NCBI RefSeq assembly: GCF_005377625.1
Contig: NZ_CP040098.1
Coordinates: 1,543,501-1,607,500 of the forward strand
Direction: 5' to 3'
DNA: 64,000 nucleotides
Origin: Desulfoglaeba alkanexedens ALDC
Lineage (GTDB): Bacteria; Desulfobacterota; Syntrophobacteria; Syntrophobacterales; DSM-9756
The notes below the pieces were generated by a model. It was not told where the DNA came from and made no database searches. It worked only from the letters and a program-made list of their open reading frames with translations. This document shows, one piece after another, positions 1-64,000 of the stretch. The translations under genes were made by a program, and so were the position numbers. How positions within the stretch are numbered: position 1 is the stretch's first letter; each line of letters begins with the position of its first letter.

Positions 1-269
1 CCGAGGAATGCCGCGAATTCTTCGGAAGTCATGAGCCGCCCGCGTTCGTCCCAGACCACGAGGTGGCTTCGCGCTTCCACCGCCGACAGCAGCCGTTCGC
101 TCTCTTTGAGCCGCACCAGATCTTCGTTGGCTTTTTTCCCGATTTTTTCCGCTCGAACCGTTCGGACCGTAATCGGCGCGTACCGCCTGATCCGCTCCAC
201 ATACCGCGCAACTCCTGATTCCACCTCAGGAAGGTTTGTTTTTCCCACAAAAAGCAGTCGGATCTTCAT
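1..269 (-). CDS. rlmH: 23S rRNA (pseudouridine1915-N3)-methyltransferase RlmH, 3' part outside window
   Basis: The frame starts with ATG at 269 and reads MKIRLLFVGKTNLPEVESGV, then VARYVERIRRY and LVVWDERGRLMTSEEFAAF before the window ends. This is the N-terminal half of the SPOUT-class methyltransferase RlmH (YbeA), which methylates pseudouridine 1915 of 23S rRNA. The C-terminal knot with the SAM site lies beyond position 1. The start overlaps the last 44 bases of tlyA, so the two rRNA-methyltransferase genes are probably translated from one message. The family is usually about 155 residues; 89 are visible. Confidence 0.88.
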   Translation of the reverse strand, partial: MKIRLLFVGKTNLPEVESGVARYVERIRRYAPITVRTVRAEKIGKKANEDLVRLKESERLLSAVEARSHLVVWDERGRLMTSEEFAAFL

Positions 270-1011
270 CGCGTTCCTTGAACGCCGCCATGAGGAATTC
301 GCGGTTACCTTTGGGTCCGAGAATGGGCGACGGGGTGATGCCGAGCACCCGCAAGCCGCATTGGCCTGCAAACGCCGTCACGTCCCGGCAGACGGCGTCG
401 TGCACCGCGGGATCCCGCACCACGCCGCCTTTTCCCACCCGGCTTCGGCCGGCTTCGAACTGGGGTTTGATAAGACAGACCAGGCGGCCCTGCGGTCTGA
501 GGAAGGCAGTGACACGGGGGATGACCAGCCTGAGGGAAATGAAGGACGTGTCGACGGTGGCGATGTCCACGGGTTCGGGCACGCGTTCGGGTTCCAGGTA
601 CCGGATGTTCGCCCGTTCGATCACCACCACCCGGTCATCCCGTCGAAGCTTCCAGTCGAGCTGGCCGTAACCCACATCCACCGCGTAAACCCGGCGGGCT
701 CCCCGCTGGAGCAGGCAATCGGTGAACCCGCCGGTGGACGCTCCCACATCCAGGGCGACAAGTCCCGAAACGTCGACGGCGAAATGATCCAGGGCGTGTT
801 CGAGTTTGACTCCGCCGCGGCTCACATAGCGAAGACCTTCGCCTGCGATCTCGATGACGCTTTCCCGGGAAACCATGCGGCCGGCTTTGGTGACCGGCTG
901 CCCGTCCACCCGTACTCTTGCCGCCAGGATGAGAGCCTGTGCCCTTTCGCGGCTGAGCGCAAACCCCCGTTCCACCAGCAGCTTATCCAAACGCTCGGAC
1001 GACCCGGCCAT
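226..1011 (-). CDS. tlyA: TlyA-family rRNA 2'-O-methyltransferase
   Basis: The 261-residue protein has an N-terminal S4 RNA-binding domain (RLDKLLVERGFALSRERAQ, about residues 7-65) followed by an FtsJ-type methyltransferase domain (about 85-250). The SAM-binding motif LDVGASTGGFTDCLLQRGA and the later VCLIKPQFE are visible. TlyA proteins (formerly called hemolysin A) add 2'-O-methyl groups to cytidines of ribosomal RNA. Length is normal for the family. The gene follows dxs in the same direction, a common neighbourhood (xseA-xseB-ispA-dxs-tlyA), but here an 800-bp repeat element separates them. Confidence 0.9.
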   Translation of the reverse strand: MAGSSERLDKLLVERGFALSRERAQALILAARVRVDGQPVTKAGRMVSRESVIEIAGEGLRYVSRGGVKLEHALDHFAVDVSGLVALDVGASTGGFTDCLLQRGARRVYAVDVGYGQLDWKLRRDDRVVVIERANIRYLEPERVPEPVDIATVDTSFISLRLVIPRVTAFLRPQGRLVCLIKPQFEAGRSRVGKGGVVRDPAVHDAVCRDVTAFAGQCGLRVLGITPSPILGPKGNREFLMAAFKERDEDPTAFCGKNKPS

Positions 1012-1046
1012 GTTCGCCCATAAACGCTATGTTGTTTTTGCTTGGT

Positions 1047-1829
<783 letters not shown>

Positions 1830-3783
1830 CATGTTCGCCCCGGCACAGTCTCAGCGCTGCGGACCGAACCGCCTCCGCATCGATTTCCAGTTCTCGGCGC
1901 AAAACAGCCTGGGCGCCGTGGGGCACGAAGCGATCGGGAATCCCGAGCCGCACCATCGACCGCGGAAACCAGCCCGCGTCGGCGAACATTTCTAGCACGG
2001 CGCTGCCGAAGCCGCCCTGAACCGCGTTCTCTTCCACGGTGATCACTCTTCCCCGGCAATGCTTAGCCCAGTGGAGGAGGAGATCCCGATCCAGCGGCTT
2101 GATGAACCGCGCGTTCACTACAGCGGCCTGGATCCCATCTTCTTCCAAGGTTTGAGCGGCCTTCATCGCTTCGTGGACGGCCACCCCGACGGCCGCCAGG
2201 AGCACATGGTCGCCTTCCCGAAGTATTTCGCCCTTTCCCACGGGCAGAGCTTCCACAGGGGTTGCCAGGTCGACACCCAATCCGGTTCCCCGCGGATAGC
2301 GGACCGCCGCGGGTCCACCGTGTTCCACGGCCGTCTTCAGCATGCGGCGCAGTTCGTTTTCGTCCCGGGGAGCCATAACGGTCATGTTGGGGATGTGACG
2401 GAGGTACGAAAGATCGAAGACGCCATGGTGGGTCGGTCCGTCTTCGCCCACGATGCCTCCACGGTCGATGGCGAAGATCACGGGCAGGTTCTGCAGGCAG
2501 ACGTCGTGGACGATCTGGTCGTAGGCCCGCTGCAGGAAGGTGGAGTAGACGGCCACCACCGGCCGGTAACCTTCCGCGGCCAGGCCGGCGGCAAAGGTCA
2601 CAGCGTGCTGTTCCGCGATGCCTACGTCGAAGAAGCGCTGGGGAAACCGTTCAGCGAAAAGATCCAGGCCGGTTCCCTGGCGCATGGCCGCCGTGACGGC
2701 CACGATCCGGGGGTCCTTTTCCGCCAGTTCAACCAGGGATCGCCCGAAAACGGACGTGTAGGAAGGGGGGGGCCCGGAATCCTTTCGCACCTTTCCCGTC
2801 TTCACGTCGAAACAGCCCACGCCGTGAAACACGGAGGGATCGCGTTCGGCCGGTTCGTAGCCGCGGCCCTTCTGTGTGCCCACATGGACCAGGACCGGCC
2901 CGGTCAGCGATCGGGCGGTTTCGAAGGTTTCGATCAACCGTTCCAGCCGGTGCCCATTGATGGGACCGATGTAGTGAAACTTCAGGGCTCGAAAGAGCAT
3001 GCTCGGTGTGAAGAAGACCCGAATGGAATCCTCGCTTCGCCTCAGGATCTGGAGGAGGTTGGGGCCCAGGCCAGGGATGGCGTTCAGGGTTCCTTCCACT
3101 TCCTTTTTGAGGCTGACGAGGGTCCGGCTGGATAGCTTGCGGCTGAGAAAGGAGGAAAAGGCCCCCACGTTGGGCGAGATGGACATTTCATTGTCGTTCA
3201 AAACGACGATGAGGTTCCTTCCCAGGTCGCCGGCGTGGTTCAGGGCTTCGAAGGCCATGCCGCCCGTCATGCTGCCGTCGCCGATAACCGCCACCACGCG
3301 GTTGGCGCAACCCTTCAATGCCTTGGCTGTAGCCATGCCCAGCGCGGCCGAAATGGAGGTGCTGGCGTGGCCGGCCCCGAAGGGATCGAACCGACTCTCT
3401 TCCCGCTTGGGAAAACCGCTGATGCCCCCGTATTGGCGGATCGTGTGGAAACGGTCGCGCCGGCCGGTGATCAGCTTGTGGGTGTAGCACTGATGGCCCA
3501 CGTCCCAGACGATCCGGTCGTGAGGCGCCTGAAAGACGAAGTGCAGGGCCAGGGTCAGTTCCACCACGCCCAGGTTGGGCGCCAAATGGCCGCCGTTTTG
3601 CGCCACCGTATCGATCAGGACCCGGCGGATTTCGGCCGCCAGCCGGTAAAGCTCTTCCAGGGAAAGCGTTTTCAGCTGCTCCGGTGAATCGATCCCGGCC
3701 AGCAACCGGCCGGCTGAAGTCAATGCCTTTCCATTGGTGTCCATGGCTTCCTGCGTCAAACGACCGATTTCAGTTTCCAGGTT

Positions 3784-4689
3784 TCAAGACTTCCGCTCCA
3801 GGAGATAACGTGCGATGGCTCGAAGCGGTTCCGCGCGCCGGTCGAAGGTGCGGAGCGCTTCCACCGCCTGGTTCACATGCTCTTTCGCCGCTTCCCGGCT
3901 TAGCGTGATACCCAGCAGCGCCGGATAGGTCTTTTTGTTCCTGGCGACGTCGGAACCCGGGGTTTTCCCCATGAGAACCGCGTCGCCTTCCACGTCCAGA
4001 AGATCGTCCGTGATCTGAAAAGCGAGTCCCAGGTGCTTGCCGTAGCGGACGAGCCGCTGCAGATCGGTTGCTTCACATCCCCCCAGGAGTCCGCCGATTT
4101 CGAGGGAAGCCGAAATGAGCGCCCCGGTCTTCCGGATGTGCATGTACTTCACCGTGGGGAAATCCATCTCGCGGGTTTCGCCTTCCAGGTCGATCACCTG
4201 ACCGCCGATCATGCCCCGGTATCCGGCGGCTTTCACCAGAATGTGGATCACCTGCAGGCGCTTTTCAGGGGGCAGGTTCCCATTGTTGCCCAGGTTCGGG
4301 TCGGCTACCAGGCCGAAGCCTTCCGTCAGCAGCGTGTCGCCCGCCAGGATCGCGACCGCTTCCCCGTAGACCTTATGGTTCGTGGGTTTTCCCCGGCGGA
4401 AATCGTCGTTGTCCATGGCCGGCAGATCGTCGTGGATGAGCGAATAGGTGTGGATCATTTCCAGGGCACAGGCCGCGGGCATCGCATCGTCCGCCGTGCC
4501 GCCCATCACCTCCGCCGCCGCGAGGCACAGGATGGGCCGGAGCCGCTTTCCGCCTGCAAAAAGGCTGTACCGGGCCGCTTCGACCACGGTCTTTTCCAGC
4601 CCCGACGACGCCGGAAAAAAGACATCCAGCGCCCGGTCCACTCTTTCCCTGCGTTCCGCCAGGTAGCCTTCAAGATCGAAGGATTCCAT
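3784..4689 (-). CDS. ispA: Polyprenyl (farnesyl/geranylgeranyl) diphosphate synthase
   Basis: This 301-residue trans-prenyltransferase condenses isopentenyl and allylic diphosphates. Both aspartate-rich metal-binding motifs are present: HDDLPAMDNDDFRRG (first, about residues 85-100) and FQITDDLLDVEGD (second, about 225-237). The GGKRLRP substrate-binding motif is at about 46-52. It sits between xseB and dxs in the conserved exonuclease VII/isoprenoid cluster. Chain length of the product cannot be fixed by eye; the short-chain IspA group is most likely from context. Confidence 0.92.
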   Translation of the reverse strand: MESFDLEGYLAERRERVDRALDVFFPASSGLEKTVVEAARYSLFAGGKRLRPILCLAAAEVMGGTADDAMPAACALEMIHTYSLIHDDLPAMDNDDFRRGKPTNHKVYGEAVAILAGDTLLTEGFGLVADPNLGNNGNLPPEKRLQVIHILVKAAGYRGMIGGQVIDLEGETREMDFPTVKYMHIRKTGALISASLEIGGLLGGCEATDLQRLVRYGKHLGLAFQITDDLLDVEGDAVLMGKTPGSDVARNKKTYPALLGITLSREAAKEHVNQAVEALRTFDRRAEPLRAIARYLLERKS

Positions 4690-4778
4690 ATAGATCCCGT
4701 CCCGATTCCATAAACATCCGGGTTTTTACCATGAACGGGCACCGCTTTCCAGAACGGATTGGACCTTCCGCATCTGGG

Positions 4779-5039
4779 TCAGCCGTTCTCTTCTTCGTTT
4801 TTGGGAGGTTCGAACGGGGCCGTCGCCCAGCGGTCATCCTGGTCTTTAACCAGCATCTGGAGGGTCTTTTCGGCCTCGTCCAACTTCTGGTGGCAGAACC
4901 GGACCAGTTGAACGCCCTCCGAAAAGGCTTCCATAGCCTCTTCCAGGGGCACATCCCCTTTTTCCAGCCTTTCGACGATCTTTTCCAGGTCTTTCAGGGC
5001 CTCTTCAAACTTCTCCGTTGTTTTCTTCTTCCTCGCCAC
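4779..5039 (-). CDS. xseB: Exodeoxyribonuclease VII small subunit
   Basis: This small helical subunit binds XseA to form exonuclease VII, a processive single-strand DNA exonuclease. The family signature FEEALKDLEKIVERLEKGDVPLEEAMEAFSEGVQLVRFCHQKLDEAEK is complete. GTG at 5039 with AAGGA six bases upstream is chosen over an upstream TTG (5069), giving 86 residues. It overlaps the 3' end of xseA by 35 bases, consistent with translational coupling. A charged tail follows the family core. Confidence 0.9.
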   Translation of the reverse strand: MARKKKTTEKFEEALKDLEKIVERLEKGDVPLEEAMEAFSEGVQLVRFCHQKLDEAEKTLQMLVKDQDDRWATAPFEPPKNEEENG

Positions 5040-6429
5040 GTTCCGTCCGTCCTTGTCCGGGTTCGTCAATTGAATCGATGCAGGCTTCGACCACGCAGCG
5101 CAGCGCCCCCTGCCAGAGCCGTACTTGCACCCGCTGTCCTTCTTTCACCTCACGGGCACACCGCACGATTTTCCCGTCCGGCATCCGGTGCGTGATGGAA
5201 TAGCCGCGGCCCAGGATCGCGAGGGGGTTCAGGCTTTCCAGTTGAGCCGCCCGGTGTTCCAGCTGAAATCGACTTCTTTCCAGGAGCTTTCCCTGGTCCA
5301 CGCAAAGGCTCCGAAATACGGCGTTCACCCGATCCCTCAAGGATTCGATCCTCTGGGAGGGACGGTGGAGCTTCAGCCGTTCCGCCAGGTGCCCGTGAGT
5401 CATCCGAAGACGGGCCAATCGCCCGGAAAAGGCGAGCACCAGTCTTTCCAGGCGGTCGTCCACATAGAGGCGCCGGTCGGTGATTCGGCGCCTCGGATCC
5501 CGCAGGCGCTTGGCCAGGTGGTGGAGTTGCTCCCGGTGCCTTTGAACCCGCCGTTCCAGGGTCGAACGCAGCCGTTCGGAAAGCGACGATAGATCGCGTT
5601 CGACGCCTTCCAGCCGTCCAACGATCCATTGAGCGGCCGCCGTAGGCGTGGGGGCGCGAAGGTCGGCGGCCATGTCCGAAATGGTGACGTCGATTTCGTG
5701 GCCGACGCACGAAATCGTGGGAATGGGGCAGTCCGCTACGGCACGGGCCACCGCTTCTTCGTTGAAGGCCCAAAGGTCCTCCAGGCTGCCCCCGCCTCGC
5801 CCTACCAGGATCACGTCCCACCGGAAAGTGTCGCGAAGGGCGCCGGCCTGTTGGATGGCCCGGGCGATTTCCTCCGCGGCTCCCTCCCCCTGGACCCGCA
5901 CCGGGATCAGCGTCACAATGAGCGCATACGGGCTCCGCTGGAGAACCTTGAGGATGTCACGGATGGCGGCGCCCGTAGGCGAGGTCACGACGGCGATCCG
6001 CTGGGGTACGACGGGAAGCGGCTTTTTCCGGGCCGGATCGAAAAGTCCTTCCGCCTCCAGCCGCTTCTTCAATTGCTCGAAAGCGAGCTGCAGGGCGCCC
6101 AACCCTTGCGGTTCCATGACGTCTACGATGAGCTGGTAGTCGCCGCGGGGTTCGTAGACGGTGATTCTCCCCTGGCAGAGGACCTGAAGACCGGCTTCGG
6201 GTTCGAACCGGAGACGACGCTGCTGCGCTCGGAACATGACCGCCCGCAGCTGACTCCCCGCATCCTTCAAGGTGAAGTAAAAGTGCCCGGAGGCCGGGAC
6301 TCGGAAGTTAGAAACCTCCCCGCACACCCAAACGTAGGGAAATTCCGACTCCAGCAGGCTCCTGATCCTGGCGTTCAGCTCGCTGACCGTAAAGACACAG
6401 GTTTCTTCGAAAAGCGCGGGAAAGGTCAT
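5005..6429 (-). CDS. xseA: Exodeoxyribonuclease VII large subunit
   Basis: XseA is the catalytic subunit of exonuclease VII. An N-terminal OB-fold (VFTVSELNARIRSLLESEFPYVWVCGEVSNF, GHFYFTLKD) is followed by the nuclease region with ALIVTLIPVRVQGEGAA, LVGRGGGSLEDLWAFNEE and SCVGHEIDVTISDMAADLRAPTPTAAA, then a long helical C-terminal part. The start at 6429 (MTFPALFEE) matches the family; an upstream extension in the same frame is out-of-family and overlaps the preceding permease gene. Five bases separate it from that permease. Confidence 0.94.
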   Translation of the reverse strand: MTFPALFEETCVFTVSELNARIRSLLESEFPYVWVCGEVSNFRVPASGHFYFTLKDAGSQLRAVMFRAQQRRLRFEPEAGLQVLCQGRITVYEPRGDYQLIVDVMEPQGLGALQLAFEQLKKRLEAEGLFDPARKKPLPVVPQRIAVVTSPTGAAIRDILKVLQRSPYALIVTLIPVRVQGEGAAEEIARAIQQAGALRDTFRWDVILVGRGGGSLEDLWAFNEEAVARAVADCPIPTISCVGHEIDVTISDMAADLRAPTPTAAAQWIVGRLEGVERDLSSLSERLRSTLERRVQRHREQLHHLAKRLRDPRRRITDRRLYVDDRLERLVLAFSGRLARLRMTHGHLAERLKLHRPSQRIESLRDRVNAVFRSLCVDQGKLLERSRFQLEHRAAQLESLNPLAILGRGYSITHRMPDGKIVRCAREVKEGQRVQVRLWQGALRCVVEACIDSIDEPGQGRTERGEEEENNGEV

Positions 6430-6434
6430 GGCCT

Positions 6435-7517
6435 CTATTCGAACAGCTTGGGATCCATGGCGTCCCGGAGCCCCTCGCCCACCAGGTTGTAGGCGGTGAT
6501 GCTCACGAAGATGGCCAGTCCCGGAAAGGTGGTGAGCCACCACGCGAATTCAATATAATCGCGGCTCTGCGACAGAATGTCCCCCCAGCTCGGCGTAGGC
6601 GGCGGCACACCAAACCCGAGAAAACTCAAGCTCGATTCCGTCAGAATGGCGCCCGCGATCCCGAAGACCGCCGAAACCAGAACCGGCGCCATCGCGTTGG
6701 GAAGCATGTGCAGGAAAATGATCCGGACGTCGGAAGCCCCAAGAGCCCGAGAAGCTGTGATGAAATCCAGGCTTTTCAGCTTGAGAAATTCCGCGCGTAC
6801 GAAGCGGGCGACGCCCGTCCAGCCGGTGAGCCCGATCACCGCCATGATGTTGTAAATGCTCGGTGGCAGAAATGCAATGATGGCGATGATGAGGAAAAAA
6901 GTCGGGATGGTGAGAAGTATTTCGATGAGCCGGCTCACCACCGCGTCCGTCCAGCCGCCGAAATAACCAGCCAGGGCCCCCAGGGTGATCCCGATGACAA
7001 GAGCGAGCCCCACCGCCACGAACCCCACCGAAAGGGAAATACGGGCGCCGTGGATCATGCGGCTCAACACGTCCCTTCCCCGGTCGTCCGTACCGAAAAG
7101 GTGGCGCACGTTGGGCGGCGCCAGGCTTTCCAGCAGGTCGTACTCGGTAGGCGAATAGGGAACCGGAGGCCACACGGCGAGGCTTGCCTCGCCAAGGAAA
7201 CCACGCTGCACCATGCCGCCCTCGGGATCCCAGAAGTCCTTCCACGTAGCCGCACCACGGGGCGCCTCAGCCGAAAAAACCGGGAAGGACCATCCGCCGT
7301 CGGCTCGAACCACGACAGGCCGGTCGTTGGCCAAAACCGGCGCAAGGACGGCCACGGTGACCAGAAAGATCGTGACCCACAAGCCCGCCACCGAAAGCGG
7401 CCGCTTTCGGAAATGGTGCCAAACCATCTGCCGGTAGCCGGCCGCCACGAATGCCCCGTCCCCTTCTGATGGTTTTTCGTCGAACCGGTCCGCCATGGTT
7501 CCCGTGCCCTTGCTCAC
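6435..7517 (-). CDS. ABC transporter permease, OppC/DppC type
   Basis: The 360-residue inner-membrane permease carries an N-terminal transmembrane segment (LSVAGLWVTIFLVTVAVLAPVLA), a periplasmic loop, and the BPD_transp_1 domain with DDRGRDVLSRMIHGARISLSVG and the cytoplasmic EAA loop region SRALGASDVRIIFLHMLPNA. It belongs to the peptide/nickel/opine importer class. Its start overlaps the stop of the partner permease by 4 bases (ATGA). The enlarged loop after helix 1 (about residues 65-130) resembles YejE-type proteins. No ATPase gene is adjacent, so the ATPases must be encoded elsewhere. Confidence 0.88.
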   Translation of the reverse strand: MSKGTGTMADRFDEKPSEGDGAFVAAGYRQMVWHHFRKRPLSVAGLWVTIFLVTVAVLAPVLANDRPVVVRADGGWSFPVFSAEAPRGAATWKDFWDPEGGMVQRGFLGEASLAVWPPVPYSPTEYDLLESLAPPNVRHLFGTDDRGRDVLSRMIHGARISLSVGFVAVGLALVIGITLGALAGYFGGWTDAVVSRLIEILLTIPTFFLIIAIIAFLPPSIYNIMAVIGLTGWTGVARFVRAEFLKLKSLDFITASRALGASDVRIIFLHMLPNAMAPVLVSAVFGIAGAILTESSLSFLGFGVPPPTPSWGDILSQSRDYIEFAWWLTTFPGLAIFVSITAYNLVGEGLRDAMDPKLFE

Positions 7518-8512
7518 CGGAGCTGAATCCGGGGGTCCAACACAGCGTAAAGGATGTCGGAAATCAACAGCCCCGCCAGGGTCAGAAGCGCAGAAAGAGT
7601 GGTGATAGCCATGATCACCGGGTAGTCCCGGGACAGCACCGCCTCGAATCCCAGCTGACCCATGCCCGGGATGGAAAAGATGCTTTCAATGATCACGCTC
7701 CCGCCGAACATGGCGGGAAGCAAAAAGGCGAGAAGCGTCACGATGGGAAGCAGTGCGTTACGAAAAGCGTGCTTGAAGATCACCACCCGCTCGCTCAATC
7801 CCTTCGCACGGGCCGTCCGTACATAGTCTTCGCGGATCACTTCCAGAAGCTCCGCCCGCGTCAGCCGCGAAAGGTACGCGAGACCTCCATAGGTGAGGCA
7901 CGTCACCGGAAGCACCAAGTGCCACAGCCGGTCCGCCAGCCGCTGCCAGGACGGCCAGGTTTCCGCACCCACCGAGGAAATCCCGTATACGGGAAACACA
8001 TCCCAGAAGTCTCCGCCTCCGAAAAACATGATAAGAAGCACCGCGGTCCAGAAACTGGGCAGCGAATACAGGAAGAAAAAAAGGAGCGTGAAGAGCCGAT
8101 CGGCGAATGTTTCCGGGTGCGTGGCCGAATAGATCCCGAAGGGGATGGAAATCAAGTAGACGAGAAAAATCGAGATCACGTTGATTTGGATCGTGATGGG
8201 AAGCCTTTCCGCGATCTTTTCCCACACGTCGCGGTGATCCTTGTAGGACGACCCGAAATCGAAGGTGAACACCCGCTTGACCCACAGCAGGTACTGAACC
8301 GGAAGCGGCTTGTCGAGCCCGTAAAGCCGCTTCGTGTCCTCGATGATCTGTTCCGTGTAGGCGCTTTCGGCCATCTCGCCCTGGGCCGCCATCTGGAGCT
8401 TCAGCACCGCGGGGTTCCCGGGCGCCAACTGGATGATGAGAAACGTGATGAAGGTGATGCCGAGAAGCGTCGGAACGATCTGCAGGAGTCTCTTGAGGAG
8501 ATACGCTTTCAT
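7514..8512 (-). CDS. ABC transporter permease, OppB/DppB type
   Basis: The protein (332 residues) opens with the typical MKAYLLKRLLQIVPTLLGIT followed by FITFLIIQLAPGNP. It continues through multiple hydrophobic helices and the EAA loop region RAKGLSERVVIFKHAFRNALLP. It pairs with the OppC-type permease with which it overlaps by 4 bases. The substrate-binding protein gene lies 196 bases upstream in the same direction. Members of this class import oligopeptides, nickel or similar solutes; substrate cannot be assigned. Confidence 0.9.
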   Translation of the reverse strand: MKAYLLKRLLQIVPTLLGITFITFLIIQLAPGNPAVLKLQMAAQGEMAESAYTEQIIEDTKRLYGLDKPLPVQYLLWVKRVFTFDFGSSYKDHRDVWEKIAERLPITIQINVISIFLVYLISIPFGIYSATHPETFADRLFTLLFFFLYSLPSFWTAVLLIMFFGGGDFWDVFPVYGISSVGAETWPSWQRLADRLWHLVLPVTCLTYGGLAYLSRLTRAELLEVIREDYVRTARAKGLSERVVIFKHAFRNALLPIVTLLAFLLPAMFGGSVIIESIFSIPGMGQLGFEAVLSRDYPVIMAITTLSALLTLAGLLISDILYAVLDPRIQLR

Positions 8513-8577
8513 GGAAAGATCGCCTTCGGGGCGTCAGGATGACCCGGTCGGTCCGAACCGGGGCCCCGCTGTTTTTC

Positions 8578-8597
8578 CGCTTCGCTCCGGAAGCGGC
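8578..8597 (-). other. Hairpin in the binding-protein/permease spacer
   Basis: A 7-bp perfect stem with a 6-base loop (CCGCTTC / GAAGCGG) lies in the 196-bp gap between the binding-protein gene and the first permease gene. Hairpins here often reduce downstream transcription or protect the upstream message, giving more binding protein than permease. No T-run follows, so it is not a classic terminator. Confidence 0.35.
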
Positions 8598-8708
8598 CGG
8601 GCCGGGAAGAAGGCCGACTCAAGGTATCACTCTCTTCGATTCCTCCCGCTCTGTCAATCCCGCCTCCAACCCTGCCGTAGGGTCGATCCCCGGAAAGTGC
8701 CCTTTCTT

Positions 8709-10292
8709 TCACGGATTCCGGTAGCGCTGCAGCTTTTCAGGAACCCACCATTCCCGCGGTTCCAGGCCCATGGGATAGACCTTCACGTTCTGAAACCGCC
8801 GATCCACCGCAACCAGCGCTTCGGTGGTGAAAAGGAAGGTATAGGGCTGTTCCTCATGCAGGATTTCATGAAAACGGTGATAGAGGCGCCGCCGCTTTTC
8901 GGGATCGAATTCGGTCCGGGCCGCTTCGATGATTCTATCGGCTTCTTCATGCCGAAACCCGACGAAGTTGGACCCACGGTCGGCCTGAGACGAATGCCAC
9001 AGCTGGTACGGATCCGATTCCCAGCTCAGGCTCCAGGCCAGGGTGCAGGCGTCGAACTCATGGCTCTGAATCTTTTGAATGAAAACGGCCCATTCGAGCT
9101 TTCGGATCCCCATGCGAATCCCCACTTCCTTCAGGTTTTGCTGTAGGATGGTGGCCAGCTGCTCGCCGAATTTGGATCCCGCCGAAACGAGGAATTCGAA
9201 TTCGAAGGGAACGCCGTTCCGATCCAGGATCCCGTCGCCGTCGCGGTCCTTCCATCCCGCTGCTTCCAGTAGAGCCATCGCTTCTTGAGGATCGTACGGG
9301 TACGGCTGGATGTCCCGGTTGTACTCGGGACTTTTGACGTAGAAGGTTCCGGTCACCACGGTCCCCAGGCCGAACAGCAGCCGATCCAGGATGGTTTCCC
9401 GGTCGAGAAGGTGGGTCATGGCCCGGCGCACCCGGCGGTCACTGAAAAGCTCCTTACGAAGATTCCACCCGATGTAGCTGTAGCTGGGCTGATAGTACTT
9501 GAGCTTCTTAAACCGCTGGTTGAACTTGCGGCTGCCCGTCTGCTTCACCCACTGGATGGGGCGGAGCCCCATGAGGTCAAGGCCACCCTTTTTCAAAACC
9601 TGGAGGGCCACCGTGTTGTCGGTGATGATCTTGAAGACGATCCGCTGGAGATGGGGTTTTTCCCCCCAATAATCCTCGTTTCGAACCAGGACGATTTCCT
9701 TTCCCGTGTCCCAGTGAAGCAGCCGGTAGGGGCCCGTTCCCACGGGGTGCCGCATGATGGGGTGCCGGTTGAAATCTTCTTCCGGCAAGAACCGGTGGGC
9801 CGGCACGATGGGAATCCCGCCGCAGAATTCCAGTGCCCGGAAGTAAGGCATCCGGTACGTGTACCGGATCGTGTGATCATCCAGGGCTTCCACTTTTTCG
9901 ATGTCGCGGTAATAGTTTCGAAGGTGGGCGGCGTCCACCCCGGGGTCCTGGATGCGCTCATACGAAAACACCACGTCTTTTGCGGAAAACGGCTTCCCGT
10001 CTTCCCAGAAAATGTCCTTCTTCAGGTGAAAGGTGTACGTCAGGCGGTCTTCGGAGACATCCCAGGAATCGGCCAGCACGGGCACCAGTTCCATGGTCTT
10101 CGGATCGCGCCGCAGCAGCGATTCGTAAATGTAGTCATTGATCTGGGACGCATAGGCGTCGGTGGCGGTTATGGGATTCAGCGTGGAAGGTTCCGCCGGA
10201 AGATGTACGATGAGCCAGTCCCCGTCGACGGGCTTTCCCGTGTCGGCGTGGACGGGGGCGGCGAGTCCCAGGATCACGGCCAGGATCATCAT
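8709..10292 (-). CDS. Peptide/nickel-type ABC substrate-binding protein (SBP_bac_5)
   Basis: This is a family 5 extracytoplasmic solute-binding protein. From Met at 10292 it has a signal peptide (MMILAVILGLAAPVHA, cleavage after VHA likely) and 527 residues with PAEPSTLNPITATDAYASQI, YTFHLKKDIFWEDGKPFSAKDVVFSYERI, HPVGTGPYRL and DRRVRRAMTHLLDRETI. The frame remains open upstream through a YqaA-like membrane domain, so a longer 718-residue product reaching 10865 is formally possible. A GGAAGGAGGAGG stretch lies about 18 bases before 10292, rather far for a ribosome site. The two permease genes follow. Confidence 0.85.
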   Translation of the reverse strand: MMILAVILGLAAPVHADTGKPVDGDWLIVHLPAEPSTLNPITATDAYASQINDYIYESLLRRDPKTMELVPVLADSWDVSEDRLTYTFHLKKDIFWEDGKPFSAKDVVFSYERIQDPGVDAAHLRNYYRDIEKVEALDDHTIRYTYRMPYFRALEFCGGIPIVPAHRFLPEEDFNRHPIMRHPVGTGPYRLLHWDTGKEIVLVRNEDYWGEKPHLQRIVFKIITDNTVALQVLKKGGLDLMGLRPIQWVKQTGSRKFNQRFKKLKYYQPSYSYIGWNLRKELFSDRRVRRAMTHLLDRETILDRLLFGLGTVVTGTFYVKSPEYNRDIQPYPYDPQEAMALLEAAGWKDRDGDGILDRNGVPFEFEFLVSAGSKFGEQLATILQQNLKEVGIRMGIRKLEWAVFIQKIQSHEFDACTLAWSLSWESDPYQLWHSSQADRGSNFVGFRHEEADRIIEAARTEFDPEKRRRLYHRFHEILHEEQPYTFLFTTEALVAVDRRFQNVKVYPMGLEPREWWVPEKLQRYRNP

Positions 10293-10885
10293 CGAGGTCG
10301 GGGCTCGGCGCCTCCTCCTTCCCAACTGGTGCACCAGCAGGAACCCGCCCGCCAGAAGCACCACAAAGGCGACGCTCAGAAGATTAAGGTAGCGCTGGAT
10401 GAAGCCGCCGATCGGTTCGCCGAAGAAATAAAAGAGGGTCCCGACCATGAAAAAGCGTCCCCCCCGGCCCGCGGCGGAAGCGGCGAGGAAGCGCTTGAAG
10501 TTCAGAAGAAACGTTCCCGCCGAGACGGTAAACACCTTATAGGGGATGGGCGTAAAGCCGGCGATGCCCACGGCCCACACGTCGTAGCGCTGGTAGTAGC
10601 GTTCCACGGCCGTGATCTTTTCTTCGGAAATGAACCGACGAAGCACCGGCCGACCCCCGTACCGGCCCAAGCCGTACCCGAAAGCTCCGCCGGCGACCGA
10701 GGCGGCCGTGCAGACCGCGGCGTAATAGAAGGAATCCGAAGGGTCCAGAAGGCAGAGGGCGATTAGGAGCACATCCGGGGGATGGGGAAAAACGAAGATT
10801 CGGCAAAGGCCAGCAAAGCGAGAGCCATGGATCCGTAAGGCGTGTGAGCCCAGGCGATCACCCATTGGACCATGTCGTGAATCAT
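10293..10885 (-). pseudogene. YqaA/DedA-like (VTT domain) membrane protein, frameshifted
   Basis: ATG at 10885 starts a typical YqaA protein ([20 protein letters not shown]..., [11 protein letters not shown]) but that frame hits a stop at 10763. The continuation ([49 protein letters not shown]) is in another frame, and a single C missing from the C5 run at 10777-10781 explains the break. After the membrane domain the frame runs without a stop into the binding-protein gene. It is either a real frameshift or a homopolymer sequencing error. The family is an integral membrane protein of SNARE-associated type with unknown function. Confidence 0.75.
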
Positions 10886-10976
10886 GCCTTATATAACCTG
10901 GCTTTCCTTTGAAAGCGCTTCACTCCCGGCGGCCCGTCAGCTGCCGATTCGCAGCATCCCGGTGCCGACCGACGCG

Positions 10977-11795
10977 TCACCACGCTTGCGACAAAAGGAT
11001 TATCAGTCCCACGGCCCAGCAGTAGGGCGCGAAAAGGTGAAACTTTCCCTGCCGCACGGTCTTCAGGAGCAGTTTGAGGGCCACGGTACCGGTCAAGGCC
11101 GCGGCCAACGTTCCGCCGAAAACGGGAACCGGGGCCACCAGGCTCCAGTCTACGTCCCCTATTTCCAAAGCGAGGGCTCCGGCCACCGCGGGAACGAAAA
11201 GCAGGAACGAATACCGCCCTGCCCATTCGCGATCGAGCCCCACCAGAAGGCCGGCCGAAATGGTGGACCCGGAACGGGAAATGCCCGGCGCCAAAGCGAA
11301 CCCCTGAGCGATTCCGACGATCAGCGCATGCCGCCACGTTGTCCCGCCCGACGTTCGCTCGGTCGTTCTCGAGGCGGCGTAGCGGGTGATCCACAAGAAG
11401 GTGCCCGTAAGAAGCAGGTTGAATCCCACCGCGGGAAGCGACATGAAAAGACTTTCCACCCAGTGTCGGCCGAAAAACCCCATCAGCGCCGTCGGGATGG
11501 AGCCGACGAAGACCAGGAAGAAAACGCGCTTGTTCGAATCGGCAAGGTCGAAGCGGCCCTTGAAGCTATCCGCGGCGAAGGCGCACCCTCCCTTCACCAG
11601 TCCGCCCACGTCCTTCCAGAAAACGATGAGCACCGCCGCGAACGTTCCGAGGTGCAGGCAGACATCGAAAAAGATGTTGGGCTCTTTCCAGCCGAGCAGA
11701 TGTTGGCCGATGACCAGGTGGCCGGAACTGCTGATGGGCAGAAATTCGGTCAACCCCTGAACCACCCCCAACGCGATGGCGGACAACAGATCCAT
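10977..11795 (-). CDS. uppP: Undecaprenyl-diphosphatase UppP (BacA)
   Basis: UppP dephosphorylates undecaprenyl diphosphate so the lipid carrier for peptidoglycan synthesis is recycled; overexpression gives bacitracin resistance in known cases. Both signature motifs are present: ALGVVQGLTEFLPISSSGHL at residues about 8-27 and PGISRSGSTISAGLLVGLDRE near residue 170. The length of 272 residues and multiple hydrophobic helices are normal. The start at 11795 matches family N-termini. Confidence 0.95.
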   Translation of the reverse strand: MDLLSAIALGVVQGLTEFLPISSSGHLVIGQHLLGWKEPNIFFDVCLHLGTFAAVLIVFWKDVGGLVKGGCAFAADSFKGRFDLADSNKRVFFLVFVGSIPTALMGFFGRHWVESLFMSLPAVGFNLLLTGTFLWITRYAASRTTERTSGGTTWRHALIVGIAQGFALAPGISRSGSTISAGLLVGLDREWAGRYSFLLFVPAVAGALALEIGDVDWSLVAPVPVFGGTLAAALTGTVALKLLLKTVRQGKFHLFAPYCWAVGLIILLSQAW

Positions 11796-11904
11796 TCAGC
11801 CTCCCTGGTCTATTGCGGTCGGTCACCCGGAGGCTTCTAGCATACGGCACCAGCGCCAACAAGGCCAATGTTGCAGGTCTCGCCGCTTCACACTTGCCCG
11901 CCAA

Positions 11905-11941
11905 AGCAAAAACCCCTTCCGCCCTGAAGTCGAAAGGGGTT
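11905..11941 (-). terminator. Rho-independent terminator
   Basis: On the minus strand an AACCCCTTTCG arm pairs with CGGAAGGGGTT (one mismatch region) over a 9-base loop and runs into a TTTTTG tract. It lies 39 bases past the stop of the small gene at 11981-12223 and upstream of uppP, so it separates the two transcripts. Confidence 0.8.
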
Positions 11942-11980
11942 GTGGTTGGGAACCGAAGGGCTTCACGAAATCCGAAGCGT

Positions 11981-12223
11981 TTAGAGCTGATCCACGTTGA
12001 TGTTTCGGATGAAATGCTTGATATCGGACATCCATCGCTCCAGCTTCTCTTCCCTTGCCTTTTCCACCTTTTCGGCGTCTCCGTTGGAAGCGTTCCCCGT
12101 TTCGGTCATCTGCGTGCCATTCCCCTTGGACCCCGACGTGTCCCTGGTTCCGAAACCTTCGGCCGTTATGTCGATGCCTTTCAAAAAATCCAGAAAAGCG
12201 TCTTTTTGGATCGTGTTTTCCAT
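11981..12223 (-). CDS. Small hypothetical protein, 80 residues
   Basis: I do not recognise this protein. ATG at 12223 has a GGAG ribosome site (AAGGAGACGAAA before the start) and a strong terminator follows the stop, so it is probably a real single-gene transcript. The sequence has a hydrophobic/charged start (MENTIQKDAFLDFLKGIDI), a glycine/asparagine/serine-rich hydrophilic middle, and a charged amphipathic C-terminal helix (AEKVEKAREEKLERWMSDIKHFI). No signal peptide or membrane segment is visible. It is flanked upstream by 750 bp of repeats. Confidence 0.65.
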   Translation of the reverse strand: MENTIQKDAFLDFLKGIDITAEGFGTRDTSGSKGNGTQMTETGNASNGDAEKVEKAREEKLERWMSDIKHFIRNINVDQL

Positions 12224-12350
12224 TTTCGTCTCCTTCGCCTGGCAACCGTCGTTATTCGTTCGATGTAGAGAAAGGGTAAGCACGCTCTGCGGTGCTGTAA
12301 AGTCCGTCTTAACGATCCCGCCGAGTGTCGCGAACCGCCCCCGCCCCCTC

Positions 12351-12735
12351 CTTCATTGATCTCCGGCTCTCCCGCCTCATGTTCCTTGATGCCGCCATAC
12401 ACACCTTCCTGGATCTCGACCTTCATTGATCTCCGGCTCTCCCGTCTCATGTTCCACCTTGTTCCCAAGCTCCAGCTTGGGAACACAACTGTGCAGAAGC
12501 TCCAGCTTCGATTCCCATGAGGCCGTTCCCAAGCCAGAGCTTGGGAACGAGGGGAATTCTATTTCCCCTCCCCTTGTGGGAGGGGATTAAGGGGAGGGGA
12601 ATGTAACTGATTGACATACGTTAATTTTTTCACCCTCACCCCAACCCTCTCCCATCAAGGGAGAGGGGGATTTTTTGACCTTGTTCCCAAGCTGTACCTT
12701 CCACCTTGTTCCCAAGCTCCAGCTTGGGAACGAGG
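12351..12735. repeat. Repeat block: direct repeat, palindromes and double-hairpin element
   Basis: A 34-bp direct repeat (cttcattgatctccggctct...) occurs at about 12,351 and 12,420. Three 24-nt palindromes of the GTTCCCAAGC/GCTTGGGAAC family follow (12,461-12,484; 12,525-12,548; 12,708-12,731). Between them, 12,555-12,679 carries two strong GC hairpins (CCCCTCCCCTTGTGGGAGGGG and a CCCTCTCCC/GGGAGAGGG pair). This last 125-bp unit occurs again, inverted, at 52,005-52,129. I see no gene in 12,224-12,981. Confidence 0.85.
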
Positions 12736-12853
12736 GGAAGGAGGACACAACGCTTAACCTCGGCCCTCCTTTAGGAGCCGGCTTGCCGGCGACCCCGACT
12801 GACGCCGCGCAAAGGATCCGGCGGATGAGGATGCTCACGCCATACATTCAGAG

Positions 12854-12965
12854 GATACGTCATGGAATTGAAGAAGTATCTTGAGAGCCGAGTTGGTGCG
12901 TGAGGACGCACGGGATGTGTTCCGGGAAGATACGTCATGGAAGTGAAGGAATATCTTGAGAGAGC
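12854..12965. repeat. Tandem partial duplication, about 76-bp period
   Basis: The sequence gatacgtcatggaattgaag followed by aagtatcttgagag at 12,854-12,888 is repeated at 12,930-12,965 with few changes (aagtgaaggaatatcttgagag). The second copy abuts the 3' end of the SAM hydrolase gene. On the plus strand each copy begins a short frame (MELKKYLES / MEVKEYLERAARA), but only the first is quickly terminated and neither is convincingly coding. Confidence 0.6.
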
Positions 12966-12981
12966 GGCCAGGGCATTGCGC

Positions 12982-13785
12982 TTATCGGGGCGGATCGAGA
13001 TACCTGAAGCGGACGCGGACGGGCTGCCCTTCCACCAGTCCCAGCAGTTCGGCGGCGTTTCCCTGGTTGACGGCGATTTCGAGATAGCCGCTGCTTCCCA
13101 CAAGCGCCACAGGGAGGCTCGGCGGCGCTTCCCCGTAAGTTCGGACTGTTCGTTCGATGACGGCCGGTCCGGCCTGAATGGTGTAGTCCGAGCGGGTCAA
13201 CGCTTCCGGCAGGTGGTCTCGGTGGATGTTGGTGACCACGTTTCCGAAGCGGTCCACGTGAACCACCTGGCCGGAAAGACCGTCCCGCTCCCTCTGAATG
13301 GCAAACCACGGTTCGATGCGGGGTCTGCAGACCGGGCCCAGTTCCTGAAAGGAAACGCCGCGGGCCAGGTGCGCCGCGGCCGGCGCGAAGATGTCCCGCC
13401 CGTGAAAGGTGGAACTGGCCGCAGGCCGGCGAAATCTCGAGTCAGCCAAAATCCGCACCTGCCAGTTCGGTTCCTTCCCCAGAATCCAGGAAAAGAGGCC
13501 GTTGTCGGGCCCCACAAAAAAAGAGTCGGCGGCTTTCACGGCGATGGGCAGCCGTTCGGTCCCCACCCCAGGGTCGACGACCGCCAAGTGAACCGTCCCG
13601 GCCGGAAAATCGCGAACCACCGTTTCCAGGACGAACGCCCCGGAACGGACGTTCTGAGGTGGGATGGTGTGGGTGATGTCCACGAAGAGGACCTCGGGGC
13701 AGATTCTCAGCATCACCGCTTTCATGGCGGCCACGTAGCCGTCTTCCAGCCCGAAGTCGGTAAGCAGGGTGATCACCGGCCGCAT
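12982..13785 (-). CDS. SAM hydroxide adenosyltransferase / SAM hydrolase (DUF62 family)
   Basis: This family splits S-adenosylmethionine with water into adenosine and methionine and is related to fluorinase and chlorinase. Motifs seen are ITLLTDFGLEDGYVAAMKAV at the N-terminus, DITHTIPPQNVRSGAFVL, VVDPGVGTERLPIAVKA, FFVGPDNGLFSW, FHGRDIFAPAAAHLARG and HVDRFGNVVTNI. The D-R-H-type set (DPGVGT, FHGRDIFAPAAAHLA) fits hydrolase rather than halogenase. ATG at 13785 is chosen because an upstream 21-residue extension has no family counterpart; length is 267. The physiological role of this family is poorly known. Confidence 0.85.
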   Translation of the reverse strand: MRPVITLLTDFGLEDGYVAAMKAVMLRICPEVLFVDITHTIPPQNVRSGAFVLETVVRDFPAGTVHLAVVDPGVGTERLPIAVKAADSFFVGPDNGLFSWILGKEPNWQVRILADSRFRRPAASSTFHGRDIFAPAAAHLARGVSFQELGPVCRPRIEPWFAIQRERDGLSGQVVHVDRFGNVVTNIHRDHLPEALTRSDYTIQAGPAVIERTVRTYGEAPPSLPVALVGSSGYLEIAVNQGNAAELLGLVEGQPVRVRFRYLDPPR

Positions 13786-14033
13786 GATGAGGCCTCCCGG
13801 AAGGCTGCGGTGTCCCGATACTCGGCGACCGGGTCGCACGAAACTCACGCCGTGGCCTTGGAACCCTCGTGATCGACCACCGCGTTTCGGTCGCAGGTGC
13901 GGGCGCGGATGATCTGGGCCGTGGTGGCGTCGAATTCACGCCGAAATGGCAGCAGAATCACAGCGCCGCTTTGCTAGCACAGAGTCCGTTTGGAGTCAAA
14001 GCGATTGGGGTTTCGCTGTGGGTCGATTTTTTG

Positions 14034-14062
14034 TTGACAGCGGTTGCGCGGAACGATTATCC
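14034..14062 (+). promoter_or_regulatory. Candidate sigma-70 promoter of the FadR-like gene
   Basis: A consensus -35 box TTGACA is at 14034-14039. An AT-rich GATTATCC stretch (14055-14062) provides a -10 region at 15-17 bp spacing. The regulator operator starts seven bases downstream, where bound repressor would block transcription. The rest of 13,786-14,134 holds no gene. Confidence 0.5.
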
Positions 14063-14068
14063 ATTTAA

Positions 14069-14086
14069 TGAATGATGATTCATTCA
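14069..14086 (+). promoter_or_regulatory. FadR-type operator
   Basis: The 18-bp TGAATGATGATTCATTCA has perfect 7-bp inverted arms TGAATGA/TCATTCA around four bases. Both arms equal those of the known Bacillus subtilis FadR (YsiA) operator consensus, from memory TGAATGAMTANTCATTCA. It lies between the promoter and the regulator gene, which itself resembles FadR, so autorepression relieved by long-chain acyl-CoA is the likely arrangement. Confidence 0.75.
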
Positions 14087-14134
14087 ATGTGACGCGCCCC
14101 GTTCAACACGAGCCTTGCCTTACGGAGGAAAGCC

Positions 14135-14776
14135 ATCGCTCGGAATCACCGCCATCGAAACGGCGACAAGCGGCAGCGCATTCTGGATGCCGCCGTGGAC
14201 GTTTTCGCCCGCAAAGGCTTTTTCCTGTCCAAGGTATCAGAAATCGCCGAGAAGGCGGGCGTCGCGGACGGCACCATCTATCTTTATTTCAAGAACAAAG
14301 ACGATCTGCTGATTTCCATCTTTGAAGAAAAGATGCGCGAAATCAACGCCTCCTTCCGGGACGGCTTGGCCCAGGAACCGGACGCCCTCTCCCGATTCCG
14401 GCGGTTCATCCGCATGCACCTGGAAGGCTTCCAGTCCTACCCCGAACTGGCGTCCGTGTTCCTGGTGGAACTCCGCCAGAGCAGCCGGTTCATGCGCGAC
14501 TACAAAAAAGTGGAACTCGAGAACTACCTCGACCTCATCGGCGAGCTGGTGGAACAGGGGCAGTGCGAAGGCGTCTTTCGCAGCGACATTTCGGTCGGTC
14601 TCGTCAAGCGGCTGATTTTCGGAACACTGGACGAAGTGGTTTCCACCTGGGTCCTCGCCGGCAAGCCCTATGAACTGGTAGCCCTCACGGAACCCGTCCT
14701 GGATCTCTTGCTTCACGGGATTCAGAAGGAAAACGATGCGATCCACAAGAAACCCCCGGAGGCGGATGTAACATGA
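14135..14776 (+). CDS. TetR-family regulator, Bacillus FadR-like
   Basis: The HTH (KRQRILDAAVDVFARKGFFLSKVSEIAEKAGVADGTIYLYFKNKDDLL) and ligand domain (FLVELRQSSRFMRDYKKVE, KRLIFGTLDEVVSTWVLAGKPYELVALTEPVLDLL) closely resemble B. subtilis FadR, an acyl-CoA-responsive repressor of fatty-acid degradation. No ATG, GTG or TTG exists between the upstream in-frame stop (14090) and the HTH. The only well-placed start is ATC at 14135, six bases after a perfect GGAGG. The in-frame GTG at 14195 would delete helix 1. The stop overlaps the next start as ATGA. Confidence 0.85.
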   Translation: MARNHRHRNGDKRQRILDAAVDVFARKGFFLSKVSEIAEKAGVADGTIYLYFKNKDDLLISIFEEKMREINASFRDGLAQEPDALSRFRRFIRMHLEGFQSYPELASVFLVELRQSSRFMRDYKKVELENYLDLIGELVEQGQCEGVFRSDISVGLVKRLIFGTLDEVVSTWVLAGKPYELVALTEPVLDLLLHGIQKENDAIHKKPPEADVT

Positions 14777-14960
14777 ACCGGCTCGTCGATGAACGGCATC
14801 TCGAGTTCGTGCTTTACGAACAGCTTCGGGTGGAGGAACTATGCAAGCACCCGCGGTTCAGATTTTTCACAGGAAATATATGATATGGCTCTGGAACAGG
14901 CCGAAAACCGGCGCGAAAGGAATTCTACGAAGATGGACTAGGCGGCCTGACGTGCCCCGG
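14773..14960 (+). pseudogene. Acyl-CoA dehydrogenase N-terminal remnant
   Basis: A frame beginning with ATG at 14773 reads MNRLVDERHLEFVLYEQLRV then EELCKHPRFRFF and stops at 14883. This matches the N-terminus of deltaproteobacterial acyl-CoA dehydrogenases. The expected continuation (EIYDMALEQAEN, then ARKEFYEDGLGG) lies in the other two frames, so at least two frameshifts are present and homology then ends. It overlaps the FadR-like gene by 4 bases, as an operon partner would. The identification is from remembered family N-termini and covers only about 60 residues. Confidence 0.55.
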
Positions 14961-15022
14961 GGGTCAGGGATTGGAGGCACGCCGCAACCGGTTGAAGGCC
15001 ACGGCGAAGCCGGACCACGGAT

Positions 15023-16792
15023 TTACTTGATGAATCCGGACCGTTCCAGAAAGAGGAGCACTTCCTGGGCGGCTTCGTCCGGGGTGAGGCTTGTGGTGTC
15101 GATCATGACCTCAGGGGCCTCCGGCGGTTCGTAAGGGTCGTCGATACCCGTGAAGCCCTTGATCAGCCCCGCACGGGCCTTGGCGTAAAGCCCCTTTCGG
15201 TCCCGCTGTTCACAAACGTCCAGCGGTGTGGATACGAAGACCTCCACGAAGCCGCCGTAGTTTTCGATGAGCTGCCGGATCTGGCGGCGAGTGGCGGCGT
15301 AGGGCGCAATGGGTGCGCAGATGGCGATCCCTCGGTTTTTCGTGATTTCGCTTGCGACAAATCCGATGCGGCGAACATTGATGTCCCGGTGTTCCTTGGA
15401 AAAGCCCAGTTCGCTGGAGAGGTTCCGGCGGACGATATCGCCGTCCAGCAAAGTGACGGGGCGGCCGCCCATTTCGAGAAAACGTGCGTAGAGTACCCGG
15501 GCGATGGTGGATTTTCCGGCCCCGGAAAGCCCAGTGCAAAATATGGTGAACCCCTGGCGATGGCGAGGCGGGTATCCGCGCCGGAGTTCTTCGATCACTT
15601 CGGGAAAGGAGAACCATTCGGGGACCCGTTTTCCTTCTCGAAGGCGCCGGTGGAATTCGTCGAGCCCCAGGGTTCGGACCGTCGTCTCCGGCGGCACTTC
15701 GCTTGCGGGCATATAGGAATCTTCTTCCACGGCGTAGACCATTTCTTCGATGGGAACGATCTCTATTCCCAGCTCTTCTTCGTAATCCTTCGCCAGTTCC
15801 ATGGACGCTTCGGGTTCGTAAAAGGCGCATCCGTCCGTGCGGCAGCCGGCTCCGGCGTGGTCCCGGCCGATGATGAAATGGGTGCAGCCGTAGTTTTTTC
15901 GGATGAGGGCGTGAAGCAGGGCTTCGCGGGGTCCCGCCATGCGCATGGCGAGCGGCAGGAGGCTCAGGAGCATCATGTTGGGGGGGTAGTAGCGGCCGGC
16001 GGCGAGGTAGCAGCGGATCCGGGTGTAGTAATCGATGTCTCCCGGGCGGGCGCGCCGGGCTACGGGATGAAGCAGCAGGTTGGCCTTGGCCCTGTCCATG
16101 GCTCGAAGCGTGAGTTCGAACTGGGCTCGGTGCAGGGGATTTCGGGTCTGGAAGCCGACCACGCGGCGCCAGCCCAGCTTCTGATAAATGGCTCGGATTT
16201 CCCGCGGCGTATGGCGCAGGCGCTTGAAGGCGAAATGAAGCGGCAACTGAACGCCTTCGACGGTTCCGCCCACATAATGGGTTCCCGACCGGTTGAAGAG
16301 AATGTCCACCCCCGGATGGCTCACGTCCCGGGTCCCGTAAACCGTCTCGGCTTCGCGGGTTTTGTCGGCGGCCCACGTGTCCTCGACGTGCAGGACCGCC
16401 ACCATGAATCCTTCGGAATCACGAAGTGCGACGGATTGGCCGGGTTCCAGGCGGCGGGCTTCGGCCTCGGACACGTCCAGGCAGATGGGGATGGGCCAGA
16501 GGAGCCCGTTCTGGAGGCGCATCCGGTCCAACACCGATTCGTAATCGGCGCTGGTCATGAAGCCCCGAAGCGGCGAAAAGGCGCCGTTCATAAGAAGCTC
16601 CAGGTCCGCCAGTTGACGACTCGAAAGCGTGAGGCTCTGCAGGTTGCCGGCCAAACGCTTGAGGATCTCGGCCCGCTCCGCTCCAGCGACCAAGTCGACC
16701 AGTTCGCCGCCGTGAGGCACTCCGTAACCGTCCATCCGTTTGTCCTTGCTTCCGGAAATCATCGCGTGAAGTAAGCCGCCGGTCACCTTCAT
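15023..16792 (-). CDS. Bifunctional sulfate adenylyltransferase / adenylylsulfate kinase
   Basis: The N-terminal ATP sulfurylase (about residues 30-390) has VGFQTRNPLHRAQFELTLRA and FIIGRDHAGAGCRTDG. The C-terminal APS kinase (about 415-589) has the P-loop FCTGLSGAGKSTIA, LLDGDIVRRNLSSELGFS and FVSTPLDVCEQRDRKGLYAKARAG. Together they turn sulfate into APS and then PAPS. The fused form is typical of PAPS synthesis rather than of the stand-alone Sat used for sulfate respiration. Three N-terminal Met codons (16792, 16762, 16735) are possible starts. Repeat element B lies just upstream. Confidence 0.92.
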   Translation of the reverse strand: MKVTGGLLHAMISGSKDKRMDGYGVPHGGELVDLVAGAERAEILKRLAGNLQSLTLSSRQLADLELLMNGAFSPLRGFMTSADYESVLDRMRLQNGLLWPIPICLDVSEAEARRLEPGQSVALRDSEGFMVAVLHVEDTWAADKTREAETVYGTRDVSHPGVDILFNRSGTHYVGGTVEGVQLPLHFAFKRLRHTPREIRAIYQKLGWRRVVGFQTRNPLHRAQFELTLRAMDRAKANLLLHPVARRARPGDIDYYTRIRCYLAAGRYYPPNMMLLSLLPLAMRMAGPREALLHALIRKNYGCTHFIIGRDHAGAGCRTDGCAFYEPEASMELAKDYEEELGIEIVPIEEMVYAVEEDSYMPASEVPPETTVRTLGLDEFHRRLREGKRVPEWFSFPEVIEELRRGYPPRHRQGFTIFCTGLSGAGKSTIARVLYARFLEMGGRPVTLLDGDIVRRNLSSELGFSKEHRDINVRRIGFVASEITKNRGIAICAPIAPYAATRRQIRQLIENYGGFVEVFVSTPLDVCEQRDRKGLYAKARAGLIKGFTGIDDPYEPPEAPEVMIDTTSLTPDEAAQEVLLFLERSGFIK

Positions 16793-16858
16793 GGCCCCGT
16801 GCGGTTGGACCCGGCGGGCAATGTAGCACGCTTACGCTGAGGGCGGCAACGGTCGCCT

Positions 16859-17473
<615 letters not shown>

Positions 17474-17486
<13 letters not shown>

Positions 17487-18895
17487 TTCCCCCCGGCGGC
17501 GTCTCCGAGCAGCCGTCTCCGGGACCGTCGGGCCTTTTCTTTCAGGGCTTCCAGATCTTCCAGGGAAAAATCAGGACGGCGGACCGCAAAAAAGCTGTTG
17601 TTGTGGGTGAGGGGTTCCGTTTCGACAGGGTAGGGGCTTTCGGCCACGGCTTGGCGCCACATGGGTGTCCCGGGGATGGGGGAATACTCGGCCAGGTAGG
17701 GGCAGGCGCCTTCGGCTTCCACTGTTTCGATGGCTTCTGCCACCTCGGAAGGCTTCTGCCCGGGAAGTCCGCACAAGAGATAGGCGCCGATTTCCCTCGC
17801 GGTGAACCCCGAAGCACGGAGGTTTTTAACCGCTTCGCGAAACATGGTCTCTTCCACCTTGCCGCCCCACTCGCGTTGCCTCTCCGGCCGCGTGGTTTCC
17901 AGTCCCAGCCGCAGCGTCCGAAAGCCGGCTGCGGCGAGCAAGTCGCACCATTGGGCGGAAAGTTGCCGCACATGCAGCGCGTTGGGAGTGTGGAACCGAA
18001 GGCCGGGCAGTTCCCGGGCGACCCGTTTCAGCGCAGGTTTCAACGAGTCTTCGGCGTCGATGAGAAGCGCGTCGTCGTAAAAGGCGAAGTCCGCCACGCC
18101 GTAGAGCTGGTGCCAGCCGGCGATTTCACCGAAGACGGCGTCGGCGGATCGTCTTTCTCGGCGGGGTTGAAGGAGGCCGGAAGCACAATACGGGCACCGG
18201 TACGGGCAGCCGGTTCCGGTGAGAATCGGCGCGTACCTGAGTCTCCCGAGCAGGTCCAGGGCGGGTACCGGTGCCTTTGCCAGGATTTCCCATGCCGGTC
18301 GGTTTCGAACCGAAAACCCCGTGGCCGCTTTCAGGACCTCGGGCAGTTCCACCTGAGTTCCCGTATAGACCGCCGTCGCGCCGGTCCATCGCCTGGCGTG
18401 CTCGGGGCACAGTCGCGCGTACGTGCCTCCCAGCCACACGGGGACTTCCGGCCATACCCGGCGCAGAAGACCGACGGCCAGTTGCACGCCGGGGTACCAG
18501 TAGGTCATGGAGCAGGTCATCCAGACCATGTCCGGTTCCGGCGTTTCGGCCAATCGCCTTAAGCAGCTCTCGGGGTGAATCCCGTAACGATAATAGTTCC
18601 TTGGAATGTCCTGGATCGCATCGGGCTTCGCCATGGGAGCCCGGGGGTATTTTCCGGTCCCGTACGCGCGATCCTTTCCGGGCATGATTTCGGGATGGCG
18701 GTTGGTGAACGGATCGTCCCGGTCGAGGCAGTCGATAAAGCCCACACCGCAGCCCCCCTGGCGCAGCAGCGCCGCGAGAACCAGAAGCCCCAAGGGCTTG
18801 GCCCAAAGGTCGAAGGCGGCGAAGTCGGTGATCCAGGGGTTGACCAGGAGAACAAAGGGCGGCTTCGGCATGGTCTCGTCGGTTCCCTCGTACAT
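17474..18895 (-). CDS. B12-binding-domain radical SAM protein
   Basis: An N-terminal cobalamin-binding-like domain ([42 protein letters not shown]) precedes a radical SAM core with the cluster motif CPYRCPYC (CX3CX2C, about residue 235) and [21 protein letters not shown] and LLCGLPGQ. This architecture occurs in methyltransferases and ring-forming enzymes; the substrate is unknown. Starts at 18895 or 18871 are both plausible; an upstream extension lacks homologous features. The final residues and stop (KHKR-TAA) come from the end of repeat element B. It is divergent from dtd. Confidence 0.85.
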
Positions 18896-19038
18896 CGAGC
18901 GGGAAGGCTTTTTCCCAAAAGGGGTTGCCAACCGTTGCGATCCCCTTATATCTTGCGGGGTCGGGAGCGTCAAACGCGCCGCCCGAAGCCCAGGGGCGGA
19001 CGGCAATGCGACCAAGCGGGCAAGGAGGTCGGGTTCTA

Positions 19039-19488
19039 TTGAGGGCCGTGGTTCAACGGGTTTCCGAGGCGGAGGTGAGTGTCGGCGGGGCCGGTGTGGG
19101 ACGCATCGGCCGCGGTGTCCTGGTACTGGTGGGCGTGGGGCGCGAGGACGGTCCGGAAGACGTCCGGTATCTCGCCGACAAGATCGTCCACTTGCGGATC
19201 TTTCCCGACGACGACGGAAAGATGAACCGGTCGGTCGTGGATATCGGGGGCGACGTACTGATTGTTTCTCAGTTCACCCTTTGGGGAGATTGCCGAAAGG
19301 GGCGCCGCCCCTCCTTCGTGGACGCCGCTCCGCCCGAGAAGGCCCACGCTCTGTACCTGTGCCTGGTTGAAGCCGTTCGAAGTCATCCCGTTCGGGTGGC
19401 CACAGGCCGCTTTCAGGAAACCATGGCCGTGAAGCTGGTAAACGACGGCCCCGTTACGCTCCTTCTGGACAGTCGAAAAAACTTTTGA
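19039..19488 (+). CDS. dtd: D-aminoacyl-tRNA deacylase
   Basis: Dtd hydrolyses D-amino acids (and glycine on tRNA-Ala) wrongly attached to tRNA. Core motifs are complete: [16 protein letters not shown] at the N-terminus, [18 protein letters not shown] and the C-terminal substrate motif [13 protein letters not shown]. Length from TTG at 19039 is 149 residues, normal for the family. TTG is chosen because AAGGAGG lies ten bases upstream and no ATG fits; upstream in-frame sequence is out-of-family. The stop overlaps a possible ATG of the next gene. Confidence 0.93.
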
Positions 19489-19511
19489 TGGACCGGCTGG
19501 AGAGGCGACCC

Positions 19512-20030
19512 ATGACAGAGCATCGAAAATCGGGCGAATCGGAAGCGGGTTCCGAAATCATCCCAAGCCACATCCGGGTGGATGCGGAAGGTGTCTGGAC
19601 TTACGAGGGCCGGGAAATATTCCGGAAAGACATCCTGGATCTTTTCTATGAACGCCTCCGCTTGAACGCCGACGGCGTCTACGGCCTGAAATGGGAAGGC
19701 CGTTTCCATGCCCTGGAAGTCCAGGACACGCCTTTTGTGATCACGCGTGTGGACCGGCGCATCGACCCGGAAACACAACGGGAAGTCATCGAACTTACCC
19801 TGCGGCACTTGGACCGAAAGGAAATTCTGGATCCCCGAACCCTGTGGGTGGGTCGGGAAAACGTGCTGTACTGCCGGATCCGTGACGGAGCCTTCCCGGC
19901 CCGGTTTTCCCGTCCCGCCTACTACCAGATCGCCCAATGGATTCAAGAAGATCCCGAAAACGGAAGGTTTTTCATCGAGTGCGACGGCAAGCGCTTTCCG
20001 ATCCGCGCATGCGATCCGGCGCTTTCGTGA
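19512..20030 (+). CDS. DUF1285-like conserved protein
   Basis: The 172-residue protein has the pattern SHIRVDAEGVWTYEGREIFRKDILDLFYERL followed by DGVYGLKWEGRFHALEVQDTPFVITRV, resembling proteobacterial DUF1285 proteins, whose function is unknown. The C-terminal half (LDRKEILDPRTLWVG, YCRIRDGAFPARFSRPAYYQIA) is also typical. ATG at 19512 with GGAGAGG six bases upstream is preferred over an in-frame ATG at 19488 that overlaps dtd. It is almost certainly co-transcribed with dtd. No signal peptide or membrane segment is seen. Confidence 0.75.
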   Translation: MTEHRKSGESEAGSEIIPSHIRVDAEGVWTYEGREIFRKDILDLFYERLRLNADGVYGLKWEGRFHALEVQDTPFVITRVDRRIDPETQREVIELTLRHLDRKEILDPRTLWVGRENVLYCRIRDGAFPARFSRPAYYQIAQWIQEDPENGRFFIECDGKRFPIRACDPALS

Positions 20031-20042
20031 CACTTTCATCAA

Positions 20043-20093
20043 CGCCGGGAGAGAGCCTCGCAGCGTGAGACCCTCTCCCGGCGTCCGTTCAAC
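20043..20093 (+). terminator. Hairpin after dtd operon
   Basis: An 11-bp perfect stem (CGCCGGGAGAG / CTCTCCCGGCG) with a 29-base loop starts 13 bases after the stop of the DUF1285-like gene. A proper T-run is missing, so it may end transcription only partly or stabilise the message. It also faces the convergent remnant at 20,132. Confidence 0.5.
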
Positions 20094-20131
20094 GAGCCGG
20101 CGGTGCCGCTTGCGGCCTGACCCCGGGCCGC

Positions 20132-20371
20132 TCACGCCGCCTTGGAGAACTTCTCTTCCTTGGCGCCGCAGACGGGGCGGCGCTCAGGCGGTTCGTCGGC
20201 CACCGTGTACCCGCAGATGGGACAAAGATACCAATCCTTGATGGGGAAGTTTTCCGGATCTTTGAGGGCTTCCTTGTAAAGCTCGGCGTGGACCTTTTCC
20301 ACTTCGTTGGCGTAGCTGAAGCTGATTTCCGCCTGCTTGTGGCCTTCCGCCAGCCTGAATCCCGTCTTTGC
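20132..20371 (-). pseudogene. Rubrerythrin C-terminal remnant
   Basis: An 80-codon open stretch without a start reads AEGHKQAEISFSYANEVEKVHAELYKEAL then a rubredoxin-like end YLCPICGYTVADEPPERRPVCGAKEEKFSKAA. The two CxxC pairs that bind the FeS4 iron are intact, but the first three helices of the diiron domain are gone and an in-frame TAG (20372-20374) closes the 5' side. Intact rubrerythrins reduce peroxide in anaerobes. Only the last 40% remains, just downstream of the aldolase gene. Confidence 0.8.
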
Positions 20372-20424
20372 CTATTCGGAAGGGTTGGCGGTGGCCGACG
20401 CGCGGATCTTTCGGCGATGAAGGC

Positions 20425-21063
20425 TCAGGTGGCTGCATGCTTTTTCAGCGCCTGCAGAGCCTCCGGGGGAAGCGACTGGAGCGGGGCACCGGAAAGCAGC
20501 CGCGCATAGAAAAAAGTCGCAGCGGCGTGTTCCATCTTTTCGACCAGGTAATAAGCCTTCTTCAAATTTTCCGCGGCGGTGAGCACCCCGTGGCGTTCCA
20601 GCAGGATCGCATCGTGGCGTTCCACGAAGGGTGAGATGGACCGGGGGACTTCGTCGGTCCCGGGCGTTGCGTAGCCGGCCGTCGGAACCGGTCCCAGGAT
20701 AGCCCATACCTCTGGAAGCGCGGCCGCAGGGAAGGCCTTCCCGGCCAGTGAGAGCGCCGTGAGAAGCGGCGGATGGGCATGCACCACGGCTTGGACGTCG
20801 GGACGCTTTTCATAGACCAGGAGGTGCATGCGGATTTCGGTTGAAGGTTTGCCCCGGCCCCTCAGCACGTTTCCATCGAGGTCCGTCACCAGCAGGTCCA
20901 GGGGAACCAGTTCGCTTTTGGCTCGCCCGCTCGGTGTTATCAGGATGCACTCTTCGCACAGGCGGCAGCTGACATTCCCGTCGCTCGCCGCCACCAGCCC
21001 TTTACGTTCGAGCCGGCGGCACACCCAGACGATCGCTTCCCGAAGCCTGGTTTCCGTGAGCAT
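20425..21063 (-). CDS. Class II aldolase/adducin-family protein (fuculose-phosphate aldolase type)
   Basis: The 212-residue protein has the zinc-aldolase pattern: GLVAASDGNVSCRL with LITPSGRAKSELVPLDLLVTDLDG, STEIRMHLLVYEKRPDVQAVVHAHPP (zinc ligands in HAH) and LLERHGVLTAA (third His). The likely acid/base Glu is in STEIRMH. Members split fuculose-, rhamnulose- or related sugar 1-phosphates or act in methionine salvage; the exact substrate cannot be told. ATG at 21063 follows AAGGAAAGG. The region 21,064-21,410 up to the divergent HAD gene holds no convincing gene. Confidence 0.87.
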   Translation of the reverse strand: MLTETRLREAIVWVCRRLERKGLVAASDGNVSCRLCEECILITPSGRAKSELVPLDLLVTDLDGNVLRGRGKPSTEIRMHLLVYEKRPDVQAVVHAHPPLLTALSLAGKAFPAAALPEVWAILGPVPTAGYATPGTDEVPRSISPFVERHDAILLERHGVLTAAENLKKAYYLVEKMEHAAATFFYARLLSGAPLQSLPPEALQALKKHAAT

Positions 21064-21410
21064 GGTGGACCTTTCCTTGCGGCTGCCCTGCAGGCGTCCG
21101 CGCTGAATGTTCAGGGGATGCGTTCCGGGGAAACGACGACGTATTATGCCGCAGCATCCGCAAGGATGAAATCGAAAAAAACCCGCCGCGGCATTCTGTT
21201 TGCGGCTCAGCCGGTTGATCCCCAAAACGACGGCAAGCAACGAAAAGGCGAAAAAGGAAAATGACGAGCGATCCTGAGGGCCTGCGCCTGAATCCCTGGG
21301 GACCCGGAATGGACGCGAGGCAGATGGGTGCGGGTGCAGGTTTGGCTTGACTTTTGGCGAGGGCCGGTGATGTTGTGCGGGAATCCCTCGACATGAAGGA
21401 GGAACCCGCT

Positions 21411-22154
21411 ATGGCCCAACGTCCCCGGTATCGCGCCCTGTTTTCTTCGGATTGGAGTGAGTGTCTGGCCCCCAGCGGGCCCTTTGACTGCATCTTTTTC
21501 AATTACCCCGAACTCAAAGAACCGCTCACGGCGATCTTCCGCCGATACACGTCCAACGTGATCACACTGGGGGAAGCCATCGGCCGCATCCAGGGCTTGA
21601 TGCCGGGCCCCGTCACCGAAGCCATGATGGACGCCTACCTGGAGGCGTCTTTCGAAACTTACCCAGGGGCCGCGCCATTCATTCGGTGGTGCCACGAAAA
21701 CCATATCCTCTTCATGCTGAACACCACGGGCATGAAGGGGACTTACCAGCGGATTCTGGCCAAGAGCCTGTTGCCACATGTATCCGCCCTTTCCGCCCAT
21801 CCGTTCATCAGCTACCCGGAAGGGCCAACCGACCCCGAGGTGTCCCTTCCCCTTCACGAAATCCAGGACAAGGCCGCCAATTCCGCCGCCGTGGCCGAAA
21901 AATACGGCGTCGCCGCCGGGCGCATCATCGTTATGGGCGACAGCGGCGGCGACGGGCCCCATTTCGCGTGGGGGGCTCAGATGAACGCGCTGCTCATCGC
22001 CAGCCGCCCAAAACCCTCCCTGGAAAAATATTGCGCGGAGCGGGGCATCCGAATCCACCACCGCATCGGGACCGCGGATGATCCGAAGAAGGGGAACTTT
22101 ATGGAAATGACGGGGTGGGTGGAAAGATATCTGAAGGCGAATGAACGCCAATGA
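21411..22154 (+). CDS. HAD-superfamily hydrolase
   Basis: The 247-residue protein shows HAD-like motifs: an Asp-containing N-terminal motif (ALFSSDWSECLAPSGPFD), motif II threonines (FMLNTTGMKG), a motif III lysine (IQDKAANSAAVAEKYGV) and motif IV (IIVMGDSGGDGPHFAWG). It is probably a small-molecule phosphatase. Motif I is not the strict DxDx(T/V), so catalytic competence is uncertain. ATG at 21411 is preferred because GGAGG lies eight bases upstream; earlier Met codons in the frame lack ribosome sites. It converges on the ABC exporter gene. Confidence 0.72.
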   Translation: MAQRPRYRALFSSDWSECLAPSGPFDCIFFNYPELKEPLTAIFRRYTSNVITLGEAIGRIQGLMPGPVTEAMMDAYLEASFETYPGAAPFIRWCHENHILFMLNTTGMKGTYQRILAKSLLPHVSALSAHPFISYPEGPTDPEVSLPLHEIQDKAANSAAVAEKYGVAAGRIIVMGDSGGDGPHFAWGAQMNALLIASRPKPSLEKYCAERGIRIHHRIGTADDPKKGNFMEMTGWVERYLKANERQ

Positions 22155-22173
22155 ACGCAAGCGGTCAGGCGGT

Positions 22174-23982
22174 TCATTCCAGATGCCTCACAAAGTCCGC
22201 CCACAGTTCGGCGTAACGTCCTTCCTGCACCAATTCGTCATGGCGGCCCTGCTGGACGATCCGACCTCGCTCCAGCACCAAGATGGCATCGGCGTTGGCG
22301 ATGAGCGGCAGGTAGTGGGTGACGACAAAGAGGGTGCCGCGGCGCATCAGCCGGTCAAACGCTTCCATGACCTTGGATTCGGAGGAGGGATCTAGTCCCG
22401 CGGTGGGTTCGTCCAGGAGGATAATGGGGGCGTTTCGAAGGAGCGCCCGAGCGATGTGGATGCGTTTGGCCTGTCCGATGGAGAGTTCCGTGCCTGAGGG
22501 GCCCAGGAGGGTGTCATAGCCTTGCGGGAGCCGAGTGATGAAGGAGTGGGCGTTGGCTTCCTTTGCCGCCCGAAGGATCTCGTCTCGGCCGGCGGGGGAC
22601 TCGGGCCGACCCAACGCAATATTTTCCAACACCGTGGCGGGGAAGATGATGTGTTCCTGAGGGACGATGGCCACTTGGCTCCGAAGCGATTCCAGCGTGA
22701 ACGTCCGGATATCGCGATCGTCGATGTAAATGCAGCCCTCGCTGGGATCGAGGAATCGGGGGATAAGATTGAGAAGTGTGGATTTCCCCGACCCGGAGTC
22801 GCCGACGATGCCGATCTTCTGCCCCTTGCGGACAGTGAAGGTGATGTCTTCCAAAACGGGTCGGTTCGGTTCGTAAGCGTAGGCGACGCCCTCGAATCGG
22901 ATGACGTAGCGGAACGGCGGCATGGGAACGGCGTCTTTGCTATCCCCGCACACTCCCAACTGGCACGGGGTGAGTGCCAGTATTTCTTCGATGCGTTCCT
23001 TGCAGGCGAGCCCCTTTGAAATCTTGTTGAAATACTTGGACAATTCCCTCACCGGCTTGTAGATGCTCCGCAGGTAGCTCATGAAAACCAGTAACTCTCC
23101 CGCGCTGATCCGACCCGCTTCGATGCGGTAGACGCCCACCAGCAGAACCGCCGCAATGCCGCCCGCCAAGGTGATGTGGACGGTGGCCGTGTAGCCGCCC
23201 TGCCACGAGCCGGCTTCGACGGCGGCTTCCAAGCTTTGAAGGCAACGTTCTTCGAGGCGCCGGGTCGCCTGTTCGCACAAGCCCAGGATTTTCAGGCACT
23301 TCTGGGTGCGAGTGGCCACTTCCGTGACCGCCGCCACCTCCGCTTCATAACTTCGCTGTCGCCGGGTTGCTTGTTTGACTCTTTTCCCAAAATAGACGGT
23401 TCCGAATGCGAGAATAGGCGCCGCAGCGACGACCAATAGAGCAAGCGGCGGATCGATCCAGGCCATGAGGACGAAGATTCCAAGGAAGGTTGGAATGCTC
23501 CGGAACATAAGGATCAAAGCGCCTTCGATAAGCGGCTGCAGGTCGGCGGTATCGGCGGTGAGCCTCGAGATGATTTCTCCAGGGCCCATGCGCTGGAAGA
23601 AGGCGATCGGCAATTGAACGACGTGACCGAAAAAAGTCACCCGGAGTCTCTGAACGACCGTTTGATTGAGGCGGGTGAGGAGCTGGTTTTGAATGTAAAG
23701 GGCGGCTCCCGTAGCCGCTGCGAAAGCGATGAGCGCAAAGACCATGATGAAGAGAAGCTCATGGCGCGGCTCAGCGGAAAGCCGTTCTTCCCAGGGCGAT
23801 AGCCACCACGATAAGGGTGCACGGCCGATGACGCAGTCGAAGACAACCTGTAGAGGCCAGGGCTCCACCACTGCGATTGCGGCCTGAAGCGCAAGTGAAA
23901 CGACCAGCCCGCCAACGAGCATCTTTTCTTTGAGAAACCACTGGAGCACTGTAGCGGAGCCGGCCCCCTCCCCAAGGCGCAT
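22174..23982 (-). CDS. ABC exporter, fused membrane and ATPase domains (MsbA-like)
   Basis: The 602-residue half-transporter has an N-terminal six-helix membrane domain (about residues 20-310, including PIAFFQRMGPGEIISRLTADTADLQPLI) and a C-terminal ATPase with Walker A GIVGDSGSGKSTLLNLIPRF, Q-loop VAIVPQEHIIF, Walker B IILLDEPTAGLDPSSE and switch His VVTHYLPL. The signature loop is LSIGQ rather than LSGGQ. It would act as a dimer exporting lipids or other hydrophobic compounds. No neighbour hints at the substrate. Confidence 0.9.
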   Translation of the reverse strand: MRLGEGAGSATVLQWFLKEKMLVGGLVVSLALQAAIAVVEPWPLQVVFDCVIGRAPLSWWLSPWEERLSAEPRHELLFIMVFALIAFAAATGAALYIQNQLLTRLNQTVVQRLRVTFFGHVVQLPIAFFQRMGPGEIISRLTADTADLQPLIEGALILMFRSIPTFLGIFVLMAWIDPPLALLVVAAAPILAFGTVYFGKRVKQATRRQRSYEAEVAAVTEVATRTQKCLKILGLCEQATRRLEERCLQSLEAAVEAGSWQGGYTATVHITLAGGIAAVLLVGVYRIEAGRISAGELLVFMSYLRSIYKPVRELSKYFNKISKGLACKERIEEILALTPCQLGVCGDSKDAVPMPPFRYVIRFEGVAYAYEPNRPVLEDITFTVRKGQKIGIVGDSGSGKSTLLNLIPRFLDPSEGCIYIDDRDIRTFTLESLRSQVAIVPQEHIIFPATVLENIALGRPESPAGRDEILRAAKEANAHSFITRLPQGYDTLLGPSGTELSIGQAKRIHIARALLRNAPIILLDEPTAGLDPSSESKVMEAFDRLMRRGTLFVVTHYLPLIANADAILVLERGRIVQQGRHDELVQEGRYAELWADFVRHLE

Positions 23983-24063
23983 GCCGCTTTAAACCGAGGC
24001 ATCCTTTTAAAGAAAAGGAAACTTAACCTAAAATTAACCTATCTTACCCGTATAATTGAGAAC

Positions 24064-24390
24064 AACGCCATCTTTGCAACATTTCCTCAACGCCATGCCC
24101 GCCGGCAGCGCACATACATTTAGATCATGGGACGACTATCTTGACAAGCACCGCCTCGAACCCACCCATCACTTCGCCGAACGCACGATCCGCATTCATG
24201 TATGGACCGCGCAGGAGAAGTTCAATGCCGTTGTTGAGAGTACCGGCATGAACGAGGCCGAGCCGGCCGAAGCGGCGGCACTGACGGTGCTTCGAAAAAA
24301 AAGCCGAGGCGATCTGGGGGGGGGGAGCCCGAGGGTGAATGATCAGCGCCCCGGATCGCCGTCGAGTTGTGCAGCTGATCGACGAGGCCC
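24064..24390 (+). pseudogene. IS3-family transposase remnant (orfA with deletion, start of orfB)
   Basis: Fragments read VWTAQEKFNAVVESTGMNEAE (typical orfA), then after an internal deletion AEAAALTVLRKKAEAIWG across a G-run frameshift, and then MISAPDRRRVVQLIDEAR, which matches the start of an IS3-type orfB. Homology breaks at about 24,390, where an unrelated transposase fragment begins. No functional transposase can be made. Confidence 0.7.
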
Positions 24391-24663
24391 GTTTTCCACC
24401 AACGTGATGACACCATCCGGGGACATGTGTTCTGCTCCTTCCTGGCGCTGATACTTCGAAAGGAGCTCTACCGGCGTCTGGACCGGGCGGGGCACGCCTT
24501 TGAGCGGTCTGATATTAAGCAAGATCTGAGTGCCCTCCAGGAAATAGTCATCGAGGAGAACGGCAAGCGCTTCGCTCTGCGGTCCCAATGTCTGGGCACG
24601 TGCAGCAGCGTCTTTAGGCCCGTGGGAGTTGCCATTCCTCCCACCATCCGGGTACTTCCCTAG
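24391..24663 (+). pseudogene. IS1634/IS4-type transposase C-terminal remnant
   Basis: The frame reads VFHQRDDTIRGHVFCSFLAL followed by ILRKELYRRLDRAG and SALQEIVIEENGKRFALR, ending GVAIPPTIRVLP. This is the C-terminal end of an IS1634-family DDE transposase, after the catalytic residues. It has no start and is joined directly to the IS3 remnant. The stretch 24,664-25,177 that follows shows no supported gene and may be more degraded IS sequence. Confidence 0.72.
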
Positions 24664-25177
24664 ACGGAACGGAGCGTAGTGCCAAAAACTTCCAACTGGG
24701 CCGTATGTGAGTGACATTACTGATATAGTTTTTTGCCACTGTCAAAGATGAGCCCAAACGACCCGCTGAACACTCGAAGACTCTCCTTTCACGCCCGCTT
24801 TTCATCCAAGGACCATCAGCTCCGGGAATTGCTGGCTGCCGGTGTTCGTTTGCGCCATGCCGCTAGCGGGCATCAGTGCACCGTGTTGCTTAAACGGGGT
24901 GCCGGCAGTGACCGACGCCGAGGTGCTTTTCGGGATCTGCGCCGCCCAGCTTAGACGTGGGGGTGCGCGGGCCGGAAGCATCACCGGGCGAGGCGCATTA
25001 TAAAACTTTGCGAGATCCGGAAGGCTCTGGTAAGGTACGATGGTGATTGTACTTCCTTTTGGCTGCCTGGATGATCCGGCGTATTGTCACGGAGATCTAA
25101 AAGAAGAATGCCGGCGGGCTCGGGGGCGCTCCGGCGGCACCTATCAGCGAAGATCGATATTCAGCCAGGAGTGTTCT

Positions 25178-26266
25178 ATGCATCGCATGTGGAATATGGC
25201 CACGCTTCTTGCGGTCCTCGCGTTTTTCTGTGGTTTCCAAGATACCGCCCGCGCGGTGAGTGAAGACGAGCGGAACAACATCGAACTCTACCAGCGACTG
25301 TCTCCCGGGGTTGTCAACATTACGAGTACGGTTCTGGAAAGGGATTTCTTTTTCAACATTATCCCCCGACAGGGGACGGGCTCCGGATCCATCATAAGTG
25401 ACAAGGGGTACATCCTCACCAATCACCACGTGATCGAGGACGCCCGGAAGCTGGAGGTGACCCTTGCCAATGGAGAAAAGTACACGGCGGAATTCATCGG
25501 TTCAGATCCGGACACGGATCTGGCCGTGATCAAGATAGACGCGCCCCGGGACGAGCTGGTGGTGATCCCCATGGGGGCATCCCGCGACCTGAAGGTGGGC
25601 CAGAAAGTGCTCGCCATCGGAAACCCCTTCGGGCTGGGTCAGACGCTCACCACCGGCGTGATCAGTTCCGTGGGGCGGACGCTTCGTTCGCCCGGGGGCG
25701 CGCTGGTGGAGGACGTGATCCAGACGGACGCCTCCATCAATCCCGGAAACTCGGGAGGCCCTCTCATCGATTCTTCCGGCCGGATGATCGGCATCAATAC
25801 GGCTATTTTCAGTCCCACGGGAGCGAACGTGGGCATCGGGTTCGCCATCCCCGTGGACACCGCCAAACGGGTGGTCAACGATCTCATCGAAAAGGGCTAT
25901 TATGCCTATCCTTGGATCGGCGCCACCCTGATGACGCTGCTTCCGGACTTCGCCGAAGCGCTCAAGCTTCCCGTGAAGCGTGGGGCCATGGTGGTGGAAG
26001 TGGTGCCGGGCGGGCCGGCGGACCAGGCTGGCATCCGCGGAGGCACCGCCAGGGCCCAGATCGGCAATCACATCCTGATCGTCGGAGGTGATATCATCGT
26101 GGCTCTTGAAGGAAACCCGGTCCAGGATGCAGATTCGCTCATTCGGGAATTGAGAAGTCGAAGGCCGGGCGAGCGAGTGGCGTTGGAAGTGGTTCACTGG
26201 GACGGAGGCCGCGAGCGCGTCACGGTGATCCTGGGAGAACGCCCCGGCGGCTATCGGTATCGGTGA
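25178..26266 (+). CDS. Periplasmic HtrA/Deg-type serine protease with PDZ domain
   Basis: The 362-residue protein starts with a signal peptide (MHRMWNMATLLAVLAFFCGF..., cleavage near ARA). The S1C protease domain has the full triad: His in ILTNHHVIEDA, Asp in SDPDTDLAVIKID and Ser in NPGNSGGPLIDSSG. One PDZ domain follows (about 255-350; GAMVVEVVPGGPADQAGIRGG, IVALEGNPVQDADSLI). It would degrade or refold damaged envelope proteins. A single PDZ places it with the DegS/HhoA-like group. ATG at 25178 has AGGAG upstream; an earlier in-frame GTG would remove the signal peptide. Confidence 0.93.
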   Translation: MHRMWNMATLLAVLAFFCGFQDTARAVSEDERNNIELYQRLSPGVVNITSTVLERDFFFNIIPRQGTGSGSIISDKGYILTNHHVIEDARKLEVTLANGEKYTAEFIGSDPDTDLAVIKIDAPRDELVVIPMGASRDLKVGQKVLAIGNPFGLGQTLTTGVISSVGRTLRSPGGALVEDVIQTDASINPGNSGGPLIDSSGRMIGINTAIFSPTGANVGIGFAIPVDTAKRVVNDLIEKGYYAYPWIGATLMTLLPDFAEALKLPVKRGAMVVEVVPGGPADQAGIRGGTARAQIGNHILIVGGDIIVALEGNPVQDADSLIRELRSRRPGERVALEVVHWDGGRERVTVILGERPGGYRYR

Positions 26267-26316
26267 ATCGGAGGAAACGCCACGGGATACACACTGAAAC
26301 ACAAGGAGGGTTCCGC

Positions 26317-27093
26317 ATGGCTTACGAAACGCTGCTGATTGACAAGAAGGATCGCGTCGGCATCGTATCGCTCAACCGGCCCAACCGGTTCAACACTTTC
26401 AGTACGACTCTGGCCTTGGAACTGAACGACGCTTTCATCGAACTGGATGAAGTCGAAGACGTTTCGGCGGTGGTGGTCAAGGGGGAAGGGAAGGCCTTTT
26501 CCACGGGAATCGATATCACCGAATTTCCAGGGAAAACCCCCAGCGAGTACCATGAATGGATCTGTGTGATGGACCGGATGCACCTTACCATCGCCGCTAT
26601 GAAGAAGCCGGTGGTGGCCATGGTTCACGGCTACGCGGTGGCGAACGGAGCGGGCCTCATGGCCGCCGCCGATTTCGCCGTCGTAGCCGAAGGTACCAAG
26701 ATCGGCACTACGGCTATCAACGTGGGCTTGCTGTGCACCGGCCCCATCATTCCGGTGAGCACCGGCCTCACCAAGAAGAAGGTTCTCGAATTGCTTCTGT
26801 GCGGCGAACTGATCGATGCCGAGGAAGCGTTGCGCCTGGGGCTGGTGAACCGGGTGGTGCCGGCGGACAAGCTGGAAGAGGAGACCTGGGCCTTCGTGAA
26901 GAACCTGCTTTCCAAGAGCCCCGTCGCGCTGCAGATGGGGAAATCCTTCTATTACAAAATGCGCGACATGTCGTTTTCGGATGGCCTGGCCTACGGCGCG
27001 GAACTGTTTGCGCGGCTGTGTACCACGGAAGACGCCCGCGAAGGCGTCGACGCCTTCATGAACAAACGCAAGCCGGAGTGGAAAGGCCGGTAA
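26317..27093 (+). CDS. Enoyl-CoA hydratase/isomerase-family protein (ECHDC3-like)
   Basis: The 258-residue crotonase-fold protein has the oxyanion-hole regions GEGKAFSTGIDITEF and HGYAVANGAGLMAAADF. At the two positions where true hydratases carry catalytic glutamates it shows L/M (GAGLMAAAD) and no PE pair (INVGLLCTGPIIPVS), so hydration is doubtful. The GLLCT segment and long C-terminal helix resemble mammalian ECHDC3-type proteins. AAGGAGGG precedes ATG at 26317, and it starts 50 bases after the htrA-like gene, possibly one transcript. Confidence 0.82.
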   Translation: MAYETLLIDKKDRVGIVSLNRPNRFNTFSTTLALELNDAFIELDEVEDVSAVVVKGEGKAFSTGIDITEFPGKTPSEYHEWICVMDRMHLTIAAMKKPVVAMVHGYAVANGAGLMAAADFAVVAEGTKIGTTAINVGLLCTGPIIPVSTGLTKKKVLELLLCGELIDAEEALRLGLVNRVVPADKLEEETWAFVKNLLSKSPVALQMGKSFYYKMRDMSFSDGLAYGAELFARLCTTEDAREGVDAFMNKRKPEWKGR

Positions 27094-27203
27094 GGAGCTG
27101 TCTGTGAATCCGTTTCATCCTTCTGGGGATGGAGTGTCCGTTTTTTCGCGTAGGGGCGGTTCGCAAACGGCACTTAAGGAACGACTCATGCCCTGTAAGA
27201 GCC

Positions 27204-27312
27204 GGCTTCCACCTTGTTCCCAAGCTCCAGCTTGGGAACACAGCTGTGGAGAAGCTCCAGCTTCGATTCCCATGAGGCCGTTCCCAAGCCAGAGCTTGGG
27301 AACGAGGGGACC
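27204..27312. repeat. Palindromic repeat module
   Basis: Two 24-nt palindromes of the GTTCCCAAGC/GCTTGGGAAC family (27,216-27,239 and 27,280-27,303) flank agaagctccagcttcgattc. The whole 109 bp is nearly identical to 12,450-12,555. The spacer 27,094-27,535 otherwise contains no gene; a gcgggagcgccgctccc hairpin lies near 27,395. Confidence 0.85.
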
Positions 27313-27535
27313 GATAACGGAAAACCGGCCCCGATCGCTCTTGGATGCCTGCCCTCGGGCCGATTGGGCGGAGCATGGGCGTTTGTTCATCGCGGCGGGA
27401 GCGCCGCTCCCACAACACGGCATTGCCGGTTTTACAGATCGCGGCCAAGGCCGCTCCTACAGCAACAAGGAACCTCAGGGCCCCACTTTCAACAGCTTGT
27501 TTTTGGGCAAGCTCTAAGCGCGATGGGAGGAAACC

Positions 27536-29194
27536 GTGGATCGAGCTCAAGTGGTCCTCACCGGAAGACGGCCGAGGCCGCTCACCATCGTGATCATGGA
27601 TGGGATCGGCTATTCGGAGTACACGGAAGGAAACGCGGTGGCCGAAGGCTACACGCCGCACCTGGACTGGTTGCTTGAGAACTGCCCGTATACGTTGCTT
27701 CGGGCCCATGGCACGGCGGTGGGGCTTCCTTCCGATGCGGACATGGGCAATTCGGAAGTGGGCCACAACGCCATCGGTGCGGGTCGGATCTACCCGCAGG
27801 GGGCAAGGCTGGTGAACGAAGCCATCGCTTCGGGCCGCCTTTTCCAAGGCGACACCTGGCGAAAGCTGATCGATTACTGCCGCCGCAACAACGGGACGCT
27901 CCACTTTATCGGCCTCTTATCAGACGGGAACGTCCACAGTCACATCGATCATCTCAAGGCCATGCTCCGCTGTGCTACGGAAGTGGAAAGACTTCCCCGC
28001 TGCCGCGTGCATATCCTCCTGGACGGAAGGGATGTGGGGGAAACATCCGCCCTCGATTATGTGATCCCTTTCGAAGAGTTTCTTCGGGAACTCAACGAGC
28101 GGACCGGTTCGGACGTGCGGATCGCCAGCGGCGGCGGGCGGATGAAGATCACCATGGACCGGTACGAGGCGGACTGGGGTATGGTGGCCCTGGGCTGGAA
28201 GACTCACGTGGCCGGAGAAGGGCGCGCCTTTCCTTCCGCCCGGGAAGCCATCGAAACCTATCGCCGCGAGAACCCCGGGGTGATCGATCAGGATCTGCCC
28301 CCTTTCGTGATCGCCGATGCTTCCGGGCCCGTAGGTCCTATAAGGGACGGCGATTCGGTGATCTTTTTCAATTACCGGGGAGATCGGGCCATCGAAATCA
28401 GCCGGGCCTTCGAAGAAGATGATTTCGACAAATTCCCTCGCGAGCCCCGACCGAAGGTGGCCTACGCCGGTATGATGGAATATGATGGGGATCTGCACAT
28501 TCCAAAGAATTACCTCGTGTCACCCCCACACATCCAGCAGTCCATGGCTGAACTGCTCTGCGAGCGGGGTATTCGCCAGCTCGCCATCAGTGAAACCCAG
28601 AAATTCGGTCACGTGACCTATTTCTGGAACGGCAACCGATCGGGGAAGTTCAACCCGGATCTTGAGGAATACATCGAAATTCCATCGGATGCGGTGCCCT
28701 TCGAACAGCGGCCCTGGATGAAAGCCGCGGAAATCACCGACCGGGTCATAGAGGAGATCCTTTCAGGCCGTTTCGACTTCATACGCCTCAACTACCCCAA
28801 CGGCGATATGGTAGGTCACACCGGGGTCTACCAGGCGGCGCATATCGCTGTGGAAGTGGTGGACCTGTGCGTCGGCCGCGTCATGAAGGCCGTCGAAAAA
28901 GCGGGCGGTATCCTCATCGTGACGGCCGATCATGGAAACGCCGAAGAAATGTTCGAACGGGACGAGAAGACAGGAAAGGTGAAGCTCCATGCCGACGGGC
29001 GGCCCAAGGCCAAGACGGCCCACACGCTGAACCCCGTGTGGTTCATCGTCTACGACCCGGAGGGAAAGGGAACGTTGAGAATCAACGACAGAGTCCCCCA
29101 TCCCGGGCTCACCAACATCGCCGCTACCTGTTTCCAACTCCTCGGCCTGGAGCCGCCCGAGTTCTACGATCCGCCTCTGCTGCTGGTCAGCTGA
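27536..29194 (+). CDS. gpmI: 2,3-bisphosphoglycerate-independent phosphoglycerate mutase
   Basis: The enzyme interconverts 3- and 2-phosphoglycerate in glycolysis and gluconeogenesis using two Mn ions. Metal and active-site motifs are complete: VIMDGIGYSEY, the serine nucleophile in SDADMGNSEVGHNAIGAGR, LLDGRDVGETSA, RLNYPNGDMVGHTG and VTADHGNAEEM. GTG at 27536 with AGGAAA upstream is the start; 552 residues, within the family range. It stands alone, converging on the CarS-phosphoesterase gene. Confidence 0.95.
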   Translation: MDRAQVVLTGRRPRPLTIVIMDGIGYSEYTEGNAVAEGYTPHLDWLLENCPYTLLRAHGTAVGLPSDADMGNSEVGHNAIGAGRIYPQGARLVNEAIASGRLFQGDTWRKLIDYCRRNNGTLHFIGLLSDGNVHSHIDHLKAMLRCATEVERLPRCRVHILLDGRDVGETSALDYVIPFEEFLRELNERTGSDVRIASGGGRMKITMDRYEADWGMVALGWKTHVAGEGRAFPSAREAIETYRRENPGVIDQDLPPFVIADASGPVGPIRDGDSVIFFNYRGDRAIEISRAFEEDDFDKFPREPRPKVAYAGMMEYDGDLHIPKNYLVSPPHIQQSMAELLCERGIRQLAISETQKFGHVTYFWNGNRSGKFNPDLEEYIEIPSDAVPFEQRPWMKAAEITDRVIEEILSGRFDFIRLNYPNGDMVGHTGVYQAAHIAVEVVDLCVGRVMKAVEKAGGILIVTADHGNAEEMFERDEKTGKVKLHADGRPKAKTAHTLNPVWFIVYDPEGKGTLRINDRVPHPGLTNIAATCFQLLGLEPPEFYDPPLLLVS

Positions 29195-29261
29195 AGCGGG
29201 AACGGCCCGGCAAGCGTTGGGCATTGCATCCGGCGGCGGACCGGCAGGGGCTGCCGGCGCA

Positions 29262-30659
29262 TCAGGCGTTCCGTCTACGAAGCGTGATATGAACCACTTC
29301 GCCGAAGGTCCGAAATCGGACCGGTGTTCCCGACACCCCCGCACCGGCGGTAGTGAAACCGACCATGCCGCCGTGATACCAGACCCCTTCGCTGGTGAAA
29401 CGCGGGGCGCGGCTGTGAGTGAAAAGGGGACCGATTTTCGGGAGCTGGATCTGCCCGGCGTGGGTATGGCCGCACAGATAGAGGCGGCAGCCGCGACGGG
29501 CCGCTTTTTTGTAAATTTCCGGGGTGTGGGCCAAGAGAATCATGAACTCGCCGGGCGGAACGAGCGATGTGGCCAGTTCCAGATCGTCGCATTGGAAATA
29601 ATGTGGATCGTCGACGCCGGCGATCCAGAGCTTCGCCCCCGAGCGTTCCACGGCGTGGGCATCGTTGATGAGGAACCGCACGCCCTGTTTTTCCAGGGGG
29701 TCGAGGATTTCCGTGCAGTCGTGATTGCCGAGAACGCTCAGGATGCCGTCGCGGGCGGCGATCCGGGGGATCAGCCGGGCCATCTGGTCGAGCGCCACGT
29801 TGAAGGGGCCGACGTTTTCCATGCGATAGTCGCCTCCAAGCAGGCAAAGGTCCGTCGGGTTTGCCGAAACAATATCAGCGAGTCGTTCGGTCAGTCCTTC
29901 CAGGCCGTCCAGGTGAAGATCCGAAAGAAAGAGGAGGGTATAGCCGTCGAACTCACCGGGCAGATCTGGAAAATGGAAGATCAGGCGCCGGAGGCGGACG
30001 TCACGGGCGTTGCGTTTTCCTCGTTCGTAAGCCCCCACGAGCTGCAGGGCCGACTTGAGTGCGAAATGATAGAGAATGGCGTCTTCGAAGTTGATCAGTC
30101 GGTGCCAGGGGTTGGAACGGATCTGGCAAGCGCGCAGCTCCCTCAGGCGGACCCGGGAACGCACGCGCCGCGGATAGGCTTCGTGAGGTTTCGAAAGCAG
30201 GATGTGCTTGAAAAGAAAGGAGCCCGCCCAGGCCGTGACGCTGAACGCCGCGACCAGCACGGCGACGCCGAAGTACCCGATCGGGTACTGCGCCGAGAAA
30301 ATGAAAAACGGAAAGAGACCCTCGAACACCTGATCCAGGCCCGCCACCGTGGTGCCGCTCGGCCGGCCCAGGCGCCTCTTGATGAAGCTCGAAAGCAGGT
30401 CGCCGGCCATGCTGAGGACCGCCGCCGAAAATCCGATCCACAGGGTGAATCCGAGGAGCGGGCCGAGCGCCGTGCCCAGCACGACGGCCCCCGCCGTTCC
30501 GCGCAGGGTCTTGTGCGGCCCGAACAACGGCCGTCCGTCCAGAAAGTTCCTTCCCCCATCCAGAGGCGCATTCCAGCGGTCTTCCAGGAAATGGGATAGC
30601 AGTGGAGGCGCGAAATTTACGGCGAGCAGGAAAAAGAGAATCTTCAGTTCAAGCCACAA
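29262..30659 (-). CDS. CDP-archaeol synthase-like membrane domain fused to metallophosphoesterase
   Basis: Residues about 1-165 form a hydrophobic CarS/CdsA-like domain (RNFLDGRPLFGPHKTLRGTAGAVV, MAGDLLSSFIKRRLGRPSG, LDQVFEGLFP), related to enzymes that add CDP to lipid headgroup precursors. Residues about 240-450 are a calcineurin-type phosphoesterase with FLSDLHLD, GGDYRME, VLGNHDC, LLAHTPEI and GHTHAGQI, most like YkuE or LpxH-like lipid phosphodiesterases. One continuous 465-residue frame joins them. A role in phospholipid or lipid A turnover is an inference. The pairing in one polypeptide is unusual to me. Confidence 0.8.
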   Translation of the reverse strand: MWLELKILFFLLAVNFAPPLLSHFLEDRWNAPLDGGRNFLDGRPLFGPHKTLRGTAGAVVLGTALGPLLGFTLWIGFSAAVLSMAGDLLSSFIKRRLGRPSGTTVAGLDQVFEGLFPFFIFSAQYPIGYFGVAVLVAAFSVTAWAGSFLFKHILLSKPHEAYPRRVRSRVRLRELRACQIRSNPWHRLINFEDAILYHFALKSALQLVGAYERGKRNARDVRLRRLIFHFPDLPGEFDGYTLLFLSDLHLDGLEGLTERLADIVSANPTDLCLLGGDYRMENVGPFNVALDQMARLIPRIAARDGILSVLGNHDCTEILDPLEKQGVRFLINDAHAVERSGAKLWIAGVDDPHYFQCDDLELATSLVPPGEFMILLAHTPEIYKKAARRGCRLYLCGHTHAGQIQLPKIGPLFTHSRAPRFTSEGVWYHGGMVGFTTAGAGVSGTPVRFRTFGEVVHITLRRRNA

Positions 30660-30881
30660 CGGTGGTTGTTCTCCCTGTGAGAGTCGTCACAAGGCGCTGG
30701 GAGGTTTCAGGGAATCTTCGGGGCCTTGCCGGAGGTTCCCGGTTTTCGTCGTTTTGGAGCACGTAAACGGCGGGTGCCGTGTTGTCAAGAGGACTTTTGG
30801 CGGAAAGCGGCGGCAAGGAGGAACCAGGGTGACGACTGAAAAGCGGAGGCGGTTTCACGCATCAGGGGGAAAGGAGGTCCC

Positions 30882-31613
30882 ATGAGGAAGTTGCTGGTGA
30901 TGAAAGTCGGAAGCACCTTCGAGTGGCTGCGCTCGGCGAAGGGTGATTTCGAGGATTGGATCTTGCGCGGCTTGAAGGTGAACGGCAGCCGGGTCCATGT
31001 CCTGGATGTTCGCAAACATGAAGGGTTTCCGCCCTGGGAGGCCGTTTGCGGCGTCGTGGTCACCGGGTCTCACGCCATGGTGACCGATCATCACGACTGG
31101 AGCGAGCGAACGGCCGCATGGTTGAAGGGCGCCGTGGATCGGAACCTGCCGGTCCTCGGGATCTGTTACGGCCACCAGCTCTTGGCCTACGCCTTGGGGG
31201 GAACGGTCGGGGACAATCCCAGGGGCATGGAATTCGGGACCGTGCTTGTAAGCCTGGAACCGGAAGCCGCCGCCGATCCCCTTTTTGCCGGTCTTCCCCG
31301 GCGGTTTGACGCTCATGTCTCCCACACTCAGTCGGTGCTCCGACTTCCGCCGGGAGCGAGACGGCTCGCCTGTAGCGCCGGCGAACCCAACCAGGCTTTT
31401 GTGGTGGGAGACCGGGCCTGGGGTGTTCAGTTTCATCCGGAGTTTGATGCGACGGTCGTTATCGAGTATATCAAGACGTCTCGGGAACCCCTGGAAGTGC
31501 AGGGGGTGAACGTGGACGCCTTGGCGGCGGCCGTCCGCGAAACGCCCCACGCTGGTGAGGTGCTGGAGCGTTTTTCGCGGCTCGTCCCGGGCTGCCGCGA
31601 CGATTCGGCTTGA
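30882..31613 (+). CDS. Class I glutamine amidotransferase domain protein
   Basis: The 243-residue protein has the GATase1 nucleophile elbow [16 protein letters not shown] and the His-Glu pair in [10 protein letters not shown], so the triad is complete. It lacks any synthase domain and resembles stand-alone GMP-synthase-like amidotransferases. These hydrolyse glutamine or gamma-glutamyl compounds; the acceptor is unknown. ATG at 30882 has AAGGAGG four bases upstream. It precedes glnS by 92 bases in the same direction. Confidence 0.85.
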
Positions 31614-31705
31614 TTTCCAATCATCCCCGGGGGGTTTTCCGAGAAAAGGCGTTGGCAGGTTCTTTCTTGAAAAGTCTGTCCCGTTTTCCGCCAGGAGTTC
31701 CGTTT

Positions 31706-33403
31706 ATGACCCAGCAAAACTTCGTCACGCCTCCCAACTTCATCAAGGCTATCATCGAAGAAGACCTCAAGTCCGGAAAATACGGCGGCCGGGTTCATAC
31801 TCGGTTTCCTCCGGAACCCAACGGCTATCTTCACATCGGCCATGCCAAGTCCATCTGCCTGAATTTTGGTTTGGCGGCGGAATACGGGGGGCTGTGCAAT
31901 CTCCGTTTCGACGACACCAATCCCAGTAAGGAAGAAGTGGAGTACGTGGAATCGATCCAGGAGGACGTGCGTTGGCTGGGTTTCGACTGGGGCGACCGAT
32001 TGTACTATGCGTCGGATTATTTCGAACGGCTGTATGAGCACGCGGTTCGGCTGATCGAGAAAGGCAAGGCTTACGTGGACAGTCTGAGTTCCGAAGAAAT
32101 CCGCCGATACCGGGGAACGCTCACGGAGCCCGGCCGGGAAAGCCCCTATCGGAACCGGTCCGTGGAAGAAAACTTGGACCTCTTCGAACGCATGCGCGCG
32201 GGCGAGTTTCCGGACGGTGCTCACGTGTTGCGCGCCAAGATCGACATGGCTTCCCCGAATCTCAACCTTCGGGACCCCGTGATGTACCGGATCAAACACG
32301 AAGACCACCACCGGACCGGCAGCCGGTGGTGCGTTTACCCCATGTACGACTACGCCCACTGTGTCTCGGATTCCATCGAGGGCATCACCCATTCCATCTG
32401 CACGCTGGAATTCGAAGATCATCGGCCGCTTTACGACTGGTTTCTCGATGAGCTGGAGATCCATCACCCGCAGCAGATTGAGTTCGCGCGGCTGAACCTC
32501 ACCCGCACGGTGATGAGTAAACGCAAACTGCTGCGGCTCGTTCAGGAGGGCTTCGTCAACGGTTGGGACGACCCCAGGATGCCGACGCTACGAGGACTCC
32601 GGCGCCGGGGGTACACGCCCGAAGCCATCCGCAACTTCTGTGAAAAGATCGGCGTGGCCAAGCGGGACAGCATCGTGGACGTGGCACTCCTCGAGCATTG
32701 CCTGCGCGAAGACCTGAATAAGCGGGCTCCGCGGGCCATGGCGGTCCTTCGGCCTCTCAAGGTGACCCTCGTCGATTATCCGGAAGGCCGGGTGGAAGCA
32801 CTGGATGCGGTCAACAACCCAGAAGACGCGTCCATGGGCACGAGAAAGGTTCCCTTTTCCCGGGAGCTCTTCATCGAACGGGACGATTTTCGTGAAGATC
32901 CTCCCGGAAAGTTCTACCGGTTGGCTCCCGGCCGCGAGGTGCGTCTCCGCTATGGCTATTACATCACCTGTGTGGACGTGGTGAAGGACGGAACAACGGG
33001 GGAGGTGAAGGAAATCCTTTGCACTCATGACCCGGAAACCCGGGGGGGGTGGTCGTCCGACGGGAGAAAGGTCAAAGGAACCATCCACTGGGTTTCGGCG
33101 CCTCACGCGGTGGAAGCCGTTGTGCGGCTGTACGATCACCTCTTTTTGAAGGAAAATCCGGCGGACGTGGCCGAAGGGGAAGATTTTGTGAACTATATCA
33201 ACCCCAGGTCCATGGAAGTGCTGAAAGGATGCCGGGTGGAACCCTCCCTGGCCGACCCCGGACCGGGAGTCACCTACCAGTTCGAACGCCTGGGGTACTT
33301 CTGCGCGGATTTGATGGATTCTCGACCGGGTGCCCCGGTGTTCAATCGAGCGGTATCGCTTCGGGACACCTGGGCGAAAATTGAAAAGTCCGGTAACGTC
33401 TGA
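31706..33403 (+). CDS. glnS: Glutaminyl-tRNA synthetase
   Basis: GlnRS charges tRNA-Gln with glutamine. The class I signatures are present as [16 protein letters not shown] and [11 protein letters not shown], together with [14 protein letters not shown] and the beta-barrel anticodon-binding domain in the second half ([20 protein letters not shown] ... [12 protein letters not shown]). Length 565 residues is normal. ATG at 31706 has CAGGAG upstream; an in-frame upstream ATG overlaps the GATase gene and lacks family support. Confidence 0.96.
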
Positions 33404-33475
33404 ACAGATGATCCGTGCCGGCCTCCGGGATCGGTGACCGTGGATTGCGTGGATTCAGACTCACAAGGAAAGACC

Positions 33476-34033
33476 ATGAGAAACGGGTTGAAGCCTGTCC
33501 TTTTCGTCTGCCTGGGTCTCGTCATCGGCTTTCCGCTCTTCAGCCTTTCCTACTACACCATGGTCCGCACATCGACGCCGCGGTTCTGTGCGAGCTGCCA
33601 TGAAATTCGATTCGCTTACAATACCTGGAAGACGTCCACTCACGTGAACAACGCCCAAGGGTTCGTGGCCGACTGCATGGACTGCCACCTGCCGGCACCC
33701 CAGGATACCATGGAATTTTTCTACGCCAAGACCGCTCACGGCATCAAAGACATCGTCGTCCACTTCATGGAAGGAGCGGAAGCCTACGATCACGAAAAAG
33801 AGCGGGAAGCCGCCTATGCGGGCATAAAAAACGCCCAATGCCGGAAATGTCATCGAAACCTCCTATACATTCCAGACAAGCGGGGGGCCATGCTGGCTCA
33901 CCGTGCCGTCCTATACCCCATGCCGGGTTACGAGAAACGGTGTGTGGACTGCCACCGGGATCTGGTCCATAACCCGCGCGGCCACTATGCCTACAAGCAG
34001 TATGAGCGTCCTTATCGCGGTTTGGGGCTGTAG
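33476..34033 (+). CDS. Tetraheme cytochrome c of the NapC/NirT/NrfH family
   Basis: This 185-residue protein has an N-terminal membrane anchor (LKPVLFVCLGLVIGFPLFSLSYY) and four CxxCH heme sites: CASCH, CMDCH, CRKCH and CVDCH. The family takes electrons from menaquinol in the inner membrane and passes them to a periplasmic reductase. The octaheme gene starts 49 bases downstream, so the pair forms a membrane-anchored quinol-oxidising complex. ATG at 33476 follows AAGGAAAG. Confidence 0.92.
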   Translation: MRNGLKPVLFVCLGLVIGFPLFSLSYYTMVRTSTPRFCASCHEIRFAYNTWKTSTHVNNAQGFVADCMDCHLPAPQDTMEFFYAKTAHGIKDIVVHFMEGAEAYDHEKEREAAYAGIKNAQCRKCHRNLLYIPDKRGAMLAHRAVLYPMPGYEKRCVDCHRDLVHNPRGHYAYKQYERPYRGLGL

Positions 34034-34082
34034 GAGGTTTGCTGCAGGCATGTTTTGAAGAACGAAGAGGAGGGGCGGTCCG

Positions 34083-35480
34083 ATGAAAAGGTACCGTGGC
34101 TTGTGGATCTTTTTGGGAATTTTGGGGGTGCTTGTGCCGGCGGGGCGGGGCGCGGCCGCGGAAGATGCGGCGGTCAATCAGCCCAAGGCGAAGGAGTTTC
34201 GGATCGAGCGGAGCATGCCCAAGGAGGCGGTCGCTTGCCTGGACTGCCATCGCCGGGAGAGCCCGGGCATTTTCACGGACTGGGCTTATAGTCGGCATGC
34301 GAGCGCCAACATCACGTGCCTGGATTGCCATCAGGCCGAGGAAGTGGACCCGGATGTGAGCCAGGGCCATTACAAGCAGTACGAACGTTCGGAGGTTCCT
34401 TACAGCACCAAGGAATACCGGGTGCCGGTAGCCGGCGTGGTGACCCCGAAGGATTGCTCCCGGTGCCACCCGGACGAGGCGAAGCAGTACGAAAGGAGCA
34501 AGCACGCAAACACCGTCGAGATCATCTGGAAAATCGACCCTTGGCTGAACGACGGCATGAACAGTGTGGGAGAACGTATTTCAGGCTGCTATCATTGCCA
34601 CGGCACGGTGCTTAAGATGAAGGACGGTGCGCTGGATCCCGAAACCTGGCCCAACGTCGGGGTCGGGCGAATCAACCTGGACGGAAGTAAGGGCAGCTGC
34701 ACCAGCTGTCACACACGCCACCGGTTTTCCGTCATGGAAGCCCGCAAACCGGAAGCCTGCGGCCAATGCCACCTGGGGCCGGACCACCCCCAGATCGAAA
34801 TCTACATGGAGTCGAAGCACGGTGACATTTATACCGCCTTCGGCGACCAGTACAACTGGAACGCCGCTCCAGGGACCTGGACTCCTGGCGTGGATTTCCG
34901 GGGGCCCACCTGCGCCTCGTGCCACATGTCCGGAGCCGGTACCGTACTCACCAGCCACGACGTGACCGAGCGGCTGTCGTGGGAAACACAGGCGCCCCTC
35001 ACCGTCCGGCCTTCCGATTTCGCGGCCTTTCCGGCCAAGACCAACTGGGAGGTTGAGCGGGAAAAGATGACGGCGATCTGCATGCAGTGCCATGGAAAAA
35101 CCTGGGTCGACGACCACTACTCCAAGTTGGATCTTGTGGTCCAGGAATACAACGATATGTATTTCACCCCCGCCAAGAAGGTGCTGGACCAACTCTACGA
35201 AAAGGGGCTGCTGGACAAGACACGCTTTTTCGACGAACGCCTGGAGGTGGAATATTACGAACTCTGGCACCACGAAGGCCGGCGCGCCCGAATGGGCACC
35301 GCCATGATGGCCCCGGACTACGCCTGGTGGCACGGCTTCTATGAGTGCAAGAAGCGTTATAATAATTATATGGAAGAAGCCCGGCGTCTCCTGGAAACCG
35401 GCCGGAAGGCCTTCCGGGCTGAAGATTTCCCCAACGCCACGGGGCCCACTACCAAGCCGGCGGAGGTATTCGGAAAATAG
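34083..35480 (+). CDS. Octaheme hydroxylamine-oxidoreductase-like cytochrome c
   Basis: After a signal peptide (LWIFLGILGVLVPAGRGAAA) the 465-residue protein has eight CxxCH sites: CLDCH, CLDCH, CSRCH, CYHCH, CTSCH, CGQCH, CASCH and CMQCH. Heme number and a helical C-terminus (FFDERLEVEYYELWHHEGRRA, PDYAWWHGFYECKKRYNNYMEEAR) fit the HAO family. Paired with a NapC/NrfH-like donor, it is more likely a reductase (nitrite or hydroxylamine to ammonium) as proposed for epsilon-Hao proteins. Whether the cross-linking tyrosine of oxidative HAO is present cannot be judged by eye. Confidence 0.88.
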   Translation: MKRYRGLWIFLGILGVLVPAGRGAAAEDAAVNQPKAKEFRIERSMPKEAVACLDCHRRESPGIFTDWAYSRHASANITCLDCHQAEEVDPDVSQGHYKQYERSEVPYSTKEYRVPVAGVVTPKDCSRCHPDEAKQYERSKHANTVEIIWKIDPWLNDGMNSVGERISGCYHCHGTVLKMKDGALDPETWPNVGVGRINLDGSKGSCTSCHTRHRFSVMEARKPEACGQCHLGPDHPQIEIYMESKHGDIYTAFGDQYNWNAAPGTWTPGVDFRGPTCASCHMSGAGTVLTSHDVTERLSWETQAPLTVRPSDFAAFPAKTNWEVEREKMTAICMQCHGKTWVDDHYSKLDLVVQEYNDMYFTPAKKVLDQLYEKGLLDKTRFFDERLEVEYYELWHHEGRRARMGTAMMAPDYAWWHGFYECKKRYNNYMEEARRLLETGRKAFRAEDFPNATGPTTKPAEVFGK

Positions 35481-35612
35481 GTCACAGTCCGCGCGGATCG
35501 ATCGCCGGCCGGTCCGGGAAGCACACGCCGGTGACCAGGAGGGAATCAAAATCCCCGACTGGAATCAGGCCCGGATCGGCGACCTGGTGGAAACTTACCG
35601 GTAGGATTCCAG

Positions 35613-36467
35613 CTAACGGCTGACCCAGAGCGCTCCCTCATCCAGTTCCTTCAGCAGCCTGGAACTGCACGACCCTGAAAGCCAGCCCTTCCCCCCGGTT
35701 CCGCCCCGGCCGACCGCCACCACGGCGCAGTTTTCTGTCTTGGCCTCCGCCAGGATGGCTTCCGAGACATTCCTGGCGACGGCCAGGCGCTTTTCAATGC
35801 GCTCCGGCGGTAATCGGTGTTCGAGGAGCATTTTCTCCGCCGTTTCCAGGATCTCACTTTCCCCGGCCGCACGGTGGGGGGCGACGTGCAGCAGGATGAT
35901 GCGATGGTCGGGATCCTCATTCAGCATATATCCCACATGGTCGGCCATCCGAAGGCTGGGCTCCGATCCGTCCGTGCACAGGAGCACATGGCGGCGGTCG
36001 GGATTGATCTGGCGGCAGATCCAGACGGGGAAGTCGATGGGATGGTCAAGGATCTGGCGGCTCATGCTGCTGGAAAGAAGGTTTTCGAAGAGGGCATAAC
36101 CTCGGCGCCCCAGGATCACGGCGTCGTAAAACCCTTTCCGGGCTTCCCGGATGATGTCTTTCACTGTGCCCATGCTTCTTACCGTCAGTTTCGTCCTCAC
36201 CTGCTCCTCGGAGAATCCCCGCGCGCAAAGAATATCCCGGGCTCCGGAGAGCGCCTGTTCCGCCAGGTTCAGGGTACTCGTGGAGACCTTGGGGCTCCAG
36301 GGGGCGGTTCCCGGAAGTCTCCCCGCACCCGGACTCGAAGAAGGGGGAGCCACATAAAAGAGGGTCAGGTGGAGGGATGATTTCATTCTGAAGAAGGTGC
36401 TCACGAACCGCGCTCCATAAAGGCAGCTTGTGTCATCGCTCACTGTCAGTAAAAGGTGCTTTTCCAC
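35613..36467 (-). CDS. Universal stress protein, two USP domains
   Basis: Two UspA folds lie in tandem (residues about 1-155 and 158-284). The second carries an ATP-binding-like run VVAVGRGGTGGKGWLSGSCSSRLL, approximating G-x2-G-x9-G-S; the first has VILGRRGYALFENLLSSSMSRQIL. Such proteins respond to starvation or energy stress; nothing more specific is supported. It converges on the HAO-like gene with a 132-bp spacer lacking other features. Confidence 0.86.
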   Translation of the reverse strand: MEKHLLLTVSDDTSCLYGARFVSTFFRMKSSLHLTLFYVAPPSSSPGAGRLPGTAPWSPKVSTSTLNLAEQALSGARDILCARGFSEEQVRTKLTVRSMGTVKDIIREARKGFYDAVILGRRGYALFENLLSSSMSRQILDHPIDFPVWICRQINPDRRHVLLCTDGSEPSLRMADHVGYMLNEDPDHRIILLHVAPHRAAGESEILETAEKMLLEHRLPPERIEKRLAVARNVSEAILAEAKTENCAVVAVGRGGTGGKGWLSGSCSSRLLKELDEGALWVSR

Positions 36468-36539
36468 GCTGTTTCCCTCCTTCTTCGGTCGCTGCGCCCG
36501 GATCTTGCCCGCCCTTGATGGCGGCTGGATCCTGCCCTT

Positions 36540-37166
36540 TCAGGCCTTCCGCTTCTTCAGAAGCGCTGCGATGCACCGGCGTTGCTCGCTATCGAAGAGG
36601 CGGGGCGGCTCCCGTTCGGGGGCGCTCCTGGATGCCCAGCGATCCAGAAGGGCGGCCAGGAAGGTCGCGATCCGGTCTTCGCTCCCTGGCGGCGGAGAAA
36701 CCTCCGCCAACGCCGGGCTGTGGTGAGCCGGGGCTTCCTGTGGAGCGGTTTCAAGCGGCGGCGCCTCTTCCACCGATTCCGCCCCCCTTTCCGCGGGAGC
36801 CAGTTTCTGAAAAAGATCCCGCATTTCCGCCGCGACTTCGCGCCATCCCCAGGCTTCGTAGATCTCTGCCAACGCCTCGAAGATCTCGGCGTTTCGCCCT
36901 AATTCCTCACGGGCCTTTTCCAGTTCTTCCAGAGCTTCGTCGATTTTTCCGAGGCGCCAGAGTGAGAGGCCGAGGAGGACCCGGGCGCGAAGATGAAGCG
37001 GGTGCAGAACCAGTCCTCTGCGGCAGACCTCGACGGCTTCTTCCCATTGATGCAGCATGTAAAGGCGTTCGGCGAGTTCCACGAACAGGGGCGAAATCGG
37101 ATCCCGATCCAGCACCTGGCGGTACCAGTTCAGGTCGGAGTTACAAGTGGGCTGATCGCCTGGCAT
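36540..37166 (-). CDS. TPR-repeat protein
   Basis: Residues about 20-125 form two to three tetratricopeptide repeats (SPLFVELAERLYMLHQWEEAVEVCRRGLVLHPLHLRARVLLG, LGKIDEALEELEKAREELG, EIFEALAEIYEAWGWREVAAEMRDLF). A proline/glutamate-rich linker and a short charged C-terminus follow. It is probably cytoplasmic, as no signal peptide is visible, and would mediate protein contacts. Partners are unknown. Confidence 0.75.
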   Translation of the reverse strand: MPGDQPTCNSDLNWYRQVLDRDPISPLFVELAERLYMLHQWEEAVEVCRRGLVLHPLHLRARVLLGLSLWRLGKIDEALEELEKAREELGRNAEIFEALAEIYEAWGWREVAAEMRDLFQKLAPAERGAESVEEAPPLETAPQEAPAHHSPALAEVSPPPGSEDRIATFLAALLDRWASRSAPEREPPRLFDSEQRRCIAALLKKRKA

Positions 37167-37224
37167 GGCTTCGATTCCCCCTTTCGAAGCAGGCCCAGCA
37201 AAGGATCGCCTATCCTCGCCGCCA

Positions 37225-37359
37225 TCACCATCCCATCCAGCGGCAAAGCACCCGCTCCTTCAAGAACTCGATCCGAGCCCGGTTGCGGGCATCCACATCG
37301 AGAACCAACGCCTTGAGTTCCTTGGCGGTATCGGGAAGTGCGGTCGCCTTCAAAACCAT
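37225..37359 (-). pseudogene. IS66 TnpC N-terminal fragment
   Basis: A 44-residue frame reads VLKATALPDTAKELKALVLD then VDARNRARIEFLKERV and stops. This matches the N-terminal leucine-zipper-like start of IS66-type TnpC transposases, by recollection of the family. It points opposite to the IS66 remnant at 41,033-41,732, so the two bracket the low-GC segment between them. Confidence 0.55.
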
Positions 37360-37603
37360 GGATGCACACTACCACGAAAGGCGCTCTTTGTATATGGATT
37401 CGAGCGATGACAGCTCACGGTAAACCGGTTCCCACAGTCGACGGCCCGCAAAAAGATGGGGTTCGCTGATCCACGGTGTTTTTCAAGATAGTTGTCATAC
37501 GAAGTCATGCCGCCCGGGTTGATGTTGCCGTGCGTTGGCATCAGTTGTTTGCTTTTTCCACAAGCCAATCCAATCGTCCCTTGACCGACAAGGAGGTAAA
37601 TGC

Positions 37604-37747
37604 ATGGAAAAGAACATAGGTACTTCAATCAATAAGATTTCTAGTGTCACGTACCAAGAAAAAACGTCAGAGTACTGGCGGTTCACCCCAGTTCCGCCCA
37701 ATGAGTCCGTGATTTCGCTTTTCGCGGAAGACGATAGGCCATATTAA
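37604..37747 (+). CDS. Possible small ORF, 47 residues
   Basis: ATG at 37604 has a full AAGGAGG seven bases upstream. The product starts MEKNIGTSINKISSVTYQEK and continues TSEYWRFTPVPPNE. Its last third lies antisense to the 3' end of the radical SAM gene. I do not recognise it; it may be the truncated start of a gene cut when the accessory segment arrived. The rest of 37,360-37,603 shows nothing. Confidence 0.3.
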   Translation: MEKNIGTSINKISSVTYQEKTSEYWRFTPVPPNESVISLFAEDDRPY

Positions 37748-40070
37748 AAACAACATAATAGGGCAGAACACGAAGGGGCAAATTCTGATGCCGAAATCTG
37801 CTGAGCATGTTTCTGATACTAAAGAATTCCTGGTTGAATTTGTCGTATTCCTTTTCCAATTGATCGGCTGTCATGCGCTCGGGCTGGACGATCACACTAT
37901 AGCCTGTGTAGCACTTATAATCACGATTCAATAACCGTCCCTCATTTGTAATTTGCCTGTGAAAGGCCGTGCCCGGGTATGGAATGACAAGATTGGGCGC
38001 AAGGGAAGTAATATCGCTGGTATTGAAAAACTCCAGAGTCTGCGTAAAAACTTCAGGACCATCGCCGTTAAGCCCAAAGATCAGGCCGCCACCGACCAAT
38101 ATCCCATGCCGGGTTAAAGTCGATATTTGTTCCTTGTATTTTTCTGTATGGTTAAAGGACTTATCGACGGATTTCAGACTTGCCGAATTGATGCTTTCCA
38201 ACCCAACGAAGACGCCCTTGCAGCCGGCCTCCGCAGCCAGGCGCACCAGTTCTTCGTCTTCGGCGGACCTCAACTCCATCTGCATCCATAATTTTTTCTT
38301 CAAGGGGACTAAGGCGGCGAACAGTTCCTTTGCATACTTGCGGTCAGCGCAGAGGTTATCATCCATAAAGAAAATATGACGGCTGTCAGCACGCGCCACA
38401 TCGGCTGCCACCTCGTCAATGGGACGTTTACGATAGGTCGGGTGAATATATCGATTGAAGCAGTAGGAGCAACAATTGGGACATCCTCGGGTGGCTTCCA
38501 CCGGGTAGATCGGTAGATAAAGTCCGTGCAGTAAGTCAAGACGAGGCGGTGCTAAATTGCGCAGATCCGGCGGCTCCGCATTACGATAAACTCTTTTCAA
38601 CGAACCAAGTTCTGCGTCTTTCAGTAAACTTTCCCATGCTCCGCCCTCGGCCTCGCCGATAAGGACAGCATCGAAATGTTCGAGAACCTCTTCGGGAACA
38701 GCGGTGGCGTGGGTTCCTCCCGCCACGGTTAATAGGCCGGTCTTCTTAGCCTTTTTGACAATCTCGTAAGCCATTGGAGCGTTATTGGTCGAGAAGGTGA
38801 TTCCCACCAAGTCAAACATACCTGAAGGGATCTCGATCTTCTCCACCCGACCATCGATGATCCGCACGTTGTGCTTGCCCGGAGTCGCTCCGGCCACTCG
38901 CGGCAGGGTGAGGGTTCTGAATTTGGTGAACGGCAAGGCGCGGGGTTGCGCATCAATCAGCAAAATATTCAGAGAACGCCCGCCGAGCTTCGGCCCGGGA
39001 CGGCTGGAAACCTTTTCTACGTTGAGCAAATAGCCATTGTTTATAACGCGATATGAAGGAAAACGGGACGTTTCGTTCGGGAGCCACTCCTTGCGCCTGC
39101 CCACGCAAAACAGCACCATCGGCGCCAGGTAGTCGCGCCACGAACAATAGATATCCGTTAAACACACCACCCAGGACTCGGGATATCGCGGGGGCCTCAG
39201 GGTTAAAGGCCACATGTGTTTCTTGATGATGTCTTCCTCCTTGGCGGAGAGGGGGGTAATCTGGCGTGCGTTTTGTAGGGCAATGAGAGGGTGTCTGATG
39301 CCGTGCCATCGTGGGCCTTCCCGGAGCCAGTCGTAATAAAAAAGATCATGTAAAAGAGCGCCTTTGACTACGGCCTCGGAGTCCAATGATAAACACTGGG
39401 ATATCCGAAATGCCTTCCAGGAAACGTCCAGGACGTGGTCAAGGCGGGATTTACCTAAATGGTGGTTAAAATCCTTTAACTTGATAACGCCCGGATGTTC
39501 AAGCAGCGGCCGCGCAATCTGAATAAATCTCCATCGAGCTGTATCCTGATCCGCCAGCCCGCTGCGTTCACTCATCCTCCTGCGCATAACCACGATAAAA
39601 TCTATAAGCATTGCCAGCCCTATCGAGCCAAGAACAACGTCAATAAGGAAATCGAATCGTTCATAAACATGTAATGCCCAGGGAATAAGCAAATCGAGAG
39701 CAATATCAAGCCCGGTCGCCAGCAACATCCAATAAATCGAAAAGCGAAGACAAGCGTGCCCTCGGATGTTGAACCGGTTGTCTCTATAATCCCAAAGACG
39801 TACATGAAGAATCTTTTCTATGGCTGCTCCCGTGATTAATTCGAGAACCGACAAAGAAATGAGATAAAAAAGGGAGCGGATGGGCAGGCTGTATGTATCA
39901 AGGATAACATGACCCCCTAAAACGAAGAGGGCTCCGAAGCCGTAAATTGGCAGGTAGAAGCCCTTCAGCAAACCAGGGTTGATCATTCGACGGTTTTTCA
40001 CCGAACGGAAAACCGCTTCCAGCATCCACCCCACAATAGAAAAAACAACGAAATAATTTAAATAAAACAC
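37683..40070 (-). CDS. Membrane (CmpB/DUF1113-like) - HD domain - B12-binding radical SAM fusion protein
   Basis: One 795-residue frame with three parts. Residues 1-175: four to five membrane helices of the putative ABC-transporter-type family (SIVGWMLEAVFRSVKNRRMINPGLLKGFYLPIYGFG). Residues about 190-330: an HD phosphohydrolase-like region (HHLGKSRLDHVLDVSW, GALLHDLFYYD, KKHMWPLT). Residues about 350-795: a cobalamin-binding domain and radical SAM core with CPNCCSYC, FFMDDNLCADRKYAKEL and LIFGLNGDG. GTG at 40070 with AAGGA upstream is the only start after an in-frame stop. GC content is visibly lower than in the flanks. Substrate unknown; likely membrane-associated. Confidence 0.82.
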   Translation of the reverse strand: MFYLNYFVVFSIVGWMLEAVFRSVKNRRMINPGLLKGFYLPIYGFGALFVLGGHVILDTYSLPIRSLFYLISLSVLELITGAAIEKILHVRLWDYRDNRFNIRGHACLRFSIYWMLLATGLDIALDLLIPWALHVYERFDFLIDVVLGSIGLAMLIDFIVVMRRRMSERSGLADQDTARWRFIQIARPLLEHPGVIKLKDFNHHLGKSRLDHVLDVSWKAFRISQCLSLDSEAVVKGALLHDLFYYDWLREGPRWHGIRHPLIALQNARQITPLSAKEEDIIKKHMWPLTLRPPRYPESWVVCLTDIYCSWRDYLAPMVLFCVGRRKEWLPNETSRFPSYRVINNGYLLNVEKVSSRPGPKLGGRSLNILLIDAQPRALPFTKFRTLTLPRVAGATPGKHNVRIIDGRVEKIEIPSGMFDLVGITFSTNNAPMAYEIVKKAKKTGLLTVAGGTHATAVPEEVLEHFDAVLIGEAEGGAWESLLKDAELGSLKRVYRNAEPPDLRNLAPPRLDLLHGLYLPIYPVEATRGCPNCCSYCFNRYIHPTYRKRPIDEVAADVARADSRHIFFMDDNLCADRKYAKELFAALVPLKKKLWMQMELRSAEDEELVRLAAEAGCKGVFVGLESINSASLKSVDKSFNHTEKYKEQISTLTRHGILVGGGLIFGLNGDGPEVFTQTLEFFNTSDITSLAPNLVIPYPGTAFHRQITNEGRLLNRDYKCYTGYSVIVQPERMTADQLEKEYDKFNQEFFSIRNMLSRFRHQNLPLRVLPYYVVFNMAYRLPRKAKSRTHWAELG

Positions 40071-40096
40071 TTAGTGATCCTTTCTGCCGCATCCCA

Positions 40097-40127
40097 CAAA
40101 TGACCAAAATGGTCGTGTGGTCATTTG
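40097..40127. promoter_or_regulatory. TetR operator region upstream of the fusion gene
   Basis: A perfect 10-bp inverted repeat CAAATGACCA ... TGGTCATTTG spans the site, with a nested GACCA-AAA-TGGTC palindrome in its left half (40,102-40,114). It lies in the 70-bp gap between the TetR gene and the fusion gene. The same AAATGACCACA string occurs upstream of the TetR gene itself, which points to one regulator binding both places. Confidence 0.65.
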
Positions 40128-40140
40128 CAGGTAAAAAAAA

Positions 40141-40740
40141 TTACTCCCTTGCGTTACGGAGCTCAAGGCCATGAAAAAGAATTTGAAGGAGATCGTCTAT
40201 CTCAGCGATTGCTCCCTCTAACTCCATTTCCAGAGTCCATCCAAATTCAAGCCCGTTAATTGCCGCCGCGATTGCTTTTGCTGTAGCAGGGATATTTATT
40301 GCCTGGAGAGCTGAGTTGTTCACCCCCTCTTCCAGAATCTCCTTAATGAGGTTCAACTCCTGTTTGGCGATCTCGGCCCGCTCTTTCTCTATAAAAGGTA
40401 GTAGATCCTCCGCCCGCTGGCGGTTGATCTCGTATAAGAAGCTCAAATTTTTATAATATTTGATCTTGGCAATGATCATCTCCCTTACCTTTAATTGTGC
40501 AGTCTTCTGGTCCCGCATCGCCTCACGCATTTTGACAATCATGATCTTGCCCTCTCGCTGCAAAATAGTTCGGTAAATTTCCTCCTTGCTTCGGAAATAA
40601 TTGTAGATCGTGCCTTTTGCTACCCGCGCCTTTTTGGCGATGTCATCCACCGCAGTCTTCTTAAAACCAAAGCGGGCAAACAATTCTTTCGATGCAGCGA
40701 GTATGCTCTCACGGAAGGTATTCCGCTTTTTTGTCCCCAT
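40141..40740 (-). CDS. TetR-family transcriptional regulator
   Basis: The HTH is typical: RESILAASKELFARFGFKKTAVDDIAKKARVAKGTIYNYFRSKEEIY. A helical ligand domain without obvious assignment follows (199 residues). It lies 70 bases upstream of the three-part radical SAM gene, in the same direction, so the two probably form a small regulon. Lysine- and isoleucine-rich codon use fits the lower GC of this segment and possible horizontal origin. Confidence 0.88.
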   Translation of the reverse strand: MGTKKRNTFRESILAASKELFARFGFKKTAVDDIAKKARVAKGTIYNYFRSKEEIYRTILQREGKIMIVKMREAMRDQKTAQLKVREMIIAKIKYYKNLSFLYEINRQRAEDLLPFIEKERAEIAKQELNLIKEILEEGVNNSALQAINIPATAKAIAAAINGLEFGWTLEMELEGAIAEIDDLLQILFHGLELRNARE

Positions 40741-40757
40741 AGCTCAAATCCTTTAGG

Positions 40758-40768
40758 AAATGACCACA
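40758..40768. promoter_or_regulatory. Operator half-site upstream of tetR
   Basis: AAATGACCACA, identical to one arm of the 40,097-40,127 inverted repeat, sits 18 bases before the TetR start. A second arm is not evident here, so this may be a weaker or half site for autoregulation. Confidence 0.45.
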
Positions 40769-41032
40769 AATCGAATCTAGTTCATTAGGCCAAAATTGTC
40801 AAAGCTTCCTTGTAACTTTTGTCGCAATCCCCGATGGCCACTTCAAAACCCCACCTGTGGCCGTCAGTCCGATAAGAATCAGATATGAAGTGTCAATTTC
40901 CTCCACAGGTTGCGCTGGCGGTGCCAGTGGGCGACGGCGGTGATGGGGCGGACATCCTTCTTACGGATTGGATCACGCCCTTTGACCGTCCGGGGCAGGA
41001 AGGGAATCGCTTCAGCGAAGGTTTTGGTTAGA

Positions 41033-41732
41033 GTACCTGAGCCGCTGGGAGGCGAGCGGGCTCACTCAGATCGAGATCCACCAAGACTTCGATCCTTGCG
41101 TGCTGAATCGGCTCATCCGGGTGTTGATGCAGCTATGATGGCTTCGCCCATAACCCCACGCGTGTTCCTCGCTCCGGGAAGGACCGACATGCGCAAGGCC
41201 ATCAATGGCTTGTCGGTGTTGGTGGAGGGACATCTGGAGTTGGACCCGTTTTCCGGGCATTGGTTCGTTTTCTGCAACCGAGCCCGCACCATAATCAAGA
41301 TTCTGTACTGGGGGGCAACGGATTTTGTCTTTGGCAGAAGCGTTTGGAGAAGGAGCGCTTTCACTCAAGATCCAGGTCATTCGCCACATCCGCATCAAGT
41401 ATGCGTGCAAAAGCTGCGAGGGAATAGAAAGCGGAGAGCCGGTGGAGCATGGCCACATTACGCCCGACAACAATGCCGCGGAAAATGCCATTCGCACCTT
41501 CGTCGTCGGCAGGAAGAACCGGCTCTTCACGGGTCACCCCAATGGGGCTCACGCCGGCGCCACCTTATCCACTCTGATCGAAACGGCCAAGGCTTGCGGG
41601 CTTGAACCCTACGCCTACCTGCGCTTCCTGTTTACAAAGATCCCTCATGCCCAAACCGATGAGCAATACGCGGCCCTGCTCCCCCAGAAACTTGCCCCCG
41701 AGCAGCTGGCGCTCGCCGATCCTTACGTGTAG
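41033..41732 (+). pseudogene. IS66-family element remnant (tnpA-tnpB-tnpC, broken)
   Basis: Three decayed genes are in order. A tnpA remnant (EYLSRWEASGLTQIEIHQDFDPCVLNRLIRVL), tnpB from about 41,136 (ITPRVFLAPGRTDMRKAINGLSVL, LDPFSGHWFVFCNRARTIIKILYW, then frameshift), and tnpC joined across a large deletion (IQVIRHIRIKYACKSCEG next to GHITPDNNAAENAIRTFVVGRKN, ending EPYAYLRFLFTKIPHAQT). The element is non-functional and lies directly between the TetR segment and ureD. The spacer 40,769-41,032 shows no gene. Confidence 0.85.
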
Positions 41733-41803
41733 TTCGCCAAACGCTTACCTTTAAACCCGCTTCTAGTTTTCGGCTGTGCCCGTTGATTCTGGATTCTTGG
41801 GAG

Positions 41804-42670
41804 TCAGAGCAGCCTTACAACCCTGTGAAGAAAGCTGTTATCCTCGATCGCCGGCAGGTTTTTCCTTATAAATCCTATTAGTTGAAAGAGAGGCTTCTGT
41901 ACGGAGGGGATGTTCGCTCCGAGGATTCTTGCGGTAAGAGCGCTTGCGGAGAGGGCGCTTAAGCCGCCGACTGCAGCCTTGTCCTGAAACAGGTCTCTCA
42001 TGCCTTCCAAGAAGGATTTCGACAGGCCGGGACCTCCGTGTACCAGACAGAGGAGCGCTGAGACGGTGTATGATTCCATCCTGCCAAGGGCCGAGTAATC
42101 TTCGTCCTGGGGCCGAAGCAGAAATCTATCGAAAACGATCGGCTTCCCTCCGTAAATGACCATGGTTGAACTGTCGTATTCCTCGAAGGCAAGGTTTTCT
42201 CCACGGCTGATCCGCCCTGTCGAGAACCAATCGAGAGAAAGGCACGTCGATCCTTCTTCCATGTGTATTGTCGTCCTTTGCCTGAACCGGGAGCCTGCAA
42301 AGGGGATCACGTATGAGGGGATATACTCGAGTATCGCCCCGTCGGCGATATGTATATGAGTTGTCTGCTCGGCACGGTTCGGGCCGGTTTTAAGGATTTT
42401 TGTGGCGGAAGGCGCGGTGATGAATGCATGGGCATGAGGCTGGAGTAATATATCGATCTCCACCCGGTCCCCGGCCAGATAGCCCGGCGTGGGGTTAACG
42501 ACGTAGGTGTAGGCACAGCCGCCGTCATCCGAGTAGAAGGGCGGAAAGGCGCAAAAGGGCATTCGGGAGAACGATTCGGCAAGAACCGTCTTTTTCCCTT
42601 CCTTTTTGAAAACCAGGCGGAGGTTGGGGGTGTCGTGCGGGATGTCAGGTACGGGTGAGAAAAAGGACAT
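41804..42670 (-). CDS. ureD: Urease accessory protein UreD
   Basis: UreD (288 residues) binds apo-urease and, with UreF and UreG, opens the active site for nickel insertion. Family features include [34 protein letters not shown] and [20 protein letters not shown]. It is the last gene of the operon, overlapping ureG by 26 bases. Position at the operon end is less usual than ureD first. IS66 debris begins about 70 bases downstream. Confidence 0.88.
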
Positions 42671-43259
42671 CTTCTTTTATCCACCTGACGACCGCTTCCA
42701 AGCCTTCGCCGCTTTTAAGGTTTGTAAAGACTGAAGGCCTTTTTCCCCTCATCTTTTCCGCATCCCTTTCCATGACAGCCAAATCGGCGCCCACCAGGGG
42801 CGCAAGGTCTGTTTTGTTTATTACGAGGAGGCTTGATTTCGTGACTCCCGGACCTCCTTTCCGGGGGATCTTGTCACCGCCCGATACATCGATGACGTAG
42901 ATCCAACAGTCCACAAGCTCAGGGCTGAAACTTGCGGCCAGATTGTCGCCTCCGCTTTCGACAAAGAGTATATCCAGATCAGGGAAGGTCTCGACGAGAG
43001 AACGTATGGCCTCCTGGTTAAGAGAAGGATCCTCCCTTATGGCCGTGTGCGGACAGCCTCCGGTCTCGACGCCCACTATCCGCTCTTTTGGCAGCACGGC
43101 CGCCCGTATGAGGAATTCGGCGTCTTCCTTGGTATAGATGTCGTTTGTGACGACCGCGATGGAGAATTGGGGCGTCAGGACCCGGCACAGTTTTTCAATG
43201 AGCGCCGTTTTACCGGACCCCACCGGGCCGCCGACCCCAATCTTTACGGGTTTTTTCAT
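42645..43259 (-). CDS. ureG: Urease accessory GTPase UreG
   Basis: UreG is the SIMIBI GTPase that powers nickel delivery to urease. The P-loop [19 protein letters not shown], the nickel-binding motif [19 protein letters not shown] and the base-recognition motif VINKTDLAP are intact. Length 204 residues is standard. It lies nine bases after ureF. Confidence 0.96.
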
Positions 43260-43268
43260 TCTCGACCC

Positions 43269-43961
43269 CTATGATTTGAATAGCCGCACAGGCAAGTGTT
43301 CGTGTTGCATCGACCGTATCTCAACGGCCGGAGCAAAGCCGGCGATGTCCTCTTCCCCGAGATGCTCCGCTTCCTTCGCGATACGGGCGATGAGGGGCTT
43401 CAGGTGATTTATCGCAAGCTGTCCGTCACTGGGGCCCAAAGGTATCAATCTTACCCCTGCGCTGACGAGCGAGCTGACCGTGGAATACAGGTAGGTAAGC
43501 AACGTGGTCTCTGTCTTTATTCCCGTTGCGCCGCAAACGGCGCCGAATATTACCGGATGATGTCCGTCGAGGTTGCGGGCTTCCAGGTTGCGTAGAAGCG
43601 ATTGAAGAACGGAAGAAGGGTAAAGACCGGCCATTGCCTGCAGAAATTGTCTTCCCATCTGCATGCTCGCCGCACGCAGCTCGGCCGGCAGCTTCATGGC
43701 GTGAAGGAGATGGTCGAGCCTGCCTATCTCGTCCGGATCGGGCCTGCATGACGCCGTATGGGAAAGCTTGACGAAGAGGAGATCGCAGCGGGCCACGAGA
43801 CCGACGAGGTACGACTCGATGAAGGCGGTGAGACTTACCCTGTCAGCGACCCGGCCGTCGAACACATACGTCTCGAGGCCGGAGGAATAGGCAAACGCAC
43901 CGGACGGGAAGAACGAATCGCCGATCTGGAGCGCAGTGAGAAACGCTTCATGCTCATCCAT
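43269..43961 (-). CDS. ureF: Urease accessory protein UreF
   Basis: UreF (230 residues) is an all-helical activator of UreG in the urease maturation complex. Typical segments are LQIGDSFFPSGAFAYSSGLETYV near the N-terminus and VRLIPLGPSDGQLAINHLKPLI near the C-terminus. It overlaps ureE by 8 bases. Confidence 0.9.
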   Translation of the reverse strand: MDEHEAFLTALQIGDSFFPSGAFAYSSGLETYVFDGRVADRVSLTAFIESYLVGLVARCDLLFVKLSHTASCRPDPDEIGRLDHLLHAMKLPAELRAASMQMGRQFLQAMAGLYPSSVLQSLLRNLEARNLDGHHPVIFGAVCGATGIKTETTLLTYLYSTVSSLVSAGVRLIPLGPSDGQLAINHLKPLIARIAKEAEHLGEEDIAGFAPAVEIRSMQHEHLPVRLFKS

Positions 43962-44391
43962 GGTGATGCACCATCCTTACGGGCTCGAATTTGCCTTTTC
44001 TACGTTCGTATGGAACACCCGATTTCGAAAGCCACTCTTCGATAAGGCGATCATACGGTGTCGCCAGAGAGCCGTGGCTGATCGAAACGGGAAGGTGCCT
44101 GTTGCCCATTTCATATCCCAGGGCCGCCGCCGAAGTCGGATCACGGAGGGGCACCACAAGTAGGTCCTCCTCTTTTGCCTCTATGGAAATGTAAAAGTCA
44201 GGCTCCACGTACACTACCTCGCCGTCACCGAGGACGGTCCCCGTGGGCAGAGCGATCGCGCATTCTCTTCCCTTCAGCGTCCGTACGCGCTGCCTGGTTC
44301 GTCTTCTGTCTTCCCAGCCCATCACAATGACATCGTGTTCGGCCTGTGCGGGAATCGCCCGGTTCTTGTCGATCTCTTCTATGATAATCAT
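43954..44391 (-). CDS. ureE: Urease accessory metallochaperone UreE
   Basis: UreE carries nickel to the urease maturation complex. The 145-residue protein has the peptide-binding N-domain (RVRTLKGRECAIALPTGTVLGDGEVVY) and the metal-binding domain with YEMGNRHLPVSIS. The tail is short (VHHHG), unlike long His-rich tails of some UreE proteins. ATG at 44391 is chosen; the same frame is open far upstream only because it lies antiparallel to ureC coding sequence. Confidence 0.92.
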   Translation of the reverse strand: MIIIEEIDKNRAIPAQAEHDVIVMGWEDRRRTRQRVRTLKGRECAIALPTGTVLGDGEVVYVEPDFYISIEAKEEDLLVVPLRDPTSAAALGYEMGNRHLPVSISHGSLATPYDRLIEEWLSKSGVPYERRKGKFEPVRMVHHHG

Positions 44392-44393
44392 GG

Positions 44394-46112
44394 CTAAAAC
44401 AGGAAATACCTCTGGGTGAGCGGCAGCTCCAGGGCGTGCCCGCACGTCAGGATCTGCCCGTCCGCTTTGACGACGTACGTTTCTGGATCCACCTCTATTG
44501 CGGGCAGACAGTCGTTGTTTATCATGTCTTTCTTGCCGATCGCCCGGCAGTTGCTCACGAATGCCGCCTCTTTGGTCAACCCCAGGCGACGGTGGACACC
44601 GGCCTCGATGGCGGCCTTTGAAAGAAAGGTCAGGCATGTTGTGGCGGGCGCACGACCGAACGCGCCGAACATGGGTCGCATCATGAGCGGCTGAGGGGTG
44701 GGGATGGAGGCATTGGCGTCGCCCATCTGAGCATATGCGATAAAGCCGCCCTTTATGATCATCGCCGGTTTTACGCCGAAGAAGGCCGGTTCCCAAAGAA
44801 CGATATCGGCAAGCTTTCCCTTCTCGAGCGAGCCGACGTACCGGGATATCCCGTGGGTGACGGCAGGATTAATCGTGTACTTGGCCACGTACCTTTTGGC
44901 CCGGAGGTTATCATTGTCCGTCTCGTCACCCGGAAGTTTGCCCCTCTGCAGCTTCATTTTGTGCGCGGTCTGCCAGGTCCTGATAATCACTTCTCCGACC
45001 CGCCCCATGGCCTGCGAGTCGGAGGACATCATACTGAATGCCCCCATATCGTGAAGGATGTCCTCGGCCGCTATGGTTTCCGCCCGGATGCGTGAGTCGG
45101 CAAAGGCCACATCCTCCGGAATGCGGGGATCGAGGTGATGGCACACCATGAGCATGTCCAGGTGCTCGTCCATGGTATTGACCGTGAAAGGCATGGTGGG
45201 GTTGGTCGATGAGGGAAGGACATTCGCCTCCCCGCACGCCCTGATGATATCGGGCGCATGCCCGCCGCCTGCCCCTTCCGTATGGTACGTGTGAATGGTC
45301 CTTCCCTTGAATGCTGAAAGGGTCTCTTCCACGAAGCCTGCCTCGTTCAGGGTATCCGTGTGGATTGCAACCTGGACGTCATACTCCTCCGCAACGGAAA
45401 GGGCCGTATCGATAGCCGCCGGGGTAGAACCCCAGTCCTCATGCAGCTTGAGCCCGATGGCCCCTGCCTCGATCTGTTCGCGTAAGGGGTCGGCAGTGGA
45501 ACAGTTGCCCTTACCGAGAAAGCCGAAATTCAGGGGAAAGGCCTCGACGGATTCGAGCATGCGATGGATGTTCCATTCGCCGGGGCTGCACGTGGTCGCA
45601 TTTGTTCCGGTCGCCGGCCCCGTGCCCCCTCCGATTATGGTCGTAATCCCCGATTCGATGGCGGTTTCGATCTGCTGGGGGGAGATGAAGTGAATGTGCG
45701 TATCGATCCCTCCGGGGGTCGCAATAAGTCCTTCCCCGGCAATGACCTCGGTGGATGCACCGACGACCATCCCGGCGGTCACGCCATCCATGAGATCCGG
45801 GTTGCCTGCCTTGCCTATGCCCCATATCTTTCCGTCCCTGATGCCTATATCCGCCTTGACGATACCCCAGTGGTCCAGTATGGTCGCATTGGTGATGACC
45901 ACATCGAGAACTCCTTCCTTTCGGGTGGCGGTGGGCGATTGCCCCATGCCGTCGCGGATCACCTTGCCTCCGCCGAATTTCACCTCGTCGCCGTAGGCGG
46001 TAAGATCCTGTTCGATCTCTATGAAAAGCTCGGTATCGGCGAGACGAACCCTGTCCCCTGTGGTCGGGCCGAACATATCCGCATATTGTTTCCTGCCGAT
46101 TCGTATTCCCAC
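44394..46112 (-). CDS. ureC: Urease alpha subunit
   Basis: UreC is the catalytic subunit that hydrolyses urea to ammonia and carbamate. The dinickel site is intact: [14 protein letters not shown], the carbamylated lysine in [21 protein letters not shown], and the flap histidine in [21 protein letters not shown]. Start GTG at 46112 follows GGAGG by eight bases and gives 572 residues, family length. The ureB stop is one base upstream, indicating translational coupling. Confidence 0.97.
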
Positions 46113-46113
46113 C

Positions 46114-46482
46114 TCATGCACCTCCGAAGCCTTTTTGTCGGGCCGCCTGCAAGGCACGGTCTTTTACCGATTCGTCGTCCAGAGGCCCGTTGGTGAGCCC
46201 GTTAAGGCCGTAAACCGTTTTGGCCCCGCCGAATTCGACAAGAGAGACCTCTTTCTGCTGCCCCGGTTCGAACCTGACCGCCGTCCCCGCGGGAATGTCG
46301 AGCCTCATGGAAAAGGCCTGACTGCGGTCGAAGACGAGTTCTTTGTTCACCTCGAAGAAATGGAAATGTGAGCCCACCTGCACGGGGCGGTCGCCGGTGT
46401 TGCCAACCATGAGTTTTGCAGTTCGTCTTCCCCGGTTGAGCTCGATCTCACCGTCTTTGATGATGTATTCTCCCGGTATCAT
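46114..46482 (-). CDS. ureB: Urease beta subunit
   Basis: Structural subunit (122 residues) beginning [19 protein letters not shown], with [24 protein letters not shown] and [24 protein letters not shown] at 46482 fits family N-termini and has AGGAGG just upstream; a GTG five codons earlier is possible. It is separate from ureA, as in most bacterial ureases. Confidence 0.95.
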
Positions 46483-46512
46483 GGACCTCCTCGCCACTGT
46501 TGGAGTTTTATG

Positions 46513-46815
46513 TCACCGTATGGGGTCGTGAATTGTGACGAGCTTTGTGCCGTCCGGAAAAGTGCCCTCTATCTGGATTTCCCTGATCATTTCCGGCACA
46601 CCTTCCATCACGTCGTCTTTCGTTAGTATTGTCGCACCGTAGGACATCAGGTCAGCGACCTTTCTGCCGTCCCGTATGCCTTCGAGAACTGCCGCAGTGA
46701 TCACCGCGATCGCCTCGGGATGGTTCAGCTTCAAGCCCCTGGCCATCCGGTCTCTTGCGAGCATCGCAGCCGTATAAATGAGAAGTTTCTCTTTTTCCCT
46801 CTCGGAGAATCTCAT
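46513..46815 (-). CDS. ureA: Urease gamma subunit
   Basis: The 100-residue UreA starts [20 protein letters not shown] and contains [24 protein letters not shown] and [20 protein letters not shown], all family hallmarks. ATG at 46815 gives exact family length. It follows the PII gene by 19 bases within the operon. Confidence 0.96.
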
Positions 46816-46834
46816 GTGCGCTCTCCTCTGGTCA

Positions 46835-47161
46835 CTACAGGGTCGCTTCCCCCTGTTCCCCGGTTCGTATGCGAATCGCTTCTTCGACATCTATGACGAA
46901 GATCTTTCCATCTCCTATGTGACCGGTTTTTCCCGCATCGGTAACGATGCCCGTAATTGTCTTCACGTCCCCGTCTTTTGCCGCTATGAGAAGACAGGAT
47001 TTCGGCAGCTTTTCATAGTGCATGTCGCCGATGGTAATGCCTTTCTGCCTGCCTCTGCCTCTCACGCTGAATTCCGTCAGCGAGGGGAAGCCTGCTTCCT
47101 TAAGTCGGTCTTCAACACCCTTCAATCTGTCCGGTCTCAGGATGGCAACGATCATTTTCAT
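46835..47161 (-). CDS. PII-family nitrogen regulator, NifI-like
   Basis: This 108-residue trimeric-type signal protein has [20 protein letters not shown], a T-loop [23 protein letters not shown] with Tyr49, and the C-terminal [26 protein letters not shown]. The RGRGRQKG loop and the length resemble NifI1 proteins of nif clusters more than GlnB/GlnK. Placed between urtE and ureA, it could sense 2-oxoglutarate and ATP/ADP and gate urea uptake or hydrolysis; that target is an inference. Confidence 0.85.
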
Positions 47162-47177
47162 TGTCAGATCCCCTTTT

Positions 47178-47870
47178 TCAAATAGCCATGTGGTTCTTTA
47201 TATCGTCCCTGCTGAGCTCCCCGACATTGCCGTGAAAGGCAATCGATCCTTTTTCCATGACGTAGCAGAAATCGGCAAGCCTCAGCGCAAACTCCATGTA
47301 TTGTTCCACAAGGAGAATGGATAGCTTCCCCTGCTCTTTGATGAATTGTATGGTGTTCTCTATCTCGAAGACAATCGACGGCTGTATGCCCTCGGTCGGC
47401 TCGTCGAGAAGGAGCAGTTTCGGTTCCGTTATCAGGATGCGCGCTATGGCAAGCTGCTGCTGCTGGCCGCCGCTCAGGTCGCCGCCTTTCCTGTTCTGTA
47501 TATCTCTGAGCCCCGGAAACAGCGCAAAAATCCCTTCCGGCACCGCAGCCTTCTTCCCCCGCGCTTCCAGCCCGACCACAAGGTTCTCTTCAACGGTTAG
47601 GAACGGGAATATTTCCCGGCCCTGGGGAACGTAGCCGATCCCTTCGAGCGCCCTTGCCTCCGGTCTCAAATGGGTGATGTCGCGGCCGTTATAGGTAATG
47701 GCGCCTTTCAGAGGACGGATCAGGCCCATCACTGTCTTGAGCAGCGTCGTCTTTCCGACGCCGTTGCGGCCCATCACAGCGACAACGGAACCCCTGGGGA
47801 TCTCGATATCGACGTCCCTCAGGATCACCGTTTCTCCGTAGGCGCTTGTGATATTCTTAATGGAAAGCAT
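47178..47870 (-). CDS. urtE: Urea ABC transporter ATP-binding protein UrtE
   Basis: A LivF-type ATPase of 230 residues: Walker A GRNGVGKTTLLKTVMG, signature LSGGQQQQLAIARIL, Walker B LLLLDEPTEGIQPSI. The EGIQPSIV wording is typical of UrtE. It works with UrtD on the UrtBC permease. Its start overlaps urtD by 14 bases. Confidence 0.92.
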   Translation of the reverse strand: MLSIKNITSAYGETVILRDVDIEIPRGSVVAVMGRNGVGKTTLLKTVMGLIRPLKGAITYNGRDITHLRPEARALEGIGYVPQGREIFPFLTVEENLVVGLEARGKKAAVPEGIFALFPGLRDIQNRKGGDLSGGQQQQLAIARILITEPKLLLLDEPTEGIQPSIVFEIENTIQFIKEQGKLSILLVEQYMEFALRLADFCYVMEKGSIAFHGNVGELSRDDIKNHMAI

Positions 47871-48624
47871 TTTCCGCCTCCCCGCCTCTTCCCAGGTACA
47901 CGTCGATCACGGTCGGGTCGTTGCTGACCTCTTCGAAAGTCCCCTCGCAAAGGACTCTTCCTTCGTGCAGTACGGTGACCGTCTTTGCGAACCTCTTTAC
48001 GAAATTCATATCGTGTTCCACCACGAGCACCGATCGTTCTTCTGCGATTTCCATCAGGATTTCCCCGGTCCTGTTCCTTTCCCGCCCGGTCATGCCGGCT
48101 ACCGGCTCATCGACAAGGAGGAGTTTCGGCTCCTGCATGATTGTCATGGCGATCTCGAGCCATTGCTTCTCACCGTGAGACAAGTATCCGGCCTTCTGGT
48201 CGGCCTTTTCATCAAGATCAACGTTCCGGAGCACTGCATGAATCCGGTCCCGCGCCGCACTGTCGGGTTTGCGAAAACAGGAAGAGACCAGGCCGCGCCC
48301 GCTCTTCAGTGAAAGCTCCATGTTTTCCAAAACGGTAAGATTTTCGAAGATCGACGGCGTCTGGAATTTTCTGCTCACCCCGCATCGCGCAATGCGGTAT
48401 TCGCTCAGTTTCCCGATATCGATATTATCCCCGAACAATACCTCGCCCTCGGTCGGCTTCACCTTCCCGCAGATAACGTCCAGCAGCGTTGTCTTCCCCG
48501 CACCGTTCGGCCCGATAAGAAAGCGGAGCTCTCCGGTGTCCATGTAAAAGTTCACTTTATTAAGGGCCTTGAAGCCGCTGAAATCGACCGAAACACGGTT
48601 TGCCTGCACTATTGCCATGGTCAT
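47857..48624 (-). CDS. urtD: Urea ABC transporter ATP-binding protein UrtD
   Basis: A LivG-type ATPase (255 residues): Walker [17 protein letters not shown], signature [15 protein letters not shown], Walker [16 protein letters not shown]. The [11 protein letters not shown] signature is characteristic of UrtD. It overlaps urtC by 4 bases and urtE by 14. Confidence 0.93.
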
Positions 48625-49706
48625 CCCCTCGCCACCGGCGCCGGAGCCTTCTTACGCAGTGCGGCCCTGCCGTGTCCGCTCCTGAACCTGTCCAGGAGGC
48701 CGATTATGCCCTGCGGGAACAGGAGCACGACGGCGACAAACAAGGCGCCCTGGAAATAGAGCCAACTGTCGGGAAACGTCTCGCTCAGGTACGTTTTTGC
48801 AAAATTCACCGCGAGTGTGCCGAGAACAGCGCCGGCAAGGTTCCCCCGGCCTCCTACCGCAACCCATATCGCCATTTCGACTGAAGGGAGGATCCCCATC
48901 ATGGACGGCGAGATGATGCCGACCTGCGGCACGTAAAGGGCGCCTGCGAGACCGGCAAGACAGGCGGACAGGGAAAAGACGGCGACTTTGAAAAGGGTCG
49001 TGTTGTATCCGAGGAACCTGAGGCGGTTCTCACCATCCCTGATAGCGATGAAGATCCTGCCCATCTGCGTGGATACGAGCCATTTTGCAAAGAGGAAGAC
49101 AAGCATCAGGATTATCGCGGTGACTATATAAAGACCGCGCATGGTCGACGGTTCGGACAACGAATAGCCGAAGACGTCCTGAAAATTGGTGATCCCGTTG
49201 GTTCCGCCCGTATAGGGCTGCTGCCCGATGAACAGGATGGAAAATACAAGGGCCAGGGCCTGGGTCAGGATAGCGAAATAGGGTCCCTTGATCCGCGCCG
49301 TGAAGGTGGGGATTCCGATGATGACGGCAAGGACGACAGGCGCCAGGACAGCCATGGGGAGGGCAAACCAGGCGTGCGAAAAGGGTTTCCAGAACCAGGG
49401 AAGCTCTGTTAATCCGCTCCACATCATGAAATCGGGCAGGCTCTCCGACTGGAGTTTCAGGTACATGCCCATGGCATAGGCGCCGAGACTGAAGAACACA
49501 CCGTGCCCGAGGCTCAGTATGCCCGTATAGCCCCAGATGAGGTCTATCCCGATTGCAACGATGGCGAAGGAGAGGAATTTTCCAAGAAGGTTCAGGCGGA
49601 AATCGGAAAGCACAAGAGGCAGGACGAGAAGGACCGCGCAGAAGATGAGGAAGGAAAAGGCGTTTTTACCACCGGACAGAAAGTGAAGAATTGTCTTCGT
49701 CATCAT
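48621..49706 (-). CDS. urtC: Urea ABC transporter permease UrtC
   Basis: A LivM-type permease of 361 residues with about ten hydrophobic segments and [26 protein letters not shown] near the N-terminus. A long periplasmic insertion ([22 protein letters not shown]) is typical of UrtC. It lies 7 bases after urtB. Confidence 0.92.
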
Positions 49707-49713
49707 GCCGACC

Positions 49714-50607
49714 TCAATCCAAAGCCCTTGTTTTTATCGCAAAGAGTCCCGAAGGCCTCCACTGGAGGAAGATGATTACCAGGGTAAAGACGATCACCTT
49801 TCCCATACTCGACGTAGTCACATATTCAAAAAGCGGATTCGTGAGGCCTATCATCAGCGCCCCCGCAATGGTGCCGGACAGACTGCCCACACCCCCGAGC
49901 ACGACCACCATGAATGCGTCGACAATATAGTTCTGGCCCGTGGAGGGACCGATTGATCCGAGCAGGCTCACCGCGCAACCCGCGACCCCTGCGATGCCCG
50001 ATCCGATGGCAAAGGTAAGAGAGTCAACCTTTCTTATCTTGATGCCCATACAGGCGCTCATATCCCTGTTTTGCATGACTGCCCGCATTCTCCTTCCGCT
50101 CGAAGAACGGTTGACATAAAAATACATGCCCGCTACGGCAAAAACGGCCAGGGACAGGATGAATATCCTGTTGTAGGGAAGCTGAAAGCCGTCGAGGGGC
50201 TGAATGCCGCCTTGCAGCCAGTGCGGCGCCGTGACCTCCACGTTGTTGGCCCCGAAAATACTGCGCGCTCCCTGCTGGAGGATCAAGCTCAGGCCCCAGG
50301 TGGCGAGAATGCTTTCATACGGTCTTCCATAAAGGAAACGAATGAGGAGCTTTTCGACGATCAGGCCGAGAAGATAGGCAACGGCGAATGCAATGGGCAG
50401 GGCCAAAAGGAAGCTGATGCCTGTCTGATCCCCGTGAGACAGTCTTTGCATCACATAGGCGGTGTATGCCCCGACCATCAGGTATTCGCCGTGGGCGAAA
50501 TTGATCACCCCCATGATCCCGAAGGTGATGGAGAGACCCAAGGCGACAAGCAAAAGGATCGCGCTCAGGCTTAATCCGTTAAAGAGTTGGGAGAGAAAAA
50601 CTTCCAT
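49714..50607 (-). CDS. urtB: Urea ABC transporter permease UrtB
   Basis: A LivH-type permease (297 residues): [63 protein letters not shown]-type segment, and [12 protein letters not shown]. It forms the membrane channel with UrtC. Urea specificity follows from the linked urease genes. Confidence 0.92.
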
Positions 50608-50666
50608 ATACGCCTCTTAGGCTGCAAGGGGGCGGGGAGGAGAGGAACCCACCCCCTTGCGGTGCG

Positions 50667-51896
50667 TTACTCGTCCACTATCTTGCCCGGGGCAAGGACT
50701 TTCTTCTTTGATACGAGAGCGGGAAAGGGGTCGGGTTCCACGACCTTGCCCGAGGTCCAGACGATATCGAACTGGCCGTCGCTTCTCACCTTCCCGATCT
50801 GTACAAGCTTCGACGTATGGTTGTTGATCTTGCTTACGGTCACCAGTCCTTCCGGTGCTTTGTAGGAGATGCCCTTCACCGCTTCCCTGACTTTCGCAAC
50901 ATCGGTGGTCCCTGCCTTCTTGACTGCTTCCGCCCACAGGTACACGCCGAAGTAACCCGCTTCGATAGGGTCGTCGGTTACCCGGTTTGCACCGTATCTT
51001 GCCTTGTAGTTCTTCACGAACGTCTCATTTTCCGGTGTCTTCATGCTCATAAAGTAGTTCCAGGCGGCATAGTGGCCGACCAGGTTGTCGGCTCCGATTG
51101 CCCTGATCTCGTCTTCTGCGATGCTCACCGACATGGTGGGAATATCTTCGGCGGAAATGCCTGCCGCCCGAAGCTGCTTGAAAAAGGCCACGTTGCTGTC
51201 GCCGTTCAAGGTATTGAAAACGACGTCCGGCTTTGCCGCCTTTATCTTGTTTATGACCGTGCTGTATTCGGTGTGGCCGAGGGGCGTATATTCCTCGCCT
51301 ACAAGTGTTCCGCCTTCCGCTTTCAGCTGCGCCTTAATGATGAGATTTGCGGTCCTGGGGAATACGTAGTCCGAACCGAGAAGGAACATCTTCTTCTTGT
51401 TCTGTTTGAGGAGCCATGTCACCGCCGGCATGATCTGCTGATTAGGGGCTGCCCCTGTATAGACTATGTTCTTCGACGCCTCCAGTCCTTCATACTGGAC
51501 GGGGTAGAACAACAGGTGGTCTGCCTTTTCAAAGACCGGCAGCACCGCCTTGCGGCTTGCCGAGGTCCAGCACCCGAAAACCACATCCACCTTATCCTTC
51601 CATATCAGTTTTTTGGCCTTCTCCGCGAAGGTCGGCCAATCCGAAGCTCCGTCCTCGATGATCGGCACGATCCGTCTGCCCAGGAGCCCGCCTTCTGCGT
51701 TGATCTCCTCTATTGCCATCAATGTTGCGTCTTTCACCGCGACCTCGCTGATCGACATGGTGCCGCTGAGAGAATGCAGCACCCCGACTTTTATCGGTTC
51801 CGCCGAAAAGGCGATGTTCCCCATTCCAAGTGACAGGACAAACATGACGGTCAGTATTACCCCTGCCATCCTTCCCACTATGCGACTATTCACCAT
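50667..51896 (-). CDS. urtA: Urea ABC transporter substrate-binding protein UrtA
   Basis: Type 1 periplasmic binding protein of 409 residues. Signal peptide ([22 protein letters not shown]), then [44 protein letters not shown] and [22 protein letters not shown], all specific for UrtA. ATG at 51896 follows AAGGAGG by eight bases. It opens the operon; a TTGACA-like box on the minus strand (52,004-52,009) touches the edge of the 52,005-52,129 repeat. Confidence 0.95.
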
Positions 51897-52004
51897 TTTA
51901 AAGACCTCCTTGATCAGATTGATTTCCCGCCTTCTCCGGGGAAATGAGGTTAAAATATTCGTAGGGTTCTAAAGTGGAGACCGTAAGCAAAAAGGTTAAC
52001 GAAT

Positions 52005-52129
52005 GTCAAAAAATCCCCCTCTCCCTTGATGGGAGAGGGTTGGGGTGAGGGTGAGAAAATCAATGTATGTCAATCAGTTACATTCCCCTCCCCTTAATCC
52101 CCTCCCACAAGGGGAGGGGAAATAGAATT
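52005..52129. repeat. Double-hairpin repeat, inverted copy
   Basis: Nearly identical to the reverse complement of 12,555-12,679. It contains two GC-rich hairpins (CCCTCTCCC/GGGAGAGGG and CCCCTCCCC/GGGGAGGGG types). It sits between urtA and the ammonium-transporter remnant, so it may mark a recombination boundary. Beyond the remnant, 52,380-52,820 shows no supported gene. Confidence 0.85.
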
Positions 52130-52189
52130 TGGCATCAAATATTAGGTCTATTATTTTCTACGCTACCAAAATATTTTGTTGAACTTGTT

Positions 52190-52375
52190 GGTAGTAAAGG
52201 AGACGTCTCCCGAACGAGCGCCGTGGACAGCGGCAGCCACGCCGTGTCTGCGGCGTTCACCGCAGGAGGCATTTCCTCGGCAAGGGCTGTGGCTGCGCTC
52301 ATCACCAGCCCGGCTGACGTCCAACCCTGGACCCGGTTGCCCAGCCAACCCCCCCGGGATGATGGTTTTCCGCAT
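52190..52375 (-). pseudogene. Ammonium transporter (Amt) N-terminal remnant
   Basis: ATG at 52375 begins MRKTIIPGGLAGQP. After a frame change the sequence continues SAATALAEEMPPAVNAADTAWLPLSTALV, which matches the signal region and first helix of Amt proteins (the NxADTAWxLxSTALV motif). Homology then stops at about 52,190 and the rest of the gene is absent. It would once have been divergent in function from, but adjacent to, the urea operon. Confidence 0.6.
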
Positions 52376-52819
52376 TTTCTTATCAAAGAAAAGACCTCAT
52401 CGGTTCATTGGAACCTCCCACTTGATCACAAAGAATTGGAGCATGACGGTGCATCCCGTGTTTTGGTGAACGCTCAGATGGCCTCGGGACCCGTTTCTCT
52501 CAAGAGGCGTGCCAGGGGCGGGGGCAACCGGAGTCTTTCTATGTAACCAAGCGGATTAATAAGGTGAGTTATGGTATCGGGAAGAGGGGAAGCGCGATGA
52601 GAACCCTACAGACTCAAGAATATTGAAACGATTTTGTACTTACCCAAGAGCCGGGAGCCCTGTCGTTACAATTTGGTGCCGGAACAGTTGGTTTTGACAG
52701 CCTAAAATGGACCAGGAATAGAGGCGAGTGATAACCGAAAAGGACCATCTCCGGCGGTTGTCTTCCTGGTAAGGAGTTGTCTTCGTGGGACGGGCAAGCG
52801 TATAAAGACAGGCGCGGCG

Positions 52820-52852
52820 GCGTTTGCGGGACGCGCAGCGTCCCGCAAACGC
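52820..52852. terminator. Perfect 15-bp hairpin
   Basis: GCGTTTGCGGGACGC pairs perfectly with GCGTCCCGCAAACGC over a 3-base loop, ending six bases before the stop of the AT-rich gene at 52,858. It is GC-rich in an AT-rich context and lacks a T-run, so it may be a repeat-type palindrome that also serves as terminator. Confidence 0.55.
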
Positions 52853-52857
52853 ATTGC

Positions 52858-53388
52858 TCACGGGGCGCTGTTTTTTGCGCTCCCGTGCAGTAAGTTGTTC
52901 GCGATAATTTTCTTGTCAAAAGCACTTTTGATACCGTCTAATTCTTTTAGGAAATCTTTCGACTCCTTAAGCTTCTTGCAGCGTAATTTTTCATACATTT
53001 TGCTAAATAATTCTATAGTTCTTTCATTTAGTGCCAGATCTTTTTCTACTTTTTCGTGATAATATATTTCATGATTAAGTTGCGTCACAACAATGCTCGC
53101 CTCTGGAATCTGGCGGTATGATTCCGAATAGTATTGAGAACCCAAGAACAGTTCTATTGTTCTTTTAATTTCCTTGAGTTCTGAGATATAAATTTCCTTT
53201 GTAGTTTTGTCCTTTTTTATATTGCCATTATCTACGCAATTCACAGTTGCATTATAAAACCTTATGCATGCTGAAATTAGTAGCGATTTGTTTTTCTTTA
53301 TTTCTGAATTGAAAGAATATTTAGCCGTGTGATAGGCAACTACTATGGATGCAATAACGCCAAGTCCCGATATCATTTCGCTATACAT
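52858..53388 (-). CDS. AT-rich hypothetical protein with N-terminal membrane segment
   Basis: I do not recognise it. The product (176 residues from ATG 53388 with GAGG upstream; 181 from ATG 53403) has a hydrophobic start (MISGLGVIASIVVAYHTA), then a charged, helical body rich in K, E, N and I (SELKEIKRTIELFLGS, EKVEKDLALNERTIELFSKMYEKL). Base composition is far more AT-rich than its neighbours, indicating transfer from another genome. The gene is isolated. The flanks (53,404-53,886) show no gene, only an AGCCTGG/CCAGGCT inverted repeat at 53,712-53,740. Confidence 0.6.
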   Translation of the reverse strand: MYSEMISGLGVIASIVVAYHTAKYSFNSEIKKNKSLLISACIRFYNATVNCVDNGNIKKDKTTKEIYISELKEIKRTIELFLGSQYYSESYRQIPEASIVVTQLNHEIYYHEKVEKDLALNERTIELFSKMYEKLRCKKLKESKDFLKELDGIKSAFDKKIIANNLLHGSAKNSAP

Positions 53389-53886
53389 AATATTCTGCCT
53401 CATATTTTACGATTTCGACATCCGCCACGGCTACTGTCCTCTATGCCGCGAACTTGTTGTTTTACCCAATCTCGGTTTATCCGGGACGGCTCCTAGTCAA
53501 TCCGTGTACTGACCGCTACCATACTAACCGGCACCCCCTGGTCAAGGGGAGATCGAATGAAAAATCACTTGGCCAGCATCAGGTTGCCAATAACCATAGC
53601 ACGACTGTTTTGATGTTATGGAGATTGTGTATAAGAGAAATATCGAAACTGAAAAATATGACGTGAGATCTCAATAATCTCCTGAACAGCGGCGGCAACT
53701 CGGGGTAACGTAGCCTGGATTAATGTGAGGAGGCCAGGCTGCAATGGAGATAGTCCCCGAAGTTATCATTATTGCTCACTTCACGAGAGGGACCCTGATT
53801 CAGCGCGCCATCCGCTCTTCGCCCTGTAGGCTGGTTAACTGCGTTTGACATTTACAGTTTCCAAATTTCTGATGTACGGTCAGTAT

Positions 53887-54762
53887 TTATTGGGTCCCTA
53901 CATATACAGGTCGGAACATCTCTTCGCCCATTTGGAGGGCGCTTTCAATAGTCCTGAGCATCCTGTGCTGGTCTTGGGGCATTTTGCCGTGGACATCCAC
54001 ATAATTGGTGTAGTGATCACTGACCACCTGAGAGGTGACGTCCAGATTCCGAATGATCTCCGCTGATTCGCGGAGGGCTTCGTGAGGACTGAGCACCTGG
54101 AATCGGCCGCTTCGGATCTGGTGGAGGAGAAGCGTATTGATCTTGGGGAGAAATGTCCGGATACGGATAAAATCGGGATTGATGGCATTCAGGGCCTTCG
54201 CCGTGAGCAGGGCGTGCTCCCGACTCCTCTCCCTTCCGCCGATGCCGATCATGACATACTCGCTCAGCTCGATTCCCGCCGCCATCACCCATTGCCCCGC
54301 CTCGATCTGCTCTTGGGCCGTAGTCCCTTTCTTGATCCGTCGAAGAACGACATCATCTCCGCTTTCAAGGCCCACATGGATGCGGGTCAAACCAGCCTGT
54401 TTGAGTTTGATCAGATCAGACAATCCTTTGCGATGAATGTATTGCGAGGAGCCGTATACGGTGATGCGTTCAAGATGCGGGAAAAGCGCGTGAGCATGGA
54501 TGCAGATGGCGGCCAGATCTTCCGTGGGCATGGCAATGGTGTTGCCTGCCGGGAAGAAGATACTCCTGATCCCACCGCCATAATCGCGTCGAGCCTCCTC
54601 GAGATCAGCCTTAATATCAGACACCGGACGCACTTTATATGGCGGACCCTTCTTGTAGACCATGCAGAAGGTGCACTTGTTGTGCGGACAACCTACGGTA
54701 GCTTGGATCAGCAGGCTGTCTGCCTCGCTTGGAGGGCGGTATATCGGGCCTTCATAGTGCAT
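53887..54762 (-). CDS. Radical SAM protein with CX4CX2C cluster motif
   Basis: The 291-residue protein has the cluster motif ATVGCPHNKCTFC (CX4CX2C), an AdoMet-binding region (SIFFPAGNTIAMPTEDL, ITVYGSSQYI) and LTRIHVGLESGDDVVLRRI. It resembles a widespread family of uncharacterised radical SAM proteins with the GCxHNxCxFC motif. ATG at 54762 (MHYEGPIYRPPSEADSLLIQ) starts the conserved part; the longer frame from 54810 lacks support. It is monocistronic. Confidence 0.82.
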   Translation of the reverse strand: MHYEGPIYRPPSEADSLLIQATVGCPHNKCTFCMVYKKGPPYKVRPVSDIKADLEEARRDYGGGIRSIFFPAGNTIAMPTEDLAAICIHAHALFPHLERITVYGSSQYIHRKGLSDLIKLKQAGLTRIHVGLESGDDVVLRRIKKGTTAQEQIEAGQWVMAAGIELSEYVMIGIGGRERSREHALLTAKALNAINPDFIRIRTFLPKINTLLLHQIRSGRFQVLSPHEALRESAEIIRNLDVTSQVVSDHYTNYVDVHGKMPQDQHRMLRTIESALQMGEEMFRPVYVGTQ

Positions 54763-55054
54763 GCTCTCTCTGTTGCTCTTCTTTCTCTCTGCGGATTGGC
54801 CAAATGCCACATTGGCGCCGAGACATCCGAGGCTTCGCTTTTTTCAGGGCATGGCCTTGGCCGCCCGCTGCAATTGAGATGACGTGTTAATAATTCGCTC
54901 TTTTGAGAAAAGAATATAGCGCAAACGGGCTTGGGGCGTCAATGGACCGCAGGATATCTGGATATTCGATATAGCGGTTGGGGCGCCGAGGCGGAATCGG
55001 AGCGCAAGCGAACCGCGATGTTACGGGTCAGAATAATATTTTAGTGACAGACAC

Positions 55055-55861
55055 CGCCCCTACATTCAACTCAACTGTGCGGCGCTCAACGAATCTCTCT
55101 TGGAAACCGAACTGTTCGGTCACGTCAAAGGCGCTTTCACCGGCGCCTACACCCACCGGGAAGGGCGGTTCGAGGCGGCCAACGGCGGTGACCTCTTTCT
55201 GGACGAGATCGGGGACGTGCCCCTGTCCATCCAGGTGAAACTGCTGCGTGTGCTGGAAAGCAAGCAGATTGAACGGGTCGGGGATCACCGGCCGATTTCG
55301 GTGGATGTCCGCATCATCACCGCCACCAACCGAAACCTTTATCGGCTGGTCACCGAAAGCAGATTCCGCGAAGACTTTTTCTTCCGCATCAACGTGATCC
55401 CCATCCATCTCCCGCCGCTTCGCGAGCGGATGGAGGACATCCCGCTGCTGGTGGATACCTTTATCCGAAGGCTTCGAAAGAAGAGCGGGAAGTCCATCAC
55501 GGGTTTAAGGCCTGAAGCCATGCAGCGGTTCATGAATCACGCCTGGCCGGGAAACGTGCGGGAGTTGAAAGGAACGCTGGAATACGCCTTCGTCATCGCT
55601 GAAACCGGGCTCATCCGGCCCGAACATCTTCCGGCGCCCGTCACCGGGACCCCTTACGTGCCGCCCCAGGCCGAGCCGGTGGCCGCCTTACAGCCGGGCG
55701 GAGAAGAAAAAACCCAGCTCATCCGCGCTCTCAAGCAGGCCGGCGGCAATCAAAGCGAGGCCGCAAGTATCCACGGCGTAAGCCGGGTCACCGTGTGGAA
55801 CCGCATGAAGCGTCATGGGATCGACCTCAAGCGGATCGTGGCCGCGGCCTCCCGTCCCTGA
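55055..55861 (+). pseudogene. Sigma-54-dependent activator, 5' truncated
   Basis: Homology begins abruptly with [20 protein letters not shown] and continues through the GAFTGA loop ([17 protein letters not shown]), Walker [12 protein letters not shown], the R-finger region and a Fis-type HTH ([25 protein letters not shown]). Walker A and any sensor domain are missing. In-frame translation could only start at TTG 55100. Without the P-loop it cannot hydrolyse ATP. Sequence just upstream (gggtcagaataatattttag) is unrelated. The gap 54,763-55,054 holds no gene. Confidence 0.85.
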
Positions 55862-55896
55862 AGCGCCGGGACGGGCGGCTCCGCCGGCGACAACGA

Positions 55897-57870
55897 TCAG
55901 AAATCATCGAAATCCGGGGCCGCCCCCGCCGGTGTCTCCTTTCGGACGAAAAGCGGACCACTCTCCGACGACCTCGGGGATGCATCGGGCCGGGAAGCCG
56001 TTCGGTCATCGACGGCTTTCGCCCGTGATCCCGAAGCCCCGGTGCGTTTCTCCCGCCTGGAAGACAGCGGAACCCCGCCCAAAGCCTCTTCCCTTTTCGA
56101 ACGCACGACCAGGTCTCCCAACTCCCGGGCCTCGTCGAGAATTTGGGCCGCAAGGGCCTTCATTTCCTCGGAAGCCGCCGCCGTCTCTTCGGCACTGGCC
56201 GCATTCTGCTGTACCGCACTGTCCAACTCCTGGATGGCCGAATTGATCTGCTCGATCCCCTTCTGCTGTTCGGCGCTGGCGTCAGCGATTTCTTTCACCA
56301 GATTCGTCACGGACTTGGCGTCTTCACCCATCTTGATGAAGGATGTTAGGGTTTCGCCGATGAGTTTCCCGCCGTTATCCACCTGCTGGATCATTTCCCC
56401 GATGATGTTCTGAGTGCTTCTGGAGGCGTCGGCCGCGCGCATAGCGAGACTTCGGACTTCTTCAGCCACCACCGAGAAGCCTGCCCCGGCTTCTCCGGCT
56501 CGAGCGGCCTCCACTGCGGCGTTCAGCGCCAGGAGATTGGTCTGGAAGGCGATTTCATCGATGGTCTTGATGATCTTGCTCGCTTCGGCGCCCGTCGTTG
56601 AAACCTCCGACATGGCTTGAGCGGTCTGCTTCAGCGACTTGTGGCTCGTTTTCATACTCGCCGCGGTCAGATTCGCGAGGCCATCCAACTGCTTCACGCT
56701 TTCCGTGTTCCGTCGAACCATGGAGGTCATCTCTTCCATGGCGGAAGCGATTTCTTCCAGGGATGCGGCCTGGCGGGCGGTGCCGTCGGCTAGTCTCGTC
56801 CCCGAAACCGCGACCTCCATGGTGGAGGTCTGCAGGTCCCCAGCGCTACGCTCAAACACCGCGACGGCCCGCGCCAGGGTTCCGATGATGCTCCTTCTGG
56901 ATACGAAGAAGACCACAAGCATGGTCAGAAGCAGCACGGCGAGGACCCCCGAGGAGATCCACAGCGCCCGCACCGACGCCGCGCGGATCGTCTCAACGCT
57001 CCGCACGGTATCGGCCAATTCCGATGCGATGACCGTGTCCAGATCCTGAATCACCTGCGACAGAACCTGAAAGAAGGCATGGGCGTCCACCTCGAACGTC
57101 CCGTCCCTCGATCCATGAAGGATGTCGAGAAACAGCCGTTCGCTTTCGTTCCAGTGCGGCTGCGCCTGAACGCGTGCGAGCTGGTCCTCTCCCTTCTTCG
57201 ACAGGACCATGGCGGGGCTGGCGAGGCTCGCGCGAAAGGCGCCGCGGTATTCTATGAGCGCCCTGGTCTCACCGTCGGTGAGCGGCTTCTTTCGGGCCAG
57301 CACCGAGGATCCGAATCCCCGGAGCCTGCCCGCGTTTTCCTTTGCGAAATCCAGAAGGGAGATCGTCACCAGCCGCTTGCCAATACCCTTGGTAGTGTTG
57401 GCATTGCAGCACGCCTTTTCCACGTCGAGCAGGGTTCCCACGATCTGCGAATAAGCCTTGAAGCTTTCGCCGGCGGCCATCCGCCGGTCCACCTCGTCTC
57501 TCAGCCGGCCGAGGTTTTCCCGGGCCGCGCGCAGCTCGCGCTTGGCTTCTTCGGCGATGGTGGCCTCATCCAGGAGTTCCGAAAGGGAGGCGAATGCCCG
57601 GTCGGTTTCCCCGCGCTGAGTTTGGAGCTGCGCCTTCACGTCTTCCCCGGAAAGCTCGAGGGCCGACAACCCCCGCTCCTTCTGAAGCGCCGTGAGGGTC
57701 CGCGATGTTTCGGCCATCAGCCGGACATTGGCGTCCATCCGCTCTTCGATGGCCACGTCCCGTACCTTGTCCCTCATCTGAACCCCCGCAAAGCCGAACA
57801 CCGCCATCAGAGGCAACGCCGCCAGCGCAACGATTCTCCTGCCGATCGTCCATTGTCCGCCTACCCTCAT
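55897..57870 (-). CDS. Methyl-accepting chemotaxis protein with NIT-type sensor domain
   Basis: The 657-residue receptor has a first membrane helix (IVALAALPLMAVFGFAGVQM), a periplasmic helical domain of about 270 residues with RTLTALQKERGLSALELSG (the nitrate/nitrite-sensing NIT pattern), a second helix (ALWISSGVLAVLLLTMLVVFFV) and the signalling domain with the hairpin tip EIAFQTNLLALNAAVEAARAGEAG and FSVVAEEVRSLAMRAA. The C-terminal tail is long and polar. The NIT call rests on the QKERGLS motif and architecture; nitrate/nitrite sensing would fit the HAO-like pair. Confidence 0.85.
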   Translation of the reverse strand: MRVGGQWTIGRRIVALAALPLMAVFGFAGVQMRDKVRDVAIEERMDANVRLMAETSRTLTALQKERGLSALELSGEDVKAQLQTQRGETDRAFASLSELLDEATIAEEAKRELRAARENLGRLRDEVDRRMAAGESFKAYSQIVGTLLDVEKACCNANTTKGIGKRLVTISLLDFAKENAGRLRGFGSSVLARKKPLTDGETRALIEYRGAFRASLASPAMVLSKKGEDQLARVQAQPHWNESERLFLDILHGSRDGTFEVDAHAFFQVLSQVIQDLDTVIASELADTVRSVETIRAASVRALWISSGVLAVLLLTMLVVFFVSRRSIIGTLARAVAVFERSAGDLQTSTMEVAVSGTRLADGTARQAASLEEIASAMEEMTSMVRRNTESVKQLDGLANLTAASMKTSHKSLKQTAQAMSEVSTTGAEASKIIKTIDEIAFQTNLLALNAAVEAARAGEAGAGFSVVAEEVRSLAMRAADASRSTQNIIGEMIQQVDNGGKLIGETLTSFIKMGEDAKSVTNLVKEIADASAEQQKGIEQINSAIQELDSAVQQNAASAEETAAASEEMKALAAQILDEARELGDLVVRSKREEALGGVPLSSRREKRTGASGSRAKAVDDRTASRPDASPRSSESGPLFVRKETPAGAAPDFDDF

Positions 57871-57874
57871 TGAA

Positions 57875-58285
57875 CTACCTCCGTAAGAAAAGCCAGGGAT
57901 CCCCTAAAAGTTTCCATGTGCCCGAGCAACCACACCTTTTCCAAAGCCTTTTTGAGACAGTCGCCCCCTCACCAACTGCTTCCGCCCCCGCCACTGCGCC
58001 CAGAACGGGTTCCTGCTTGAGCAGGACCGAAACCAGTCTCTTTTCGCCGGCGCTCAACCCGTCGGCAACGGCAGCGTCTTTCCGGCTCAAGAGGTTGGAG
58101 ATCAGGTGCGCCCGGCGTTTGAGCTGCACGTCGATGCCGCTCCAGCCTGCCTCGACGAGGTTGCGGACGTCACGGAATCCGGTGGGAATCCGACCTGCGC
58201 CGTCCGGTCGATGATCCGGCTGCCGTGAAGGCGTTGCCTTCACCGCCCGCGGCGTGGGGACCGGTTTCTCGTTGCCATACGGCAA
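57875..58285 (-). pseudogene. LemA-family remnant
   Basis: The middle of this 136-residue frame reads RNLVEAGWSGIDVQLKRRAH then LISNLL, matching the LemA signature NxVxxAWSxIDVQLKRRxDLIPNL. Before it the N-terminal membrane helix is missing, and after it only weak similarity (DAAVADGLSAGEKRLVSVLL) remains. The start at 58285 is arbitrary. A decayed LemA gene is the best reading, with a short hypothetical protein the alternative. Confidence 0.45.
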
Positions 58286-58453
58286 AAACCGCCGGAAACT
58301 TTACGGGAGAAGTGGGGGGTCCGGATTCGGTCAGGCGGCTGAGGGAAAAGCGGCGGGAGCGGAAAAGGCGAGCTTGAAGCCTGCCTCCTCGGATGGAGAT
58401 TCGGTCGCGCAGCGGAGGCTCGCCCCTCCAGAGCCCAGCGACTGCTTGATATG

Positions 58454-59438
58454 CTAAAAATGTTGCACCAGTCGAAAATTCAGCCGGTAGCCCTCCGGGC
58501 GGTTTTCCGCCGCTGTTTCAAAATAGGTGTTCAAGAAGCAGTGCGTCTGCGGGCTCAAGTGAAACACGGCACCGGGGCCGATGGCGAAGACCTCTTCGCG
58601 GCTGTCGGAAAGGTCGTCTCCGTCTACTTGAGTGTCCGAAATCTGCTTGCTTCAGGTAGTAGCCGTTGATCCCCAGCCGCAGCCTCTTTTCCAGGACTTC
58701 GTAGGCGCTCGTGAAATTGACATGAATCGCCTGCCCGGTCTGGGTGTCGTCAGCGTCACCGAAGCCGCGGTTCGGGTCATGGTTTTCCGCATTCCACAGG
58801 TAGTGCAGCCGCCAGTAAGCCGTCCAGTTGGGGGTGAAGAAGACGGTGGCCGCCCAGTAGGGATTGAAGGAAAAGAAGTTGCTCCCGGGGTTGAGCTCCT
58901 TGTCGTCGTCGTACTTGCCGGTGGGGAAGATCATCTGCAGTTCGATCCGGTGCATGAAAACGGGCCCCTTCTTCCCCATGACGGGGTCCCACTGGAGGAA
59001 CGGACCGACCAGGAGGTCTCCGAAACCGCTCCCGTTGTCTTCCATGGGGATGGGAAGGCCGAGATCCAGGTCCAGGGACACGTAGGGGATGATGACGTCC
59101 AGCCCCCATTTGCCTCCGAAAAGGACCGCTTGGTTCGACTGGTAGATGAACTGGGTGAGGCTGACCCATGTATCGAGCTTTTCGTCGGCGGCAGAGGGCA
59201 GCAGAGCGTCACCGTCTTCGTCGGTGAATTTTTCCGACCGGTAATACTAAATGTACTGGGTAAAGTAGAATCCCGGACCCGCGGGCGGACCGCCGTCCAA
59301 GAAGCTCGTAAACCCCAGGTTCAGGGCCGGAAGGTGATAGGCCAGTACAGGACCGCCACCGAGCAGGGAAAGGGACAGGAGGCACGATGCTGCGCAAAGC
59401 AAGAAGCGGCGGTACCAGGGCAAGGCCAATCGATGCAT
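58454..59438 (-). pseudogene. Outer-membrane channel of the Phenol_MetA_deg type, broken by a stop and a 4-bp duplication
   Basis: ATG 59438 starts a signal peptide ([22 protein letters not shown]) followed by [20 protein letters not shown], then an in-frame TAG near 59,246. The frame continues with beta-barrel sequence ([20 protein letters not shown]). Near 58,650 an AAGC duplication shifts the frame, and the proper end ([20 protein letters not shown] ... LNFRLVQHF) follows in the new frame to a stop at 58,454. Intact relatives are predicted outer-membrane transporters for aromatic compounds. Confidence 0.75.
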
Positions 59439-59547
59439 GGGTCTCCATCATTTAACGGTTTGAATTGAGTGGTTCGGATGCCGGTCGACGCCATGGCCGA
59501 TCCGGACCGGATCCGATCTCCGGGAGGCAACACCCGGAAGATCCCGA

Positions 59548-59811
59548 TCATTCTTCGCCCGCTTGCAGTCTCTCCTTGGCCGCTTCGACCAGTTCCACCA
59601 GGCTCACGACCTTGTCCTTGGGAGGTCGGTTGAAGCAGCGGTCCCACTGCTCCGGAGAAAGCCTCTCGCGAAGGAGCCGCTCCACTGGAAGGCGAGCCTG
59701 CCAGCAGACGATGATTCTGGAACAGGGCAGATCGCCACCCTCCTGGAGGCAGTAGTCCAACGATACTTCACCTCCCAACTTGGGGCACCGGATCTTCAGC
59801 CGATCCTGCAT
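59548..59811 (-). CDS. Small Cys-containing conserved-looking protein
   Basis: The 87-residue protein starts MQDRLKIRCPKLGGEVSLDY and has four cysteines in RCPKLGG-x5-YC-x7-PCSRIIVCW, possibly metal-binding, followed by a helical C-terminus (SPEQWDRCFNRPPKDKVVSL). ATG at 59811 follows GAGGAG. I recognise no named family. It lies 144 bases downstream of trpB2 in the same direction and may share its transcript, so its level could follow tryptophan supply. Confidence 0.65.
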   Translation of the reverse strand: MQDRLKIRCPKLGGEVSLDYCLQEGGDLPCSRIIVCWQARLPVERLLRERLSPEQWDRCFNRPPKDKVVSLVELVEAAKERLQAGEE

Positions 59812-59955
59812 GGTTCGCTCCTCAAAAAGCCTCTTGGTCCGCAGGACATGTTGTTCCGCGGGACACGAGAGCCGGTAGGAGGAAGGGCCGCTTTCGTGAA
59901 ACGGCCGCGGTTTCCGAGCCGGGCGTCCAAGTGCGCCCGGCTTCATCGGACGTGT

Positions 59956-61317
59956 TCACGGCTTGGGGAGCCCTTCGAGGGTCTTGAGGGCCCGCTGGAT
60001 CTCTTCGTCCGGCAGTTCGTACGGTGTGAGCCGATTCGAAAGGAAGGCGTCGTAGGCCGCGAGGTCGATGATGCCGTGGCCGCTCCAGTTGAAAAGAATC
60101 ACCCTTTCCTTGCCCTCTTCTTTGGCCCGCTTGGCTTCCTGCACCACGGCGGCGATGACGTGGTTGGTTTCGGGGGCGGGAATGAATCCCTCGCTTCGAG
60201 CCCACTGAACCCCCGAAGAAAACGCTTCGATCTGGTCGAGGGCGCGGGCTTCCACGAGGCCCTCCTTCACCAGGTGACTTACGATGGGAGCCATGCCGTG
60301 GTAACGGAGTCCGCCGGCGTGAATGGGCAGCGGCAGGAAATCGTGGCCCAGGGTATACATCGGAAGCAACGGGGTGGTCATGGCCGTGTCCCCGAAATCG
60401 TAGGCGAAAGGCCCTTTGGTAAGGGTCGGACACGATGTGGGCTCGGCGGCCACGATACGAACTTCTTTGCCGTAAATTTTGTCACGGACGAAGGGGACGG
60501 CGATCCCGGCGAAATTGCTGCCGCCGCCCGCACATCCCATGACCACGTCGGGATACTCGCCGATCTTTTCCATCTGCTTGTGAGCTTCCAGGCCGATGAT
60601 GCTCTGGTGCAGGATCACGTAGTTGAGCACGCTGCCCAGCGAATAGCGCGCCTTTTCATCGCCCACCACATCTTCTATGGCTTCGCTGATGGCGATCCCA
60701 AGGCTTCCCGGCGAATCGGGGTTTTCGGCCAGGATTTTCCGCCCCGCCGCCGTCCGGTCGCTGGGGCTCGGAAGGCATTCCGCCCCCCACGCGGACATCA
60801 TGAGCCGCCGATAGGGCTTCTGTTCAAAACTCACCCGCACCATGAAGACCCGGCACTTCAAGCCGAACATCTGGCAGGCCATGCTGAGAGCGCTTCCCCA
60901 CTGGCCGGCGCCGGTTTCTGTCGAAAGTCTTTCAATGCCGAAGACTTTATTGTAATAAGCTTGAGCCACCGCCGTGTTGGGTTTGTGAGACCCCGGCGGA
61001 CTCACGCCTTCGTTTTTGTAATAGATGCGTACCGGGGCATCCAGAAGCTTTTCGAAGTTCCGGGCCCTATAGAGGGGCGTCGGGCGCCACAGAAGATACT
61101 TTTCCAGTATTTCCGATGGAATATCGATCCACCGTTCGGTGGACACTTCCTGTTCGATGAGGTTCATGGGAAAGACCGGCGCCAGATCCTGCGGGCGTAT
61201 GGGCTTTCCCGTTCCCGGATGAAGCGGCGGTTTCATGGGCGTGGGAAGATCCGCCTGGATGTTGTACCACTGCCTGGGTATCTCGCGGTCCTCCAGATTC
61301 ACCTTCACCTGATCCAT
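59956..61317 (-). CDS. trpB: Tryptophan synthase beta chain, TrpB2 type
   Basis: The 453-residue PLP enzyme makes tryptophan from indole and serine. The PLP lysine is in [17 protein letters not shown], and the phosphate-binding loop is [10 protein letters not shown]-terminal extension ([23 protein letters not shown]) and length mark the TrpB2 subgroup, which works without TrpA or salvages indole. AGGAGG precedes ATG at 61317. No other trp gene is nearby. The leader region upstream carries an attenuator. Confidence 0.93.
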
Positions 61318-61368
61318 GTGGCGTCCTCCTGTCGTTTGCGGAGCCCTGGATTAAACCCTCCGACACAC

Positions 61369-61411
61369 AAAAAAAAGAGCCGTAGGGAACGCTTCACCTC
61401 GCCCACGGCTC
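61369..61411 (-). terminator. Attenuator terminator upstream of trpB2
   Basis: On the minus strand GAGCCGTGGG pairs with CCCTACGGCTC and runs into eight T residues. It ends about 50 bases before the trpB2 start, so it would stop transcription before the gene. The 5' arm (GAGCCGTGG) can alternatively pair with CCAC-AAGA-CTC at 61,434-61,444, giving an antiterminator. Confidence 0.85.
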
Positions 61412-61421
61412 TCGGCCCGAT

Positions 61422-61449
61422 CCTGTCGCGACGGAGTCTTGTGGACAGG
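61422..61449 (-). promoter_or_regulatory. Leader hairpin (CCTGTC/GACAGG) between trp leader and terminator
   Basis: CCTGTC and GACAGG form a 6-bp stem immediately after the leader-peptide stop. CAGGC within the Trp-codon region can also pair with GCCTG at the start of this hairpin. These mutually exclusive pairings are what a ribosome-controlled attenuator needs. Confidence 0.6.
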
Positions 61450-61450
61450 C

Positions 61451-61513
61451 TCACCACATCGCCTGCCACCACCAAAAAGACTCGATCGCGCAATTGCACA
61501 TCATTGGATCCAT
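61451..61513 (-). CDS. trpL: Tryptophan leader peptide (20 residues, WWW-x3-W)
   Basis: ATG at 61513 with GAGG upstream encodes 20 residues ending ESFWWWQAMW followed by TGA. Four Trp codons in seven positions are far above chance. The stop codon abuts the hairpin segments and terminator that precede trpB2. Ribosome stalling at the Trp codons when charged tRNA-Trp is scarce would favour the antiterminator and expression of trpB2. Confidence 0.85.
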   Translation of the reverse strand: MDPMMCNCAIESFWWWQAMW

Positions 61514-61541
61514 CCAACCTCAGGATATTTTTCACACTCTC

Positions 61542-61568
61542 CTAATACAGACGCAAAAGATCTGTCAA
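61542..61568 (-). promoter_or_regulatory. Candidate promoter of the trpL-trpB2 transcript
   Basis: On the minus strand a TTGACA -35 box (61,563-61,568) is followed after 15 bp by TATTAG (61,542-61,547). It lies about 30 bases before the leader start. The spacing is short for sigma-70, so confidence is moderate. Confidence 0.45.
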
Positions 61569-61679
61569 GCAAGAAAATGGCCCAACAGGGCCCGGATTCC
61601 CTCCCCCCCCCCCCGATTCCAGCGCCTTCCATCGCTCGGGCCGCGCCCCGGTCGGTGCGAACCCGGTACCATCCATCCA

Positions 61680-61951
61680 CAGATGGCCTTGAAGCAGCAA
61701 GCGCATCAGCTGCGCTTCCCCTAGTTCCCAAGCTCCAGCTTGGGAACGCCCTGCCCGGGAAGCTCCAGCTTCCCTCGTACTACAGCTGAAACGCGCTGTC
61801 TTTCTAGGGAGCTCGCCAGGATCTCGAAGTGGTTTTTCCCGTCGTTCCCAAGCTCTGGCTTGGGAACGGCCTCACCGAAGCTGGAGCTTCTGCACAGTTG
61901 TGTTCCCAAGCTGGAGCTTGGGAACAAGAAGCAAAAGATCTGCACCCATCG
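61680..61951. repeat. 270-bp repeat module with three palindromes
   Basis: Direct copy of the module at 1,471-1,742 with few differences. The palindromes are at 61,724-61,747, 61,844-61,867 and 61,902-61,925. Here it occurs without the GAACATY arrays. The remaining spacer 61,952-62,493 shows no confident gene, only a short plus-strand frame with a signal-like stretch (62,270-62,475). Confidence 0.9.
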
Positions 61952-62493
61952 CTCACATGCTCGGCATCACTCCCCGCCATCGACGGATATCGGATCGACT
62001 TCGAAAGCGGCGGTCTGGAGCGGTTTTAGGCGGAATCTGGATGGCAGACTCTCGACCACTTGATGCACACCGCCGAGAAGCGTAATCGCCATACGTTGGA
62101 GGCGTAAACCCTGCCGGACAAGTTCATGGCGCCTTGACAGGCAGAAACATCTTCGGGTATACATCGGACGCCACGAAGGCACCGGGAACCGCTTCCAAAC
62201 GATTTGGAAAGAGAGGCCACGAAGGTCGAAACCGCTATGGAGGATTCGGCGTGGGTGGCTTTTTTGTTTGGATGAACTCCATGCGTTATCAGCCGATTGG
62301 AGCGCCGACCTGGATGCGATGTTGTACCTGCTCCCTTCCGGCTGTTTTCGTGGTGTCCGTTTGGGCCTGTAGTATCGCCCGAGCCGAGGAGGTTCGGCGG
62401 GACACCTATGGAGACGGAACGGTGGATCGCTCCTGCAACCGCAAGTGCATCCGGCACAACCGACATGATCCCTGAGCAGAACGGAGGTATTCC

Positions 62494-63108
62494 GTGATCG
62501 CGTTCCTCGCAAAGGGCGGCCCTTTGGTCGTCCCCATCCTGCTGTGCTCGGTGCTGGCCCTGGCGATCTTTCTCGAAAGAATGGTGCGATTTGCGATCCT
62601 TCTGAAGCGAGGCCGACACGTGGCGGAACGCGTTGCGGAGTACGTTCAAGCCAAAGACTGGGAAGGTGCCCGCCGGGCCGCCCGGGAAAGCGAGTCTCCC
62701 ATGGGCCGGGTGCTGCGCCAGGGACTGGAAATGGCAGGAAAAGACTGGGAGATCGTGGAGACCGTGCTCCTCCATGGAATCGAAGCAGAGGTCCACCAGC
62801 TTTCCAGGTACCTTCAGGCTCTGGCCACCATTGGCACCATCGCCCCGCTCCTGGGGCTTCTGGGGACGGTCACTGGCATGATCAAGGCCTTCATGGCCAT
62901 CGAACGGCTGGGCGGCAAAGTGGACGCTTCGGTTCTTGCGGGAGGCATCTGGGAAGCCATGCTGACGACCGCCCTGGGGCTTTCGGTGGCCCTGCCGGTC
63001 ATGGTGGCCCACAGTTATCTCACGAGTCGAGTGGACCGGTACGAAGCGCGCCTTTATGATGGTGTGGTTCGGTTTTCAAAGAGTCTTGCCAAGGCTCTGG
63101 GAGAGTGA
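62494..63108 (+). CDS. exbB: ExbB/TolQ-type proton channel protein
   Basis: The 204-residue MotA/TolQ/ExbB family protein has three membrane helices: VVPILLCSVLALAIFLERMVRFAIL, ALATIGTIAPLLGLLGTVTGMIKAF and MLTTALGLSVALPVMVAHSYL. The conserved Thr/Gly-rich pore motifs are intact. It harvests the proton gradient for the TonB-like protein encoded downstream. GTG at 62494 follows ACGGAGG by six bases. Confidence 0.92.
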   Translation: MIAFLAKGGPLVVPILLCSVLALAIFLERMVRFAILLKRGRHVAERVAEYVQAKDWEGARRAARESESPMGRVLRQGLEMAGKDWEIVETVLLHGIEAEVHQLSRYLQALATIGTIAPLLGLLGTVTGMIKAFMAIERLGGKVDASVLAGGIWEAMLTTALGLSVALPVMVAHSYLTSRVDRYEARLYDGVVRFSKSLAKALGE

Positions 63109-63114
63109 TCCCCG

Positions 63115-63525
63115 ATGTTGGTTCATCGAAAGCGGAGAGCGCGGACCGGGGTCGAGGCCCCGCTGACATCTCTCATCGATATCGTTTTTCTCCTAATCAT
63201 CTATTTTCTGCTCACCACCAACTTCATGGCGGAAGACGGGATCCGGGTGCAGCTTCCCCAGGCCACGTCGCAGCCCGCCGCGGAAGAGGAGGAGCTCACG
63301 GTGGTTGTGGATTCCGACGGCACCGTGTTCCTGGGCTCCCGTTCCGTCGCGCTCCACGAACTGTTGGACGCCCTCAAGAACCGCCTTGAGACCGCTCCCG
63401 AGACGGGGATCGTTGTCAAGGCCGATCGGACGCTGGTTTTGGACCGGGTGGTCCAAGTCATGGACGTGATCAGAGCGGCCGGCGCATCACGCCTGCGTCT
63501 GGCCACCGAGAGGCCGCGGCCGTGA
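63115..63525 (+). CDS. exbD: ExbD/TolR-type protein
   Basis: The 136-residue protein has one N-terminal membrane helix with the essential Asp (APLTSLIDIVFLLIIYFLLTTNF) and a periplasmic domain (TVVVDSDGTVFLGSRSVALHELLDAL, VKADRTLVLDRVVQVMDVIRAAG). It partners ExbB in the energising complex. It starts six bases after exbB and overlaps the possible early start of the TonB gene. Confidence 0.93.
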   Translation: MLVHRKRRARTGVEAPLTSLIDIVFLLIIYFLLTTNFMAEDGIRVQLPQATSQPAAEEEELTVVVDSDGTVFLGSRSVALHELLDALKNRLETAPETGIVVKADRTLVLDRVVQVMDVIRAAGASRLRLATERPRP

Positions 63526-63560
63526 ACAAAGCCGCCGGACGCACACAGGAGGCTGTTTTG

Positions 63561-64000
63561 GTGAAGGTGGATGACGGCGGACCACCGGATCGTCTCCTCT
63601 GGGCTTTCATTTTCATTTCTGTGGCGCTGCACGTTCTGATTTTATTCGCGGGACCGCACCCCTCGCCAAGCCCGCCGCTTCAGATCATCGAGCTGGAACT
63701 TGCGGCACCGGCGGAACGCAACACCTCGAACGAACCGCCACCCAAGGGCATCGCCATGAAGGCTCCGCCCGTTGCGCGACGCCTTGAATTGCCGGACGTG
63801 CAACCGGTCGAACCGGATCTTCCCGAGCCGCCGCGTCAGCCGCCTGAGCCGGTTTGTAAACCCGAAACGTCAAAACCGGTGACCATCCCCGAAGTGCGGC
63901 CTCAGCCGAAGCCCGCTCCAAAGCCCAAAGCGGTGCCAAAGCCCAAGCCGGTGCCAAAATCCAGAGTTGCGATAGCCGAACCGGCCGCCTCCGCGCCGGA
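63561..64000 (+). CDS. tonB: TonB-family energy transducer, C-terminus outside window
   Basis: The visible part has an N-terminal membrane helix (LLWAFIFISVALHVLILFAG) and a long periplasmic proline/lysine-rich region (PKPAPKPKAVPKPKPVPK), the TonB hallmark; the C-terminal receptor-contacting domain is cut off. GTG at 63561 with AGGAGG is chosen; GTG at 63522 in the same frame is possible. With exbBD it forms a TonB system for an outer-membrane receptor not seen here. Confidence 0.85.
   Translation, partial: MKVDDGGPPDRLLWAFIFISVALHVLILFAGPHPSPSPPLQIIELELAAPAERNTSNEPPPKGIAMKAPPVARRLELPDVQPVEPDLPEPPRQPPEPVCKPETSKPVTIPEVRPQPKPAPKPKAVPKPKPVPKSRVAIAEPAASAP

Follow-up and report, generated by a model that had tools for sequence, protein, structure and literature searches.

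The window, the 64,000-nucleotide stretch of DNA analysed here, contains a compact two-gene unit on its minus strand. The first gene encodes a TetR-family regulator and the second encodes a single protein in which a CmpB membrane part, an HD phosphohydrolase-fold domain, a B12-binding-type Rossmann fold and a radical SAM core follow one another. An inverted repeat separates the two genes and a degraded IS66 remnant adjoins the unit without being part of it (Table 1).

Table 1 Features of the TetR and CmpB-HD-radical SAM locus, in window coordinates.
Feature	Position	Strand	Basis
Three-domain fusion gene, 795 aa, GTG start	37683..40070	-	Open frame; Pfam/NCBIfam matches; fused full-length homologues
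CmpB (PF06541) membrane part, residues 1-169	39564..40070	-	Pfam E 1.6e-31 (residues 6-160)
HD phosphohydrolase-fold domain, residues 175-322	39105..39548	-	Metal-set residues; fold match
B12-binding-type Rossmann fold, residues 366-505	38556..38975	-	PF02310 E 1.9e-10 (residues 400-476), above cut-off
Radical SAM core, residues 518-757	37800..38519	-	PF04055 E 9.9e-16 (residues 525-681)
TetR-family regulator, 199 aa, first gene of the unit	40141..40740	-	PF00440 (TetR_N) E 6e-16
Operator candidate, inverted repeat AAATGACCA-N11-TGGTCATTT	40098..40126	.	Between TetR and fusion genes; perfect 10-bp repeat
TetR-gene promoter, TTGACA-N17-TAGATT	40758..40802	-	Only sigma-70-like match in the region
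Transferred unit, block common to L044 (UBA2174)	37681..40814	.	93.75% DNA identity, 3,136 columns
Degraded IS66 remnant: a TnpB piece followed by TnpC that lacks its middle	about 41013..41690	+	PF05717, PF13817, PF03050

That one frame joins all of these domains, as an initial annotation had claimed from the letters and open reading frames, is borne out by the uninterrupted frame, the domain matches and fused homologues, the last of which also rule out an assembly join or frame artefact. In an AlphaFold2 model the CmpB part forms five long helices (residues 2-26, 39-56, 62-88, 108-138 and 140-169), and its positive loops would place the C terminus in the cytosol; no solved fold for this part was among the structure matches, from searches that barely covered it. 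The Pfam HD match in the window protein (residues 209-247) scores 0.0074, below the cut-off, and that of the homologue at locus L050 lies above it. Model residues 177-321 superpose on HD hydrolases, with a firm match to 2pq7 (VIA Z 11.5, 130 residues, rmsd 2.8). The H...HD...D metal-binding residues of the HD superfamily are present as H212, H241-D242 and D306, within a metal set (H212, H241, D242, H256, H260, H285 and D306) of which all seven members are invariant among 42 homologues. The radical SAM motif CX3CX2C reads C530-X3-C534-X2-C537, with cysteines invariant in 34 homologues, and the model aligns with radical SAM structures over both the B12-type fold and the radical SAM core. No DxHxxG motif was seen in the B12-type fold in the homologue alignment. 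The full-length model has a pTM of 0.58 and a linker (352-363) with pLDDT <50, leaving the mutual placement of the domains uncertain.

The regulator lies upstream of the fusion gene, as had been proposed, and the expected motifs precede both genes. Copies of AAATGACCA lie at 40,098(+), 40,118(-) and 40,758(+), the first two forming the perfect inverted repeat. This repeat occurs once in the window, where 0.02 occurrences would be expected with up to 3 mismatches allowed; one more copy of the motif, at 42,154, probably arose by chance. The third is a AAATGACCA/TGGTCATTT half-site directly downstream of the -10 element of the TetR promoter, a layout that recurs at L044 and L050, where the regulators are 94% and 63% identical, respectively. 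The operator candidate is itself retained at L044, with arms of 11 bp.

L044, in UBA2174, also defines the unit as a mobile one. The shared block runs from the fusion stop codon to a point slightly upstream of the TetR promoter, and the flanks beyond it are unrelated. Because the block is 94% identical in DNA, the glutaminyl-tRNA synthetases (GlnRS) of the two genomes are only 69% identical and the flanks differ, we conclude that the unit has moved horizontally, in agreement with its earlier description as an accessory module with its own TetR. In an empty-site comparison the L044 flanks were not found intact in the genome of the window, and the window flanks were absent from UBA2174 apart from IS66 pieces and a 51-bp match. 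GC content is likewise below that of the surroundings, as noted at the outset: 0.50 for the fusion (GC3 0.56) and 0.47 for TetR, against 0.54-0.63 in the flanking genes (GC3 0.64-0.77). The supposed bracketing by inverted IS66 remnants survives on one side. The right-hand remnant is colinear with a fuller IS66 at L197 (50-64% amino acid identity); at the left border (about 37,225-37,361), neither Pfam nor NCBIfam matched a conceptual 64-residue stretch, and a plasmid search with its first 48 residues found nothing. A search of the genome found no intact IS66, only the right-hand remnant and one other TnpC remnant, and the shared block leaves out both supposed borders.

The fused architecture is genuine and conserved. 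Other Deltaproteobacteria-type genomes encode full-length fused homologues with 59-92% identity (L044 at 92%, L045/G158 at 63%, L046 and L049), so that a search for the three-domain combination succeeded in several genomes, and a TetR gene stands directly ahead of most of them. The idea that homologues always lack the membrane or HD part is thereby ruled out. One further homologue (L047) is truncated by a contig edge. All parts of the unit are under purifying selection (dN/dS 0.18-0.47; about 0.25 for the fusion against L044).

Two-domain CmpB-HD proteins, without the radical SAM part, are common, and their surroundings bear on function. In 40 of 44 loci the next gene encodes a PlsA/Ger-superfamily protein of about 1,400-1,500 residues (39 loci by a strict adjacency rule, plus L068, where the two genes overlap). 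The pair often follows a TetR gene and has patatin, UbiB-kinase and DUF6781 genes in its vicinity; the cultured Desulfosarcina cetonica is one carrier of TetR, CmpB-HD and Ger-like genes. By Pfam, the Ger-like neighbour carries two PF01869 domains and DUF2229; two PF01869 domains are the arrangement reported for the Ger proteins that expression in E. coli has validated (PMC13274423, PMC11150832), and according to the literature Ger and PlsA are not distinguishable from sequence alone. The subfamily of this neighbour (at least 60% identical) occurs in 8 genomes of a 297-genome sample, all 8 of which also have CmpB-HD; the superfamily at large is widespread, with members in 222 of the 297 genomes (E<=1e-60). 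At L049, the fusion sits between the TetR and the DUF6781, UbiB and patatin genes in unchanged order, with the Ger-like gene absent. Since the fusion there occupies the place of the Ger-like protein, the radical SAM part appears to replace or supplement an ether-lipid-type enzyme. The domains did not turn up as neighbouring separate genes, as had been thought worth checking: none of 78 loci has a radical SAM gene directly beside CmpB-HD, and at L058 such a gene is present, separated from CmpB-HD by about 5 kb of other sequence. L050, the nearest two-domain relative, falls inside the fusion clade (99/97), so the radical SAM part has been lost or exchanged at some point in the history of the family.

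The unit belongs to a neighbourhood built around an ether-lipid-making enzyme family of sulfate-reducer-type bacteria, and for that reason we tentatively favour, at somewhat short of an even chance, a TetR-repressed, horizontally transferable unit for membrane-lipid modification. The original guess of a lipid substrate thus gains support from the conserved PlsA/Ger-superfamily, patatin and UbiB-kinase neighbours. In the order of steps that we infer, TetR would bind operators of the TGACCA type both at its own promoter and ahead of the fusion gene, until a membrane-active or lipid-like ligand released it and the fusion was made. The five-helix CmpB part would keep both catalytic domains on the cytosolic side, against the inner face of the membrane. 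One would be a di-metal HD phosphohydrolase and the other a B12-fold radical SAM enzyme producing a 5'-deoxyadenosyl radical. The PlsA/Ger superfamily performs ester-to-ether lipid reduction by radical chemistry, and Ger sequences from D. alkenivorans and T. maritima have been validated by experiment. The radical SAM domain appears to stand where an enzyme of that superfamily adjoins two-domain CmpB-HD, which suggests that it alters a glycerolipid or its acyl or alkyl chain, possibly by methylation, C-C bond formation or dehydration. The HD domain may act on the substrate or a by-product, cleaving off a group that contains phosphate. This lipid role is read from genes that lie beside homologues; the unit as it stands in the window has no lipid gene next to it. 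Known substrates of this radical SAM class also include antibiotics, peptides, proteins and phosphinates.

The strongest rival, somewhat less probable than the lipid-modification reading, is a cobalamin-independent radical dehydratase like AprD4, in which the B12 fold would be structural only and water would be removed from a hydroxylated lipid or sugar headgroup; its lipid version overlaps with our preferred explanation. AprD4 (6fd2), which is not known to depend on cobalamin, is the clear top structural match, covering residues 364-757 at VIA Z 31.7 (381 residues, rmsd 2.6) against 26.7 for the next, and the aligned B12 fold has no DxHxxG motif. However, TsrM, OxsB, CysS and MgmA, which are true B12 radical SAM enzymes, also match the model (Z 25-27), and many enzymes of that kind lack the motif too. 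We consider it unlikely that the protein is a signalling unit, with CmpB as membrane sensor, HD as a nucleotide or cyclic-nucleotide phosphodiesterase (as in PgpH) and the radical SAM part modifying a nucleotide or tRNA-like substrate. The HD fold matches do include PgpH with c-di-AMP, YhaM, dNTPases and SAMHD1, and MiaB is among the radical SAM matches, but the fold is common to all HD families, none of which stands out (Z 9.5-11.5), and the conserved Ger-like, patatin and UbiB neighbours are not nucleotide enzymes. Equally doubtful is a membrane-stress or efflux accessory, in which a TetR/RND-linked response to solvents or hydrophobic toxicants would have the enzyme chemically change the toxic compound instead of a lipid: several homologues have TetR and AcrB-type pumps nearby and radical SAM enzymes of the same class act on small molecules, yet the pumps occur in some loci only, as against the Ger-like gene in 40 of 44. 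A decaying mobile passenger without function is very improbable despite the recent transfer, low GC, adjoining degraded IS66 and an apparently damaged copy (a fusion remnant at L048, 2.6 kb from a CmpB-HD/Ger-like cluster), given dN/dS values of 0.25 (fusion) and 0.23 (TetR), the kept operator and the full-length copies in several genomes.

We found no account of lipid modification of the kind that we favour. Nor did we find a published function for CmpB (PF06541), which one paper counts among untested transporter candidates, a two-domain CmpB-HD protein with known function or, in the literature searched, a paper combining HD domain, radical SAM and ABC permease. A bolder and, in our estimation, improbable extension has two parts. 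One is that a radical SAM enzyme, transferable, self-regulated and tethered to the membrane, carries out on membrane lipids a radical reaction not yet described, with HD-catalysed removal of phosphate linked to it in the same polypeptide. The other is that the TetR/CmpB-HD cluster as a whole is an unrecognised ether-lipid operon with Ger-like and radical SAM enzymes as interchangeable catalysts. Examples of such radical reactions would be mid-chain methylation or C-C coupling of acyl or alkyl chains in deltaproteobacterial ether lipids. Sulfate-reducing bacteria and related groups have unusual ether and branched lipids that serve as environmental biomarkers, and the enzymes responsible are only partly known; the conserved operon of a membrane HD hydrolase and a PlsA/Ger-superfamily enzyme, and its radical SAM-fused version, are concrete genes to test, and CmpB would gain a likely functional setting.

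Among known systems, PgpH-type membrane HD phosphodiesterases also pair a membrane part with a cytosolic HD domain, but their membrane domain is another one and the likeness is limited to the HD fold. AprD4 is a soluble radical SAM diol dehydratase of an antibiotic pathway, whereas the fusion is membrane-anchored, shares 20% identity with it and falls far below its NCBIfam cut-off. HpnJ, HpnR and the ladderane-type enzymes (TIGR04072) share with the fusion the superfamily that combines B12-type fold and radical SAM core. These lipid enzymes provide three of its six best radical SAM subfamily matches, all far below cut-off (bits against cut-off: HpnJ 85.8/577.6, HpnR 61.2/650, ladderane-type 54.3/360), and we know of none with CmpB or HD parts. 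The two-domain CmpB-HD proteins are 39-60% identical to the corresponding part of the fusion, have the same catalytic HD residues and often lie behind TetR; they differ in the absence of the radical SAM part. Relatives of plasmalogen synthase (PlsA) and glycerol ester reductase (Ger) are encoded directly after these two-domain proteins, and the fusion, which takes the place of the Ger-like gene at L049, has a radical SAM domain instead of their PF01869 (BcrAD_BadFG) and PF09989 (DUF2229) domains.

The 795-residue frame that the initial annotation read as a single CmpB-HD-B12/radical SAM protein proves to have fused homologues elsewhere, and on comparative grounds we conclude that the architecture is real. 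The window (C1:1,543,501-1,607,500 of G000) lies in a genome assembled as one contig of 3.37 Mb. The fusion's nearest relative, full or near-full length and 92% identical, is at locus L044 of Desulfobacteraceae UBA2174; others occur at L045 (63%; the same as L031 of genome G158), L049 (62%) and L046 (59%, with a frame break close to its end), and that of L047 begins inside HD at a contig edge. At L048 the radical SAM half is retained and CmpB-HD is mostly gone. This seemingly damaged copy (L048:3,179-5,397) pairs a frame-shifted TetR gene with an intact radical SAM half. Fused homologues head the list of matches, so the three-domain form is rare by this measure: among 84,980 species genomes searched for matches containing one of two short peptide patterns, about six carry it, every one of them labelled Desulfobacteraceae or Deltaproteobacteria.

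In a Pfam search of the fusion, CmpB, B12-binding and Radical_SAM all scored above the cut-off and HD below it. An AlphaFold2 model of residues 1-345 (42 sequences, mean pLDDT 89) has an HD fold after a set of long membrane-type helices; its residues 177-321 align with HD hydrolases (Z about 11). None of the seven metal-type residues (H212, H241, D242, H256, H260, H285 and D306) varies among 42 CmpB-HD sequences, nor do the three radical SAM cysteines across 34 sequences; comparison of the window with L044 gives an overall dN/dS of 0.25, and every domain stays below 0.5. The loops joining helices 1/2 and 3/4, like the stretch past helix 5, are rich in Arg/Lys, which probably places the HD and radical SAM parts in the cytosol. 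The second half is modelled as a B12 fold and a radical SAM barrel (full-length model, pLDDT 86, pTM 0.58), with AprD4 as the closest fold match (Z 31.7, 381 residues, rmsd 2.6), followed by MgmA, CysS, TsrM and OxsB (Z 25-27). Given AprD4 as top match and the absence of a DxHxxG motif from the B12-type fold, the fusion is a candidate cobalamin user only; a cobalamin-free dehydratase, with which a lipid substrate is compatible, is a rival reading. Two further radical SAM matches in the window (Table) bear a distant resemblance to the fusion (E about 1e-6 and 7e-4).

Coordinates of features in the window and loci of the longer CmpB-HD form
Feature	Position or locus	Strand	Remark
TetR gene	40,740-40,141	minus	
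Fusion gene	40,070-37,683	minus	795 codons; starts 70 bp behind TetR gene
Radical SAM match	about 17,639-18,430	minus	
Radical SAM match	about 54,304-54,708	minus	
IS66 remnant	41,013-41,690		heavily degraded
Dispersed repeat copies	about 1,419-1,733; 12,452-12,731; 17,179-17,301; 27,207-27,310; 51,950-52,172; 61,682-61,940		
CmpB-X-HD loci	L084, L095-L097, L104, L117, L118, L121		

An upstream TetR gene, with motifs ahead of both genes, had also been proposed, and both observations are borne out. The regulator shares 94% identity with its L044 counterpart and 63% with that of Desulfosarcina cetonica (L050); the fusions of L045, L046 and L049 likewise have TetR genes upstream, of more distant types (nearest about 31-34%). 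The gap before the fusion holds a perfect repeat, CAAATGACCA-N11-TGGTCATTTG, retained in L044 with 11-bp arms; 0.02 such sites would be expected in the window with up to 3 mismatches. The TetR promoter (TTGACA-N17-TAGATT) is closely followed by a TGGTCATTT half-site, a layout kept in L044 and L050 with AGTCA-type half-sites. Autorepression by TetR together with co-control of the fusion would be the natural reading.

DNA identity to L044 is 93.75% across 37,681-40,814 and ends there, as against 69% identity for GlnRS between the two genomes and a 69% DNA match of ABC-transporter genes on the L044 contig to the window's genome. The unit therefore moved recently between lineages, or else the L044 contig is wrongly binned; the 69% genes on that contig count against its origin in an organism closely related to that of the window. 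The lower GC noted initially holds (GC3 0.56 in the fusion versus 0.64-0.77 in flanking genes). Of the IS66 remnants placed at both borders, the right one is present, outside the block common with L044; the left partner is unconfirmed. Short dispersed repeats flank the unit in UBA2174, about 35 bp from either end (L044:7,052-7,221 and 10,427-10,545), and occur in the window's genome too, where a repeat family (copies of about 100-250 bp; longer matches 88-98% alike) is present many times. A second block, G000:C1:2,569,383-2,572,175 (L207, L208), is 94-95% DNA-identical to L044:16,048-18,385 and encodes a PLP aminotransferase-family protein, which we take to be serine palmitoyltransferase-like, an acyl carrier protein and an epimerase. 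Its identity, as with the unit, is well above the 69% background, and so it was probably transferred as well.

CmpB-HD without radical SAM is far commoner than the fusion. A protein of ~1,400-1,500 residues is encoded directly after the short form in 40 of 44 loci (39 by strict adjacency, plus L068, where the genes overlap); the L050 protein, the one tested, combines DUF2229 with two BcrAD_BadFG domains. TetR lies directly upstream in 18 short-form loci, with another 5 cut by the contig start. Other genes recurring in the vicinity are those for DUF6781, patatin, a UbiB-type kinase and RND pumps. The long-protein subfamily (at least 60% identity) occurs in 8 of 297 sampled genomes of the phylum, all 8 with CmpB-HD. 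The long protein belongs to the PlsA/Ger superfamily, proteins of which have been assigned in published work to ether-lipid synthesis: PlsA yields vinyl ethers, Ger of Thermotogota and Desulfatibacillum alkenivorans, with two PF01869 domains, yields alkyl ethers in E. coli, and the two are indistinguishable from sequence alone (PMC13274423, PMC11150832). For that reason, and because distant superfamily relatives occur in 222/297 genomes, 'Ger-like' is a lead, not proof. The conserved cluster of TetR, CmpB-HD, the long PlsA/Ger-superfamily protein, DUF6781, patatin and UbiB, often with an RND pump, extends across many Desulfobacterota-type genomes (L050-L092, for example L050:176-7555, L049:6380-15811, L054, L059 and L065). 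A longer CmpB-X-HD form (about 400-430 residues, extended by additional sequence separating CmpB and HD; Table), seen in Syntrophaceae and one Spirochaetes MAG, has no Ger-like neighbour in its loci. In Ruminococcus-type genomes (L108:8,001-8,808 and L109), an HD match precedes a CmpB match in apparently separate adjacent genes, which supports a functional link between the domains.

At L049 the fusion stands where the Ger-like protein would otherwise be: genes for TetR, a presumed membrane-fusion protein, an RND pump, a second TetR, CmpB-HD-radical SAM, DUF6781, UbiB and patatin follow one another, and the locus has no Ger-like gene. The close Ger-like subfamily is present in two fusion-bearing genomes, those of L046 and L048 (in the latter about 2.6 kb separates the fusion remnant from a CmpB-HD/Ger-like cluster); in those of L044, L045, L047 and L049, and in the window's genome, all relatives are distant (about 27-31%). 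A tree of CmpB-HD groups the fusions with L050 in a single clade (99/97), and L050, with a Ger-like neighbour and no radical SAM, is nearest the window's branch (94/80). This topology fits both a single origin of the fusion, followed by exchange, and two events. Stand-alone radical SAM relatives (32-40%) occur in 120/297 genomes and indicate no specific function; none directly adjoins CmpB-HD among the loci examined.

Our best reading, held tentatively and a little short of even confidence, is of a ligand-inducible, membrane-tethered enzyme that would act on a membrane lipid by radical chemistry, its HD part cleaving a phosphate-containing group. Of this reading, architecture, conservation, the predicted operator, transfer and neighbourhood are shown by computation; the lipid substrate, the reaction and the ligand are inferred. 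Nucleotide signalling and detoxification of hydrophobic compounds compete with it. A literature search of limited scope found no description of the CmpB-HD-radical SAM architecture or of the TetR/CmpB-HD/Ger-like cluster; each of the three domains is a member of a known superfamily.

Follow-up and report, generated by a model that had tools for sequence, protein, structure and literature searches.

The role of a stand-alone TrpB2 in organisms that also have a normal TrpA/TrpB1 pair is debated. A serine deaminase role has been proposed earlier for TrpB2 (discussed in PMC1854888), whereas the TrpB2o proteins tested elsewhere showed poor serine deaminase activity (PMC1854888), and an Escherichia coli trpA mutant grew better when provided with a TrpB2, thanks to cross-fed indole (PMC11535334). 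The regulatory mechanism considered below is a classical one, and there are published precedents both for an attenuator before trpB2A and for a conserved element before iorAB: a classical Trp attenuator has been predicted upstream of trpB2A in Corynebacterium diphtheriae (PMC1262725), and in Geobacter a conserved 5' element, labelled tryptophan, precedes iorAB-paaK (PMC2700814, Table 2). In the openly accessible literature, we found no previous description of an attenuator ahead of a stand-alone trpB2.

Here we analyze the region upstream of trpB2 in a 64,000-nucleotide stretch (hereinafter, the window, to which coordinates refer unless indicated otherwise) of the genome of Desulfoglaeba alkanexedens ALDC, which consists of one contig of 3.37 Mb. 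We consider it very likely that a ribosome-mediated transcription attenuator ties trpB2 expression to the level of charged tRNA-Trp. The gene (59956..61317, minus strand) encodes a tryptophan synthase beta-like PLP enzyme of 453 aa that exceeds the cut-offs of both NF009057 (736 bits, cut-off 366) and TIGR01415 (659.5 bits, cut-off 518.85), and the best solved relatives of this protein (6hul, 4qys, 6hte) are tryptophan synthase beta chains. In a preliminary description made from the letters of the DNA, trpB2 was regarded as a stand-alone gene, in agreement with the presence of a complete trpEGDCFBA operon ~0.7 Mb away (~G000:C1:2309938-2317282, compared to 1603459 for trpB2). By gene position, with trpB2 lying away from the trp operon and trpB1 inside it, it fits the TrpB2_o subtype (Merkl 2007, PMC1854888).

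Two genes follow trpB2 on the same strand, and both may be co-transcribed with it. The first one (59548..59811), probably located on the trpB2 transcript, encodes an 87-aa Cys-containing protein for which searches of Pfam and NCBIfam gave zero matches. Relatives of this protein are encoded behind trpB2 in several genomes (cluster c2), and given this recurrent position, co-regulation with trpB2 is plausible. The second one (58457..59438) encodes a putative outer-membrane protein of the Phenol_MetA_deg family (PF13557). Its counterparts (cluster c3) lie behind trpB2 in no fewer than six relatives; in the window, the reading frame of the gene shifts near 58648, which indicates either a broken gene or a sequence error. 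Elsewhere in the window, positions 45662-45957 match the Rfam family 5_ureB_sRNA (RF02514) with 95.6 bits, which may merely mirror a conserved coding sequence.

Anatomy and folding of the trpB2 leader

On the minus strand upstream of trpB2, there is a 20-codon ORF (MDPMMCNCAIESFWWWQAMW*, 61451..61513, from the ATG at 61513 to the TGA at 61451) with a C-terminus that reads ...F-W-W-W-Q-A-M-W-stop, exactly as the preliminary description had it: three tandem Trp codons (W14-W16, 61474-61466) are followed by a fourth one that adjoins the stop codon (61456-61454). An AGG at 61520-61518 is a possible ribosome-binding site of this ORF. Segment 1 (GGTGGCAGGC, 61461..61470) overlaps Trp codons 15-16, and segment 2 (GCCTGTCCAC, 61441..61450), which begins directly 3' of the leader stop codon, can pair either with segment 1 or with segment 3 (GAGCCGTGGGCGAGGT, 61396..61411), where GTGGGCGAGG is its antiterminator partner. 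Segment 4 (CCCTACGGCTC, 61377..61387) is the 3' strand of a Rho-independent terminator that ends in a T8 tract (61369..61376) and, with this tract included, spans 61411-61369, ahead of the structural gene as is typical of Trp attenuators. The distance from the terminator to trpB2 is ~50 nt, and an AGGAGG box (61330-61325) is located between the two. This terminator was missed by a generic terminator scan because the loop limit of the scan is 8 nt.

Segments 1 and 2 pair as CAGGC/GCCTG, segments 2 and 3 through GTCCAC/GTGGGC together with CCT/AGG, and segments 3 and 4 as GAGCCGTGGG/CCCTACGGCTC followed by T8. The conserved antiterminator consists of GCCUGUCCAC with GUGGGCGAGG, and the GAGG of segment 3 is conserved despite its position in the terminator loop. 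Among the pairings proposed in the preliminary description, CAGGC/GCCTG, the terminator hairpin with eight T residues and the CCAC/GTGG core are retained, the CTC/GAG extension of this core is not conserved, and CCTGTC/GACAGG (61449-61444 with 61427-61422) falls in a column block that is variable among the relatives, without comparative support, and is discarded.

The leader RNA folds better than 200 of 200 shuffled sequences (z -3.5). Alternative-structure folding, the check proposed in the preliminary description, yielded each of the competing helices under the matching mask: P(2:3) reaches 0.96 for a window transcript that ends at segment 3 and in which segment 1 is masked, and P(3:4) is 1.00 when segment 2 is masked instead. 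In the full-length RNA, 3:4 is favoured at equilibrium, so that the decision must fall during transcription, through kinetic, co-transcriptional folding, on which classical attenuators likewise depend. In one relative (L020), P(2:3) is only 0.03 in the stalled-state fold.

A candidate -35 box, TTGACA, is located upstream of the leader (61563..61568, minus strand), and TTGAC occurs no more than 170 nt upstream of the Trp codons in 28 of 30 trpB2 leaders (5.1 expected from shuffles), which places the predicted transcription start before the leader. The -10 box is uncertain: TATTAG (61547-61542, 15-nt spacing) was missed by a consensus promoter scan, which found nothing in this region. Further upstream of the promoter, TTCCCAAGCTNNAGCTTGGGAA-type palindromic repeats occur several times at 61730-61960.

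Conservation of the leader among relatives

TrpB2 homologues were taken from related genomes and their leaders were compared. Elements consisting of a UGG run, GCAGGC/GCCUGC and GAGCCGUGGG/CCCAYGGCUC-type strands are present in 16 of the 30 closest homologues, and a short ORF with at least three Trp codons precedes trpB2 in 15 of the 30 (3.4 expected); about half of the nearest homologues have no such leader, often where the gene neighbourhood has changed. When a covariance model (the second of two that we used) was built from eight of the 16 leaders with these elements, none of which belongs to the family of the window, the window element was the top match in the genome (72.6 bits, E 4e-19 under a rough calibration), with the next-best match at 22.4 bits.

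For the comparative analysis, 30 trpB2 leaders from nine families were aligned, including one (L269) in which the Trp run is degenerate. In all 30, the Trp frame contains an ATG or GTG 3-35 codons upstream of the run and a stop no more than 16 codons from it. In the two other frames, a start codon is present in 5 and 15 leaders, and a start with a near stop in 4 and 10, respectively; once a ribosome-binding-like motif is added, 23 leaders qualify in the Trp frame vs 1 and 4 in the others. Furthermore, the length change from WWW to WWWW keeps the frame (L004, L006, L276, L282). This conservation of the frame points to a leader that is translated, rather than just an RNA motif, i.e., a leader ORF with tandem Trp codons as in the Trp attenuator class.

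The conserved, mutually exclusive 1:2, 2:3 and 3:4 pairings that define this class are also found, with covariation that is weak for 2:3. Pairing in helix 1:2 reaches 98.6% across the 30 leaders, and both-side changes affect two of its pairs (eight cells vs 2.2 in shuffles); for helix 3:4, the corresponding values are 92% and five pairs (23 cells vs 5.0). In both cases, the number of such cells exceeds that in 500 of 500 shuffles. Helix 2:3 is 90% paired in both alignments, compared to 32-53% when slid, and its covariation is weak because its strands serve other helices too. Failure of orthologous leaders to conserve the Trp codons or the hairpins had been named in the preliminary description as an observation that would speak against the attenuator; instead, Trp codons, frame and hairpins are kept in the 30 leaders from nine families.

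Many relatives (L005, L007, L013, L015, L270-L282) have two hairpins in series, of which the first (3:4) often has no U-tract and the second has one. Pairing of segment 4 with segment 5 is feasible as well, so that the two hairpins might act as a relay switch. Of the 69 TrpB2 proteins placed in a tree, 31 rows are attenuated, and 27 of these fall within a single supported clade of 44 (99/95), across which losses are scattered; the four rows outside the main clade (families f44, f5 and f16) have unrelated leaders (WWWW, WCWC, WWCWWW). The presence of different Trp leaders in divergent clades suggests either that Trp control of trpB2 goes back to an old ancestor and its leader has since been rewritten, or that such control arose on more than one occasion.

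Other genes with aromatic-codon leaders

Another covariance model, the first one, was used to search 56 genomes from the class and 395 from the phylum. The Trp-rich leaders that it identified lie upstream of trp operons (beginning with trpE, or with aroF ahead of trpE), iorA and trpB2. The trp operon of D. alkanexedens itself carries such an attenuator (L031:9480-9720), with a leader MNGVQSFQVCFWCWWWSRP... that includes ...FWCWWW... and is followed by two tandem terminators; thus, trpB2 stands alone yet shares the signal of the operon. Between this attenuator and trpE, there is a 77-codon ORF (L031:9729-9961) in which, as judged by eye, the N- and C-terminal ends of DAHP synthase are joined in frame and the catalytic middle is missing; relatives have a full DAHP synthase gene at this position.

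The iorA gene, which encodes the alpha subunit of indolepyruvate ferredoxin oxidoreductase (TIGR03336, 659.9 bits vs a cut-off of 650.9), is preceded by Trp-codon attenuators, e.g., WWCWWW or WFWWW, in several genera (L094, L093, L096, L100, L102, L103, L108, L132). The iorA leader of D. alkanexedens (L139) is degenerate, with a single Trp codon and a terminator, and the claim for iorA therefore rests on the relatives.

In the same genome, the second model gave weak matches (22.4 and 21.4 bits) that correspond to the leaders of a DAHP synthase gene (aroF) and a phenylacetate-CoA ligase gene (paaK). The former (L263, G000:C1:327976-327856, minus strand) encodes a Tyr/Phe-rich peptide, VYFYFRWYY, before the DAHP synthase gene, which is followed by a tyrA-like gene. 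The latter (L264, G000:C1:949221-949094, minus strand) combines a Phe-rich peptide, FFGFFGGFLF, with a terminator before a PaaK-like gene (948981-947683), the product of which has TIGR02155 as its best family, with 641.1 bits, just below the cut-off of 646.3. Short ORFs with at least five Phe codons are present in 21 of 24 paaK loci, including this one (4.8 expected), which suggests that phenylacetate salvage might be controlled by Phe through the paaK leader. In other families of the phylum, Phe/Tyr-rich leaders (FYFWFYF, FYFYFYF, SYFYFW) with similar terminators (L239, L244, L250, L243, L247, L258) precede aminotransferase-like and chorismate synthase-like genes, both named by eye, and DAHP synthase genes. 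Matches upstream of livJ-like binding-protein genes and of certain Phenol_MetA_deg genes come with a comparable terminator but no Trp leader, and were rejected as false positives or degenerate copies.

The aromatic-codon leaders shared by these genes place trpB2 in an aromatic-amino-acid attenuation regulon. Whether this amounts to a salvage regulon under leader peptides that comprises trpB2 and iorAB (Trp codons) along with paaK (Phe codons), possibly with a serial-hairpin relay, we rate as an even chance. If so, TrpB2 would convert indole to Trp, IorAB would convert indoleacetyl-CoA to indolepyruvate and thence to Trp, and PaaK would activate phenylacetate to feed Phe synthesis. The leader codons mark iorAB and paaK as probable suppliers of Trp and Phe, respectively, possibly through a reductive aryl-acid route.

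Proposed mode of action, alternatives and relation to known attenuators

By analogy with classical attenuation, we propose that, when Trp is ample, a ribosome at the leader stop codon would cover segment 2, so that 3:4 would form and transcription would end at T8. When Trp is scarce, a ribosome stalled on W14-W16 would cover segment 1, and 2:3 would form as RNA polymerase advances, leaving no terminator, such that trpB2 would be transcribed, probably with the two genes behind it. Expression of TrpB2 is thus probably switched on at tryptophan shortage. TrpB2 would then make Trp, with free or salvaged indole as the most likely substrate, given that the genome has a complete trpEGDCFBA operon elsewhere, behind an attenuator of its own.

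The hairpins could instead serve only to terminate an upstream transcript constitutively, or the ORF could be fortuitous, with the Trp codons coinciding with a G/U-rich pairing strand; indeed, TGGTGGTGG occurs 243 times in the genome, and pairing with segment 2 requires a GGUGGCAGGC-like segment 1. We find this very improbable because the first UGG codon is conserved although it lies outside the counted helix 1:2, length changes preserve the frame, the Trp frame has a start and a near stop in every aligned leader and a ribosome-binding-like motif in 23 of them, and similar leaders precede trp operons and iorA. A chance or pure RNA-motif origin of the UGG repeats is contradicted by the frame test. 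Nor do we give more than minimal credence to direct sensing by a protein or tRNA (a TRAP-like, T-box or new Trp riboswitch leader) in place of a translating ribosome: the conserved RNA segments could be a protein site in principle, but the conservation of the frame implies that translation matters, and the sequence shows no array of GAG/UAG repeats. Furthermore, a gathering-score search of this part of the window against Rfam, including T-box (RF00230), gave zero matches, and a search at E up to 10 gave chance eukaryotic matches only; zero matches were obtained for the trpB2 leader with T-box and the other Rfam leaders, and with Trp_leader (RF00513), at gathering score or at E up to 10.

A different objection accepts the attenuator but not the product, namely, that TrpB2 is a serine deaminase or another beta-replacement enzyme wanted under Trp starvation. 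The earlier deaminase proposal (PMC1854888) and the presence of trpB1 and trpA in the genome are compatible with this scenario, which we nevertheless consider unlikely: regulation by Trp codons best fits Trp production, TrpB2o proteins are poor deaminases (PMC1854888), and the benefit to the E. coli trpA mutant came from cross-fed indole (PMC11535334). A conserved Trp-codon attenuator implies demand for the enzyme at low levels of charged tRNA-Trp and hence favours Trp production over serine deamination. We therefore regard indole salvage, with serine or phosphoserine as the co-substrate, as the most likely role of TrpB2, with reasonable although not high confidence. The attenuator thus bears on the debate on stand-alone TrpB2, in favour of indole salvage, and conservation of the leader lends weight to the view taken in the preliminary description that this is a tryptophan-regulated biosynthetic or salvage enzyme, a function deduced from the regulation.

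Among the known systems, the element resembles E. coli trpL (RF00513) in its short leader peptide with tandem Trp codons near the stop, mutually exclusive 1:2, 2:3 and 3:4 pairings and Rho-independent terminator, but controls a stand-alone trpB2 rather than a trp operon, and most of its relatives have two tandem hairpins. The trp operon attenuator of the same genome (L031:9480-9720) gives the same signal, with its ...FWCWWW... leader and GCCGUGGG-type terminators, but has a longer leader peptide, two tandem terminators and low sequence similarity to the trpB2 element, and was not reported by the trpB2-trained model in the genome search. The predicted C. diphtheriae attenuator (PMC1262725) also precedes a gene named trpB2, a likeness by gene name; there, in Actinobacteria, trpB2 accompanies trpA in a split trp pathway, whereas in the window trpB2 occurs without trpA, and the genome has an intact trp operon. 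The Geobacter element (PMC2700814) is likewise tryptophan-linked and precedes iorAB, a target that we found in relatives; it was described as a conserved sequence, in a text that mentions no leader peptide, and the Geobacter trpB2 was placed inside the trp operon (PMC2700814), in contrast to the trpB2 of the window, which is outside it.
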